Shown here: one piece after another, positions 1 to 64,000 of the stretch
Position numbering within the stretch: the stretch's first letter is position 1
How the letters are laid out: each line of letters begins with the position of its first letter
Source: Monodelphis domestica
Taxonomy: Eukaryota > Chordata > Mammalia > Didelphimorphia > Didelphidae
Assembly (NCBI RefSeq): GCF_027887165.1
Contig: NC_077232.1
Location: forward strand, 1,843,662-1,907,661
Length of the DNA stretch: 64,000 nucleotides
Direction of reading: 5' to 3'
The notes under the pieces: generated by a model
Seen by the model: only the letters and a program-made list of their open reading frames with translations
Told to the model about the DNA's origin: nothing
Database searches by the model: none
Made by a program: the position numbers and the translations under genes

Positions 1-185
1 GGTCATCCACTGCATCCCAGGCGATCATTAGTTGTCCTAACTTCTCTCTTTCCATTAGACTTTGATGACTCTGGAAGAGAGAATGAATCTGAAGACTTTG
101 GGCAACTCTACCTCACTTAGATCCAAGTAATGCTCTAGTCAAGACACCACCACACGGCGCCATCGGTACTCTTCAAAATGCAGTA
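1..185 (+). repeat. Marsupial interspersed repeat, 3' part
   Basis: This stretch aligns by eye with 12365-12575 (shared blocks such as ATGCATCCCAGG-like, GGAAGAGAGA and CTCACTTA-AATCCAA). The same sequence twice in one window, with no open frame, marks a dispersed repeat. I recognise the style as a common marsupial SINE-like repeat but cannot name the family with certainty. The left end is cut by the window boundary. Confidence 0.5.
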
Positions 186-289
186 TTAACGGACACGGTC
201 GAGCACCCAGGGAGATGTGCCGAGGGGTTTTTTGTGTGTCAGGAGGATGATACCCTAGCTTCTGGCTTGGGAAGAGGCAGCACTGAATC

Positions 290-480
290 TTGTGTGTGAA
301 ATCAGGAGGATTTAGAATTCAGGCTCAACCTAGATCCTTCCTAGCTTTGTGACCCCGGCAAGTCATTCCACTCTTCCTATTCTCCATTCTTTTACTCTTG
401 AATGGAGAATAACATCAACTTATTCCCACATGAGCTCTTCTGAGGATTATGGAGAAAAAATATAGAAAACTCTATGTAAA
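290..480 (+). repeat. MIR/THER-like SINE fragment
   Basis: The layout is that of a mammalian CORE-SINE: a CTAGCTTTGTGACC block, GCAAGTCATT, a stretch resembling the CTCAGTTTCCTCATC block, then a GAGGATTA motif. It is strongly diverged, so it is an old copy. 481-790 holds nothing I can assign. Confidence 0.5.
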
Positions 481-794
481 CCGAAAAGTCCTCCACAGAT
501 ATCACCCATTGTTATTGATGTATTCACTCATTTTGAAATATGAGTGCTGAGTCTGAACAGAGGGAAAAGGGAGTCAGAGGACCACTCTGAACATGTTCCT
601 TGGGATGGCCTCCTTAGAGAGGGCAGGAGGGAACAAAGGAATCCCTTTTTTAGGGATTCTATAAGGTTATATATGAATAGCATCAGATGCATTGTCCCTC
701 CCTGAAAGGACATCACCCCCCTTACAGTTCTGGCAGCCAGGTCCTGGAAATGAGGATGAAAAAGAAGAATTTGCTTGGGGAGTAAGGTCTAGAG

Positions 795-1271
795 CAGGGG
801 TCCCCAAACTATGGCCTGTGGGCCCCATTCGGCCCCCCGAGGCCATTTATCCGCCCCCCCTTCTTCTGGATGGGACACCTCTTTCATTGGTGGTCAGTGA
901 AAGGATCACTGTGTGTGGTGGTGTCGCTCCCGTCCGGCACTATTTCCAGTGACATAATCCTTTGTGTGGTGCCTTGTTCTGAGAGTAACTGAACAAGAAC
1001 GAGGTGCCGCACAAAGGATTCTGTGGCTGCACAATGGAAGACGTCAGCATGGTGAGTGGTGTTCTGGGGGAGGGGATTCTGCACTGTGTGTACTGCTGCC
1101 CGGTATAGTGGTGGTGCTGATGGGCCTGTGCAAGGTGGGACAGGCCCATCCCCGCCAGCACTGCAGCCTCCGCTATCCCAGACAGTGGTATATAGATTTG
1201 TTCATAGTTGTTTTTTTTTTAAAATAATCCGGCCATCTAATGGTCTGAGGGACAGTGAACTGGTTCCCTTG
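795..1271. mobile_element. Non-autonomous hAT-Charlie-type DNA transposon
   Basis: The element starts CAGGGGTCCCCAAACT, the classic hAT-Charlie terminus. It ends GGTTCCCTTG, an imperfect inverted repeat of that start. It is flanked by 8-bp duplications, GTCTAGAG (787-794) and CTCTAGAG (1272-1279), which match at 7 of 8 positions; 8 bp is the hAT target-site length. At 477 bp it has no transposase frame, so it depended on an autonomous relative. 1280-1728 beyond it is unassigned. Confidence 0.75.
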
Positions 1272-1728
1272 CTCTAGAGCCTCATTGGTGACTGGACCAA
1301 ACACGGAAATCTCCAGTATATAGGTCCTCTCCCTGATCTGAAGAGAAGAAATGTCCTCTTCTCAAGCCCTTTGCCTGCCCTCTTCTGCTTTGTTTCAGAC
1401 TCTGTGCCCTTCCTTCTGCTTCTGAAAAAGAGTTTCCACGTCAACTGTGTTCCTCCTCCCATTCTAAGCACCTACTCGATTCTCTCCCTTCTGAGATCCC
1501 CTCCCCTCTCCTCTACCACAGAGATTCTTTGCATCTCAGCAGCAGTGCTGAAGTTTGACGTCCTCTCTTGCTTTCAGTTTTTCAGTTCTACATGACCTAT
1601 TTCTAGATTTAATAACCCCATTGTGATATTCAGATGTTATGTGACAAGTTGCCTTATTGTAGCACAAAACAGGGGTAGAGAGTTAATCACCTTTCTCACA
1701 CACAATGTTCCACATATACAAGTATATG

Positions 1729-1865
1729 AGATCTCTCTCTCCCCCTCCCCCCTCTTTCTTCCTCTGTCTACCCCTCCCCCTCTCCCCTTACCTCCCTCTC
1801 TCTTTCCCCCTTCATCTCTCCCTCCCTTCCCCCCTCCCTCTCTCTCCTACATTCTATCACTCTGT
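1729..1865. repeat. CT-rich low-complexity tract
   Basis: A pyrimidine tract of CTCTCT and CCCTCCC units about 135 bp long. The small frames read through it are composition artefacts. Confidence 0.8.
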
Positions 1866-1959
1866 TTCTCTTTCTCCATTCTGCACATTCCCCAGAAAAC
1901 CTCTCCAACTCATGAAGAGGTTTGAAGCCTGCCACTTACCATTGTTATGGGGAGAGCCG

Positions 1960-2470
1960 TCCTGATTCAAAGAATTTCCCACCTAAAGAATGACAAGCAC
2001 CCCAGCAAAGTGAAAAAAGGTTTGTTAGTGAGATGATGACTGGGAGGCAGCTCCCCAGCAGAGATCTGCCTGCCTAGAGTAACAAAAAGGGGAGTTTTAT
2101 CGACTTCTCCAGAAAGCTGGGTGTGTGACAGAAAGCAAAGGAAATGGCACATGTGACTCCAGTGACTTTGGGAATAATTCTGCAGTTGGCATGAGACCTT
2201 GAAGACAGGTGATGTTGGGGCTGGTTCTGGGACTGACATTGTGACCAGCAAGGGCAGGTGACTGGGAGAAGTAGGGGACTTGAGGTTGGGGAATGTTGTT
2301 TACCAGTGAGATATGCACATCTTAAACATGAATTCCATCTTTATCTAGTTATTGGTGGCCATCAGGGAGGGTCTTCTCTGGCCAGGCCATATTCCTGAGG
2401 TCTGAAACTCTGAAGAGTCATTTGCTCTTTCTGGTCTGAGATGCTTCTACTGGCTTGTGGTCTCCAGTTG
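1960..2470 (-). repeat. LTR-like repeat, copy 1 (pair of 11790-12240)
   Basis: This matches 11790-12240 over several hundred bases: GGGAGGCAGCTCCCCAG, CTTCTCCAGAAAGCTG, GACATGAATTCCATCTTTATC-like and GGAGGGTCTTCTCTGGCCAG blocks occur in the same order. Minus orientation is guessed from an AATAAA-like motif near the left end of the second copy. Exact ends and a target duplication were not found. It is probably an ERV LTR family. Confidence 0.5.
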
Positions 2471-2509
2471 TTCCCTTGTCCCCCATTTGATCTCCTCCTC
2501 TCTAATTTC

Positions 2510-3441
2510 TGTGACAAGGAAATCACTTTAAAAGACTGATATATATTAATTTAAGGTCGCCAAGGAATTCAGCTATGTAATTCCTAAATGAAAACTCAAG
2601 TCAGCAGTCAACCTTTTATGGAGTTTAATTACAAACAGGAGGAAGAAAGGAATTAGAGATAGAGAGAGAGAGGGAGAGAGAAAAGGGAGAGAAGGGAATA
2701 GGGCTTAAATACCCCTTCTGTTTAGGCTGGGCCAAAAGGCCCAAGCCCTTAGATAGCTGGGGCAAAGAAAGGAGATCAGTCTCTATTACTCATGTGACCA
2801 AAATGGAGAAACTGTCTCAGGGGCCTCCACCTCCAGCTTCCTTCAGAGCCAACTCTCAAAGCACTACCTCTCAGAGCCAAAACCTCTCCAACCAACCACC
2901 TCCGTCCTCAGACCCCTCCCTCCTTAAGGAAACCATCTAAGTTCCCTCCCCTCAGTTCTCACATCTACCAATCACTGTCCATGTCTTCCCTGTGCCAATG
3001 GTGGCTCTAGCTTAACCCAGGACCGCCCAGAGGTCTGTGGCTTTGCACATGTCTGTTGAAGGTCATATTCTCAATAATTAAATCTTGATCCTTTGCTACA
3101 GCCCTTCCTAAATCCTGTTAGGACTGAGTGGGGTGGAAATTGTATTTTCCAAGACCTGGTTCTATCATTCCAAGTATCTCTATTGTATCAATTCTAAAAT
3201 CAATAATGACTCAAAGAACTTCCTGTTCTATGCTTAAGCATAGGTCAAAGCCCTTTCCATTGTTGAGCAAAAGGTTTCTGTCCTAAAGTAATCTTAAGAA
3301 GGGAGGAGGAGGAACCTCCCATGCCAATGGGGTTCACATTCCAATAGAGTTCCCACTATCAATAGGAAATTTTTCAAGTATGAAATTTCCCAATGGTGAA
3401 ATTTCCAACATTTATAAGTCTAAGAAATTTTAAGGTTTACA
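2510..3441 (-). mobile_element. Solo ERV LTR (GA-tract family), 932 bp
   Basis: It begins TGTGACAAGG and ends AAGGTTTACA on the plus strand (TG...CA) and is flanked by perfect 4-bp duplications TTTC at 2506-2509 and 3442-3445. Read on the minus strand, the U3 end is TGTAAACCTTAAAATTTC and an ATTAAA polyadenylation-type signal lies at 2624-2629 near the 3' end. It shares sequence with the LTRs at 3732-6579, 13007-13831 and 43925-44590, including an internal GA tract (about 2655-2690). A 4-bp duplication is typical of class I ERVs. No internal viral genes are present. Confidence 0.8.
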
Positions 3442-4178
3442 TTTCTAAGGGATAAAAGGCCAGCAGTCTATCTTCCATAATTTTTTCAAAGTTAAAAAAT
3501 GGGTCAGAGTCCTGTCCCTACCTCCCAGAGAGAGAGGGAGTGGCTGTGGGCACAGGAGTCAAAGGGGCATGACTTCAGTGAATGCTCAGATCCTAGAAGC
3601 CACATGAAGTTCAAGATGGAAAGCTGGAGAACAGTTGACTGCTGCTCTCTCTTAGACACCCAGAAATCCAAAGAGTCTGCCTTGGATATGGCTTCTCCTA
3701 ATTGACAAGTGGGGTGCAGGTGGGATGGTTCTGTGAAGATTGGATTTAGCTATCTCCTGATTGTAACAATGAAGGTACTTAGCTCTTACTTTATAGTGAA
3801 GCTAGAATTGTAAGCTACAATCTATTTTTAGATTTTAACTACAAAAGGTGTTAAGTAACTACAAAAGGTGAATTTACCAAAAGAGGTGTTAAGTAACTAC
3901 AAAAGGTGAACTACAAAGAGGTGTTAAGTAACCAAAAAAAGATATAATCTAACCAAAGAAGGTGAGAACTAAAGAATGGGCAGTCCTGGAGAAAAGCATC
4001 TGCTGTGACTGGTAGATGTGAAAATTTAGAGGAGGTGACACAAGAGAAAAAGATAATTAAATAGGAAAAAAAGACTGAAGAGCCATTTGGATTCAGAAAT
4101 TCAGATGAGTTTGGACAGTTAGTCACAGGGGCTTGGAGTGAAGGATCAGTCACTCAGAGCTGAAGGGAAGACGGACAT

Positions 4179-4954
4179 TGTAGTACTCCACACCTAGCTA
4201 TGGACAAGGGAAACAGCTAGAATGTACAGAGTGGCTTAGAAGAGAGCATGCTCAGTCTTGCGCATGGCTAGGAAAGCCTCTGACCCTTGATCCCAGCTTC
4301 CCCCAGGTTAGGTGGGAAAACAGGTCTCTTTGTGTTCACCTGGCTAAGATAAACCACACCTATACCTTGTAGTAATTTACAATTACCCAATGGCAATACT
4401 CTATGTAATTCATCAATATGTATTGGGTACATTTGCAAGTCAAAGACATTAAAGGAGCAACCACAGCAGTCTCCACCCTCTCTTGGATCTCACCTCTCAT
4501 TGATGTCTGTCTTTGTTGGCCAGAGGCCAAGCTCCATCTTTAATTTCTTTCCTTCTCTATCTCTCTCACCTGGGACCTGGCTTCCAGCCAGGCACCTTTC
4601 TTTTTCAATGCTAATACCTAGCTCTTTCTAATTCATTCCATTGCCTGCACTCTATTCTCTCAGCCATAAGGTTCCGGCTTGGCAAATAGTCTGAGGAACC
4701 TAGGCTGATCTCTCAGCTAGCTATATCATTTCTCATGACCTGTGTGGTATTAAATTTGGATCTCTGGATGGATCATGCCTTTGTGTCATCCAAAGATCGG
4801 AGTTCTGCTGTGGCTCCATTGTAATCAATAAAGCCTGGTTTCTGACTCATTTCTGCCATCTCATACCTGGCTCTGTCACGCCCCCCGCGGAATCCAATCT
4901 ACTATCTTTTCTTTCTCTCTCCCTCTCCTTGAGGCATTCACAGAGACTGCCTCA
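4179..4954 (+). mobile_element. Solo ERV LTR nested in another LTR, 776 bp
   Basis: The element begins TGTAGTACTCC and ends CTGCCTCA, with perfect 5-bp duplications GACAT at 4174-4178 and 4955-4959. An AATAAA polyadenylation signal lies at 4827-4832 in a CAATAAAGCCTGG context resembling the R region of gammaretrovirus-type LTRs. The host LTR resumes directly after the duplication, so the borders are well supported. It is a different family from its host. Confidence 0.8.
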
Positions 4955-5022
4955 GACATTCATTTGGAGATTTTGGGCACTGACTCAGAGGAGCGACTGG
5001 AAGACCGACACCTAGACTTCTT

Positions 5023-6215
5023 CTTCTTTTTTGAGTGTTTTATTTTTTTAATTTTTATTATTGACTTTTTAAACATTATTTTATTTGGTTATTTACAAAC
5101 ATTATTCATTGGAAACAATGATCATTATCTTTTCCTCCCCCCTCCCCCCTCCCACCACTTCTCCTATAGCCAGCGCACAATTCCACTGGGTTTCACATGT
5201 GTTCTTGCTTCGAACCTATTTCCATGTTGTTGGTATTTGCACTAGAGTGTTCATTTAGAGTCTCTCCTCAGTCATTTCCTCTCAGCCCCTGTAGTCAAGC
5301 AGTTGCTTTTCATCAGTGTTTTTACTCCCACAGTTTATCCTCTGCTTGTGGATAGTGTTTTTTAGATCCCTGAAGATTGTTCAGAGACATTACATTGTCC
5401 CTAGTGGAGGAGTCCATTACCTTTGATTGTACCACAGTGTATCAGTCTCTGTGTACAATGTTTTCCTGGTTCTGCTCCTTTCTCTCTGCATCACTTCCTG
5501 GAGGTTGTTCCAGTCTCCGTGGAATTCCTCCACTTTATTATTCCTTTTAGCACAATAGTATTCCCTCACCAACATATACCACAATTTGTTCAGCCATTCC
5601 CCAATTGAAGGGCATCCCCTCATTTTCCAATTTTTGGCCACCACAAAGCCTGCAGCTATGAATATTCTTGTACAAGTCTTTTTCCTTATTATCTCTTTGG
5701 GGTACAAACCCAGCAGTGCTATGACTGGATCAAAGGGCAGACAGTCTTTTATCGCCCTTTGGGCATAGTTCCAAATTGCCCTCCAGAATGGTTGGATCAG
5801 TTCACAACTCCACCACCAATGAATTAATGTCCCTACTTTGCCACATCCCCTCCAGCATTCATTACTTTCCTTTGCTGCCATGTTAGCCAATCTGCTAGGT
5901 GTGAGGTGATACCTCAGAGTTGTTTTGATTTGCATCTCTCTGATTATAAGAGATGTAGAGCACTTTTTCATGTGCTTATTAATAGTTTTGATTTCTTTGG
6001 CTGAGAACTGCCTGTTCATGTCCCTTGCCCATTTATCAATTGGAGAATGTACAATTGATTTAGCTCTTTGTAAATTTGAGTAATTAAACCTTTGTCAGAG
6101 GTTTTTATGAAGATTGCTTCCCAATTTGTTGCTTTCCTTCTGATTTTAGTTATATTGGTTTTGTTTGTACAAAAGCTTTTTAATTTGATGTAGTCAAAAT
6201 TATTTATTTTACATT
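5023..6215 (-). mobile_element. 5'-truncated L1 LINE, 3' end of ORF2
   Basis: Minus-strand frames encode the C-terminal part of L1 ORF2. At 5417-6019 the motifs [32 protein letters not shown] and [14 protein letters not shown] are readable, and upstream at 6016-6243 in another frame lies [15 protein letters not shown], so the copy is frameshifted. A T-rich stretch at 5023-5060 is the tail. A perfect 16-bp target duplication GACACCTAGACTTCTT lies at 5007-5022 and 6216-6231. It interrupts the LTR at 3732-6579. Confidence 0.93.
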
Positions 6216-6380
6216 GACACCTAGACTTCTTAAAGACTGTCACTGTTGGTGAGTGAAAAGCTGACTTAGTGACCTTGCCTTTCTGGAGGCATGAAGCCTC
6301 CAGGAAAGGGCCAACTTCTTGAGACTCTCTTCCCCTGGCTGGGGCTTAGAAATTCTAACTGGTCTCAGAAGAAGGCAGAG

Positions 6381-6426
<46 letters not shown>
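6381..6426. repeat. (CT)n microsatellite inside an LTR
   Basis: About 23 uninterrupted CT units. It sits where related LTRs carry a short GA tract, so it is an expansion of an LTR-borne repeat. Confidence 0.9.
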
Positions 6427-6429
<3 letters not shown>

Positions 6430-6579
6430 CCTTAATACCTTCCTTCTATTGTAAATATTATAAATAAACTACCATAAATTCCATTTGCTTTAGTAATTAA
6501 TTTTGGAATTTAGAAATTAAATCCCTGGTGACCACCTAATTAATATATTATCAGTCTCAACCACAATTAAATTTTAACA

Positions 6580-7397
6580 ATAGTTCAGTCCCTGAAGCAG
6601 TAGGCAATTTAGGAGAGAGAGTGACAGAAGCAAAAGAATGAAGCAATAGATATAAACAGAAGAAATTAGTACAACAGGAACCGACAGCATTGACTGGTCC
6701 CCAATGCCAATAGACCCCATGTCAGAAATCATGTTCTGACAGTCAAGGATACAGATTTTTTCAGTGTTCATGAACACATTAAGTAATAACCCTTTTGCAC
6801 ATAGATTTCTTCACCCCAGATTCTGTAATAAATATAGACATCTCCAGGCTATAATTCTGAGGCTAAGATTTAGGCTTAATTGTGGTAAATTAAAGCCAAG
6901 GGTCCTGTGCATTGTTATAGCTGTTCCTACAGGCCCTTGATAGAAGATACAGATCAATGATTAACAAAAACCCACTACAACAGATCTATCTGTGAATTCT
7001 TGGGGGCCTTGGGCTTGCTCTACCTGGTCTTTAGGGAAACAAGACATTCTTAAACTCCAATCGCAAAATAGATACGTGATACATTTACTTTATAGAAATA
7101 TTCATATTAAAACTCTAGTATATATGTATTTTTAGTTGATCTCCAATTAATACACCTTCTCCCCTTTTCATTGAGTCAGAAAAATTAATAATTCTTCAGG
7201 CAGTTTATCTCAAATCGTTCTTTCTCTGGTTAGTGTTGGCTTTATCTCTCAGCTGTTTACTATACCCAGAGATGAGGAGAATACTCTTAGTTGCTTTAAA
7301 TATTAGTAATAGCTTAAACTTATTAGCAGAAAAACATTCACACATTTTACCTTAATTGCTACTCAGTAACTCAAAATAGTCCAGATTTTAAAAAAGA
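6580..7397. other. Unassigned AT-rich DNA
   Basis: No open frame longer than about 67 codons and no repeat I can name. It lies between the composite LTR and the next SINE. Confidence 0.5.
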
Positions 7398-7490
7398 CTA
7401 CATGTTTTATTTTTATTTTATTTATTTATTTTTAAACCCTTACGTTCTGTCTTGGAATCAATACTGTGTATTTATTTGTTAACTTGGAAA

Positions 7491-7888
7491 TGTCAACGTG
7501 GAAATCTAGAGATCCTCAGTTTACTTAGTTTGAGTGTAGAAAGCCCAGGTTTTGCCCTTGTCTGGGAGAGGTTTCCCCCTGAGGGAAGGTCCCACTTCAC
7601 CAGACAAATGGACATCCACTTCAGCTTTGGCACAGTACGTAAAGCTTCAGTCTCTCAAGCTGAAGGTCCAGGAGTTCGATTCTCCATCCTTGGTAAGGAG
7701 GGTGTGATATACTGGGAAAGAGCTATTTGACTTCAAGATGGGATCTGCCTCCCACCTGAAGTGGACGTCCATTGTCCGGTGAAGTGGGTCCTTCCCTCAG
7801 GGGGAAACTCTCCTGTGACAAGGGCAAAACCTGGGCTTTCTACCTCCCAACTAAATAAACTGGGGATCTCTAGATTTCCACGTTGACA
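7491..7888. mobile_element. 398-bp inverted-repeat element with ERV U3-like ends and 4-bp target duplication
   Basis: The left arm (7491-7623) and right arm (7757-7888) are inverted repeats of about 132 bp, roughly 87 % identical by eye, with exact termini TGTCAACGTGGAAATC and its complement. Perfect 4-bp duplications GAAA flank it at 7487-7490 and 7889-7892. The related LTR at 9245 shows the empty site with a single GAAA. Both arms match the U3 end of that LTR family (TGTCAACATGGACATC...), and LTR homology on the right reaches further inward, to about 7700. The remaining core of about 77 bp looks tRNA-derived. No coding capacity. It could be a foldback element, a miniature element moved by an ERV integrase, or a rearranged LTR dimer. 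The perfect target duplication argues for one insertion event. Confidence 0.8.
7621..7694 (+). other. tRNA-like core of the inverted-repeat element (CTC anticodon)
   Basis: The A-box-like TGGCACAGTACG (7628-7639) and B-box-like AGTTCGATTCT (7673-7683) are spaced as in a tRNA gene. Between them TCAGT / CTCTCAA / GCTGA (7647-7663) folds into a 5-bp anticodon stem with a 7-base loop, T before and A after the CTC triplet, as in tRNA-Glu. The T-arm pairs at 4 of 5 positions. The acceptor stem pairs at only about 4 positions, including wobble pairs, so this is not a functional tRNA. It may instead be the head of a tRNA-derived SINE. Confidence 0.4.
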
Positions 7889-9244
7889 GAAATAACACAG
7901 AACTATCAAATAGTCAGAAAAACCAAGTCTTTAATCAGGAGAGGGATAAGTGCAGTATCGAATTCTTTACTCAGAGTCTGGCACCACAACTTTTTCAGGG
8001 TATAACCCTGGACTTTGGAGATGTTACCCCTGGGAGAGCCACCTCCTTCGATGAAGACTCTGAGGAGCCATTAAAGTTGGGGAGTTTAAATACCTTTCTA
8101 GGTGGAATCTGGGGGCTGAGGATGAGAGGGACAATTGATTGACTTTACAAGGGTAAGAAAGGGAAAGGAGGAGTTCCAGGCAGGAATACCAGAGAGGGAC
8201 TGATACTTACAATGGACACAAAAGGGAAAGATCCAGCCAAGGGCATGGCCAGCTTGGTAAAGGACTTTGGTCTAAAGGGAGAAATCCCTGGGACAAAAGA
8301 GATACTTAACATCTTAAAGTCTATTGTTAGTCTGAGGGGCAGCCAAGTAGGACTTTCCCTGGTGAGGAACTCCGTTGTGACCAGGTGAAACCAGGAGCCT
8401 TTACCCTTAAGCTAAGTAAATTGGGGTTCATTTAGTCTTTCTAGGCTACAAGTTTGGGGGCTTCTAGATTCCATGTTGACAGGTTCCAAGGCAGAAGAGT
8501 GGTAAGGGCTAGGCAACGGGGGTTAAGTGACTTGCCCAGGGTCACACACCTGGGAAGTGTCTGAGGCCAAATTTGAACCCAGGACCTCCTGTCTCTAGGC
8601 TTGGCTCTCCATCCGCTGAGCCACCCAGCTGCCCCCTACATGTTTTAAACACTTAGCACATTACTTTGTCCAATTCATGTGAGACATTAATTGTGTCCAT
8701 ATTACAAAATGGCAAACTGAGATAACTTCTTATGATTAAACAAAATCCAGGATGCATTCAGGTTGCCTTAGTCACACATTTACACTAGCCGTCATATTCA
8801 TTCAAGTTTCAATGATAAAGGCATGCTTCATGCGACTAAAGAAGAGCTTATTTGCATAGATAGTACAAAATACTTCCCACTCCCGGTCAGGCTTTTCCTA
8901 ACAGGTGTAGACAGGTCAAGTGTATTGAAAGCGTGATAGCAAGTCAGGCTTCCAGAAATTTTCAATAGTTTAAGTGACTCCATAACACTGCCCGGGATAG
9001 TGGATCAGACGCGACACAGTTGGGTATCTGCTGATCCCCCCAATTCACCGAAATCTACGTTTTAACCAAGGAATGGCTACACTTCGGGAGAAGCAACAAG
9101 GGGTTGCTGAGTCCTTGAGGACACAAAAGCCGAAGTCCTCAGCCGAAGCCTTTCCTGATGGCTGGAAGGGGTCGAGGCTTTCTTTTTCATTTTCGCAAGA
9201 CCCTAGAATACCACACTCTGCGGGCAGAAGCCGAGAGATCTTAC

Positions 9245-9821
9245 TGTCAACTAGAAAAAACACAGAACTGTTAAATAGTCAAAATCACTCTTTAATCCAG
9301 GGAAAAGGGGTTCGCGTTACTAATGCGACCACAGAGCTGCTTTCCAAGACTGCACAGAGTCAAGCCGCCCTGGTCACCAGCCCCTGGGAGTGCCACCGAC
9401 TCAGGATGGACTCCGAGGAACAAAAGAACTTGGGGAACCTATATACCACTCTAGGTGACCTGGGGGCTTTAGGATTAGAGGGACAGTTGATTGACTTTAC
9501 AATGGTAAGAAAGGAAAATGAGGAGCTCCAGACAGGAATAATAGTGAGGGGCTGATACCCTACAATGGACACAAAAGGGAAAGACTTAGCCTAGGGCTGG
9601 GTCACCTTGGTCATGGACCTTAGCCTAGGGGGAGAAACATTCGAACAAAAGGGATGTTTAATATTGGATGGGATTCGCTGTTCCCACCCAAACTACCAGG
9701 AAGTTCGCTGTCTGAAGAGGGACCTTCCCTCAGGGGGAACCTCTCCTGTGACAAGGTCCAAACCTGGGGTTTCTACACTCCAACTAAATAAACTGGGGAG
9801 CTCTAGATGTCCATGTTGACA
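9245..9821 (-). mobile_element. Solo ERV LTR, 577 bp
   Basis: Termini TGTCAACTAG and CATGTTGACA, with perfect 4-bp duplications TTAC at 9241-9244 and 9822-9825. On the minus strand a TATATAGG box (complement of 9438-9445) precedes an ATTAAA signal (complement of 9291-9296), giving the orientation. It belongs to the family of the LTR at 7477-8481 and supplies the empty-site comparison for the element at 7491-7888. The 160-codon plus-strand frame through it is not a gene. Confidence 0.88.
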
Positions 9822-9825
9822 TTAC

Positions 9826-11004
9826 CATTACGTGTTTTAAGGAAATAAAAAGCAATTTCACAGGTGAAATCAGACCTTGATTCACTCTGTTCAGGATTTC
9901 AACCCCTTAAAGGGAATTATGCGCACCCTCGACTCTTTAAGAATAGGTTAAGGAATACGACACGCTCTGCCTCTGCGGTCCAGGTCGGGTAGACCAAATA
10001 AGGTCCAGCCCATCCTTTGCCCTACTTGAAAACAGCTCAGTGAGACCACATAAGGGTCAAGTCTTTTGTAAGGTGTAATTCTGTGCCTGGTCTTTACCGA
10101 GTCTGTGCTCGTCCCGGAACACGAGGTCATTGAAACTCGCGCAACGAGCACCAGCGACAGCCTGCGATCTGTGAAACTGGACAGGCGACGTGCCATACTG
10201 AAGTGCAGACCCTGAGGCTTCGCCAGCACAACTCAGAGCCAGGAGGCGATTGTCCCCAGCCACAGAACACGGATTCCAAGTTTGAAGCAAGCAGCATTTA
10301 GGAACCCAGTTGAAGAGGACATAGTTTCTCTTTTTGGCAGATGATTCGTTTCCAAGTACTTTCCGTCTGGCTGGCTTTGGCAGTCTCCTTCCACGGGGCT
10401 GGAGTCGGAGGAGGAGGGAGGGAGGGAGGGAGGGAGGACGCACGGAGAGTTTTCACTCCTCTGGTCATCCATTTGCTTCCGCTTGGGGCTGAGACTTCCT
10501 GGGGCAGAGTAAGCCTAGCGACTCCTTCAGCTTCACTCGTTAAGCTGCTTGCTCTTCTTTTAGAGTTCGAGGAGCTCTCAATTCAGGGATTTTGAACTGG
10601 GAGCCTAGCTTCCATTTCCCGGGGATTCTGCTTGTCCTCCCAACATCCTGAGCTTTCAGCAGCGGAGAGACAGCAGGTCACAAAGCAAGCAGAGAGCCGC
10701 TTCCTAAAATGGCAGCTTGTTTGCGCAGACGGCCCAAAACAAAGACTGATGGGAAAGAGTTAAGATTCTAACCCTACCTGCCCGGTGCAGGATCTCTTAG
10801 AAAAGTTTCACTGGCTGTTTCCACAGGCTGAAATCAGCTTCCATAGAGACGAGCATACGGACACAGAACAGATCAGAACACGGAACTTTGAGGATGGCTT
10901 ATTTTCTTTAAACTTTCCTGCACTGCCGGGGCAGAGAGGATGGAGGGACCGAGGCTTGAGGCTATAGATCCTTGGTCCCGTAGAGACAAAGAGACTCCTG
11001 TCCT
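9826..11004. other. Unassigned moderately GC-rich DNA
   Basis: No recognised repeat apart from a short GGGA-rich run at 10410-10437, and no convincing frame. CpG dinucleotides are more frequent between about 9950 and 10560 than in the neighbouring repeats, but no exon can be supported. Confidence 0.4.
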
Positions 11005-11016
11005 TTGGCTCTTTTT

Positions 11017-11218
11017 TTTTTTTTAACCCTTACCTTCCATCTTGGAGTCAATACTGTGTATTGGCTCCAAGGCAGAAGAGTGGTAAGGGCTAGGCCATGG
11101 GGGTCAAGGGACTTGCCCAGGGTCACACAGCTGGGAAGTGGCTGAGGTCACATTTGAACCTAGGACCTCCCATCTCTAGGCCTGGCTCTCCATCCACTGA
11201 GCCACCCCGCTGCCCCCA
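11017..11218 (-). mobile_element. Marsupial tRNA-derived SINE
   Basis: A full-length antisense copy runs from the T-rich tail and AACCCTTACCTTCCATCTTGG to GAGCCACC..GCTGCCCCC. The duplication TTGGCTCTTTTT lies at 11005-11016 and 11219-11230. 11231-11789 beyond it holds nothing I can name. Confidence 0.93.
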
Positions 11219-11789
11219 TTGGCTCTTTTTGTTGCAAAATGAATCCAATGGAAGGATGGTGTGGTAGCTTAGATTGGTGTTGACCAGCCGTGTTTCTTGC
11301 TTTTCCAAGATGTCATTCATGTCTTTTTCAAACTGCTTAGATCTAAGCATTTCCAGTTGGCCCTAGATAAACCTGAGTGAGGGATCCCATGCTTTCCTCT
11401 TTGTTCCTTACTGGGGGTGGGTAGGCTAGACTGCACCCAGAATCACAGTGAGCCAGGTGGTGCCTCGAGAAGAGGAGAAAATGTGCCCTACACCTGCATC
11501 CAAGAGAGGGGCCAAGAAAGAAGCAAAGCAGTCACCATCTTGTCAAGAAAAACAAACAAACACACCAAGAGGCAGTTTTCCAGGTCTGAACATCTTCAAG
11601 CTTTAGAGAAATGGAGTTCTGGACTTCGCCTTTTAAGGAACCAAATCATGGTGGGTCAAGGTGGGGGGTCTGGCCGAGAGACTAGCTTGTCCAACCCAGA
11701 GAATCACCATGATGCGTCTGTGGCTCCTGACACAGAGAAGGGAAGTACAGATTCCACTTTTGAATAAATTTAAATGATAAATAATGTTT

Positions 11790-12240
11790 ATTAGCAAGAT
11801 TAATGGCTGGGAGGCAGCTCCCCAGTGGAGTTCTGCCTGCCTAACGGAAGAAAAAGTAGAGTTTTTGTAGTTTCTCCAGAAAGCTGAGTGCATGACAGAA
11901 AACAAAGGGAAAGGCACACGTGACTTCAGTGATTTGGGGAATGAGTCTGGAGTTGGCATGCAATCGTGAAGGCAGGTTATATTGGGGCTGTCTGGGGTTG
12001 GCACTGTGCCTGGCAAGGGCAGGTGACAAGGGGAATGGGGGCCGAGGGTGAAGAATATTGTTTATCAGCAAAATGTGCAGATTTCAAAAGTATGGACATG
12101 AATTCCATCTTTATCCATTTACTGATTGCCATACAGGAGGGTCTTCTCTGGCCAGGCCACATTTCTGAGGGCTGAAACTCAGAGGATGCATTTGCTCTTT
12201 TTGGTCTGGGATCTTTCTAGTGACTTGGGGACGCCAGGGG
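11790..12240 (-). repeat. LTR-like repeat, copy 2 (pair of 1960-2470)
   Basis: Same block order as copy 1 near the window start. An AATGTTTATT stretch near the left end reads as AATAAA on the minus strand. Ends are approximate. Confidence 0.5.
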
Positions 12241-12364
12241 AAACCCCGCCCCACCTCACTGTCAACCTGATTTTACCTATCTGCCTAGAAGGTTTTACAG
12301 GGCTGAGAACAATTTGTTCCAACTAGTAAGACATCTGAGCACTTAGAGCTAAGTCAGATATTGA

Positions 12365-12575
12365 ATATGCCAACGTCATCCCATGCATCCCAGGACATCA
12401 CTGGATCTCTTGAGTTTTATCTTGCCACTGGATTTCAAAGACTATGGAAGAGAGAGTGAGGCTGAGCATTTTGTAGAACTCTGTCTCACTCAAATCCAAT
12501 TCATAAGCAAGTTAGGACATTGCCACAGTGTTGCAATTGGTCTTCCTTGAAAGAAAAGGATGAAGAAGTCTCTGT
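12365..12575 (+). repeat. Marsupial interspersed repeat, second copy
   Basis: Matches 1-185, from CATGCATCCCAGG to GAAAAGGATGAAGAAG. 12580-13002 after it is unassigned, with a CT-rich patch near 12570-12700. Confidence 0.5.
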
Positions 12576-13006
12576 TTCTGTCTCTGTCTTTGTCTTCATC
12601 TTGCTGCATGTCTTTCTATTTCTGCCTCTATTTCTCCACTTTCTAAATCGATCTCTCTTAGCTTATCTCTCTTTCTCTGTCCCCCTCTCTAACATGCACA
12701 TACACACCCACTCATCCGACAATGGGTTTATATTTCATATACATAAGGAATATCTACCATGCACATTTCCATCAAAGTTTGCTCAAGAGAATCAGCAGCA
12801 GTCAGGAACCATCACAAGGCTGTATGCACAGTTGGTGCTCAAGCTATGTTTATGGGGTGAATAACTTGCCTGTTTGACAGGATCCCAAATATTCATTTGA
12901 GAAAAAACTACAGCTGAAGTCAAGATACTAAATGTTTGCTTCATGGACCAACCAGGAGGCATTGAAGAGTGTGTGTTGAAGAGTAAGATGTAAGGAACCT
13001 ATATAG

Positions 13007-13831
13007 TGTTAGATTTATGGTTGGACCAAATTATATTAATTGCTGGTTGCCAGGGATTTAATTTCTAAATCCCAAAATGAATTACTAAAGTAAAATGGAA
13101 TTTATGGTAGTTTATTTTACAATAGAGGGAAGATATTTAAGGAAGAGAGAAAAGAGAGAAAACTCTAGCTTCCTCTGAGCCAGCTAGAAATTCTAAGGTC
13201 CTAATCAGAGAAAGGAGTCTCAAGGCGATGGACCTTTTCGGAGGTTCACACCTCCAGAAAGTCAAGGAAACTAAGTCAACCTTTAACTCACCAAGGTGAC
13301 TGTCTAAAAAGAAAGCAGTCTGAGGTCTCCTGCACAAACTCCTGAAGGGGTCCAGTTCCACAGCCAAGTGTCTTCACTCCAAGTCTGAATATATGTCTTC
13401 CAGTCTCTCCTCAAGTGTCTGTCTTCCAGTCCAGCTTTGAGTGATTCTTCCAGTCTAACTCTGACTGATGGATCCTTCAATCTATATCCATCCAGTGTGC
13501 CTTTGTTTCCTCTATTTAAACTTCTTTTTCTCTTGTGTCATCTCCCCTAAATTTTACATCTACAGCAGATGCTCCTCTCCAGGACCGCTCATTCTTTCAC
13601 ATGTGGGTCACAGACTTCCCACTAAATGTATGAAATGGGTATTCACACTTTTTGTAGTTAGTTCACACCTTTTTGTGGTTAAAATGGGTAGATCTACTTT
13701 AAATACTGAGTTAACACTTTGGGGATTAAAATCTAAAAATAGACAAGGATTACAATTTTATCTTCACTATAAAGGAAGAGCTAAGTACCTTCATTGTTAT
13801 AATCAGGAGATAGCCAAATCCAATCTTCACA
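13007..13831 (-). mobile_element. Solo ERV LTR (GA-tract family), 825 bp
   Basis: The element begins TGTTAGATTTATGG and ends CAATCTTCACA, with perfect duplications ATAG at 13003-13006 and 13832-13835. Its reverse complement aligns with the composite LTR at 3732-6579. It carries a short GA stretch near 13138-13162 at the family's usual microsatellite position. Confidence 0.88.
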
Positions 13832-13835
13832 ATAG

Positions 13836-14300
13836 GCAGGAGAGGGCTGAATAATGAAGGACTTTGAATGCCAAACCTACTGTTTTATATTTGCTCCTGG
13901 AGGCAATAGAAAGTCCCCAGAGTTTATTGAATTCTGGGGCACATGATCAGACCTCTATTTTGGGAAAATAACTTAAGTGGTTAAATGGAAAATGGATTGG
14001 AATGGGGAGAGACTTAAGGTAGGAAGATCATCTAGTGGGCTTTTCTAATATACTAAGTATAGGGTGATGAAGGCTTGCATGAGAGTAGTAGCAGTGTTAG
14101 AGGAGAGAAGAAAGAATATTCAAGGTATGCTGAAAAGGTGAAATTAGCAGGTCTTGTGAACATATTGGATAGGGAGGGAGGGAGAGATAGTGAGGAATCC
14201 AGAAGGACAGCTAGGTTGTGAGCCCGAGGGGACTAGAAGAATGATGTTGCCTTCTATGATAATAGAGAAGGGACAAAGAGGGAAGGATAGAGGGAAATCT
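13836..14300 (+). repeat. Ancient LINE-like fragment (L2/L3 style)
   Basis: Blocks such as GGCAATAGAAAGTCCCCAG, GGGGCACATGATCAGA and GGGAGAGACTTAAGG resemble a widespread old mammalian LINE 3' region. The LTR at 13007-13831 appears to have inserted at its left side. The family name is uncertain. Confidence 0.4.
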
Positions 14301-14403
14301 AGATGAAGTAGGAATCATGGATTCCTCCCATCCTAGAGTAATTCTTTGGGTGCTTCTGAATGGTAAGGACAAAGATAGTCTTTTTTTTTTCATTTCTAAT
14401 GGA

Positions 14404-14481
14404 TGGGGGGGAGAGAGACAAAGACACACACATACAGAGAGAGAGACAGAGACAGAGACAGAGACAGAGAGACAGAGAGAC

Positions 14482-14530
<49 letters not shown>

Positions 14531-14531
14531 C

Positions 14532-14562
<31 letters not shown>

Positions 14563-14591
14563 CAGAGAGAGAGATAAACAGAGAGACAGAG
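14404..14591. repeat. GA/CAGA microsatellite, about 190 bp
   Basis: Imperfect GAGA and CAGA units. The long Ser/Leu or Arg/Glu frames through it are artefacts. Confidence 0.95.
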
Positions 14592-15549
14592 GTTTTGCAC
14601 TCAAGGAAGAGTGCCAGGCTGAAGTGCTGATGAATCTGGAGGGGCCCCAGGAGTTCCAGAATGTTGAGAAGCCAGAAGATTCTGCCTGAGATTCAGTTAG
14701 GTCTCTCAGCCTTGAGAAGCCTAGGAGGGAGGTCTGGTCAAAACTCTCCTGAGGAGATACTCACCTTTTCCTCTCCTGGTAACAGGATATGTCCCCCCCC
14801 CCCCCCCCCAATTCCCAACTGAAATGACAACTGAAGAAAACATTTGAGCCTCTCACAGTTCCTGGTGCTCTGGGTCTGAACTGTGCCAGTGGGGCCAAGA
14901 TCAGGGCAAGCCAAGCCTGACTATCTCAGGAGGCCCAAGGCTGCTGAGGCCTGGGTTCCCCAAGGAGGGGGATGGAGGAGGGGGAGGGAAAAAGGGGTGT
15001 TTAGAGAAGGGACACCTCCCAGCTTTCCTCACCAATTCCTTTCCTGCCAGCCATTTCTTTGTGCTACTCCAGTTAACTTAGTTTATAATAAAGTTGTTGT
15101 CTTTTCCCAAAGTGACTCAAGTGTGAGCGGGACAGCTTGAGGGGGAGAGTAATCTCCCAGAGAAGACACCTTTAGGCTCTAGTAGTGGAAGAAGTCGGGA
15201 GCCAGTTTAGGGAAACAGCCATAACTGAGGAGAGAAGGCTGAAGGCTGAACTACTCACTCCCTCTCTCCTCTCTCTGGGCCAGCTTCAATTACCAGCTGT
15301 TTCCTCTGGACCCTGCTTTGAGGGGGAAGATAGCCATTCCTCCTCTGCCCTCGTTACCACCAACTAATTCCTCCATCACACTCTCCGTGCATCCCTTGCA
15401 TATTTCATGTTCATGACTATTGTCGTACTTAAAGTTTCTGCTCACTGTACCTCCAACCCCTGCTGATTCAATGCGTCTCCAGGGGAGATGGCACCCAAAC
15501 TTTGGAGGGAGGATGTTTTACGACTACTGTTCTTATTTTACCATTTGAG
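14592..15549. other. Unassigned DNA with a 17-C homopolymer
   Basis: An uninterrupted run of about 17 C lies at 14793-14809. Nothing else is recognised, and the small frames lack support. Confidence 0.5.
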
Positions 15550-15725
15550 GAAATATCTTTTTAAAAATATTTCAAAATATTCCCCAATTACATGTAAAAA
15601 CAATTTAAACTTTCTAAATTCTCTCCCTTTCTTCTCTCTCCTCCATCCTCCCTGAGAAAGTAAAAAATCTGAGATAGATTGGTCATGAGCAACACTGTAA
15701 AACATTTTCTATATGCATTGTGAGC
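15550..15725 (-). repeat. L1 3'-UTR-like fragment
   Basis: CCCCAATTACATGTAAAAAC, then a CT-rich block and CCTCCCTGAGAAAGTAA, resemble the antisense 3' UTR of the L1s elsewhere in the window. Short and diverged. 15726-16299 is unassigned. Confidence 0.5.
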
Positions 15726-16299
15726 CTTGACAAGAAGATGTGGATATTCCCAAAGCTGGAGGCTCATAAGACCTTCACATCACTGGCAAAGAGGTAGAGA
15801 AAGGAGATGAGAGACAGTACTTGCTCTTAGAACCTAACTGAGAAACTTCGATGACAGCTCCAGTGACCCACCCGATACTGATGGATGATCATCACCTTAC
15901 TAATAAATTACCTTTTATATCTTACCTTGAATTTGTAAAAATACCCGATCTCTTCTAGGTTTCACCAGGTAATTCTATCTAGATATATGATAAAGGCCCG
16001 TGATAAGAGTATAACGGAGTGGGATGGAAAGGCTTTTGTAGATAATATCCTACATCAGAGCACACATTTCTAATGGCACGAAGGACTGGGAAATGCAGAA
16101 AATACAAGACCCAAAGTCCTTGCTGGTTTATTCCCCGTAACAGAATGTCAAGTAGCATGATATCACAGAATATCTTGTTTAACCTACTCCTGATATGAAA
16201 TCCCCTTTAACAAGTGGTTATTAAGCTCTAACGCCTAGGCACATTTTCCCTTGCCTCAAACCTGGATCTCTATTTCTGTTACTTTTTGCTATTTAAATA

Positions 16300-16850
16300 T
16301 TTCCCTGAGTTTCTGTTCTATTATGTGGAACCACATAAAACAAGTTCAATTCCTCTTCCAAATGACAGCTTCAAATACTTGAAGCCACCAACCGTTATCA
16401 CCCTTCCAAACCTCCCAGATTCAATTCATTTCAGCATCCTTCATACTGCAGGGACCATCCTGGGGAAGGTTGCCATATTTTGGACTCACTTCAATTCATT
16501 GATTTCCTTCTTGAATCCAGAACTCAACATAGTATTCCAGGGAGATCTGTCAAGGGAAAATATTGTGGGATAGTCCCCTTATTAATCCTAAATAAATATC
16601 TTCCTAATTTAGACCACGAATAACCCTGTGGTACCATCTTTCATTACTGACTCATATTCAACTTGTAGTCCCCTAAAATCATAAGACTATTTTCAGGTAA
16701 ATTGAGGTCTAGCCACACCCTCCTCCCTACATCTTGTCCTGGGAGAGTTGACTTCTTGGGCTCAAGTGTGACTCTTTGAACCTTACTCAGTTTGATGTTG
16801 AAAGTTATTCCTAACCTTTCCTCAAAAGAGTCACCCAACCTTAATACACA
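16300..16850 (-). repeat. CR1/L3-like LINE fragment
   Basis: Antisense blocks such as TTCAAATACTTGAAGCCACC, GGGACCATCCTGG and CAGAACTCAACATAGTATTCC match the pattern of CR1-type LINE 3' regions. No frame survives. 16851-18170 beyond it has no gene or repeat I can name. Confidence 0.45.
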
Positions 16851-18179
16851 TCACTCTTCTCCCTCTTTCTGTATAGCCTGTTAAGGTGGTCTCTGTAATG
16901 GTAGAAATTCATGCCAGTAGCCAGAGGTACAACATTCCAAACACTATCAGATTATTAAAAAAGCACAAATGATTAGCAATTGGGCCAATGACTACTTCAA
17001 TTATGAAGGAAGCAAAGATGAACAAAGGAAGCCCTTTTTCTATAATTTAGAGCAAAAAGCAAGATTGGGAAGAACAGCATGATTGCTGGTAGGGGAGATA
17101 TCATCATGGGTTTAGGAACACTATGACTGGATTTCCTGAGGAATGCCAGGCAGTACCTATGGGGGGCTGCTGACTACTTCCTCCTGGCATTAAGGATTGC
17201 TGGTTGATTTACAGACTGCCTCTGCATCCTCTGATAGTGCACCACAGTTAGCAGACTCCTTGGCACCAAAAAGATTTGTTGGAGAAGATAACAGCTTTCC
17301 TTAATGGTATAAGTACAGTTCAGAGCCAATATGTCAATTAGAACCATCTTTAGGACTTAAGTATAATATGATTTCTTGGTGTTTACACACAAGGTAATGG
17401 TACAGATGACAATTCTTTTCTTTTAATTACAATGTCTAATGACCAGGCTGAACTTTAAACCACCTCAGATGGGAAAGCTAAATTTCTGATCTTAACTAAA
17501 AGAAATGGAAAAGGAACTTAAGTAGGTACATAATCAATTATGGATGAAATCAACATACTACCGAATCAATTCCAAGGTGAAATTAATTCAAATTTCTTAC
17601 CTCCTTGATGCTTCTCTCCCACCTCCATGCCTTCTTACTCACTGCCCTCCAAGACTGGGATGTACTCCCTCCTCACACCTCCTCCTATGTGATAGAATTA
17701 GTATTTTTAATTTTACTTCATTAGTTTGTTATTATTATCAGTCCCCTGGATCATCCCCCCAGCTTGGCCTGCTTTCAGTAACTCCAGTAGAGGCACAAGA
17801 CCAAACCCAAGTGAGAGAAGGAAAAGCATCATCCCCAAACCATGAGCCCTAGCTGTTAAGTGACAGGTTAGAACCTTTCAAAGATAGCTCCCAAACCATG
17901 GACCAGAGCCCTGAAAGCAGAACATGGTGGAAGAATTCGTTTATCATCATGAGAACAGAAAGCTGATTCTGGAACCCCAACATGTCCTCAGTGATCCCCT
18001 GGCTTCCAGAACATCACCCCAGGAAATAGAAGGCAAAGTGAGTTGGAGGGAAGATGCAGTTTATGATCCTGGAATTGCATTGAATTGAAATTGGCTGAAG
18101 AACTAGGTACTGGTGCTGTGGGTTGGGGAAATTCTGAAGATTCTTGGGGATGAGATCTCTGAGAGGTGCTTCCAGGGAG

Positions 18180-18340
18180 CCTGAGGCCAGGAGAAACCTG
18201 GGGTCCACTTTGAGGACACTTTGTAGCTGTGTGACACAGGGCAAGCCATTTCACATCTTGGTGCCTCAGTTTCTTCATCTAGGAATATGGAGCTGGCCTT
18301 CCATGCCCATTCCAGTCTTGGAAGAATATCATGAGAATCC
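18180..18340 (+). repeat. MIR/THER-like SINE
   Basis: GTAGCTGTGTGACACAGGGC, CAAGCCATTTCACATCT and GCCTCAGTTTCTTCATCT are the conserved CORE-SINE blocks. 18341-18956 is unassigned. Confidence 0.65.
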
Positions 18341-18960
18341 ATAGAGACCCTGGAAAGTGGGGTGACATTGATGAACTGTTGGTCCCAAAGTTAGCTAGGG
18401 AGGTTTGCTCCTGCAGTGCCCCGGCTTTCCCTACAATCCCATGCCTTGCTTCCCTTTCTAGGCCCCTTGGGAGGAAGCTGGAATAAACAGGGGATGGTTC
18501 TGGAATATAGTGAGCTCCTGTAATGTAACTGGGAGCTGAAGGGTTCCCTTGAGACAGAGATGGAGACAGCTGAGGGCTAGAACCTCTGAAAAGTGGATTG
18601 GCACCATGTGCCACTTCCCCTCCTCATTACACTCCATTAACCCAGGGATGTTACACTGCAAACAGCTGTGTTCTGGAAGCTGCCCGATTCCTTCAAACCC
18701 TGGAGTGGGAAGGTGGTTCCCACGGGTGGAACTCCACTGTTTGAACCATTAGTTCAAAGCTCCCTGCACCCAGGAAGTTGAGAGTGAGTGCACTGGTCTG
18801 TAGACGGAGACCTTCTGTGGGGGGTTCTTATTTAGAGTTCACCCCAGAACTTTTGGGCTTCGAGTATTCTTGCTCTCTGCTGGGGAAAATATTTGGGAGG
18901 AAGAAGTTGGCATTAGGGCACTAAAAATGATGGTCAATAGTTTAGGGAGAATGATTGGTG

Positions 18961-19319
18961 TGTAAGAGTTAAAATTTAGGGAAACTGAGGCAGGGTAGAA
19001 ATTTGTTTCTCTCTTCAAGGAATATTATATTTTTAGAGGTTTGTTAAAGGTTGAGAATTTAAGAAAAATACAAGTAAGAAAGGCACATGCTAGGTGGGCC
19101 AAGAGGCCCAATTCAATTTCACTCACATCATGAGACGCGTCTGCTTGCCAGTGGAGACAGGAAGAGAAGCCAGAGGCCCAGAAGCCTTTCCAATCAGGTT
19201 AAATACCCCATCTCGATCTCGGCCCAGGTGAGAATTCAGTGATATTACAAAGCATTCTGGGGAAGTAGAGCAAGGACTTCTGGGGATTGAAGTCATGGAT
19301 TCAAGTCTCCATTTTTACA
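18961..19319 (-). repeat. 3' LTR of the provirus
   Basis: 359 bp, starting TGTAAGAGTT and ending CATTTTTACA. It aligns without gaps to 22476-22834 with about 15 mismatches (roughly 96 % identity), nearly all transitions. Confidence 0.9.
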
Positions 19320-21580
19320 TTCCACCATTTGATCCTCTGGGAAGAAGGACTTCCCCAAAGGATCATAAAAACACAATCAATTTAAAGATTACAATAATTT
19401 GAGGATAAGAGGAAAAAACAAAACCAAACCAATAATTACTGGACACACTGACAAAAAGCCAATTAGGGGGCAGTCAATCCCCTTTGGCATGAAAGTATAC
19501 ATACAAATAAATGTTCAATCAACTACACCCAAAGTTCATTCTTGATCTTCTTGTGCAGCTTATGGTCTGGAGGTTTCTTCATGGTGGCTTCTCCAACAGT
19601 TCAGTTTCTGGATTCAGAGAGGTATCATCTTTCTTTACCTAAAATTCTTCTCAAAAGGAATTTAAACTTTGCAATTTAAATAATGATATTTTTTACATTC
19701 CCCCAGTTAAGAGAGTGATTGAAGAATACAGGATCACTTAGGGATGCATGGCTGAGGTATGAGGTATATGAATCAATTGGCAAGAGAAATTAAAAAGACA
19801 TCAGAAAAATCCAAGTAAAAAAAAGAAAAAAATTTGGATGAAAATATAGACTATCAAAGTCTTATGTGTAAAAATTCTAAGTAAAGGAAAAATAAATCTA
19901 TAACAGGTTCTTGAATCAGGGCCCAACCAAAATGATCTAAGCAATGATGCATTTACCCAGTCAATAGCCAGGACTACAGAAAGGTACCACACTATGAAAG
20001 GCAGAAAAAGGGACCAGATTATATAAGCCAAGGTTGAGATACTTGGTAGAATGTGGAACAAGGAAGACCTGCCTTTAATACATGTTAAACAGCCACAACC
20101 TCGAACCCCAAACACATTCAAGTCCTCTTTGTCTAGGCTCAAAATTACATCAATCCTACCAGGATTGGTTGGTCTCTTTGACCTTGTGCTCGATTGGCAC
20201 TATGCAGTTTAGCTTTGTGCTTCTTTGGCACTGTGCAATGGCTCTTTTGTGTATATCTTGTCCTGGAATTAGACAGAATTATTAAGCAAAGTCCCATAAT
20301 TTATTTTAAATAATTAGTGGTACCATTTTTATAGTCCCAAGCTTTTGGGGCATGCATTAGCAAGTGTATTTTAAACTTATATTACTGATAAAAATCAAAA
20401 AGTTAAAGAAAACCTTAATGCTGGTGACATGTGCTTTAAATATAAAAAGGAGAGAAAAAAACTGAAAAAGTATATTGCACATGCAAGAAAAATATAATAA
20501 TAAAAGTTTTAAAAAATTCAAAAATATAGCTTATAATCATCAACACACTGTGCCAGCTAAGAAAATAAAGATTACAAGGCTTTCTCACCAAAAATGAGAT
20601 CCATTTCCTCTTCATATCTGGCCATGATCCACTGTGAGTACAAGCAAATGAATTGAACAAGGTAACATTTTTCATTGTTAAAGAACAGTAGTACAAATAT
20701 GCTGGATATCAATATCCCCAAATTCTCTATAGCCCAATTAATTACAATAGCAAACAAACACACTATCATATTTCACATAAGTTGCTGTATGACATTTTTA
20801 AAAAAAACCCAAGAATGGATGGATATTTGTCACAGTTTTTACAAATGTAGCAAATCTTTTAACCTTGGTAATAAACATTTTTAAACGAAGTAAAACTTAT
20901 TTTGGGTTTAGAACATAATTATATATATTATTCTGTTGGAAGTAAAGTAGTGAGCTGAAGAGTATAAATGAGGGATGCTCCTTTTTTGGAGGCTTTTTAG
21001 GGACACAAATGCCCTGAGATTAACTGCCCCAACTTCCGTTCACATATTTAAAAATGTGGGAAGGTTGGGGGTCATAAAATGTATTTCACTTCAGCTACTA
21101 GAATGGGCCTTACCTTGTGGTAGGGGCAGGCAAAAATGACCAGAGATTGTAAAAAATAATTCCAAAAATCATGTTTAAAAAACCCTTAAAATCAATTGAT
21201 ATATTTAGCATAGTAAATTTTCCAAAGGTTGTTATAGCAATTGTAACCAGTTCTGAAGAAGTTCATCTATCCTCTATGTGACAATTTACAAAGGCAAAAA
21301 TAGAAAGGTTGTTTTTTCATATATGGGCTTAATTATAATGATATTTGTTCGATATGGTTATAGGGTCAAAGCAACAGAATTTAACAGTTAAACTCAGTAC
21401 ATTAAAATGATTCAGTGTAACAGAATAGTATTGAATGCAGTAATGTATGAACTTAAAATCACAAAGTTAAACCTTAAACAAAGCAAACAGTAAAATGCAA
21501 TAGAATACATAGATTTGTATAAACCATTGGAGTCTGAAATGCCTTAAAATATATAACCTCCAGTCTTTAAAGTTCCTTAG

Positions 21581-21784
21581 GTTTTTTTTTTTTGGTTTGT
21601 TTGTTTTTAATTATCCATTTAGATGTCTATTGTCCAAAGGCAAATTGATAAGGGGTAAGCAATGAGGTCCAAGTGATCTGCTCAGGGCCACACGGCCATG
21701 AAGTGTCTCAGGCCAGATTTCAACCAGAGACCTCCCGTCTCTGGGCCTGGCTCTCAGTCCACTGAGACACCCAGCTGCCTCCCC
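21581..21784 (-). repeat. Diverged tRNA-derived SINE inside the provirus
   Basis: A T-rich tail near 21581-21600, then CAGGGCCACACGGCCATGAAG, CCTCCCGTCTCTGGGCCTGG and GACACCCAGCTGCC in antisense order. It is more diverged than other copies in the window. Confidence 0.7.
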
Positions 21785-22475
21785 AGAGTTAGCTAAAGGG
21801 TTACAGGAAGCTGAATTTTCTTCAGGTGAAGTCAATAAAAGGATCAATGCAATTAAAAGATATCCTTGTAAAATAGCCATGCTATTAAGTTCCTGTTCAT
21901 ATGTCTCTTCTCTCATTTTTTCTCTCTCCTCTCCACCCATCCGCACACGTGGTCAATACCCCTGTCCATGTGGAGGCTTAGACTAAGGGAAAATTACCCC
22001 ATTTGTTACCAGCTGGTTTTTGATCCTGAAGAAACTGGGTCTGCTACCAGCAGCCTGGGTGATGAGCCGGCTGGAGTCATGTGTGGGTCTGGGGCACAGA
22101 AACAGGCAGGCAGCGGCCAGCAGATGGTTGCAGGCAGGAACACAGGCAGGCAGGGCTGGGAGAATGGGCATCAGGTGAGAACGGAGAGGCCAGGAGCAGA
22201 AGCCAGAGATGGAGTAGGCCACTGGGGTGGGCAGGACCGGGACCAGGTGAGCAATATTAATCAAACAGGTCCAGATTACAGGCAACAGTAGCTGGGCCAG
22301 AAGGGCTGTGACCAGGTGATCGATATTGAATCAAGAAGGTCCGAAGTGGATGGCTGCTGGCAGGAGCTGATCAAGATGGTTTTCTAAAAAATCATCTTGG
22401 AGAAACATGGCTTAAAAAAAAATTCTAGGCTAAAAAATTTGAGAAGTTCTCATTCAATCTAGTGGTCGCCATAAC

Positions 22476-22834
22476 TATAAGAGTTAAAATTTAGGGAAAA
22501 TGAGGCAGAGTAGAAATTTGTTTCTCTCTTCAAGGAATATTATATTTTTAGAGGTTTATTAAAGGCTGAGAATTTAAGAAAAATACAAGTAAGAAAGGCA
22601 CATGCTAGGTGGGCCGAGAGGCCCAATTCAATTTCACTCACATCACGAGATGCGTCTGCTTGCCAGTGAAGATAGGAAGAGAAGCCAGAGGCCCAGAAGC
22701 CTTTCCAATCAGGTTAAATACCCCATCTTGATCTCAGCCCAGGTGAGAATTCAGTGATATTACAAAGCATTCTGGAGAAGTAGAGCAAGGACTTCTGAGG
22801 ATTGAAGTCCTGGATTCAAGTCTCCATTTTTACA
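22476..22834 (-). repeat. 5' LTR of the provirus
   Basis: Partner of 18961-19319. Its left end reads TATAAGAG instead of TGTAAGAG, a single change in the conserved terminal dinucleotide. Confidence 0.9.
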
Positions 22835-22890
22835 GGTGGACCCCACTTACCTAAGACCACCATTAAATAGGCTTTAAAATGATTTGCCTA

Positions 22891-23089
22891 GGGGGCAGCT
22901 GGGTGGCTCAGTGGATTGAGAGCCAGGCCTAGAGACAGGAGGTCCTAGGTTTAAAACTGGCCTCAGATGCTTCCCAGCTGTATGACCCTGGGCAAGTCAC
23001 TTGACCCCCATTGCCTAGCCCTTACCACTCTTCTGCCTTGGAGCCAATACACAGTATTGATTCCAAGATGGAAGGTAAGGGTTAAAAAA
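22891..23089 (+). mobile_element. Marsupial tRNA-derived SINE
   Basis: Sense copy from GGGGGCAGCTGGGTGGCTCA to GATGGAAGGTAAGGGTTAAA. No clean target duplication was found. 23090-24830 to its right is unassigned apart from scattered old repeat-like words. Confidence 0.93.
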
Positions 23090-24833
23090 TGGCTGGCTAT
23101 TTCCCTTGGCAAGGTTTACCTACATGTAGAGCATCTACTATTCTTGAATTTGACTTATATCTATCCTACATCCCTCATGCTTCAAGGTGAGATCATTTCC
23201 TTAGGCTCTGGGCTCTAGGGACATGAACATCATTGATCTCCATGGGATCTGTAAAAGGTGATGGGGCAGGACCCATCTTCTTCCCTATCCTCCCCAAAGT
23301 TCTGAAGGTCAGGTAATGAAAGGAGTCCCAATCTCCTCAGATGACCAAGGAAGATGAGAGAATCATTGTTCCCAAGAATAATTTTTGGACAGCTGGGGTC
23401 CCTGGGCTCTCCTTCCTGATTCCGACTGTAGGCATATGAAGCCCAACACAGACCTCATATTAGCTATAAATAATAGAAGAAGAATTTGAATCCAGATCCT
23501 CTGAAATGAGGAGAACTTTTGAAAAGCAGAAGTATCTGAAATTGGAATATACTGAATCATGTTCCAGGGAGTCCTCCAAAAGACTATGAGGGAGGGAGGT
23601 CCTCAATAGCTCCAGCTCATCTCAACTCCATGAACATTTATGAGCCACTTCCGATGGACTGGAATTCACTGAAGGTGCAAATGATCCCTGTTCTACCAGA
23701 GCTTACATGGTGCTGGTTCATGTTACTTGTGTCCGGGCTCAGATACTCACTTGGGTTCTACTGAAGGGACACAGTCCACTTTGCAATGGGTCCCTGAGGT
23801 CCCTCCCAGCTTTGACCTTCTGGGATTTGACAGTGTCAGTTCCAGGGTTCCTACTAGCCCACAGATGTGATCATCTGTGGCATCCTCAAGGGGGAGTATT
23901 GAGTCATTGGCAGGGCTTTGGAGACAGACTGCAGAAATGGCTCTGAGGGCAGAGGGAGCCCTGAGGAGCTGCATGAATGTCTCTGGGGCAAGGTCAGAGA
24001 AATTGGCAAGGGATGGATAGGATTGCAAGAGGACTTAGGAAAAAAGATCCTAAAAGACAGAGCTTTTCCTTTCTTTCTTTCCTACCAGAGAGGGCAGGCA
24101 GGGATGGGGGGTGGTAAAGACTAATAAATGAAGACCCAAAAACTCTCTCTAGGTTTACTTGTCTGGAAAAATGTCTTTCCTTCAAAAGGTCCTCATTCCA
24201 CAGGACCCATTCAGAGTCCAAACTGCAGACTTCCTGAGGTTTAGAAGAGTCAGACAGTATAGAATGTGGCTATGATTGGGGTAAAAGAGAAGGAAACGTC
24301 AGCATAGCTAGGCAGGCCATCACCTTCCTTTCAAGCCCCAGGTAGGTGGCAATTCAGAGAAGGTCAGTGATCTAGGAAGAAAGCAAGAATATCAGCAAAC
24401 CCTGTAAGTGGAGCAATGAAAGGCTCTTTTCTCTCTCTCCAGCCAAAAAACAAATCGGTCCTCACTTACTAACATAAAGCTCAGGAAATTGAAAGAAAAG
24501 CTAGAATGACCAAATATCTCATTCATTGAGATGCCCCCGTCCTAACCCATTAAAAAGCCCAAAATTATTGCCTGGTTTTCCTTTGAGAGCCACCACTGAA
24601 TTGGCTCAAACATGAAATTCTTATTCCCCCAATAATTCCAAATTCTAACTATAATCTGCATCCCAGACAACCAGAACATATCTCTTTTTTAGAAATGGTA
24701 CCTCCCCAAACAACCATAATGGACTTCTCTGCTAGCAGCAATACAATGATACAGGACAATCCTGAGGGACTTATGTAAAAATAATAATGGCAAGTTGCAT
24801 AAATAGATGGGAAAACTATGCCAATACAAGTTC

Positions 24834-24866
24834 AGATACTTTTGATAGATGTAATCAAAAGTATCT
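24834..24866. repeat. Perfect 13-bp inverted repeat
   Basis: AGATACTTTTGAT (24834-24846) and its exact complement (24854-24866) are separated by 7 bases. Possibly the remnant of a small DNA element; no function can be assigned. Confidence 0.6.
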
Positions 24867-24879
24867 TCAGTGATGAAGC

Positions 24880-26284
24880 GAAGTGATGCTCAAATGTGAA
24901 CTTTCCTTCAGGGCCAGGCACAAGGACACTAAAGAAATTCTTATTACAAAAAATAAAATATTTATTTAAATATGTAAGGATTACAAGGATTTATAATTCT
25001 AAAGGATTATAAATCCACCCAAATAAACTCCTTGGTTCCACAAGGAACTACTTCTCCTGTGTTTCACAGGCTACGCTAATCCTCCCTGATCTGACTAACC
25101 CAAATTTATACTATTCTAAATAAAACTACCACTATTATCCTTATAATTCTTAACTTTGCCTTACAGTTATAAAATAACAAAAAGGCTAGTTGGTTGAGTC
25201 TCAACAAGAATCACATTAGGACTCTGAGACTGTTAAGATCAACCATGTGATCTTTTTTTTTTTTTTAAGTGTTAAGAAGTTGTTTTATAAACCTTCCCAG
25301 GAAAATTCATACTTTCAAAAAAGATGAACAAGGAGAAGACAGAAATTAGCATAAAATAATTTATAATGGTCAACTTAGCTGGCATTGATGGGAAAGATGG
25401 ATCTTGCAAAGTGACTTTCTTAGTATAGCCAGGACATTTGCCTTTGTCTTTGTGATAAATCATGTCTAGTGCTTTCCTCATTTCAATTCAACAAACATTC
25501 TTGAAGCACTTCTCTCTTAGAAATGATGCCAAGTAGCTGTTCCAAGGCAGAAGAGTTGTGTGGGCTAGGCAACTGGGGTTAAGTGACTTACTCAGGGTCC
25601 CACAGTTAGAATGCATCTGAGGCCAGATTTGAACTGCAGATTTTCTCTAGACCTGGCTCTTATCTCCTGTGCCCTCCAGCTGCCCCAGGATCAGGAATAG
25701 CAAGCAGCAGTGACAGCAGAAGGAGTTAACAGGAATAGCCTCTGTGAGGGAGAGACCAGGCTACACAGCTCTCCTGGTAGGCAGGTGTAGGCAATGAGCC
25801 TGAGAAGCCTTTGAAGGGTTTTCATGAGGGAGAAGAGAGAAAGAAAAGGGGAGAGGGAAAATCACAGCAGGAGAAGAAATCTGGTTCCTCTAGATCTTAA
25901 TCCCTTTGTGTTTGCCAAAGACCAGATCTTTCTTTGGTCTTCTCAAATATAAACCAATTTATGAAGACAGAAATAGATAGTCAATAGTGTTTCCCAAGTT
26001 GGTAAAAGAAAACACTGAACTCCTTCAGGTCTTTCCCTCAGACAGAGAGAAAGGCAAAGATGTTCCCTCCTCCAGCCCTGAGAGAGAGTCTATGAGAGTG
26101 TGTCTCTGCCCACTGCCAGAGAGGTAACTGACACAGAAAAACAGTTATAACTGTCAACGTTTGAAATGAACACGCTCTCTCATCTCTGCTTCAAACTCCA
26201 GTTCTTTCTCAAGCAGCCACTTTACTTCTTATCTCTAAACCAATAAACCAATACTTTTTTTCCTAATATCATCCTTATACTTAT
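24880..26284. other. LTR-like AT-rich region with a SINE fragment
   Basis: ATAAAATATTTATTTAAATATG and the following blocks resemble 27150-27450, suggesting a shared LTR family, but ends and target duplications were not found. It includes the antisense SINE piece at 25538-25685. No gene seen. Confidence 0.35.
25538..25685 (-). repeat. Partial tRNA-derived SINE
   Basis: TTCCAAGGCAGAAGAGTTG, GACTTACTCAGGGTCCCACA and CCTCCAGCTGCCCC, an antisense diverged copy lacking the tail. Confidence 0.75.
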
Positions 26285-26612
26285 GAGAAAGAAGCTCTCC
26301 ACATCCAGAGAAAGAACTGTGGGAGCAGAAACACAGAAAAAAGTAATTTTCTTGATCACACGGTTTTATGGGAATATGATTGGGGATGTAGACTCTAAAT
26401 GAACACTCTATTGCAAATATAATAATATGGAAATAGATCTGGATCAATGACATATGTAAAACCCAGCGGAATTGCTCATTGGCTATGGGAGGGGGGAGGG
26501 AGGAGGGGAGGGAAAGAACATGATCATGGAACCATGGAAAATATTTTAAACGAAATAAATAAATAAATTTTAAAAAAAGAAAGAAAAAAATTTTAAAGAA
26601 AAAAAAAGAAAT
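26285..26612 (+). repeat. L1 3'-end fragment with A-rich tail
   Basis: CACATCCAGAGAAAGAACTG is the sense form of a block seen antisense in the L1 3' UTRs at 28760, 46170 and 47105. A GGGAGGGGGGAGGGAGG stretch and an AAATAAATAAATAAA tail follow. 26613-28514 is otherwise unassigned, including the LTR-like AT-rich 27150-27450. Confidence 0.65.
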
Positions 26613-28514
26613 GGTGCCTCCCCCAATCTCAGCCCAGGCCCAAAATGAGAGAAGCTTCTCTGGGTGCTCAATAAAAGTACTTTCAGATTTTTCTACCCAT
26701 TAACATCCTAGGAAAGCTGACTCTCCAACCTTCTGCAATTGGAAGCCCAGCTTTAATTCCCTCAGGTCTTGGAAAGTGAAGGGAGAGGTCTTTGGGGGCA
26801 TTTGCATTATAGATAGGATGCATAGTGCCTCCATGAGGAAGGGTCTTCTGGATCACTGTGGCTTATGACTCTGCCCTCTGTCTGATCTCTTCTGGGTGGA
26901 CACCTACGGAGCAGTCTGGGAAAGTCTTGGAGTCCTCAGAACCATGTTTTTAAATGCACACAAAAAATATGGAAGATGGCAAAAGAAAAAGAATTCTATT
27001 GAAACACAGCCAGGGCAAAATGTTTTAGGAACAACTTCCCATATTCCAGGGTGAAGAAATAAATGTCAGTTGAGAGATCGGAACTGAGCTATTTGCTGGT
27101 TATACCTCAGTTACTCTCCTGACTAGACCAGGACACACAATTAGTTTGGAGAGCAAGGGTTGCTATAAAAATATATTTATTTATATAAAATTAGGTATAA
27201 AAAGATAACAAACCAGGAGTCCCTGTCAAACTAAAGCTTCTAAGTTTTCCCATACCCTCTAATTGTACCTCACGGCCCAGTCTTCTGGTCTTCCAAGTTA
27301 CACTCTCTCCTTTCCAACTAACTGTTAAGACCCAAAGGAAACGCTAATCTGACTAATCTATTACTAAGGGAAATTATTAATTATATATCTATGCCTCCCC
27401 TGTAAGCAGATTGGCCCTGGTAGGCCTAAAATGTCTGGGCCTACCCGTTACTTGGCAATGAGAGAAAATCTCAAATTGCCCACAAAGCAAAGGTTTGGTC
27501 TTGACTCAACTGTCTGTCTTCTTGGTGGCTTCTGAAGACACGAACCTGGAAACCTTTTAGGATGATTCAAATCTCTCTCTGACCAAAGATGGTCTGGGAA
27601 AGGAGGCCAAGCTAAGTCTTAAGACCAGCTTAAGATTCTGCTGCCAAAAGGATTTTCCGATACCCAAGAGCGCTCTCTTCTAATATTTTCAGAGACAGCA
27701 TATTGCCTGCACCATTGCACACCGTACGCCATTGTGCATTTTCATTAAATAGTTCCAAATCTCTCGGTCCTTAGCTGTGTACCTCCAACTGGACTTAGGA
27801 CTTTTCCTTCTCTCTGTCCCCTCTATACCTGGCTAAGTTCAAGGGGCAGAAATGTTGCTTCCAGAGCACTCCAAGTCTTGCAAAGAATACATTAGCTGTC
27901 ACCTCCAGTGTCACCTTTGGGTGCCATCTTTCCCTTGAAATGACCCTGCCTTAGCTTTGCCTATATTGTTTTGATTAGATTCATTCAACAATGTTTTAGT
28001 GTTTATTAATGCTCTCTCTTCTTTCATCCTTAATTCTTCCTTTCACAGTAGATATGACAAGGAATCTATTCCATATTCTCATAATTTGCTTATAGTATCA
28101 CCCTGTATATCTAATTCATTTACAAATTTTGACCTTATATTAAGTACATTAAAAACATCCAGATAGCAGAGGAGGAATTTCTTTAGGTATCTAAAAATAA
28201 CTTCTGTATAATCCAACTATTTTTCAGAAATTGTTTCTTGGAACTGTATCTGAAACATTATTTCTTCAGTGGTGAGTTTATCTGGACCTCGTTTATCCAG
28301 ACATCGAGAACATTGGCACGACATTGACAATAGTCACGTTAGGCTTGGTCCCAGCGTGTTCATCTGATCTTGAGAGGAGCTCAGACACTCTAGAAGACAA
28401 AAACCATATTATGTCCCAATCTGACAACTCTAAGATTATGCTGGCTTGAATTTGACTTTCAATTTATCACTTAAAACTCCCCCCTTTTCATATCATGTAC
28501 TAAAGAATCACATT

Positions 28515-28960
28515 TTAATAAGGATATTTTCTTTCTACCACTTACAAATAATAACTCATCGTCCCACATTTTCCTAAGTTATACGATCAAACTTACCCCT
28601 TCCCTTCCTTCTCTTCCCCCTTCTGGTGCTGGAAGGTGATGCAAACTGGGTTACACATGTATTATCATGAAAACATTTGCATATTGTTCATTTTTGTAAA
28701 TGAGTAAACTCATAAAACCCCAACCCCCAAACAGAAATGCTAATCTGCATTTCTGCTCCAACAGTTCTTTCTCTGGAGATGGATGACATTCATTTTCATA
28801 ACTCCCTCTGAATTGTCCCAGATAATTATATTGCTGACAGTAGCTGTCTTCCACAGCTGATCATTCCACACTATTACCGTTACTGCATATAATGTTTTCT
28901 GGGATCTGTTTATTTCATTCTGCATCTATTCATGTAGGTCTTTCCAACTCAAATGAAAAG
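28515..28960 (-). repeat. L1 3'-UTR fragment
   Basis: Antisense CAGTTCTTTCTCTGGAGATG, CCCAGATAATTATATTGCTG and ACTGCATATAATGTTTTCTG parallel the L1 copies at 46150-46370. Confidence 0.65.
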
Positions 28961-29117
28961 TGACAGAAGTACTAGGTAAGAGTTAGGCTTAGATCAACCC
29001 AAACCACGAGATACAGAAATGATCAATTTTGCTCTTCTGAGTCAGTCACTCAGTCAGATGGTTTGGAGGGTTTATGGGCTAGTTATCAAAAGAAGGGAAA
29101 CATGAGTTTTTATTCTT

Positions 29118-29319
29118 TTTTTTTTAAACCCTCACCTTCCGTCTTGGAGTCCATGCTGTGTATTGGCTCCAAGGCAGAAGAGTGGTAAGGGCTAGGCAAT
29201 GGGGGTCAAGTGACTTGCCCAGGGTCACACAGCTAGGAAGTGGCTGAGGCCAGATTTGAACCTGGGACCTCCCGTCTCTAGGCCTGGATCTCAATTCACT
29301 GAGCTACCCAGCTGCCCCA
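29118..29319 (-). mobile_element. Marsupial tRNA-derived SINE
   Basis: Full-length antisense copy with the exact duplication AGTTTTTATTCTT at 29105-29117 and 29320-29332. It forms a head-to-head pair with the next SINE. Confidence 0.95.
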
Positions 29320-29459
29320 AGTTTTTATTCTTAAAAGTATACTTTGATCAAGATTTCTCTATACTAGTCTTGAATGCAATCCATTTAGAATATCAGTAAT
29401 TAATATTGGTAAATACATGCTACTATTATACAACTATTTTGTAAGAAATATTGTTAAAG

Positions 29460-29660
29460 GGGGCAGCTGGGTAGCTCAGTGGATTAAGAGCCAGTCCTAG
29501 AGACGGGAGGTCCTAGGTTCAAATCTGGCCTCAGCCACTTCCTAGCTGTGTGACCCTGGGCAAGTCACTTGACCCCCATTGCCTAGCCCTTACCACTCTT
29601 CTGCCTTGGAGCCAATACACAGTATTGACTCCAAGATGGAAGGTGAGGGTTTAAAAAAAA
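29460..29660 (+). mobile_element. Marsupial tRNA-derived SINE
   Basis: Full-length sense copy with the exact 17-bp duplication AAGAAATATTGTTAAAG at 29443-29459 and 29661-29677. 29678-30359 is unassigned. Confidence 0.95.
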
Positions 29661-30359
29661 AAGAAATATTGTTAAAGACTTCAATAATGTTGCTCTATTG
29701 AGTGGTAAATTACACAACATTTTCTGGGTCTTTTAAAGAAAGGAAAAGAATCTGCAGAGAAAACTTTATCTTGATTTGGAAAAGTGAAAAGTGGTAGCAG
29801 TGAGATACCAAAGTGAAGCGTATGTAAACAGAACATAATATAAGTAAAACTGAATCTGCAGAAATGTTCTATGTAACTTCTGTGAATTATATAACGGATC
29901 TTATTGTAATTTGTATAGACCAGGCCTTTGTAAGCTGTTAACTAGGGCCGGGAGGATTTACACCTCCTCTTCTTTGCCTCAACAGAAGGGATAAAGGACT
30001 GCCAGCTTCCTGCTTTCTGCTCTATGTTATGGACTATTATTTAGTCTTCTGGCCTGTAGACTGCACCCAACTTAAGAAATAAAACATTCAAGGTGGACTT
30101 ATGGGTGTAATAGAAATTGGGACGTCACTGAAATGCAAAATCTCTATTTTAAATTTCACGTCATAGTTTAGAGCTTTACATAACTGCTAGAAACATCTCA
30201 ATGGACTTTGAGGGATTTGCCATTGTGAGTAAGATTAAGAGCAAACAAACAGCACAAACCTCTCTTCTTTTATAGAAAATGATAGACGCCTTCTAGTTAA
30301 GGAAGTGATTTTGCCTATTAAAGAATAAAGAGAATGGCGGTAGTTTGAAATAATTGTTT

Positions 30360-30480
30360 GAGTAGGAAATAATAGTAGCCCTTCCTTGTAGAGTTGTTAT
30401 GAGGACCAAGTGAGAAGAGTTTTGTAAAGCTCTTAGTACAGTGTCTGGCACACAATAGCGCTAAATAAACGCTTCCCTTT
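30360..30480 (+). repeat. MIR-like SINE 3' half
   Basis: GAGTTGTTATGAGGACCAAG, CTTAGTACAGTGTCTGGCAC and GCGCTAAATAAACGC match the MIR 3' region. 30481-31414 is unassigned. Confidence 0.8.
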
Positions 30481-31414
30481 CTGATTCTCTCCTTTTCTTT
30501 CCTTTTTTTCATCTCCTTTCATTTCCTTTCTTTTCTTTTCCTAACTTTCCTCCCTCCTTCCTTCCTTTCTACCTACCTACCTATAGAATAAAGACTTCTT
30601 TGCCACTGAGTCATAGAAAATATAAAAATCCTAAAAAATTGTGTGTGGGTAGGCTGATTATGGAGGATACCTAATAGCAATAATGAGTGGTAAAGTGTAA
30701 TAAGAAATAATAGGTAATAGTGATATATAAAGAACATGTTGCCTCTATTGTAGCAAGAAATTGTGTCGGGTTATATATGCAGTGGCCTCTTCTATTTTTC
30801 CCCTGTAGCACAAGTGAGTCTAATCTTTGGACTAATAGTTCTCACCATTTAATATAATGATTGACAACTAATATAAGGAGGCATGGGTTTGATGATGGCA
30901 CTACTGGCTTGGTCTTTAATTTACCAAGGACTCTCTTTCACGTGTCTCTCCATCATTCTCCTATAGACTAAATCTAGAGGAGGAAGTTGAGCTATGAGGC
31001 AATGGTCAGTGGCGTTCTCTGAGTTCCATTTTGGGTGGAAATTTGGCACTGATGGTTCCATCAAAAGTTTCATACTTGCAACTTTCAGATATATTAATTA
31101 AGAATAGATGCCATATCTCAGTATCACATTCCCCCCCAAACTGACTTCAAACGGAACCAGCTTTCAGTCTTCTTGATGAATTCCTTTTCTTAGTGCCATC
31201 TTTATGTCTGTCCTCTGAAGTGTTTGAGTCCAAATGTGGTAGCCCTGCTGCCTCTGATGGTAGAGTTTGTTACAAAAGTTTTTAACAGATCTTTTGTGAA
31301 CATGAGAGAATAGAATGTAGGTCTGGGAGTCAAGAAGACCCAGACTTAAAAATTTCTTCTTACTCTAGCAAGATGGCTTCATCAGGAAAAGAGTTCGAAA
31401 TATGGGAGGTAGGG

Positions 31415-32374
<960 letters not shown>

Positions 32375-33174
32375 TGATAGTGTTTTCTAGCCTAAATTGT
32401 TACCAGACGGGTACGCTGTACATGCTCCATTTGAAAACTTTACAAAATGCTACTCAAACTTTCTTGTTAGTAACATTTATTCTGTGTTGAAAAATGTTTA
32501 CCAACTTTTTACAAAATGCTCGTCAGAAATCCAGTTTATGCAGGGACATATGACCGAGTCATTCGGTGGTCCTTCTTTGGTCCTGGTGGCTTCTCCTTTG
32601 GTCCCTTCCCCTGGGTTCAAGAATTGTCCTTTCCAATCCAGACGACTATGCCTATTGTGTTGCTCCTATACTCTTCTTCCCATCGGGGTCTGGTAGAATC
32701 ATGCAAAAGAATGTAGAGGATGTACAATGCCTTCTTTCACAAGATGATGAAAAAGGAAATATACATTGCTGGAGAGTCCATGCGTAGCCTAGATCAGTTT
32801 ACTTGCCATCTTTGAGGGGGGAAGAGGGAGGGAAGGAGTGAATTTGAATAGTAAATTGGTAGAAAACATGTTAAAATTTGTATCTACATATAAATGGGAA
32901 AATGACAGTAAAATATTAATGGGAATAAAAGAAGAATATACAGGAAATACTTGGAGCACGAGAACTTTCTTGATCATCTCTAAGTGCAGCTAAACCTCTA
33001 CTCAATAGACTTGCTGCACATGCAGAGATCACAAGCAACTGTCCGGTAGCATATACCATTAATTGACAGAAACCTCTGATTTCTTACCTATTCCATTGAT
33101 GCCTTCTTTTCCCCCAAAGCCAGATGAGATAATACTAGCAAACTATGTAGTAAATTGCTTGGCTCAAATGGCTG

Positions 33175-33412
33175 TTTTCTCATTTTAGTCAGGTCTGACT
33201 CTTTATGACCCCATTTATGGTTTTCTTCACAAAGTTGCTGTTGGTTTGCCATCTTCTTCTCCAGCTCATTATACAGATGAGAAAATGGAAGAAAACAGCG
33301 TTAAGTGACTTAACCAGGGCCACACAGCTATTAATTGTCTGAGTCTGGATTTGAACGCAAGTCCTCCTGATTCCAAACCTGACCCTTTATTTACTTTGCT
33401 ACCTATGACCCT
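33175..33412 (-). repeat. Marsupial CORE-type SINE shared by both duplication copies
   Basis: GTCTGACTCTTTATGACCCC, CTTCTCCAGCTCATTATACA and CCACACAGCTATTAATTGTC. The counterpart lies at 56181-56424, so the insertion predates the duplication. Confidence 0.75.
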
Positions 33413-34318
33413 TGCTGCCCACTTGGCTCAATAGTAGGCATCATCTACATGCTTATTCTATTCCTTGCCTCCTAACTTTGGAGAAGTCTCATATCTTGTA
33501 GGTTTCTCCTTTTGGAAGTTTTTCTATCATTTGTGTCGGCCACATCACTTTAGGGGAGGAGCTGAGGGAGCAACCAATCAATATTAGTTATTAACTGTGT
33601 CGTAAGCCAGGAAAGTTGGGTTGGACAGTTGCCATGGACATCCCTGCTTTGGTGATTGATTGATGCTCCTCATCACATAAGCAATGACAGCAGGAGCCGA
33701 AGCTGCCCTATTGCCATCCTGAGCCTAAAGCTGGTGAAATCAGGGACTGGAAACCACTGACAAGAGAATGAGGTCACTGTTAGTGGAGGATTCATGGGAA
33801 GAATGGATGCTCTTTTGACAGTACAGATGTGTATCCAGAGGAGATTGGGGTACCCTGTGTCCGAGTGCTCAGACACTGTTGGATGATGTTTGTGTATTCT
33901 GGGTGTCTGTGTGGGTGATCGTGGGTCCCTTCTTGCTGATTTGGCTTAATAGGGAATCCTCCGTTATATAACGACCCCCCCCAACCCCCTACAGAGACCT
34001 CATCCAGAACTGGCTCCTGCCAACTGTCAAGGTCAAGGACGGATGGGTAGAGCAGAGCCCCAGAGACCAGAGGACAGAGATTCAGGGAGAATCAGACTGA
34101 TAGGGAGAGCGGCTGCCGAGTCCCGATGGGGACCTTTAGAGACAGAGAATTAGTTCACTTAGCTACTGTGATGGGACCGGAAGGGTGGAAATGAAGGGAG
34201 CAGGAGTGGGTTGAGGCAGGGATAGCAGATCTGGTGGAAGGGAAAGGAGGATTGGGGGCATCCTGTGGAGCGCTAGCAGGTGAAATGAAAACTCCAGGAA
34301 TCTGATCCCGACTCTTCT

Positions 34319-34324
34319 TTTATT
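34319..34324 (-). terminator. Candidate polyadenylation signal of the first MRGPR gene
   Basis: TTTATT on the plus strand reads AATAAA on the minus strand, about 530 bases downstream of the stop codon at 34854. Position only; no transcript evidence. Confidence 0.35.
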
Positions 34325-34534
34325 TAGAGATCAGGAAGCGGAGCGCAGGCCCTTCAGAGAATGGATTTCTCCCCCTGTTACTTGCCAGGATAGATAAAAG
34401 AGTCGCTTGTTAGAAGGGCAACCCCTTGATGTCTAAACCAAGAGGCTCTGAATCTCACTCCCCGTGCCTGGATCCTCCGCCATCTGCGGGGCTTCAGAGG
34501 GCGAGGAGCGTGGGGCATGGGGTCAGGAAGCCCT

Positions 34535-34718
34535 GAATCCAAATACAGGTTCGGAGACTAGCTCTGGAAAGCGAGACAAGTCAATGAACGACTGCCTACC
34601 TCAGTTTCCTGAAATGTAAAGTGATAGTACCTCCTTCCCAAGGACATTGTGAGGACTAAACGAGCCGTTCAGGAAGTGCTTAGTCTAAGGTCTGGCACAC
34701 AGTAGGCATTTAATAAGT
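34535..34718 (+). repeat. MIR-like SINE downstream of the first MRGPR gene
   Basis: CCTCAGTTTCCTGAAATGTA, ACATTGTGAGGACTAAACGA and GTCTGGCACACAGTAGGC. The paralogous copy is at 57505-57690. Confidence 0.8.
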
Positions 34719-34853
34719 CCTTGGTGAACTTGGAGTTCAGCCCTAGACACCAACCCTGGGGACAAGGGAGATCCCAAGTTTCTCCCTGAAGCCGCTGCAG
34801 CTTCGCTGGGGCCGGGGGCTCGTCCCTGCGCTCCCCCGGGGAGCACCTTGTTC

Positions 34854-35789
34854 TCAGCCTCGAGCGGAGGCTTCCGTGGTGTTGGTGTGAAGGCTGTCCC
34901 TCCCCCCACTTTCGGGCTCCTGCGGGCCCCCCAGGGCCCTCTGGAGGACCACCCTGAGCGGCTCCCTCCCCCTTCTCCGCCTTCGGCTGCCCAGGAAGAA
35001 GTAAATGAACGGGTTGGCGCTGCTGTTCACACAGGCCAGGAGCAGGGAGGCCAAGTGATGCCTCGGCTCCAAGCCCGAGAACACGTAGAGGAAGTCGACG
35101 ATCCCCGCAGGCACGCCGCACAGCAGGAACACGAGGACGGTGAGCACCACCAGGAGGTAGAAGCGGGGCGGCTGCCGGCGCCGCGAGCCGCACTGGACCC
35201 GGAGCACCAGCGCCAGGCTGGAAGCGCACAGCAGCGGGGTGAGCAGGAGGAACCACACGAACAGGGCAATGGGGAAGGCAAGGCAGAAGGGCGCGTCGCA
35301 CGTGTAAATACAAAGGCCGCAGTAGATCCCGCAGCAGAGCCCCGCCAGAGCCCAGAGCAGCGCGCACACGGCCGCCGACGTGTGCTTGGGCCGGTGGCAG
35401 CGGTACCAGAGCGGGAAGAGCGCCGACAGACAGCGCTCGGTGCTGATGGCCACCAGCAGGCTCAGGCCCACGTGGTAGAAGAGGAACGTGAACGTGATCA
35501 TCACGTGATCCGTGACGACGTCGTTAAAGGAGCCAATGAATTGCTTCAAGTAGAAGGCGAAGAGGCCGCAGAGGAAGAGGGCGTCGGCCGCGGCCAGGTT
35601 GAGGATGTAGACGGAGAAGGGGCTCCTCGGGATGCGGAAGCCCAGCAGCCACAGGACCAGGCCGTTCCCCAGCAGCCCAACCACCGCGATGCCCATCGTG
35701 AGGATCTGCTTCCAGTCGCCGAATCCATCCCCTCCAGGACCTCCGCAAGGGAAACTCCCGTTTGTCCTCTCCGCTGTGCCGTCAGCCAT
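34854..35789 (-). CDS. Mas-related G-protein-coupled receptor (311 aa)
   Basis: A seven-transmembrane receptor of the MRGPR family, plasma-membrane receptors that in mammals act mainly in sensory neurons and mast cells. Seen: N-glycosylation site N10-G-S; TM1 with GN (N42); TM2 LNLAAAD (D69); TM3 ending STERC (116-120), the family's form of DRY; LFPLWYRCHRPKH in the second intracellular loop; TM6 CGVP (224-227) with Gly in place of the usual toggle Trp; TM7 NSSANPFIY (255-263) with intact NPxxY; and a basic RRRRRGRE stretch starting helix 8. C157 and C169 have the spacing of the MRGPR TM4-TM5 disulfide. The start at 35789 is chosen for its GCCATGG context and the splice acceptor just upstream; the open frame runs 57 codons further but crosses that acceptor. 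Length fits the family. The subfamily is not resolved. Confidence 0.94.
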   Translation of the reverse strand: MADGTAERTNGSFPCGGPGGDGFGDWKQILTMGIAVVGLLGNGLVLWLLGFRIPRSPFSVYILNLAAADALFLCGLFAFYLKQFIGSFNDVVTDHVMITFTFLFYHVGLSLLVAISTERCLSALFPLWYRCHRPKHTSAAVCALLWALAGLCCGIYCGLCIYTCDAPFCLAFPIALFVWFLLLTPLLCASSLALVLRVQCGSRRRQPPRFYLLVVLTVLVFLLCGVPAGIVDFLYVFSGLEPRHHLASLLLACVNSSANPFIYFFLGSRRRRRGREPLRVVLQRALGGPQEPESGGRDSLHTNTTEASARG

Positions 35790-35823
35790 GGCGCCAGGCC
35801 CGAAGCCACGCCTCTCAGACGCC

Positions 35824-35845
35824 CTGAGGACAAGGAAGCACATCA
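35824..35845 (-). promoter_or_regulatory. Splice acceptor 5' of the first MRGPR coding exon
   Basis: On the minus strand, CTTCCTTGTCCTCAG is followed by GGCGTCTGAG, 34 bases before the ATG. The second MRGPR gene has the matching CGTGTCCCCAG / GGTGTCTGAG. MRGPR genes commonly have noncoding 5' exons and one coding exon, so this fixes the exon border and rules out the longer in-frame start. Confidence 0.7.
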
Positions 35846-35954
35846 GGGATTTTCCCACAGCTTTGCTCCAGGCTCTGACATCAGTGTTAAGCCTCCTATT
35901 CACCACTTCCTCCTTCTTGGAGGCAACTAGTTGACTCCCAGAGCCAGAAAAGCA

Positions 35955-36090
35955 TTCCATAAGCCTCAGACACGCTCTGGCTTTGTGACCTTGGGCAAGT
36001 CATATAACATGTATGCCTAAATTTCCACAACTGTAAAATGAGGCTAATAACAGCATCTACCTCACAGGAGGAACAAATGGTAAAGCAGTA
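35955..36090 (+). repeat. MIR-like SINE
   Basis: TTTGTGACCTTGGGCAAGTC and ACTGTAAAATGAGG. A diverged partner lies upstream of the second gene near 59015-59090. Confidence 0.6.
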
Positions 36091-36109
36091 GGGAAGTGCC
36101 TGCCTGACT

Positions 36110-36331
36110 CAGTGTTTTTTAGTCCTTTCAGTTGTGTCAGACTCTTTGGAACCCCATTTGAAGTTTTCTAGGCAATGGCTCTGGAGTGGTTTGTCTTTTT
36201 CTTCTTCAGATCATTTTATCAATGAAGAAATGAGGCAGGTAGTTGTAAGTGACTTGGCCAAGGTCACACAGTAAGTGTCTGAGGCCAGATTTGAATTCAG
36301 AAGATGAGTCTTCCTGAATCAAGGCAACTCC
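36110..36331 (-). repeat. Marsupial CORE-type SINE, copy A only
   Basis: AGTTGTGTCAGACTCTTTGG, GGAGTGGTTTGTCTTTTTC and CAAGGTCACACAGTAAGTG. No counterpart is seen in copy B, so the insertion postdates the duplication or was lost from B. Confidence 0.75.
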
Positions 36332-36339
36332 TCCTAGGT

Positions 36340-36874
36340 CAGTGATGGCAAACCTTTTAGAGACCAAGTGCCATAACTTGTCTACTCCCCCAGAGACTGA
36401 GTGCCAAGCTTTGCCCTGCCACCCCTCCCCCTTACCTCAGTCAGGAGAGGGAGAAAGCACTCCCATTGGGCTGCTGGGCAGGGGGGTGGGTGACTCAGGT
36501 GCCTGGAAAGGGGAAGGGGAGTAGACCCACCCCTCTGCTCCCCTCCAGTTCCTCTCCCCCCCCCCCCTTTATGTGCTAGCTATGAGCTCTGCTCTTGAAC
36601 CTAGCTCCTCCCAATCCCACCACAGGAATCACCTTCAGCACAGACTTAACAGGTTGCCCTCTTCCCACTTTTCCCCAGACAGGGGAAGTAGGAAACCCTT
36701 CCATTGGGTTATTGAACAGAGGAACAGATCATGTGAAAAAATGTCCTCAGGCCTGTGGAGAGGGGGAGGGGAGTAGCTCAGCCCCAAGCACCTCTGGCTT
36801 TCTAGTAAGGAACTCTGGTGGGATACAGCATGCATGCCCTCTCTGGCACATGTGCCTTAGGTTTGCCACCACAG
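36340..36874. mobile_element. Non-autonomous hAT-type DNA transposon
   Basis: Inverted termini CAGTGATGGCAAACCT and the complement of CTGTGGTGGCAAACCT. 8-bp duplications TCCTAGGT (36332-36339) and ACCTAGGT (36875-36882) match at 7 of 8. No transposase frame. Present only in duplication copy A. Confidence 0.8.
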
Positions 36875-37129
36875 ACCTAGGTCCTTTCCCCTACCCCAAT
36901 CCACTTAATCCTCAAAAAAATTCCTTTACCTCTGCAACACCCTCTCCACCAGTCTTTAATTGAAAGTGTCTGTGGGAGTGAGTTGTTTACATGTTAATAC
37001 AAAATAAGACATTTTATCAGAACTTCAAAATTCCTAGAGAAGGGCTAAAAAAGTCAAAGGTCTTTGGGTAGATTTTATCTGCTTGAATGTCTTAGAAGAT
37101 AAAAATGGAAGGAAGCTGGGCTACCATCT

Positions 37130-37395
37130 GGCATTATTGTTTGGTTCTTTTGGTTGGGTCTGACTATGACTCCATTTGAGATTTTCTTGGCAAAGATACT
37201 GGAGTGGTTTGCCATTTCCTTCTCTAATTCATTTTGATGAAAAACTTGGGTAGACAGGGTTAAATGACTTACCCAGGGTCACACAAATGTAGACACAGAT
37301 GTAGTTAAGTATCTGAGGCTGGATTTGAACTTACAAAGATCAGTCTTCCTCAATCGAGGTTCAGCTCTCTATCCACTGCACCACCTAGATACATC
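37130..37395 (-). repeat. Marsupial CORE-type SINE, copy A only
   Basis: TTTTCTTGGCAAAGATACTG, GTGGTTTGCCATTTCCTTC and CTCTATCCACTGCACCACC. Apparently absent from copy B. Confidence 0.8.
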
Positions 37396-37439
37396 AGCTA
37401 TGTGCTCAGCACTTAGTAGGCCTTAATGCTTGATACATT

Positions 37440-37680
37440 CTCCCCTTTCACCATATCTCTGTTCTGGTGCGATAGTGGGGAATAGAAATGAGCCTCTGGA
37501 AGATATCTGAGGATACTCTTGCCCCTCCTTCCTGCTCTGCCCAGACTCCAAGCAGCCCTTCATTTTCCTCTCACTTTTGCTCTTTCTTTAGATTGTTGAA
37601 GGGTACATGGGGGGCTTGGCTTCATTCTACATCCTTTGTGGACAGACCTAAGGGTGGGCTGAGCTGCTCTTTATTATTCT
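37440..37680 (-). promoter_or_regulatory. Noncoding block conserved between MRGPR copies (possible 5' exon or promoter)
   Basis: It aligns with 59160-59360 (GATAGTGGGGAATAGAAATGAGCC with GATAGTGAGGAGTAGAAGGGAGCC, CTTCATTTTCCTCTC with CTTCCATTTTCCTCC, GACCTAAGG). It lies upstream of both genes and is not a recognised repeat. The promoter role is inference; no TATA box or donor site can be assigned. Confidence 0.3.
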
Positions 37681-38229
37681 AAATGTTTACAAATCCAAAC
37701 AAAACAAGGATTTCCATAGGTCAAGAAAAAGAAGATATTACACGAATGAAATCGGATCTCCTGTATGTTTAACTTACTTTTCCTCCTATCTATAGGCTAG
37801 AGCCCATCCACTAGTGTCACCCCCGACTCCATGGTTCACACAGGATATCATTATGGAGGCCAACACGCTCATTTCAATGAACTTTTTCCACTTGATCTTT
37901 CTGGAGGGAACATTCTTGGTTTACTCCTCTAGTATTAGTTCTATTGAGCCACTTCTGCTTCATTTAATGCAACGGACTTTTTTATTCTTTATGTATGCCA
38001 GCATGAATGCAGGTATTCGTTAATTATTCATCCACAAATTCATGCACACAATTTTGGATTTTAAAGTTTGTCAGTAATCTTATTTTAAATCATTTTTATT
38101 GCTCGACATAGTATCCCCCAATGAGTCGTTTTTTAATCAAAGAAAAAAGAGGGAAAAATACTTTGATACGACCGACCATGCTGTGACCACGTCCCACAGT
38201 ATGTACAGTATCCCACAGCCGTCATCGTC

Positions 38230-41200
38230 CGCCCCTGGAAAGGCAGGAAAGGAGTGCACCAATCTCTCCGTTGGTTTTGTGTCAAACTGTGACGAGCTCC
38301 ATCCTTACGGAGCCCAGCATCATTTTCACCCCCAGCCATAGTGCTGGGAATGCCAAGACAAGGAAATTGTCCCTGCCCGGAAGACGCCGATACTCTATTG
38401 AGGGTGGACAAGAGCCTCAGACGGAGCCAAAGCAAGCCACTGGGCTGGTCAGGGATAGCTTTAGGGATAGATGGCCATTCCACGTGGGGTTGGTCTGTCA
38501 GTGCTGATTGAGAAGAGAAGGAGAGCCAGAGATTTGGCCTGGGGAGTGGGAACAAGAGCATCAGCATTCTCAGACTGCAGGAGCTACTCAAGCCCTCCAA
38601 ATGAAACTCTCCCTTCCTGCTGGAGGCATAGTGAGAAGCGCCTGAAGCTTGGGGACGGCCCTTTGCCTACCAGGGGAAAAGGGATCAAAAGGCGGCACAG
38701 CAGCTCCTCTGACCCTCTTCCCCAAACTGACCTGTTGGCCAGCTGTGAACATCAAGAGCATCAATGCAAACGCACAATAGAAGGGTGAAACTCACAGAGA
38801 ACTCTTCAGCAGACCCAGGAATGCCAAGGAAAGGCCCCCCGTTGAGAACTTCCCTTCCTCCTTTCCAGGCTCCTGGCACCTCCTGTTCTGTGAAGTCTCC
38901 TGGCCAGATGGGGGTGGGCTTGGAGCAGGACTCAGGGCAGCAGCTCCTCTCTTACCTTTATATTCCCTTCCCTCCTCCCACAATCACAGAGAACTAGTAA
39001 AAGAGACTTTCTATTTGCTTTTAGATTTCCCAAACACTTCTCTCCGGAGAGAAATTCTCCAAAGCTTTCCACTTCAGAGAAAGCCCCCCAATGATGTTTC
39101 TCTGGTAAAGACTTCAGTGTTCTCTATCAGCCTTTGCACAAAAGCATTAGAGGAATTACTGTTGGGTTTCTGCGGTTCATTATTCCCCAATTCACTGGTT
39201 TTTTCCCATCATTCTTGGGTGCTTATTAGTCATGTTTCCTGCAATTTAAGTAAATGAAATCCCTTGTGAGCCTCCAGGTTCATTAGGTCTGCTTCTGGCT
39301 CTCCCAGAACTTTTTCTGAAAGGGGACTTTAGTATTCTGTTGGCTTGGCTTTCCAGGGAGATCCTAGACGAGGCTTATATTTCCTTAGACTACGTGGGTA
39401 TAAGAGTGAAGCTTGAACTGGCAGGAGTCCAGGATCTTAAGATTCTTACAGGAGAAAAGTGTATATGCATATAGACGTCCACACACGCATCCACTCATTC
39501 ACAAAGCGTCCATGTTAACGTACACATATGACCACGTAGGAATGAACCCACGTCTATGCAATATAATTATACATTATGACACAACACGTACGTGTGCTTT
39601 TATTTATGCCAGGCACTCGTGGATGTCAAGGTTTCTCTGGACTCGAATGAAGAAAAACATATCTTCATTTTCACTAACCTCTAGCTCAATTTCAATAGTC
39701 CATGCAATTATTAAAAGAACGTTCTGAAGAGGAGGAGTGCCAAAGCATCCCTTGTTGGCTTAAAATGCTCCTAACCCAAAGACACCCCAATGCAGGGTAC
39801 AAAGCACACGTGAAAATATATCCGGATGCATGGTTGCAACACTGACTCCATTTATACTCGGCAGTATGGCTGAACGTGTGTATCCATCGGCCTCTGCTAC
39901 CCATACACTTCCCCTGTGGCAAGCAGAGACCAGGATGCTGCCAGTCGCCATCAGCAGGCGAGACTGACGCTTGCCTCTCGTGCTGTTTCCTTCCTCTACC
40001 ATGTTACCCAGAGAGCAGGGGCCCCATGACAGGGAGACGGAGGAGCACGCTCTTCCAGTCATTTGCAATGCTTGATTCCTGGGAAACCTGCTCACAAGAT
40101 GGATCATAGTAGAGGGAAGGGATCAAGGCCCCAGACCCCAAAGGAGATGTTGGCTTGGATCCTGGCCCAACGCTGCACTTCTGAGTCACTAGGGGAAGCC
40201 CCTTTCCTTGCTGTGGCCTCGCTACACCCATTAGTCCCATGAAAGGCCATCCATCCACGGGCCCTTCCCAAGAGTGGCCGCCGATAACGAGACAAAAGAG
40301 AAAGCAGCTCCTACTCTCAGAGGGGCCGCCAATGCATGCATAGATGTATGTTTGAAAGGGTACATTACCCATTTGTACAAATTCTCCAGCTAGAGAGACA
40401 TGGCTCTGAAATGGTTCTGATAGACCCGATCCGAGCTCAAGCCCACATTAAATGTGGAGCAGGGAAAGGGCCCTTCTCAAGCGGCTGGCAAGCTAGGTGG
40501 AGTTACAGGGAGGGAGGAGAGAGGGTTTCCAGGACCATAAGAGAGTGAGAAGTTTCTCCTCCAGCTGAACACATGGGTATCGGGTGGACGTAGATTTCTG
40601 TTACACCCCTTAACCCTCTCTCTAGTCTTGGGGTGCAATGCTTAAAGGCCTACTTCAAAGGCGACTCCTCTGATGGTGCTCCAGGAATCGGTTGGCTGTT
40701 GGCAGCACGTTTTGGCCAGTTTATAGCCTCGGGTGCTTGTACAAGAGGCCAACAGGACAGCTGACAAGGAAGCCATTGGCTTGTCTAAGCAAATGGCAGC
40801 AGATATCAGAGAGGTTCTACTGATGAGAAAAGGGCAAAGAATGCCTCAGCGTCAGGTTGGACCTCTGTTCAAATTAGGAGCTGTGATTCTCTCATCCACG
40901 GAGGCCTATTCTTAGCCACCTCTCAAGCGGCACGTCCTGGAATCCCAGGAGCCGGAGAGGAGCCCGGAGAGTCGGGCTTGGCCCGCGTCTGCCGTTCTCT
41001 TTCCGTCTCTCAAACCTCCCCTCTTCCAGGTTCTCTACTAAGCCGTTTCCCTCTCGGCCGCTGTGGACAATTGTGGTCCACGTTCTCTTCTCCAGCGAGG
41101 ACGAGTCTCTCTCCCAGGCTCTGAGTGCAGCACACAGCACAGGCTGGTCTTCTGTTATTCCAGTTTTCACTTAAGAGGTCTTATGTTGAAATGACACAGA

Positions 41201-42166
41201 AAAGGCCATATTGGAGATCAAGGCGACAGCAATTGGAGGATGGCCCATGCGGTCAGGATGTGCTGGACCTGCGCTTTGGCACGAAGGTCCGAGAGATGCA
41301 GATGGAAAGGGATGCTGTAAACATAGACATGGAAGAGAGTGCCAGACGCGATGAGAAGCTTCAAGAAAGCCATTCTGGCTATGCTGTTGTGAGGAGGAGC
41401 TACTGATGAGCTGGAAGACACGTTTTAGCTTGGTTAGGAATGGCTGTCAATCCCCAATTTTATTTATATTTCCTTAGTTATGGAGCAACCTATCCCAAAG
41501 GCCTTCCTGTAAGAGCATTGGACGATCAAATACAATCAAGCGGGGCGACTAAGTGTATCAGAAGAAACATACCTGGCTCAGCCTTCCAGATCTTGTCTCT
41601 TGAGGCCGCCACATCCCCCATCTGTTTGGGGCTGGGATCCTTGGCCTCGTTTAGACCACCAGCATCGAAATGTCTGGTGGCGTCATCCCCAGGAAGCAGG
41701 GCTGTGAGGCTGTGCCAGACAGAAGTGTTGGATAAGGGCCCTGATGGACATCCTGTGCAGTGAACATCCTCCCCTGAAAAGCTGCCCCAGCGACATGCCA
41801 GGAGATGACTTGGATGACGTGAAAGCAGAAGTCAGTAAAAAAGGACAGGAAAGTGATGAAACGCCAAGATATTCCTGAAAAGATCCTGGAGCTCTATTTG
41901 TAGAAGGGAACGGCCCGAAGGACGCGGGCGATCGCCGCTCTCTCTCTTCTCACACTATTCCCATCCAGGGTAGAACATCCAGGCTTCCTACTGAACAATT
42001 GTTAGTACTTTCAGGTCTGTCTGTATCCTGGTGAGTCAATCCTGAGAGTCAAGTAGACGATGTTATTTGCTAATTGGCATTTCAATGAGTAATTCATCGA
42101 AGAAACCGTGTTCCTCATTAGTACAAAAAGAACGGAGATCAAAGGCATATAACCTTAAGCCTCTAT
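38230..42166. other. Mostly unassigned DNA
   Basis: No gene and no clear repeat is recognised over about 3.9 kb, which makes it the longest stretch without identifiable elements here. The 93-codon frame at 41125-41406 (Arg/Glu/Gln-rich C-terminal half) and the 155-codon minus frame at 38133-38600 have no family features I recognise. Confidence 0.4.
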
Positions 42167-42176
42167 TGTATCGATT

Positions 42177-42379
42177 TCTTTTTTTAAACCCTCACCTTCC
42201 CTCTTGGAATCAATACTGTGTACTGGTTCCAAGGCAGAAGAGTGGCAAGGGCTAGGCACTGGGGGTTAAGTGACTTGTCCAGGGTCACCCAGCTGGGAAG
42301 TGTCTGAGGCCAGATTGGAACCCAGGACCTGCCATCTCTAGGCCTGACTCTCCATCCACTGAGCTACCCGGCTGCCCCC
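42177..42379 (-). mobile_element. Marsupial tRNA-derived SINE
   Basis: Full-length antisense copy with duplications TGTATCGATT (42167-42176) and TGTATTAATT (42380-42389), 8 of 10 matching. 42390-43199 is unassigned and AT-rich. Confidence 0.9.
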
Positions 42380-43924
42380 TGTATTAATTCCCAATATATT
42401 CATTCCATAATGTAATTTTATACTATATTGATTTTTATAATTGAGTCTGCCCCTGTCTACGAGACATTTCTATGTCCTTGAGTTAAGCTCAGAAATTTAC
42501 TTTTCTCTCTGATTTAGTTTAAAGTTCTCTCTCATACTAGTAGTCCCTGGAAGTTCTCCAGGACAGCTGTGCATTGTATTTAAGGCCCCAAAGTTAACTT
42601 CATGCCAGCCTTAAACGCTATGTTGTCTTCTGTCTTTGCTTGTTCTTCTGCAACTTAATGAATTTCTAATCACTTTCAAGGAAACGGGAAGTCTGACAGT
42701 TTTGGTCTGGAAGAGATTACAAAATGCAGATGGGTTCCATGAAACAGTAACATTCCTGAATTGTCACAGAGGGTTGTGATTAGTCCAACCTGAATGGCAA
42801 TCCACCTTGCTTAGCATAGCCAGTTTAATGGTCCCTCCCTACCAAGATCCCTTTTCTTGTGTGCCAGAGAAGAGGGTCCCCTCTTTCTCTTTGGGGTTGT
42901 CCATGTAACCCGCTTTGTTCACAGTTATATACATCCCTGTTAATAAATTGATTTTGCTTAGAGCCAAGTACATCAGCTTAATTGTTAAAAAGGTATTTGA
43001 GCATACACTTGTGTCTAAATAAACCCTTACTTAATATGTAGCATCTGAATTGCCTTAGAGAGTCAGGGTTTTTTTGAGTTTTTTGAGTTTTCATTTACTG
43101 CTTTATATATATTTCTTACAATATAATGTGTAACATAAAATATAATACATATGGTTTCTTATAAATATATAAGAAATTATAATAAATATGCACCTATAAC
43201 TACTGTAGCTTTGCCTTTTAAAAATTAGGTGTATTGATAATGCAGCATTCTAACATAATGTTCTTATTTATCTCTTTTAATTAGATCTAGTTCAGCTTTA
43301 GCCTTTTCTGAGATTGATATTGCTACTCCTGCTGTTGCATAATGTATTCTACTACATCCCTCTATTTTTACTCTGGGTAATGGGTTTCTTGTAAACAACA
43401 GATTGTTGGGCTTTTAATCCATTCTGCTGTCAATTTCTGTTTTTTTTTTTTGGGGGGGGGGTGATTTCATCCCAGTACACAGTTATAATTATTATATATT
43501 TCCTTCCATTCTATTTTTATTCATTTCTTCCTTTTGTCTCCTTTTTATCTCACTCCTCTTCAAAAACCAAATTTTACTCTAACCACTACCTCCCTAATCC
43601 CTACCCTTTCTTCAGTCCTCTTTATTTTCCTTCCCTACTCTTCTATGGTTCCCACCCTTCTCTCCTCGCTTTACCATTCTTGTTAATATATTTACCCTTC
43701 TATGAGTCCCTCACTTATCCCTCTATAATTTTCTCCCTTGTCTTATTCCCTTGTCCTCCTTTTTCTTAATCTATATGCCTGAATCCCTTCTAATCTTTAT
43801 CCCTTTCCCACTTATCTCCTTATAAGTTAAGAAAAATTCTATCCTTCAGTATTTGTTATTTCCTCTTTTACCCACCCAGATATGATGAGATTGCCATCCC
43901 TCTATCCCCTTCTTCCTTTCTTAT

Positions 43925-44590
43925 TGTAAGGCGTAAAATTTAGGGTTAGACTTAATATATTTTTAGTTGGTGAGCAGGGATTTAATTACTAAATCCCAAT
44001 GAATTACTCAAGTCAGAATGGCTTTTATGGTAGTTTATTTACAATAGAGGGAAGAAATTAAGGAAATGAGAGAGAGCGAGATAGCTGCTTCAGCCTGGTC
44101 TGAATCAGGCAGGAATTCAGAGGCCCCAGCAAGGGCAGGGGTGGTGGTGGTGGAGAACAGAGAATTAAATTTAACATGGTTTTTGGCCACGAGGCCTCCT
44201 CCAAGATGAGGGGTCTCTCCAGAGGCTGGTGCCTCCAGAAAGCCAAGGAAAGGGAATCAGCCTTTTCACTCACCACATGGCAGTCCAAGGGGAAGCCTTG
44301 TGTTTGAGATCTCAAGCCCAAGCTCCTCCACAGTCAAGTTCCAAGGCAAAGACCTCCTCACAGGAAGTGACCATGAAATTTAAAGTGATTTACATCACTT
44401 CCTGGGTCTCACATGTACCAATGGTGGTTTAAACTTGGCTTTGGCCTGCCCAGGCGGCAGTCAGTTGTTTCTGATTTGTCACTTGCTAGCACACGCGGGT
44501 CATGGACCTTCCTCTCCCACACTTAATCCTACATTCCTGGTGGCTAAAATTCTAAAGGCTAAGCAGGGTAGAGTAAATCTCAATTTTACA
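43925..44590 (-). mobile_element. Solo ERV LTR (GA-tract family), 666 bp
   Basis: TGTAAGGCGTAAAATTTAGG to CTCAATTTTACA, with perfect duplications TTAT at 43921-43924 and 44591-44594. It is homologous to the LTRs at 2510, 3732 and 13007 and has a GA stretch at 44067-44083. Confidence 0.88.
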
Positions 44591-44735
44591 TTATAACATT
44601 TCTTGTGTTCATTCCTTTTATATGAGATGATTATTCCAATTTATCCTTCCCCACTTAAATTTAATTTTTGATCCATTCTATTATATCCAATTTGACCTCA
44701 AATGCTTCTTCAAACCCCCAATTAATAGCATTCTT

Positions 44736-45083
44736 TTTTTTTTTAAACTCTCGCCTTCTGTCTTGGAGTCAACACTGTGTATTGATTCCAAGGCAGAAGA
44801 GTGGTCAGGGCTAGGCAAGGGGGGTCAAGTGACTTGTGTAAACCTTAAAATTTCCCAGACCCTACTTTATAAGATTGGATTAAGACCATTCCCCATTTGG
44901 GCAGTGAACTCTACTTAAAGCAGGAATGTGAGAATTCTACTTTACCTACTTGGGTCTGGGAAATTTTAAGGTTTACACTTGCCCAGGGTCACACAACTGG
45001 GAAGTGTCTGAGGCCAGATTGGAACCCAGGATCTCTTGCTTCTAGGTCTGACTCTCAATCCACTGAGCCACCCAGCTGCCCCC
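44736..45083 (-). mobile_element. Marsupial tRNA-derived SINE split by a palindromic element
   Basis: Antisense SINE from AAACTCTCGCCTTCTGTCTTGG to GAGCCACCCAGCTGCCCCC. Duplications TAATAGCATTCTT (44723-44735) and TAATATCATTCTT (45084-45096) match at 12 of 13. The SINE breaks after GTGACTTG and resumes with CTTGCCCAGGGTC. Confidence 0.93.
44837..44977. mobile_element. 141-bp palindromic element with ERV U3-like ends and 4-bp target duplication
   Basis: It starts TGTAAACCTTAAAATTTCCC and ends with the exact complement; the terminal inverted repeats are 26 bp and perfect. Flanking CTTG at 44833-44836 and 44978-44981 is a perfect 4-bp duplication, and intact SINE copies (for example near 29215) show the empty site with a single CTTG. 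The first 18 bases equal the U3 end of the LTR at 2510-3441 read on the minus strand. No coding capacity. Ginger-type DNA transposons also have TGT...ACA ends and 4-bp duplications, so that origin is an alternative to an ERV-derived one. Confidence 0.85.
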
Positions 45084-45889
45084 TAATATCATTCTTAAGA
45101 ATTAATTAAACAAAATTAAATTTTATTAATTAAATTAATTAATTTAAACAAATTAATTAAAACATTTCCCATATGAAAAGTAAACATTTTGACCTTATTA
45201 AATTCTTATAACTGGTCTTTCATGTATAATGAATGAAATGCTCTGAAAGCTGTATTTTGAGTTTTAAAATATTAGTTGACCACTCGTGAATATCTACCTA
45301 GCAGTGGACTCCCTCACAGTCTGAGCAGATGTCATAGAACTCTGATGGAGCCGGATATAAGCTTGAATAGGCAGGCAGCTAGGCTGGGCCAAAGACAGCG
45401 GAGACTTAAGGGCCAACAACTAACATTTGTGCAGGGGGGCAAGTCCAGGGAGAGGGGCCAGAGCCAGCAGCTAGGCAGCAAGGTAGAAGAACTGTTGTGG
45501 AAGCCAATATCTGACAGCATCACTCAGGCCCTTTCCAGAACATCTCCGATGGGGAATGGACTCAGACGCCAACACAGAAGGAGGCGGGTCTTCAGGATTC
45601 CAAGAAGCTCACCGAAGGGTTCACAGTTCCCGACATGGCTACTGTCTAGCTAATTTTATTACTTAAAACTTCCCCCCATAGACAAAGAAACAGATTTCTA
45701 TCCTACCTGTCAAAGATCTAGACAAGGGAGGACCCAATCCAATTTCATAGCCTGCAGGAGAGACTGTTTGCCCTTAAAAACCAAACTATTCTGGGGGGCC
45801 AAAGAGGGAGCCATTTCTTTTTAAAAGTTGAAATTAATTTCCCACACATATTACCTTGTGTTTCTTCTCAGTCTTCTATGTAAAATTTT

Positions 45890-46862
45890 CTTTTTTAAAG
45901 ATATTTGAATTTACCAATTACACATAATAACAATTTTCCACATAAGTTTTCTGAAATTATAAGATCCAAAATGTCCCCCCCCCCCCGCCTTTCCTTCCCC
46001 TTCTCAGGGATAGTAGACAATTTGATCTGGTTTATGCCATTATTATCATGCAAAACATGTTTCCCTATTGTTGATTGCTGTAAGAGAATATTCCTATAAA
46101 ATAAAAAACCGCCAAATAAAAACTCAAATAAAATAAACTGAAAAATTGTATGCTTTGACCTACATTCCAATTCCAACGGTTCTTTCTCTGGGGGTGGATA
46201 GAATTCTTTATTATAAGTCCTTCAGAACTGTCCTGGATCATCGTATTGCTGAGAGTAGCCAAGTCTTTCACAGTTGACCATTGTACAGATATTGCTGTTA
46301 CTATGTACAATGTTCTTCTGGCTCTGCTTACTTCACTCTGCATCAGTTCATGTAGGCATGGACAAGTTTTTAAAAAATCATCCTGCTCAACATCCTGATC
46401 ACCATCATTACTTGCCACACAGTAGTGTTCCATCACAATCATATACCACAATTTGTTCAGCCATTCCTCAATTGATGGACATGACATCCCCTCAGTTTCC
46501 AATTCTTTACCACCACAAAAGAGTAACTATAATTTTTTTTCTATAAATAGCTTCTTTACCTCTTTTTTTTTATCCCTTTGGGACACAGATCTAGTACTGA
46601 TATTACTGGATAATAGGGTGTTCACAGTTTTATAGACTTTTGGGCATAGTTCCAAATTGACCTCCAGAATGGTTAGATCAGCTACCAATTCCACCAACAA
46701 TGCATGAATGTCCCAGTTTTTCCAAATCCCCTCCAACATATATCACTTTCTTTTACTGTCATATTAGACAATCTGGAAAGTGTGAGGTGGTACCTCAAAG
46801 TTGTTTTAATTTGTATTTCTCTAATCAATAGGAACTTTGAACATTTTGTATGACTATTTTTT
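45890..46862 (-). mobile_element. 5'-truncated L1, 3' end of ORF2
   Basis: The minus frame at 46065-46502 contains [21 protein letters not shown], the L1 ORF2 C-terminus, followed by a 3' UTR with a C-rich tract at 45975-45987 and a T-rich tail near 45890. Truncated at the 5' side, with several frame breaks. Confidence 0.85.
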
Positions 46863-46864
46863 CA

Positions 46865-49800
46865 TTTATTTTTTCAGTTAAATTTAGAAACAATTTTTGA
46901 CAATTGATTTTTAAAATTTTAGAATTCAATTATTCTTCCTCCCTCTCCAAAGTGGTGAATAATTTGACATAGGTTACATTCATACTTTCATGTGATACAT
47001 ATTTCCATATTGCTCATAGCATTATAGGAGACATATAAAATAGAAATCTCATGAAGGAAATATAGTGCGAAATAGTATGTTTTGATCTGCACTCAGATTC
47101 CAGCAGTTCTTTCTTTGGCTGTGGATGGAATTTTAACCATGAGTCTTTTGTGTTTATCTTGGGAATTGCTTTGATGATAATGGTTTAGTCCTTCACCGTT
47201 TCTTACCACACAGTATTTCTCTTATTGCAAACATTATTCTCATGGTTCTGCTTACTCATTCTGTATCAGTTATTATATATATTTCCAGGCTTTTCTGAAC
47301 CCATTCTGCTCATAATTCCTTATGGTACAATAGTATTCCATCACAACTCGATACCACAACTTGTTCATTCCCCAAGTGATGGACAGTTTCCAGTTCTATG
47401 CCACTGTGAAAAGAGCTACTACAAATATTTTGATTTAGGCAGGTCTTTTCTCCTTATTCTTATCTCTTTAGTGTACAGACCCAGCAGTGGTATTGCTGGG
47501 TCAAAGAGTATGCATAGTTTTGTGGCCCGATAAGCCTGGTTTTATATTACTCTCCAGAGTAGTTGTATCATTCACAGTTCCATCAATAGTGTATTAGTGT
47601 CCCAATTTTCCCACATCCTCTCCAACACTTATCATTTCCCATTTTGGTCATCTGGTAGGTGTGAGGTAGTATTTCAGAGCATTTCTCTAATCAATAGTGA
47701 TACAGAGCATTTTTCATATGCTTATGGATAGTTTTAATGTCTCTCTCTAACAACTGCCTATTCATATCCCTTGACCATTTTTAAACTGAAGAATGCTTTA
47801 TATTCTTATAATTTTGACTTCGTTCTTTACAGATTTGAGAGATGTATCTTTTGTCAGAAATGCTTGCTATAAGATTTTTCTCCTCACGCTTGTTTCTTAC
47901 TTTTTAATCTTGATTGCATTGTTTTTATTTGTACAAAAACTTTTAAATGTAATGTAATCAAAACTATCTATTTAATTTTTGTAACATTCTCTGCCTTGTT
48001 TGATCATAAATTCCTCTTATTCCTAAGTCTGATCAGTAAACTTCTCCATGTTCCCCTTATTTGTTTATGGTGTCTTTATTTATAGATCAAGTATCCATTT
48101 TATCTTTATCCTGGTGTATGGTGTGAGGTGTCGGTCCATGCCTAGTGTCTGTGATACTGCTTTCTGGTTTTCCCAGAAAACCAGATATTTTGTCAGATAG
48201 TGAATTCTTTTCCCCAAAACTTAAATCTTTGGCTTTATAGAACATTAAGTTGCAGTAGATATTAATTGCTGCATGTTGATTGCATAATCTATTCCACTGA
48301 TTCATCTTTCTATGTTTTAGCCAGTACCAAATTGTCTTGATGATTACTATTTCATCATATACTTTGAGGACAGATTTAGCCAGGCCTCCTTTTTTTGTCC
48401 CCCCACCCCCAGTAATTCCCTTGATATCCTTGGACTTTTGTTCTTCCAGATGGATTTCTTTGTTATTTTTTTTCTAGTTCTATGCAATAATTTTTGAGTA
48501 GTTTGGTATGGCACTAAACAGATAAATTAATTTAGGTAGGATTGCCATTTTCACTATGTAGGCTTGGCCTATCCATGAGGGATTAATGTTTTTTTTCCAG
48601 TTGGTTAGGTCTGATTTTATTTGTTTGAAAAGTGTTTGTAATTGTGCTCATATAATTGCTGAGTTTATTTTGTTAGGTATATACCCAGGTTTTTATATTG
48701 TCTAGATTTATTTTGAATAGAATTTCTTTTTCTTTCTCTTGTTGAATTTTAGTGGTGATAAATACAAATGATGAGTATTTGTATGGGTTTATTTTGTATC
48801 CTGTGATTTACAAAAAATGTTAATTATTTCTATTGGTTCTTTGTGTTTGTTTGATTCTCTAGAGTTCTCTAGGTACACCACCATATCATCTGAGAACAGG
48901 GATAACTTAATTTTTTATTGCCTATTCTAATTCCTTCAATTTATTTTTCTGCTCTTATTGATATAGCAAATCTTTTTAGTATGATATCAAAAAATGGTGG
49001 TGATAATGGGTATTATTGCTTTCCCTCAATCTTATTAGGAAGGGTTTTATTTTATCCCCATTATAAATAATGCTTGCTGATGGTTTTAGATAGATGCCAT
49101 TTATCACTTTAAAGAAGATTCCCTTCATTCCAGTGTTTTTAAAGAGTTTTTTTAAAGGAATGGATGTTGTATTTTGTCAAATGTTTGTATTGCATCTATT
49201 GAAATAATCCTGTGATTTCTGTTGATTTTATTATTGATATGATCAACTATGCTGATGTTTTCCTGATATTGAACCATCCCCGCAATCCTGGTAGAAAACC
49301 CACCTGATTGTGCTGTATGATTCTTGTGAGAAAATATTTTAATCTCACTAATATTTTATTTAAAATGTTTGCATGAATGTTTATTAGGGAGATTGATCTA
49401 TAGTTTTCTTTCTCTGTCTTATCTCTTTCTAGTTTAGTTATCAGTACTATATTTGTATTATAAAAAGAATTTGGAAGGATTCCTTCTTCATCTATTTTTC
49501 TAAATAGTTTATGTGATATTGGAGTTAGTTCTCTGAAGAGTTGGTAAAATTAATTTATGAATCTATCTGGCCCTATGTCTTTTTTTCTTAAGGAGTTCTT
49601 TGATGGTTTATTTAATTTTTTTTCTGTGATGGGGTTTTTTATTCTATTTCCTCCTTTTTTTTCAATCTAGGTAGTTTAAATTTTCTAAGTATTCATCTGT
49701 TTAATTTAGATGGTCAGATTTCTTGGCATGTAGTTAGGCAAAAAAAAACAAACAACTGCCAATCATTGCTTTAATTTCTTCTTCATTGGTTATGATTTTA

Positions 49801-50705
49801 CCTTTTTTCATTTTTGATACTGGAATTTTAATTTTCTTTTTTCTTTTTTTTGATCAAGTTAACCAATGGTTTATCTATTTATTTTTTCACAGAACCAACT
49901 TCTTGCCTTATTTGTTCATCCAATTGTTTTAAATTTTCAATTTCATTAATCTCTGCCTTGATTTTCAGGAATTTCTAATTTAGTATTTAATTGGGGATTT
50001 TACACTTTCCCCCCTAACTTTTTAGTTTTATGCCCAATTCATTGATCTGTTTTTTTGTCTGCTTTATGTATATAAATATTAAGAGCCTTGAATTTTTCTA
50101 TAAGTACTATTTGGGCTGTATCTCATAAATTTTGACATGGCTCCTCATTGTCATTATACTTAATGAATTTGTTGATTGTTTCTATGAAATGTTCTTTGAC
50201 CCATTCATTTTTGAGAAGATTGTTTAGTTTCCAAGTAATTTTTAGTCTTTCTACTGTCCTTTATTAAGTGTATTTTTATTGTATTATGGTCTGAAAATTA
50301 TGCATTTAATAACATTTCTGCTTTTCCATATTTGGATGTGAGGTTTTTATGCCCTATTATGTATTTGGTTTTTGTAAATGTGCCATGTACTCCTGGGAAA
50401 AACGTGTATTCCTTTCTATTCCCATTCATTTTTCTCCAGAGATCTATCTTGTCCAGATTTTCTAAAGTTATATTACCTCATAACTTCTTTCTTGTTTATT
50501 TTTTAGTTGGATTCATTTACTTCTATAAGGGGAAGTTTGAAGTTCACTACTAGTTTTATTATCAATTTCCTCCTGTAACTCTTGTAGTTTTTCCTTTAGG
50601 AATCTAGACACTTTGCCATTTGGTACATTTATGTTTAATACTGATATGTTTCATTATCTATAGTCATTTTTATCATATTATAATTTTCTTCTTTGGTTCT
50701 TATTA
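46865..50705 (-). mobile_element. Long decayed L1, most of ORF2 and the 3' UTR
   Basis: About 3.8 kb of antisense L1: the 3' UTR lies near 46900-47250 and ORF2 runs to about 50700, where the sequence corresponds to the endonuclease region (TTTATGTTTAATACTGATAT, then TTCTTTGGTTCTTATTA). Many stops and shifts, so no long frame. Its missing 5' part lies directly beside it in the opposite orientation. Confidence 0.8.
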
Positions 50706-52737
50706 GCCCATTCTACTGGTGGAAGCATGCAAAGCAGCCACACCCTTATAGAAGATTCTCAAATTTGTTGATGAGGGAAGATGGAGGAGTAACTAGGGCA
50801 GCACCTCACCATTTTACCATGAAAATTTTCTCCAACCCAAGAGTAAAATATCACCACAAAATGAACACAGGAGTTAAAGAACCAACAGGGACAGACAGAA
50901 ACAACCTTCAGAAAAAAAGAAAACTCCAAAAGGTAGTCAGAGATCCTTTGGTGAACTTAGGTGAGAGGGGAGTGGAACTAGCAGGGGGCATAACAGCCAG
51001 TGAAGAGCAAACCAAGAGCAAACCACACCCTCAGTGCCCCACACATCTGCGCTCACAGGTTCTAAACCTAAGCTAAGTCAAACCCTGAAATCCTTCTGGG
51101 CAAAAAGAGGTCCAAGTCAATTAAAACCCCTTGAAGTCACAACCCTGTGGAGAAGTTTGGAGTCCCAGCCAGGGTAATCTGGGCTGAAGGGGGTCAAGGC
51201 ACATGGGCACGGGGTGAGGGCATAATTCATGGTTTGTGGTGAGGACACAGTTCTCAGGGGGAGCCTCCCCAGAATCTTTTTGCCTAAAACTAAGGGTGGA
51301 GCTTCAGGACAGAGCAATCAAGGATGTGCCTGATTGAATCAAGAACACCTTGAGACCAAAAATATAAAACTTTGAAAGCCTAAGCCTGGGGCTAGAATCT
51401 GATCAGTACCTGACCTAATCAAGTTCAGACTGAGATCAAAATCTTACACCTAAGCCTGAGGAGTTTTTAAGCTATCAGCATCTCAAGGGTCAATTGAATC
51501 AGCAGGGAGAGGGGACTCTCAGAGCTCTCAGCCCTCAGACCATCTGGTAAACTAGCAACAACCCAGAAAATAAGCCAAAAATAACATCAAGGAAGAACTG
51601 AAGTTTAAGAGGGTACTCCAACTCCCCAGAAAACAGAGCCTTACTATAATTAGATAGGAAAAATGAGCAACAATCAAAAAAAGTACCTAATTCTAAAGAC
51701 TTTTTATGGAGACAAAGAGCAAGGTGCAGACATAGAAAGGGACATTGAAAGCAAAAGAAACACACACAGAGTAAAAAAAAATGTGGATTGGACACAGATT
51801 CTGGAAGATCTCAAAAAAGACTTCAAAACCCAATTATTAAAGGTAGAGGAAAAGTGAGGAAGAGAAATGAAAGTGATGCAAGAAGAAATGAAAGGTGATG
51901 CAAGAAGGAATGGGCCAATTGAAAAAGGAGAACCAAAAACTGACAGAGGAAAACCAGATCTTAAAAATCAGAATTGATTATCTAGAAACCAATCATTTTA
52001 TGAGATATCAAGAAACAATAAAGTAGAATCAAAGGAATGAAAAAAAACAGGGGAAAACATGAAATATCATATTGAAAAAAAAAACAGACCTAGAAAATAG
52101 ATCTAGGAGATACAATCTGAGGATTTGGATATCATATTATAAGAAATTATCAAAGAAAACTGCCCAGAGATCCTTGAACAAGAAAATAAAATTGAAATTA
52201 AAAGAATTCATAGATTGCCTTCAGAGAGAGATCCTCAATTAACAACTTCCAGGAATGTAATAGGCAAATTCAAGAGCCACCAAGCCAAGGAAAAAGTAGT
52301 TCAAGCAGCCAGAAAGAAAGTATTCAAATACCATGGGGCTACAATCAGGATCACATAGAACCTAGCAGCTTCTGCATTAAAGGATCGAAATGGAATATAT
52401 TCAGATAGACGAAAGGTTTGGGTTTACAATCCAGAGTCACCTATCCATCAAAATTGAGTATAATCTTTCAGGAGGAAAAAAATGGTCATTCAATAAAATA
52501 GAAGATTTCTAATCATTCCTAAGGAATAAGTCAGACCTAAACAAAAAATCTGAAGGTCAAATATGAGACACAAGAGAAGCTCAGAAAGGTAAATAAGAGA
52601 AAATTTAAGGGACTCATTAAGGTAAAGATGTCTATATGTCTACATGGAAAGATTTCTATAATTCTCAAAAATTACTCTTAGTAGTAGAGAAGATAGAAGG
52701 AATTTACTCAGAAAGAGGGTAGAAAAGTAAGCTGATT

Positions 52738-52835
52738 ATGATGTTATGATATATATGATGATATGATTTATATGTAAATGTGATGATATGGAACAATATA
52801 TATGTATGATATGATATGTATGCATATATGTGACA
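52738..52835. repeat. ATATG-rich simple repeat
   Basis: Degenerate TGATATG / TATATG units within the L1 inter-ORF region. Confidence 0.7.
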
Positions 52836-53103
52836 CATAAAAAATCAATCAAGGGCTGAAAGAGAGGGTTGCACTGAGAGAAAAGGGAAGGGGGAGAAAG
52901 AATAGGGTAAATTATATAACATAAAGAGGTGAGAAAAATCAATACAGAGAGGGGAGGATAAGGGTGGTGATGGGTAATACCTAAACTTTATTCTCTTTGT
53001 AACTGGCTCAGAGAGGGAAAAACGAGTATACTCAATGGGGCATAGCATTCTATCTCATCCTACAGAGAAATAGAAGGTAGAAGGGGAACAAGACAAGGGA
53101 AAT

Positions 53104-53139
53104 GTGTGTGTGTGTGTGTGTGTGTGTGTTTGTGTGTGG
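53104..53139. repeat. (TG)n microsatellite
   Basis: About 17 TG units with one T interruption. Confidence 0.9.
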
Positions 53140-53356
53140 TAATTGAAAGGAAGGGGAACTGGGGGCTGACAAAAAGCAGAATACTGGTGATGATGAATAG
53201 AGTAAAAGGGAATAGAGCAGGATCCAAAGGGGATAATACAATGGAGGACAATACACAGTTAGTAATCAATCATAATGCTTAATGTGAATGGGATGAACTC
53301 ACCCTTTAAACAGAAGCACATAGCAGTGTGGATTAAAAATCAGAATCCTAGTATGT

Positions 53357-54333
53357 TGTGTTGAAAGCCATCATATTCTCACTGTCTGACACAGTCTCAG
53401 TTTGGAAAATGAGGCACCCACTCAGTCCCCCTCTGTGTGACTTCTCCCACTAACTTCTCTTACTAATTAAATTGTTATGACTATTGCTCTTTCCCCAGTA
53501 TAGGAGAAATAATATGAGAGCAAATACTTACAGGATCAACACACATATGTCCCACTTTAATTCCCCCAGGTTATTACTCCAAAAATCATATGCACAGAAT
53601 TAAAACCTAAAGATCATTGCCCACTATCCCTTCCTTTCCCTCTTAACAGAGTTACACTTAGATGCCCCTCACCCATTGCAGGCCAGGCATGACAGGAACA
53701 TCAATCACTCCTCTAAAACACAAACTGCTGACACACTTTACTAAATCTGTTTGTGAACAATAATCAGACAACACCACCAAGTGCCTGAGTGAAACATAAA
53801 GAAAAATGCAACTTAGAAATTAGAAAGATATCTGATTCTTGTCTCCCTTAAAGTTACCCTTTAATCCTGTTCCTAGCTGTGAAATGTTTTGTTATCCATC
53901 TCCTAAGTAATTCTGATTGATTATGAAAGCTGAGCAAAAGCAACAATGATTTTCTTAGCTGGTCATCCCACAGGTCAGAGGGAACTAACCTCCAGATCAC
54001 CCTGTCTATGTCATTTATCTCCATCATGAATTTCTCTGTTGTAGCAACATGGTAAATGATCACAGAATGTTGATTAAGCAGTTTATTAATGTGTGACATA
54101 TCCAATTACTTGCTAGAAATCATTTATGTTGAAAAATGATTGTGTGCCAGAAAAGCATGTACTCACTGAAGCTATATAATAAACATGAGCTCTGTGCCTG
54201 GTGGAACATCTTGGTGACACTTAAGCACAAAGTTCTGAGCTCTGAGTTGTCTACCATCTCATTATTTGTCTAAGCCATCCTATCTAGACAGAAAAGGACC
54301 CCCAGCTTTGAGAAAGCACTGGTGGGACTTTCA
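53357..54333 (+). mobile_element. LTR-like insertion in the L1, about 977 bp
   Basis: It separates two adjacent pieces of L1 endonuclease sequence (ending at 53356, resuming at 54340). Ends TGTGTTGAAAG and GGACTTTCA fit TG...CA. AATAAA at 54178-54183 in GCTATATAATAAACATG suggests plus orientation. The flanks GTATGT and TAATGT match only partly, so the exact borders are uncertain. Confidence 0.6.
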
Positions 54334-54404
54334 ATAATGTTTACAAGAAACACATTTAAATTGGTTCCTTTGGATTATGTGAGAGACTCTGGAATAATGA
54401 ACAG

Positions 54405-54550
54405 ATCCCTGGACTTTGAGTCAGGAAAATCTGGGTTAAAATTCTGCCTCTAGCAGAATGCTGGGGAGTTAATGTACCTTCCCTAAGCTATTTCTGAGTT
54501 TCCTCATGTTTCAAATGGGGAAAATAGGAACACCTACATTCTAGGTGAAA
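54405..54550 (+). repeat. MIR-like SINE
   Basis: CTTTGAGTCAGGAAAATCTG, GAGTTTCCTCATGTTTCAAATG and GGGGAAAATAGG fit the CORE-SINE pattern. 54551-54760 is unassigned. Confidence 0.6.
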
Positions 54551-54761
54551 TAAGAAATCCATCCAATCTGGTAACAACTCATGTGGAGACCTGGCGAGGC
54601 TACTTGCAGATGTGTACAATGGAGTGACGACATTTACCTGTCCCCTTCAGAGCATGGACAGGGAGGTTCTTTGACTGAGCCCTCTTGGCTTTTGGTGTTA
54701 TAAAGAAACTACCTTTTTTGTTGACTTCTGAGTCAGAACTGAATGTAGATGTAAGAGGAAG

Positions 54762-54792
<31 letters not shown>

Positions 54793-54832
54793 GAGACTGA
54801 GACACACACACATACACAGATAGAGAGATAGA
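54762..54832. repeat. CA/GATA microsatellite at the edge of duplication copy B
   Basis: CA units, then CAGACAGAGACTGAGACACA and AGATAGAGAGATAGAG. It occupies the same relative place as the 960-bp tract beside copy A. Confidence 0.85.
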
Positions 54833-54914
54833 GTACCCTCTTTGCCTGAATTGGTACCAGATAGAGTATACTGTGTGTGTTCTACTCTAAGGAAAGGGCA
54901 CAGCTTATTTTTAT

Positions 54915-55070
54915 TTTTAAACCCTCATTTTCTATCTTAGTAACAACCCTAAGTCAGAAGGGCAGCAGCTAGGCCAACAGGAGCCACTGCCTTGCCCAGG
55001 GTCACACACCCAGAAAGTATGGGAGGCCAGATTTTAACCCAAGTCCTCCTGCCTCCAAGCCCTGTACTAG
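54915..55070 (-). repeat. Diverged tRNA-derived SINE
   Basis: AAACCCTCATTTTCTATCTTAG, CTTGCCCAGGGTCACACAC and CCTGCCTCCAAGCCCTG in antisense order. Confidence 0.65.
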
Positions 55071-56180
55071 ATCTATCCTTCATGGCATTTACCTGGCCCT
55101 GAATGAATTCACTTGTAAACTTTGTAAAGTACTTTGCAAATCCTCCTGTTGGGTTCAATTGTTACTCTAAGCTAAAAAAGTTTTCCATTTTCTAACAAAA
55201 TATTCAGAAATCTTGATTATGCGGAAAATCCTCCTGAGCAATTCTATGACTCCTCTCTGATCAGTGGGGTAGAAAATGGATTTCTTTACTTGTTAAGGAA
55301 AAGGCTGAAAGACAAGATTCTGAGCATAATTGATTTATCCCAAGAACAGCTATTATAATAGTTCACTGGCTATCAGATCTCTCGGTTAGATCAGAGACCA
55401 ATAAATGATGTACAGAGACTATAGTGAGAAAGAGAAACTGACAGAGGAGGACTTACATCAAAGGGTGGTTTAAGATGTTATATTACGAGGATGTGATATA
55501 CAGTAGTCAAAAACCAGAGAAGTTGAGGATTTGCAAGACATGAGGCTGGATCGGTCCTATGCCATAGCTCGGGCTCGGCTCACGTGGACTTTACCACCTT
55601 TCGATGGCACAGTCTTGTGTGAGCAGTGCTGGCAGCTTTGTGGTTGTGTGGCCAAGAAGAGAGCTTTTCAGAAAGCCCAGAAACGTGTTCTTCAGATTAC
55701 GACCAAACATATTCTTACTTAATAAAGGATATCATTTCCTTCAAAATTAGTCTATAACTAAATGGTGATTAATTGGGTGTTACTGGTAGAAGCGACTTAA
55801 TTTCTAAGAAAACGTCTGTGTTGGCATGATTTAGGTGCCACACTTGGCTGACAGCTGGGCTGTCTTAAGCTCCCTGGCAAACATCGCCCTTTCTGAGGCA
55901 GGTTTCTAAGTCTTGTGTTCTAGACTTGTGTTGCCCCTGTTGCCTCTTCCCGTCAGGGGCCATTGGAGCCACCAGGAGAATATACAGGAATGCTGATGGC
56001 ACGCGAACGTTATTGAGCATCTATCCGTGCAGCCAAAGCCACGTTGAACTGCAGCACATGAATAGAATGCACATCGCTGAGAGGAACCTAGATGTTTTGT
56101 TTCCTTTCCAGGGATAATCTCTTCCTGTCGAAGTCAGATGAGATAACAATAGTCCATCCCTTGGGAGAGGGCTTGGCTCA

Positions 56181-56424
56181 TCTTGTTCAGTCTTTTCAGT
56201 CCTGTGTGCCACTTCATGACCACATTTGTGGTTTCCTTGGCAAAGATACTGGAGTGGTTGGCCATGTCCTTCTCCAGCTCATTTTACAGATGAAGAAACC
56301 AATGAAAACAGGGTTGAGGGACTTGCCCCGGGTCACACAGTTATGAACTATCTGAAGCTGGATTTGAATCCAGGTCCTTCTGACTCTGGACCTGTTGTTT
56401 TACCCACTTTGCCACCTGCAGCAC
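56181..56424 (-). repeat. Marsupial CORE-type SINE shared by both duplication copies
   Basis: GGCAAAGATACTGGAGTGG, CCAGCTCATTTTACAGATGA and ACTTTGCCACCTGC. Orthologous in position to 33175-33412. Confidence 0.8.
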
Positions 56425-56796
56425 TAGCTGATCAGTTGCCTCATAGAAGCATAATATAGATGCTTATTCCCTTCTTTGCCTCCTAATTTTAGGGAAAAGT
56501 GTAGCTTTCTCTTGTTGGGGGCTTGGCTTTCTCTATCAAGGTGTCAATCACATCACACACTCCGGGAAAAGCTGAGGGAATCAATATTAGTGATTAACAG
56601 GGTCGTGGCCAAGGAACACTGGGCGCCATGGAAACGCCATGACACTTTAGTCTTGATGGCTGATTGATGCTCATGATGATGCCCATCCCATAAGGAACAG
56701 CAAGAGGGGGTGAGGCTGCCCTGCCACCGAAGGCACTGAGGTCACTGTCACTAGATTCTGTTGTAGCATCTGGGCGGTCCAGATGAGCCTGTGGTT

Positions 56797-56836
56797 CAGT
56801 GTGTGTGTGAGTGTGAGTGTGAGTGTGTGTGTGTTC
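56797..56836. repeat. GTGTGA/TG microsatellite
   Basis: Short GTGTGAGTGTGAGTG array. Confidence 0.85.
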
Positions 56837-57504
56837 CTGTACGTGTATCTCCGGAGGATGCTTGTGTGCCTGCTGTGCACTAGGTGGATCTGCGGGCGGT
56901 ACAGGCAGGCGAGAGATGGTGGGTGTGCCCCTTCCCCCGTTTTGGCCTCAGCCGGCTGCCTCCTGATGTATTATAACACTCATCACAACATATACAACAC
57001 CCCGAATCCTCTCTGGAGCCCTAATCAGGAACTGAGGCGCGCAGAGTGAAAGATTCTGGAAGGGTCGTAGAGACAGAGCGACGCAGAGATTCGGAGGCCC
57101 CGGGACGGGGGGAGAAGGGGAAAAGGAGAGAGAAGGCTGAACCCCAGCCTGACCTTTAGCTGAAGCGCTCTCCTGACCGCAGTAGGGAAGAAAGAGCAGG
57201 AAGTGCGGGGAGGTAGGGGGCAGTGCTGAGCTGGGGCCGCCTCTGCCCCTTTAGGGCAGGGGAGGCCTGAGGGAACCGAGCCTTGAGCAGTCTGAGCCGC
57301 GACTCTAGCCCTTCCTGGACAGAGGCTGACAAGGAGAGAGCAGGGAGTCATGGGGCTTTGGGGGATGGGTAGGGAGGGTGGAATGGCTTCCCGTGTTACT
57401 CCTGTCACAAGATACCCGGAGCCGCACTCCCAAGGTAAAACCTGGAGTCTTCAGCCAGCTAGCGGGCTCCAGAGTGCCGGGAACATGGAGCGGAGAGGCA
57501 GGAA

Positions 57505-57690
57505 GACCTGAATTCAAATCCAACCTGAGACACTGACGAGCTTTGGGACCCTGGGCAAGTCACTGAATGTCTGCTTGCCTCGGTTCCCGAACTGTGAAAT
57601 GGGGATGGTGGGAGCTATGGTGAGGATTAAATGAGATATTTACAAAGCGTTTCGTACCACGTCTGGCGTTTAGTAGGAGCTTAATAAATA
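57505..57690 (+). repeat. MIR-like SINE downstream of the second MRGPR gene
   Basis: TTTGGGACCCTGGGCAAGTC, GGTGAGGATTAAATGAGATA and TTTAGTAGGAGCTTAATAAA. Paralogous with 34535-34718. Confidence 0.85.
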
Positions 57691-57829
57691 CTTATTCAGC
57701 GCTTACAATTCAAACCCAGGCACCGACATCGGGGGCTGGGAAGGGGGGTCCTGGCTCACGGCTCCGGGCAGCGGGCTGGGGACAGGGGCTTACTGCCCTG
57801 GCTGCTGCGTCCGAGCCTCTGTCCCGAGC

Positions 57830-58807
57830 TCAGGAGGAAGTCTCCAGGGTGTTGGTGTGGGAGGTGTCCCCCCCCTCCGATCCCAGCTCTTGCTCGTCGC
57901 TCAGGGCCCTCCGGAGGACCGCCCTGAGGGTCTCCCTCCCTCTCCTCCGCCTTTGCCTGCCCAGGGAGAAGTAAACGAAAGGGTTCGCGCTGCTGTTCAC
58001 GCAGCCCAGGAACGAAGGGAGCCAGGCCGGCATAAATTCGAGGTCCAGCCTGCGGACGAAGATTTCGAACCCGGGGCCCACGCCGCACAGCAGGAACTCG
58101 AGGGCCGTGAGCAGCGTCAGGTGGTAGAGGCGGGGCGGCTGCCGGCGCAGGGAGCTGCACTGGACGCGGAGCACCAGCGTCAGGCTGGTCACGGCCAGCA
58201 GGCCGATGAAGAAGAAGAACCAGATGGAGTGCAGAATGACGAAGTTGAGGCAGATGGCGCCTTTGCGCGCGTGAAAACAGAGCAGGAAAAACAGACCCCA
58301 GCAGAGGCCGGCCAGAACCCACAGGACGGCGCACACCGCGGCCGACGTGTGCTTGGGCCGGTGCCGGCGGTACCAGGTGGGGAAGAGCGCGAACAGACAG
58401 CGCTGGGTGCTGATGGCCGCCCGCAGGCTCAGGCCCATGAAGTAAGACATGAACGTGACGCAGATCCCGGCCTCGGGCAGGTCGGAGAGGAGGTTAATGG
58501 ACCTCAAGAACTTCTGTATGAAGAGCTCCACTAGGCCGCCGAGGTAGAGGGCGTCGGCCACGGCCAGGTTGAGGATGTAGACGGAGAAGGGGTTCCTGGG
58601 GACGCGGAAGCTCAGCAGCCACAGGACGATGGTGTTCCCCACCAGCCCCAGCAGGGTGATGAGCATAGAGAAGATCTCCATCCAGTCGTCCACGTCAAAG
58701 TCTCCGTGTACCCTCCGCCCGGGATTGACAGTCCCATTTGGGTTCCTTTGCGTGCTGTTGTCCGGACTGGATCCCAGCCGCCCAGATGGGGGGGACGACA
58801 CAGCCAT
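57830..58807 (-). CDS. Mas-related G-protein-coupled receptor, divergent (325 aa)
   Basis: A second MRGPR-family receptor, paralogous to the 311-aa one and in the same orientation. Seen: N-glycosylation sites N17-S-T and N24-G-T; TM1 GN (N58); TM2 LNLAVAD (D85); TM3 ending STQRC (133-137); ALFPTWYRRHRPKH in the second intracellular loop; TM6 CGVGP (241-245); TM7 NSSANPFVY (271-279) with intact NPxxY; and a basic RRRRGRE stretch starting helix 8. The start at 58807 has the same GCCATGG context and upstream acceptor as its paralogue. Odd: Gln135 replaces the acidic residue at 3.49, Arg129 replaces Leu at 3.43, the TM6 proline is shifted by one, and the TM4 cysteine is missing (F174). The frame is intact over its full length, so I call a gene, not a pseudogene. 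Confidence 0.92.
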   Translation of the reverse strand: MAVSSPPSGRLGSSPDNSTQRNPNGTVNPGRRVHGDFDVDDWMEIFSMLITLLGLVGNTIVLWLLSFRVPRNPFSVYILNLAVADALYLGGLVELFIQKFLRSINLLSDLPEAGICVTFMSYFMGLSLRAAISTQRCLFALFPTWYRRHRPKHTSAAVCAVLWVLAGLCWGLFFLLCFHARKGAICLNFVILHSIWFFFFIGLLAVTSLTLVLRVQCSSLRRQPPRLYHLTLLTALEFLLCGVGPGFEIFVRRLDLEFMPAWLPSFLGCVNSSANPFVYFSLGRQRRRRGRETLRAVLRRALSDEQELGSEGGDTSHTNTLETSS

Positions 58808-58852
58808 GGCGCTTGGTTCCAGCCCCAGAAAACCCTGCTCGTCTCAGACACC

Positions 58853-58878
58853 CTGGGGACACGAAGACAAGGAAGTGC
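58853..58878 (-). promoter_or_regulatory. Splice acceptor 5' of the second MRGPR coding exon
   Basis: On the minus strand, TTCCTTGTCTTCGTGTCCCCAG is followed by GGTGTCTGAG, 45 bases before the ATG. The sequence after the AG aligns with the first gene's exon start (GGCGTCTGAG). Confidence 0.7.
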
Positions 58879-59159
58879 ATCAGGACCCTTCCGAAAGAGG
58901 CTTCCCATTCCCAAGTTCCAGACCCAGAAGAGCATCTTCTTCCCCACTCCCTCACTTCTGGCGGCCTCCAGGTGGCGCCACAGTGGGACGGAGAGTAAGA
59001 CTGGAGTTCCAGTGTGGCCAGCACCTTGGACAAACCACTTAACATCTGGCTTCCCAGATCCCTCAACTCCCAACAGCACCGAACCCACAAGGCTCTTTGG
59101 AGGATCACAGAGAGGAACGGTGCTGCCATACAGTAAGAGCTTGATAGATGCTTATTCCA

Positions 59160-59360
59160 TTCTCCTTTTCCCCTTTCTGCTGCTGTGAAGTGATAGTGAG
59201 GAGTAGAAGGGAGCCTCCTGGAAGTGACTATGGCTAGCCTTGCCTCTCCTCTTTGCCCTCACCAGGCTGCACTCTCCCTTCCATTTTCCTCCCTTCTCTC
59301 ACTGGACTGTGGAAGAGGACCTGGAGGCTGGATTCCTTCTCCAACCCCTGGGGAGAGACC
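59160..59360 (-). promoter_or_regulatory. Noncoding block conserved between MRGPR copies (copy B)
   Basis: Partner of 37440-37680, about 0.35 kb upstream of the coding exon, whereas the copy A block lies about 1.7 kb upstream because of inserted repeats. Function unproven. Confidence 0.3.
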
Positions 59361-59640
59361 TAAGCCTAGGCGGAATGACTTAATTCGGTGCAACAGTCAT
59401 TTCTCTATTCACTTATGTCTGCAGGCAAGTGTTTATCTGTTCGCTTATTCATTTGAAAAGCCATTGATTTATGAATATTTTAAAATATTTAACAGTAACT
59501 TTTCATGTCATTTTTATTGTTCAATATCATGTCCCCAGCCAGCCAGAATCCATAATTTTTCTAATGAAAAATGTAAGAGAAAAAGAAACAAATACTTCAG
59601 CTTATATGAATGAAACCCCACAGACTCCACAGTGGTCAAC

Positions 59641-62206
59641 ACTCACCTCTGGAAAGGAGGGGAGACAATGCAATAGCATAGTAAGTGTTTCCCTGTGCCA
59701 CGCTACAATAAACACTGATTCAACAATTAATTCTGTGAGATAATTGGACCTTCAAGATCTTAATTATTATTCCATTTTCTGCATCTCTGCATTCTTCTGC
59801 CTCCCTGCTCATTCTTCCCCTGACCTCCAGCCTGGAGAGCTTGTGGGAGAACCCAGTAGGGGCCTTTTGTAGGGCAGAACAGACAAGATCATTCACTGTG
59901 CAGATCGGGAGAAGGAGCTGAGTAAGTCTTGGAGAGTTCAGGGTATCAATTCGGAAATAAACCAAATTCATGCAGATGGAAAAAGCATCTTGAATTAAGG
60001 TCAAGAGACTCATGAACTGGGGCAATACCCTGGACCTGAAGGGACTGCAAACTCAAAGCAAGAATTTTAGAAACTCAGGCGGGGAGGAGAAAGAGGTCAG
60101 TAACCATATGCGATTTATTGCAGGGGAATGGCTTTCCTGGGAAATTCACAGGATTGATTAAACCCCTTCTAGCCAACAGAGGCAGGCCACTGATGGGTCA
60201 CTGATGTGGTTAACAGAATAGCCACCTTGAAGTTGTCTCTGTCTAGGAACAGAGACCATTAGGAATTGCTAAGGTGTGCTGGAGTCCCCCAGGGGGCAGC
60301 TAGAAACTGCTGGTCTCAGTAGAGATTCCTGAGAGTGGCTTGGGGACTAGGAAGGTTCTGAGCAATTCTTAGAACAGGAGAGGGATTCAGAGTTTTCCAG
60401 TAATTGACATATTAGGAGTCAACCTCCTCTATTTTTGCCCCAGACTTGTACAGTCTTTCTAGATTTTTCAAGATACAGTTTTTATCTCTAGAATGCTGTC
60501 TATATTCCCTCTCTCTTAAAAAGGATCCTTTTTTGCCTCTTCAAACCTTTAACATTTCCATATGAACAGAAACTTAAAGAAATAACTCCTTATATCTAAT
60601 CTTTCAAACACGTTCATACGTTAAAAATAGCTAATAGCTAATTTGCATGGCACTTACATATACCAGCTGCCCCTAGACGTATAGTTTTTTGACATGCCAA
60701 TTTGGGACTTTGATTTTGCATCATTTATAGGGGGTTTGTTTCTCCCTTTCTTTCTTTGCAAAGGATGTCTTTTTTCTTCATTAAAAATACATTTTTGTTT
60801 CAAAAAGGAAGCATTCCTATCAGGGAAGGTTTTTCAGCCTCCCCCCCCCAACTGTCATCATTCTCTAATTCTTCTAAGGTTCTGTGTCTTTCCTCACTCT
60901 ATCTGGTCACTGAAGCTAATGTTCTCAGTTCTCAGGATTATTAACTCATATCCCATCTGGCATTTCTAATGATGAAAATATCTCACTAAGGACTTTCTCC
61001 GAGTTCCTTGTTCAGAAGGGCTTCTGAGAGCAGAGAAGGAAAATTCCTACTGAAGACTCAGAAAATGGCTTTGACCAGGAGTGTTTCAGGTCTCAAACCA
61101 CAACCACTATTGATTATCTCCATTTTTTTCTGCCTTCATCTTGTCTGGACATAGTTGTGTCTTCCAATACACGGTGAGTTCCTAAGTTACTATGATTGTC
61201 TTTTGCCCCTTTTTATCCCCAGTGATGGAACCAAGTACATATTTATTAAATGAACATTGACTGAAGCCTTATTTTCCCTTTCTCTTTGCAACAAACACTC
61301 CTTTGTAAAAGCGAATGCAATGAAAAACAGCTAAATAGAACTTGAATTCTCATCGGTGGAATCCACAGACACCCCACAAATCTCCCTCAGAAAGTGAGAG
61401 ATTCTCTCGCGTTTGGGACAAAACTAACTCAGACAGTGAGGCCAGAGACAGCCATGCTACACGATAAGTCCATCATTTTGCCACATTCTAGCGTGGTGAT
61501 GCTAATTCTGAATAGGCAATCAGCTCAATTTAGAGTAGATTTTAGCCAGAAGGAAATTGTTTAAATCTTTTATGGTTCCTTTAAGCAGTCAGAGAATTCT
61601 GAGTAGATCAGAGGTAGAGAATTCCCAGAGACCCTTAGGAAGATGGTTGGTCAATGGATCACTCTCTCGCGATCTTCCTTGTGGAGGAAAGGTGTCTAGA
61701 GAGCTGCCTCTGAGCCATTTGGAAGGCTCGGTCGTAAATAACTTGGATAGCATCTTGATATGTATCTAAGAAGGTGACTAATGGGAGAGGAGTGGTGGTG
61801 CAGTTCTCCGGGACTCCACTGGAGGGAAGAAGAGAGCAACAGCTGGGAGAAGAAGTAGGCTGTGACTGACTACCTGCCAGCCTGGAACTGATCTCTAGCT
61901 AAATAGAGAAGCAGTGGTGGATTTCTAGAAATATTTAGGAAAAATTATAAGTAGCATAGTTTAGTAAGCTTAGACAACATATTTGTTGGAGAGAGAGGAA
62001 GTCAGGGGAGATCTGATTTTATCAGATCTCTCACAAGAGACAGAGTTGGGACCAGGTTGAGTTAGATGGCTTTGGTTTAGGGATTATATATCCAAATTCA
62101 GTATCGCTATTTTCCTTTTAGTAGTTACAAGAAATAGGATTTTTTAAGTAACCGATCTCCAGCCACTTTCCTCGAATACCCGGTTAGCCATTTCCTCAAC
62201 TGCCAA
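59641..62206. other. Unassigned DNA
   Basis: No gene or clearly nameable repeat. A T/C-rich patch lies near 60730-60860, and a short palindrome GAGATCTGAT / ATCAGATCTC occurs near 62010-62035. Confidence 0.4.
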
Positions 62207-62210
62207 CAAG

Positions 62211-62741
62211 TGTTAGGATAGGATTTTAGAGGGTGATTTAGGGAAAACATATAAATATTTTAATTTTATTAACACGATGGAGATGAGGGTTTGAGAATAA
62301 AGGGAGGGAAAAGGGAAAATTCCAGTACTTATCCCTAAATCTTAAGCTCCCTAAGTACCTATACTAATGCCTAAATCCCTGAGCTACTTCAGGGTAAGTA
62401 CAACAGCATGACAGATCTCACAATACAACAGTCCTGGATGAGTCAAAGTCCCAGTTGAAAATCACAGAAGCTCCAAACAGGTTTGAGGGGTTTCCCTCAG
62501 TCCAGCTGTCCAGCAGTCTGGCTAAATATAGTCTCACCCCAGCTGAAGTCTTCAAGGGCCAGTTAGAGATGGATGATCTGCAGCCACAAGCCAATCTCCT
62601 CCTTCTCCTCCTTCTTCCAACAGAATGGCAGTTGGGACAAACCTCTCTTCAGCAGCTTGGAACTCTGACTCAGTAGCTCAGGAGATTCTAAGTCACATGT
62701 TCCTGCCAATCATTTCGCAGTCTTTATCTTTCCTTGATACA
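62211..62741 (-). mobile_element. Solo ERV LTR, 531 bp
   Basis: TGTTAGGATAGG to TCCTTGATACA, with perfect 4-bp duplications CAAG at 62207-62210 and 62742-62745. On the minus strand AATAAA (complement of 62265-62270) lies near the 3' end, giving the orientation. It is a different family from the other LTRs here. Confidence 0.85.
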
Positions 62742-62745
62742 CAAG

Positions 62746-64000
62746 TGAATCTCCTTATAAGCAATGTCTCTCAGTTGAACCATTGATAACAATTACTAAT
62801 AGATCAAAATTTATCTTAACCGTAAGATCCAGTCAAATATGAATGCTGTCATGCACTGTGTTGACTTCTCATCTTTGGATGCCTATAACTTGTATTCATT
62901 GATTTTTTTAAGTCAACATTTGTGGTCCCTGGAACATATCCTTGGAGCACTTCCCTGAAGACATGCTTCTGAATTGACATGAAACCATTGTTGACTTCAC
63001 CTTGATTCTGGCCATTTTACCGGTTCTAAAAATGTCTAGAAATGCTTATTCTCTCCTCCAGGCCATTTTGTCTCATCAGATGTTAGCTGCTTTGCGATGA
63101 ATTGTCTAACGTTACAAAATCCTATTCCTGCCTAATTCTTACAAAACGAAATAAATGTGAGATAATATTTCACTTATTTATTCCATTTGTAGGGAAGTCT
63201 GTGGTCAGCAGAGCCAAGCAGAGTTTTCCTAATGATTTAGCTAATTGCTGTGGCCCCATTTCCTACACAACTGATACAGAAAATCTAAATCTATTTTGAA
63301 AATGGGTCTAATAAAATACTAAATGAAATTAGCAACCTTTTGAATAGAACTGAGTAGTTCAACTTAGATAATTACATGGAGAAACACCAATAGCTTATTG
63401 TCCTCATCAAGCTAATCATGGAGATGTACGGCTTGGTGAGAATAAGCAGTTTCGGTGTATTGGCTTCCAAGCTAAGAGAAATGGTTTCCTCTGTTTTCAA
63501 CTTGGTCAAGATGTTATCATTAACGTATCTTGCCTGATTTTACCCTCCATGGAAAGTTCTTAGAGTTAAATTGATATTGTGACATTTATTACAGTGGAAA
63601 CAACTACCATCTTCTCTTGCATTATGGATTTGGTCCTTGGTTTTCATCATTCTGAACACTATCGGTCCATTCAGTTCCCTCGACTGCCATAAGCACTGCT
63701 CTGTTACTCTTGGCACTGAATATCGCTCCCATACTCCTCTAGCCTCTGTTAGTATATGAAAAGGATTTGCTATGCCCCTGCCCTCAGTACTGTATGGCTC
63801 TATCCTGACTGAAGTGCAACAGTCCTTCACCCCCAGAGGCTGGATGCTCCCACCCGAGAATCTTTGGTCTGCAGATTCGTCATTGGTGCCTTTTGTTACT
63901 TTTATTGTTTAACTTGTAGAAGGGTCTTATATTACTCTGTTCCTTCCCATTTCCAATTCTGTTCCTTATTTAAGAGCACGAGGAAGAAAAAACTGAAAGG
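62746..64000. other. Unassigned DNA to the window end
   Basis: No supported gene. The 96-codon minus frame at 63540-63830 shows no family features. Confidence 0.4.

What the first reader, a model, noticed from the sequence alone, without database searches (positions are those of the whole stretch)
7491..7888. 398-bp palindromic element with ERV U3 ends at both termini and a perfect 4-bp target duplication
Seen: inverted arms of about 132 bp with termini TGTCAAC...GTTGACA, flanked by GAAA on both sides. The sister LTR at 9245 shows the unoccupied site with one GAAA. Both arms match the U3 terminus of the LTR family it sits in. A normal ERV ends U3 at one side and U5 at the other; this unit carries two U3 ends facing outward. 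Inference: an ERV integrase may accept such U3-U3 molecules, giving a miniature palindromic retro-element not usually annotated.
Basis: partly seen in the sequence, partly recalled or inferred. Interest (0 to 1): 0.9.

Follow-up and report, generated by a model that had tools for sequence, protein, structure and literature searches.

The report
Two-headed palindromic parasite of retroviruses
A short DNA palindrome in a marsupial-like genome is one of hundreds of copies of a mobile element that has the same end of a retrovirus at both tips and a tRNA-like piece in the middle, and its tips seem to be recopied from the virus as it spreads.

Summary
In detail: 7491-7888 is a 398-bp palindrome with outward-facing ERV U3 ends, flanked by GAAA/GAAA, inserted near the U5 end of an older LTR. 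A core-junction pattern counts 136, suggesting roughly 500 copies. New here: (1) the core holds a tRNA-derived domain, above Rfam's cut-off in 8 of 31 other copies tested, below it in the window. (2) An older 463-489-bp generation has the same core but arms of an older ERV's U3. (3) The two arms of a copy match each other more than arms of other copies, in young copies over the outer ~115 bp, about where homology to the ERV U3 ends. Common variants are shared by both arms, private ones are not: the arms matched at birth. Best reading: a non-autonomous element that borrows ERV enzymes and gets its tips from ERV U3. Main rival: solo LTR of an unseen TRIM-like ERV.

The parts
7491..7888 (+). whole palindromic U3-core-U3 element (tRNA-like core read on +)
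   Evidence: 40 of 40 scored places in the host genome match it over (nearly) its whole length
7491..7624 (+). left arm: ERV U3 positions 1-134, U3 sense on +; outer ~115 bp shared with ERV U3
7625..7688 (+). tRNA-derived core: A-box-like 7628-7639, B-box-like 7672-7682 (box consensus recalled)
   Evidence: cmscan tRNA 20.9 bits at 7628-7686, below cut-off 29 in this copy; above cut-off in 7 of 19 young and 1 of 12 old copies tested
7689..7755 (-). core continuation, little like ERV U3 beyond ~120 bp; present in both generations
7756..7888 (-). right arm: ERV U3 positions 1-133, U3 sense on -
7487..7490 (.). left target-site duplication GAAA
7889..7892 (.). right target-site duplication GAAA
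7477..8481 (-). host LTR (older subfamily), interrupted by the element 14 bases inside its U5 end
9245..9821 (-). sister solo LTR with TTAC/TTAC duplication; empty-site reference and relative of the arm donor
   Evidence: 40 of 40 scored places at 94-100%, one pair 4.6 kb apart in the same orientation

Best explanation
A non-autonomous, integrase-dependent retroelement of a new layout: two outward-facing copies of the first ~115-134 bp of an ERV's U3 around a private core with a tRNA-derived domain. SHOWN: it is multi-copy, stands alone in the loci examined, and is flanked by 4-bp duplications; it exists in an old and a young generation whose arms resemble the U3 of an old and a young LTR group; on average the two arms of a copy match, chiefly over the ERV-like outer part, and in young copies they matched already at birth. 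INFERRED: element RNA is present in ERV particles. A DNA strand started at the ERV's plus-strand primer (giving an exact U3 end) copies ~100 bp of ERV U3, switches by homology to the element's antisense-U3 RNA, copies the core, then folds back on (or switches to) its own or a sister U3 strand and copies it out to the exact end. The product is a linear U3-U3 duplex with equal outer arms, which the ERV integrase inserts. The tRNA-like domain may supply a Pol III promoter (not shown).
For: Copies and private duplications. Old generation with the same core. A gap of about 32 bases in U3 common to the young LTR and both young arms, not in old palindromes or old-type LTRs. Young right arm vs ERV U3 identity 0.88-0.97 per 10-bp window over 1-100 (0.74-0.76 at 41-50, as between palindromes), falling to 0.49-0.64 at 121-130: (0.68 in the alignment). 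Same-copy arm divergence 0.0505 vs 0.079 between copies, 0 of 20000 permutations; old 0.1075 vs 0.1928, 0 of 20000; 10 further copies picked by eye from 20 fetched: outer part 0 of 20000, inner part no effect (z 0.4). In young copies equality is strong at U3 36-55 (z -8.6) and 76-95 (z -7.5) and weak at 116-134 (z -1.8). Common variants in both arms 97 times (30.3 expected if arms were independent), private variants in both arms 3 times vs 78 in one. Some arm haplotypes also occur in LTRs. Mosaic arm in L069, by eye.
Against: No transcript, cDNA or intermediate was seen; the RNA route is inference. Palindrome arms are on average nearer to other palindromes' arms (0.969) than to the 32 LTRs sampled (0.950); 18 of 80 arms have an LTR at least as near; on a weak 116-bp tree the palindrome/LTR label changes 19 times, fewer than in any of 500 shuffles (mean 28, minimum 20), so the two kinds are partly separate. 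The TGGGAGG haplotype, frequent in palindromes, was not read in 32 LTRs. In old copies arm equality weakens inward but does not vanish (z -2.7 at 151-190), and in the loosely filtered 16-copy set the inner part showed more effect (z -2.8) than the outer (z -2.0). Some copies, the window's among them, have unlike arms. The tRNA-like domain is less conserved than the arms, so constraint does not support a working promoter. How the RNA would reach particles is unknown.
Confidence: 0.58

Rival explanations
1. The palindrome is the LTR of a small non-autonomous ERV (TRIM- or Cassandra-like), and nearly all copies are solo LTRs left by recombination. Exact ends then come from an ordinary PBS and PPT; arms equalise by strand jumping within the palindrome, and outer parts recombine with co-packaged ERV RNA.
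For: TG...CA ends and 4-bp duplications fit solo LTRs; the + strand has AATAAA near the right end and a TATA-like GATATAC (read by eye); plant Cassandra elements carry a Pol III (5S) promoter in their LTR (PMC10853983, passages).
Against: In 20 copies read with about 4.7 kb on each side only L025 has a second same-orientation young copy, and that copy has its own AGGG/AGGG duplication; L022 has an old-generation fragment. No two of the 40 places lie within 10 kb. Of the 100 places listed (of 136) one same-orientation pair lies under 10 kb (L092, L093); the two are 86% identical and each has its own 3/4 near-duplication. The direct PBS test did not complete.
Confidence: 0.27
2. A TIR DNA transposon or MITE (for example of Ginger type, whose transposase is related to Gypsy integrase).
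For: Long terminal inverted repeats, TGTNR ends and 4-bp duplications are also Ginger traits (PMC2836005, passages).
Against: The outer arms are ERV U3 sequence and differ between generations as the LTRs do; LTRs with the same ends show 4-bp duplications (8 of 12 as printed). Ginger1 targets are CCGG/CCGT and Ginger2 prefers RTATAY; here 22 different duplications among 24.
Confidence: 0.05
3. A local rearrangement: a solo LTR in an LTR, partly replaced by an inverted U3 piece and a tRNA or SINE fragment.
For: U3 and U5 ends share the 7-bp terminus, so a switch there could keep the duplication.
Against: Forty copies of the same plan at unrelated sites.
Confidence: 0.01
4. Arms of a copy are alike because of gene conversion between them after insertion, not because they were copied from one template at birth.
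For: Inverted repeats can convert each other (general knowledge); in the 12 old copies 24 private variants were in both arms against 104 in one.
Against: In the 40 young copies private variants sit in one arm 78 times and in both 3 times, while common variants are in both arms 97 times against 30.3 expected. With only 12 old copies, 'private' includes subfamily variants.
Confidence: 0.09

Closest known systems
Solo LTRs and LTRs of the partner ERV (sister LTR family, 9245-9821)
   Same: TG...CA ends, 4-bp duplication, U3 sequence of the outer arms
   Different: An LTR has one U3 and one U5 end, R, TATA and poly(A) regions; here there are two U3 ends and no U5 end, and the core is different
TRIMs and Cassandra (LTR retroelements without genes; Cassandra has a 5S Pol III promoter in its LTR; PMC10853983 passages, PMC7215508 search listing only)
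   Same: Short, no room for enzymes, presumed use of another element's enzymes, RNA-gene-derived promoter-like domain
   Different: TRIMs have two direct LTRs with PBS and PPT between; none seen in the copies examined; the ends here are inverted copies of one U3
tRNA-derived SINEs
   Same: tRNA-derived domain with A- and B-box-like sequence
   Different: Exact termini on both sides, 4-bp duplications, retroviral U3 arms; SINE traits recalled
Ginger DNA transposons (PMC2836005 passages)
   Same: Long TIRs, TGTNR termini, 4-bp duplication, integrase-like enzyme
   Different: Ginger has target specificity and its own transposase; here the ends are those of an ERV
DIRS-type retroelements (recalled)
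   Same: Inverted terminal repeats in a retroelement
   Different: DIRS use a tyrosine recombinase and make no target duplication (recalled)

Membership tests
ERV/LTR solo LTR | TG...CA termini and a 4-bp target duplication | tested here: met
   24 of 40 young copies 4/4, 9 at 3/4, 4 at 2/4, 3 at 0/4; old 6 of 12 at 4/4, 2 at 3/4, 2 at 2/4, 1 at 1/4, 1 at 0/4; mispaired control 8 of 1560
ERV/LTR solo LTR | one U3 end and one U5 end | tested here: not met
   both ends are U3 type in the aligned young (21 printed; L017's left tip is degraded) and old (12) copies
ERV/LTR solo LTR or TRIM | two-LTR forms with PBS and PPT exist | tested here: inconclusive
   none in 20 copies with ~4.7 kb flanks; the PBS pattern search did not complete (last try)
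TRIM/Cassandra | non-coding, uses enzymes of another element | tested here: inconclusive
   382-415 bp in the 40 young copies, too short for the enzymes; use of ERV enzymes is inferred from ends and duplications
tRNA-derived SINE | tRNA-derived domain | tested here: met
   Rfam tRNA above cut-off in 7 of 19 young and 1 of 12 old copies tested; weaker matches in 5 and 4 others; below cut-off in the window
tRNA-derived SINE | variable-length target duplications and an A-rich or repeat 3' tail (recalled) | tested here: not met
   exact termini and 4-bp duplications
Ginger DNA transposon | TIRs with TGTNR termini and 4-bp duplication | tested here: met
Ginger DNA transposon | specific target (CCGG/CCGT, or RTATAY) | tested here: not met
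   22 different duplications among 24
Ginger DNA transposon | own integrase-like transposase in autonomous members | not tested
   no autonomous member was looked for

The most novel reading that the evidence does not exclude
A previously undescribed class of retroelement: a palindrome with two retroviral U3 ends, long-lived through at least two generations, whose lineage is carried by a tRNA-like core while both tips are re-made, equal to each other, from the U3 of whichever ERV is active. It would replicate by reverse-transcription template switching plus fold-back and be inserted by the ERV integrase as a U3-U3 molecule, without LTRs, PBS or PPT of its own.
Probability: 0.42. Interest if true: 0.93.

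Novelty: new variant of a known kind. Interest (0 to 1): 0.8.

Why it matters
It suggests that an ERV integrase inserted molecules with two U3 ends on a genomic scale, and that a non-coding parasite can keep up with its host virus by taking over the virus's newest end sequence at both tips. If the mechanism holds, retroviral template switching would have founded a self-perpetuating, gene-free lineage, and 'LTR' annotations in marsupial repeat libraries may need a second look. It is directly testable with public genomes.

Tried and rejected
Single-copy rearrangement: rejected. L022 7360 was first taken for an LTR carrying the tRNA-like piece inside its U3 (note), which would have made every palindrome a fresh fold-back of such an LTR; one search showed it is an old palindrome lacking its second arm, and that reading was dropped. 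A half-length Pol III RNA whose cDNA folds back at the arm/core junction (note) was the first replication model; it predicts equal inner arms, which the young copies do not show, so the full-length RNA version is preferred; the old copies and the 16-copy set (below) would fit either. Primer tRNA as source of the core: the PBS-like stretch beside L038 reads like tRNA-Thr, the core more like elongator tRNA-Met (both recalled), so not supported. Post-insertion gene conversion. Distance from the shared arm stretch to the A-box-like stretch (3 bases in 28 of 40 young, 0 in 7 of 12 old) was noted but decides nothing. ARAGORN and Rfam at cut-off found nothing in the window. Exact-pattern scans of viral contigs and genome contigs found nothing, as expected for a vertebrate repeat. 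The fold of the core is no better than shuffled (z -0.18). Paper searches gave no description of such an element in their listings: (open-licence PMC only; Repbase and Dfam not available, so it may have a name there).

Dropped rows: 20 copies were fetched by the 27-mer (20 of 136 places; 100 listed; two were the close pair, 18 picked along the list). 16 passed a loose termini filter: TSD 4/4 in 3, 3/4 in 7, 1/4 in 5, 0/4 in 1; in this set the arms of a copy were alike overall (4 of 20000 permutations), weakly in the outer part (924 of 20000) and more in the inner (56 of 20000). Ten with both termini recognisable by eye were kept for (all 10 at 3/4 or 4/4). L103 also passed one mismatch per end but was left out because the bases after its termini do not match. 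The 12 old copies read were chosen among those with a long second arm; 21 of its 40 places have an opposite-strand arm match of 66 bases or more. The tRNA test used 19 of the 40 young copies.

Full report
WHAT IS THERE. The window element runs 7491-7888. Left arm 7491-7624 and right arm 7756-7888 are inverted copies at 89.6%. It lies in a minus-strand LTR (7477-8481), 14 bases inside its U5 end, between two GAAA copies; the sister LTR 9245-9821 has one GAAA at that place. The sister belongs to a real LTR family: 40 of 40 scored places are 94-100% identical, two of them 4.6 kb apart in the same orientation. Of 12 copies read with flanks, 8 show a 4-bp duplication as printed; three more (the window's copy L029, L030, L031) do once one extra base at the printed start is counted as flank; L038, one of the close pair, does not. 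The bases after L038's U5 end read TTAA TGGAGGTCCC, like a tRNA-Thr primer site (recalled likeness).

IT IS A FAMILY. The host genome (3.586 Gb in 13 contigs; opossum-like by size, recalled) gave 2600 first-look candidates, of which 40 were scored; all 40 match over the whole or nearly the whole element: the window itself, one at 91%, 38 at 82-85%. I read all 40: 20 with about 4.7 kb on each side, 19 with 60 bp, and the window's own. The 4-bp duplication is perfect in 24, 3/4 in 9, 2/4 in 4 and 0/4 in 3. Pairing each left flank with other copies' right flanks gives 4/4 in 8 of 1560; there are 22 different perfect duplications. An exact 27-base pattern across the arm/core junction occurs 136 times, its reversed control never; 11 of the 40 copies carry it, so about 500 young copies, a rough figure because the 40 were chosen by likeness to the window.

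THE CORE. Between the arms is a stretch that fits Rfam's tRNA model: 20.9 bits in the window (below the cut-off of 29), above the cut-off in 7 of the 19 other young copies tested (best 37.3 bits) and 1 of 12 old ones (32.8 bits), with weaker matches in 5 and 4 more. Most matches cover model positions 5-66: the outer acceptor stem is missing. By recall the nearest tRNA is elongator tRNA-Met. The tRNA-like part is more variable than the arms. The stretch shared with the other arm ends 3 bases before the A-box-like stretch in 28 of 40 young copies and directly at it in 7 of 12 old ones.

AN OLDER GENERATION. A search with an element next to copy L022 scored 40 places (itself, and 39 at 75-84%), 21 of them with an opposite-strand arm match of 66 bases or more beside the first. 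Twelve with a long second arm were read in full: 463-489 bp; duplications are 4/4 in 6, 3/4 in 2, 2/4 in 2, 1/4 in 1 and 0/4 in 1. They share the core with the young ones, but their arms are like the U3 of the older LTR type (the type of the window's host LTR and of an LTR in L019). The young arms, left and right, lack the same roughly 32 bases that the young LTR's U3 lacks. One old copy, L069, has a left arm that changes from young-like to old-like sequence (by eye).

THE ARMS ARE COPIED FROM ONE TEMPLATE AT BIRTH. In 40 young copies the two arms of one copy differ by 5.05% on average, arms of different copies by 7.9% (0 of 20000 permutations). In 12 old copies it is 10.8% against 19.3% (0 of 20000). 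In the young copies the effect is strongest at U3 36-55 (z -8.6), also strong at 16-35 and 76-95, present to 115, and weak at 116-134 (z -1.8); in the old ones it weakens inward but remains (z -2.7 at 151-190). Ten further copies, found by the core pattern and then picked by eye for intact ends, repeat the young pattern: outer part 0 of 20000, inner part z 0.4; the looser 16-copy set does not show that gradient (outer z -2.0, inner z -2.8). Variants found in several young copies are in both arms of a copy 97 times (30.3 expected if arms were independent) and in one arm 192 times; variants found in one copy only are in one arm 78 times and in both 3 times. So later mutations stay in one arm and the likeness dates from before or at insertion. 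A minority of copies have unlike arms (the window's copy, L012, L018, L043, L050 among them), as if two different U3 strands had been joined.

THE OUTER ARM IS ERV SEQUENCE. Aligned to 12 sister LTRs and 20 LTRs of a neighbouring group, young right arms are about as like the LTRs as one another over U3 1-110; the likeness falls to 0.49-0.64 at 121-130 and is 0.10-0.60 beyond, save 0.70-0.80 at 171-180 (aligned with the sisters alone, gives 0.68 at 121-130). Several arm haplotypes occur in LTRs too (TTGAGTG, TTGAGGG, TTTAAAGG with a linked change). Against: arms are on average still nearer to arms of other palindromes than to the LTRs sampled, palindromes and LTRs are less mixed on a tree than shuffled labels, and the TGGGAGG type was not read in the 32 LTRs. 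So renewal from the ERV is likely but perhaps not at every round.

HOW IT MAY WORK. Exact U3 ends on both sides are what plus-strand priming at an ERV's PPT would give (established retroviral biology). The simplest scheme that gives exact ends, equal outer arms, less equal inner arms and arms that follow the ERV is: a strand begun at the ERV's U3 switches to element RNA within the first ~115 bases, copies the core, and finishes by copying a U3 strand, often its own, back to the end. Integrase then inserts the U3-U3 duplex. Every step between RNA and insertion is inferred. The main rival is that the palindrome is the LTR of an unseen TRIM-like ERV; the sample speaks against it but the direct search did not complete (last try).

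KNOWN KINDS. It shares ends and duplications with ERV LTRs but has no U5 end; it shares a gene-free life and an RNA-gene-derived domain with Cassandra TRIMs (PMC10853983, passages) but no direct LTRs were found; it shares TIRs and 4-bp duplications with Ginger transposons (PMC2836005, passages) but not their targets. The listings of ten open-library searches showed no description of it (numbers in Tried and rejected).

Mended on review: element lengths, counts of weaker tRNA matches, the strength and extent of arm equality in old copies and in the 16-copy set, the tree result, and how rows were chosen.

Noticed in passing
L009, L015, L051 (both flanks), L065 and L107 (one flank); host LTR at window 7477-8481: Several palindromes and the window's host LTR sit at about the same point of one SINE (tgtattggttc / ccaaggcagaag), which suggests a preferred insertion site; SINE name not checked.
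   Followed up: partly
L025 4600-6950: A nest: a young palindrome inside an LTR, a second young copy with AGGG/AGGG, a short internally deleted copy (6764-6942) with ACCT on both sides, and a broken old copy, all within 2.4 kb.
   Followed up: partly
L095, L111: Copies of 351 and 332 bp with intact termini and 4/4 and 3/4 duplications, shorter than the usual ~405 bp, so with parts missing; not known whether lost before or after insertion.
   Followed up: no
L033 541-1090: A second LTR subfamily (TCTT/TCTT) just upstream of a sister LTR, with the commonest palindrome haplotype in its U3.
   Followed up: yes
window 34854-35999 (-) and 57830-58843 (-): Two long open frames with Pfam 7tm_1 matches (1.1e-14 and 3.8e-08), probably related receptor genes (Mas-related by eye, recalled).
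   Followed up: partly
window 31360-32399: About 1 kb of simple repeat, open in several frames.
   Followed up: no
L066 127-415: Rfam MIR869 (a plant microRNA hairpin, recalled) scores 68 bits, far below its cut-off of 330, on an old palindrome: a chance hairpin likeness worth knowing for annotation pipelines.
   Followed up: no
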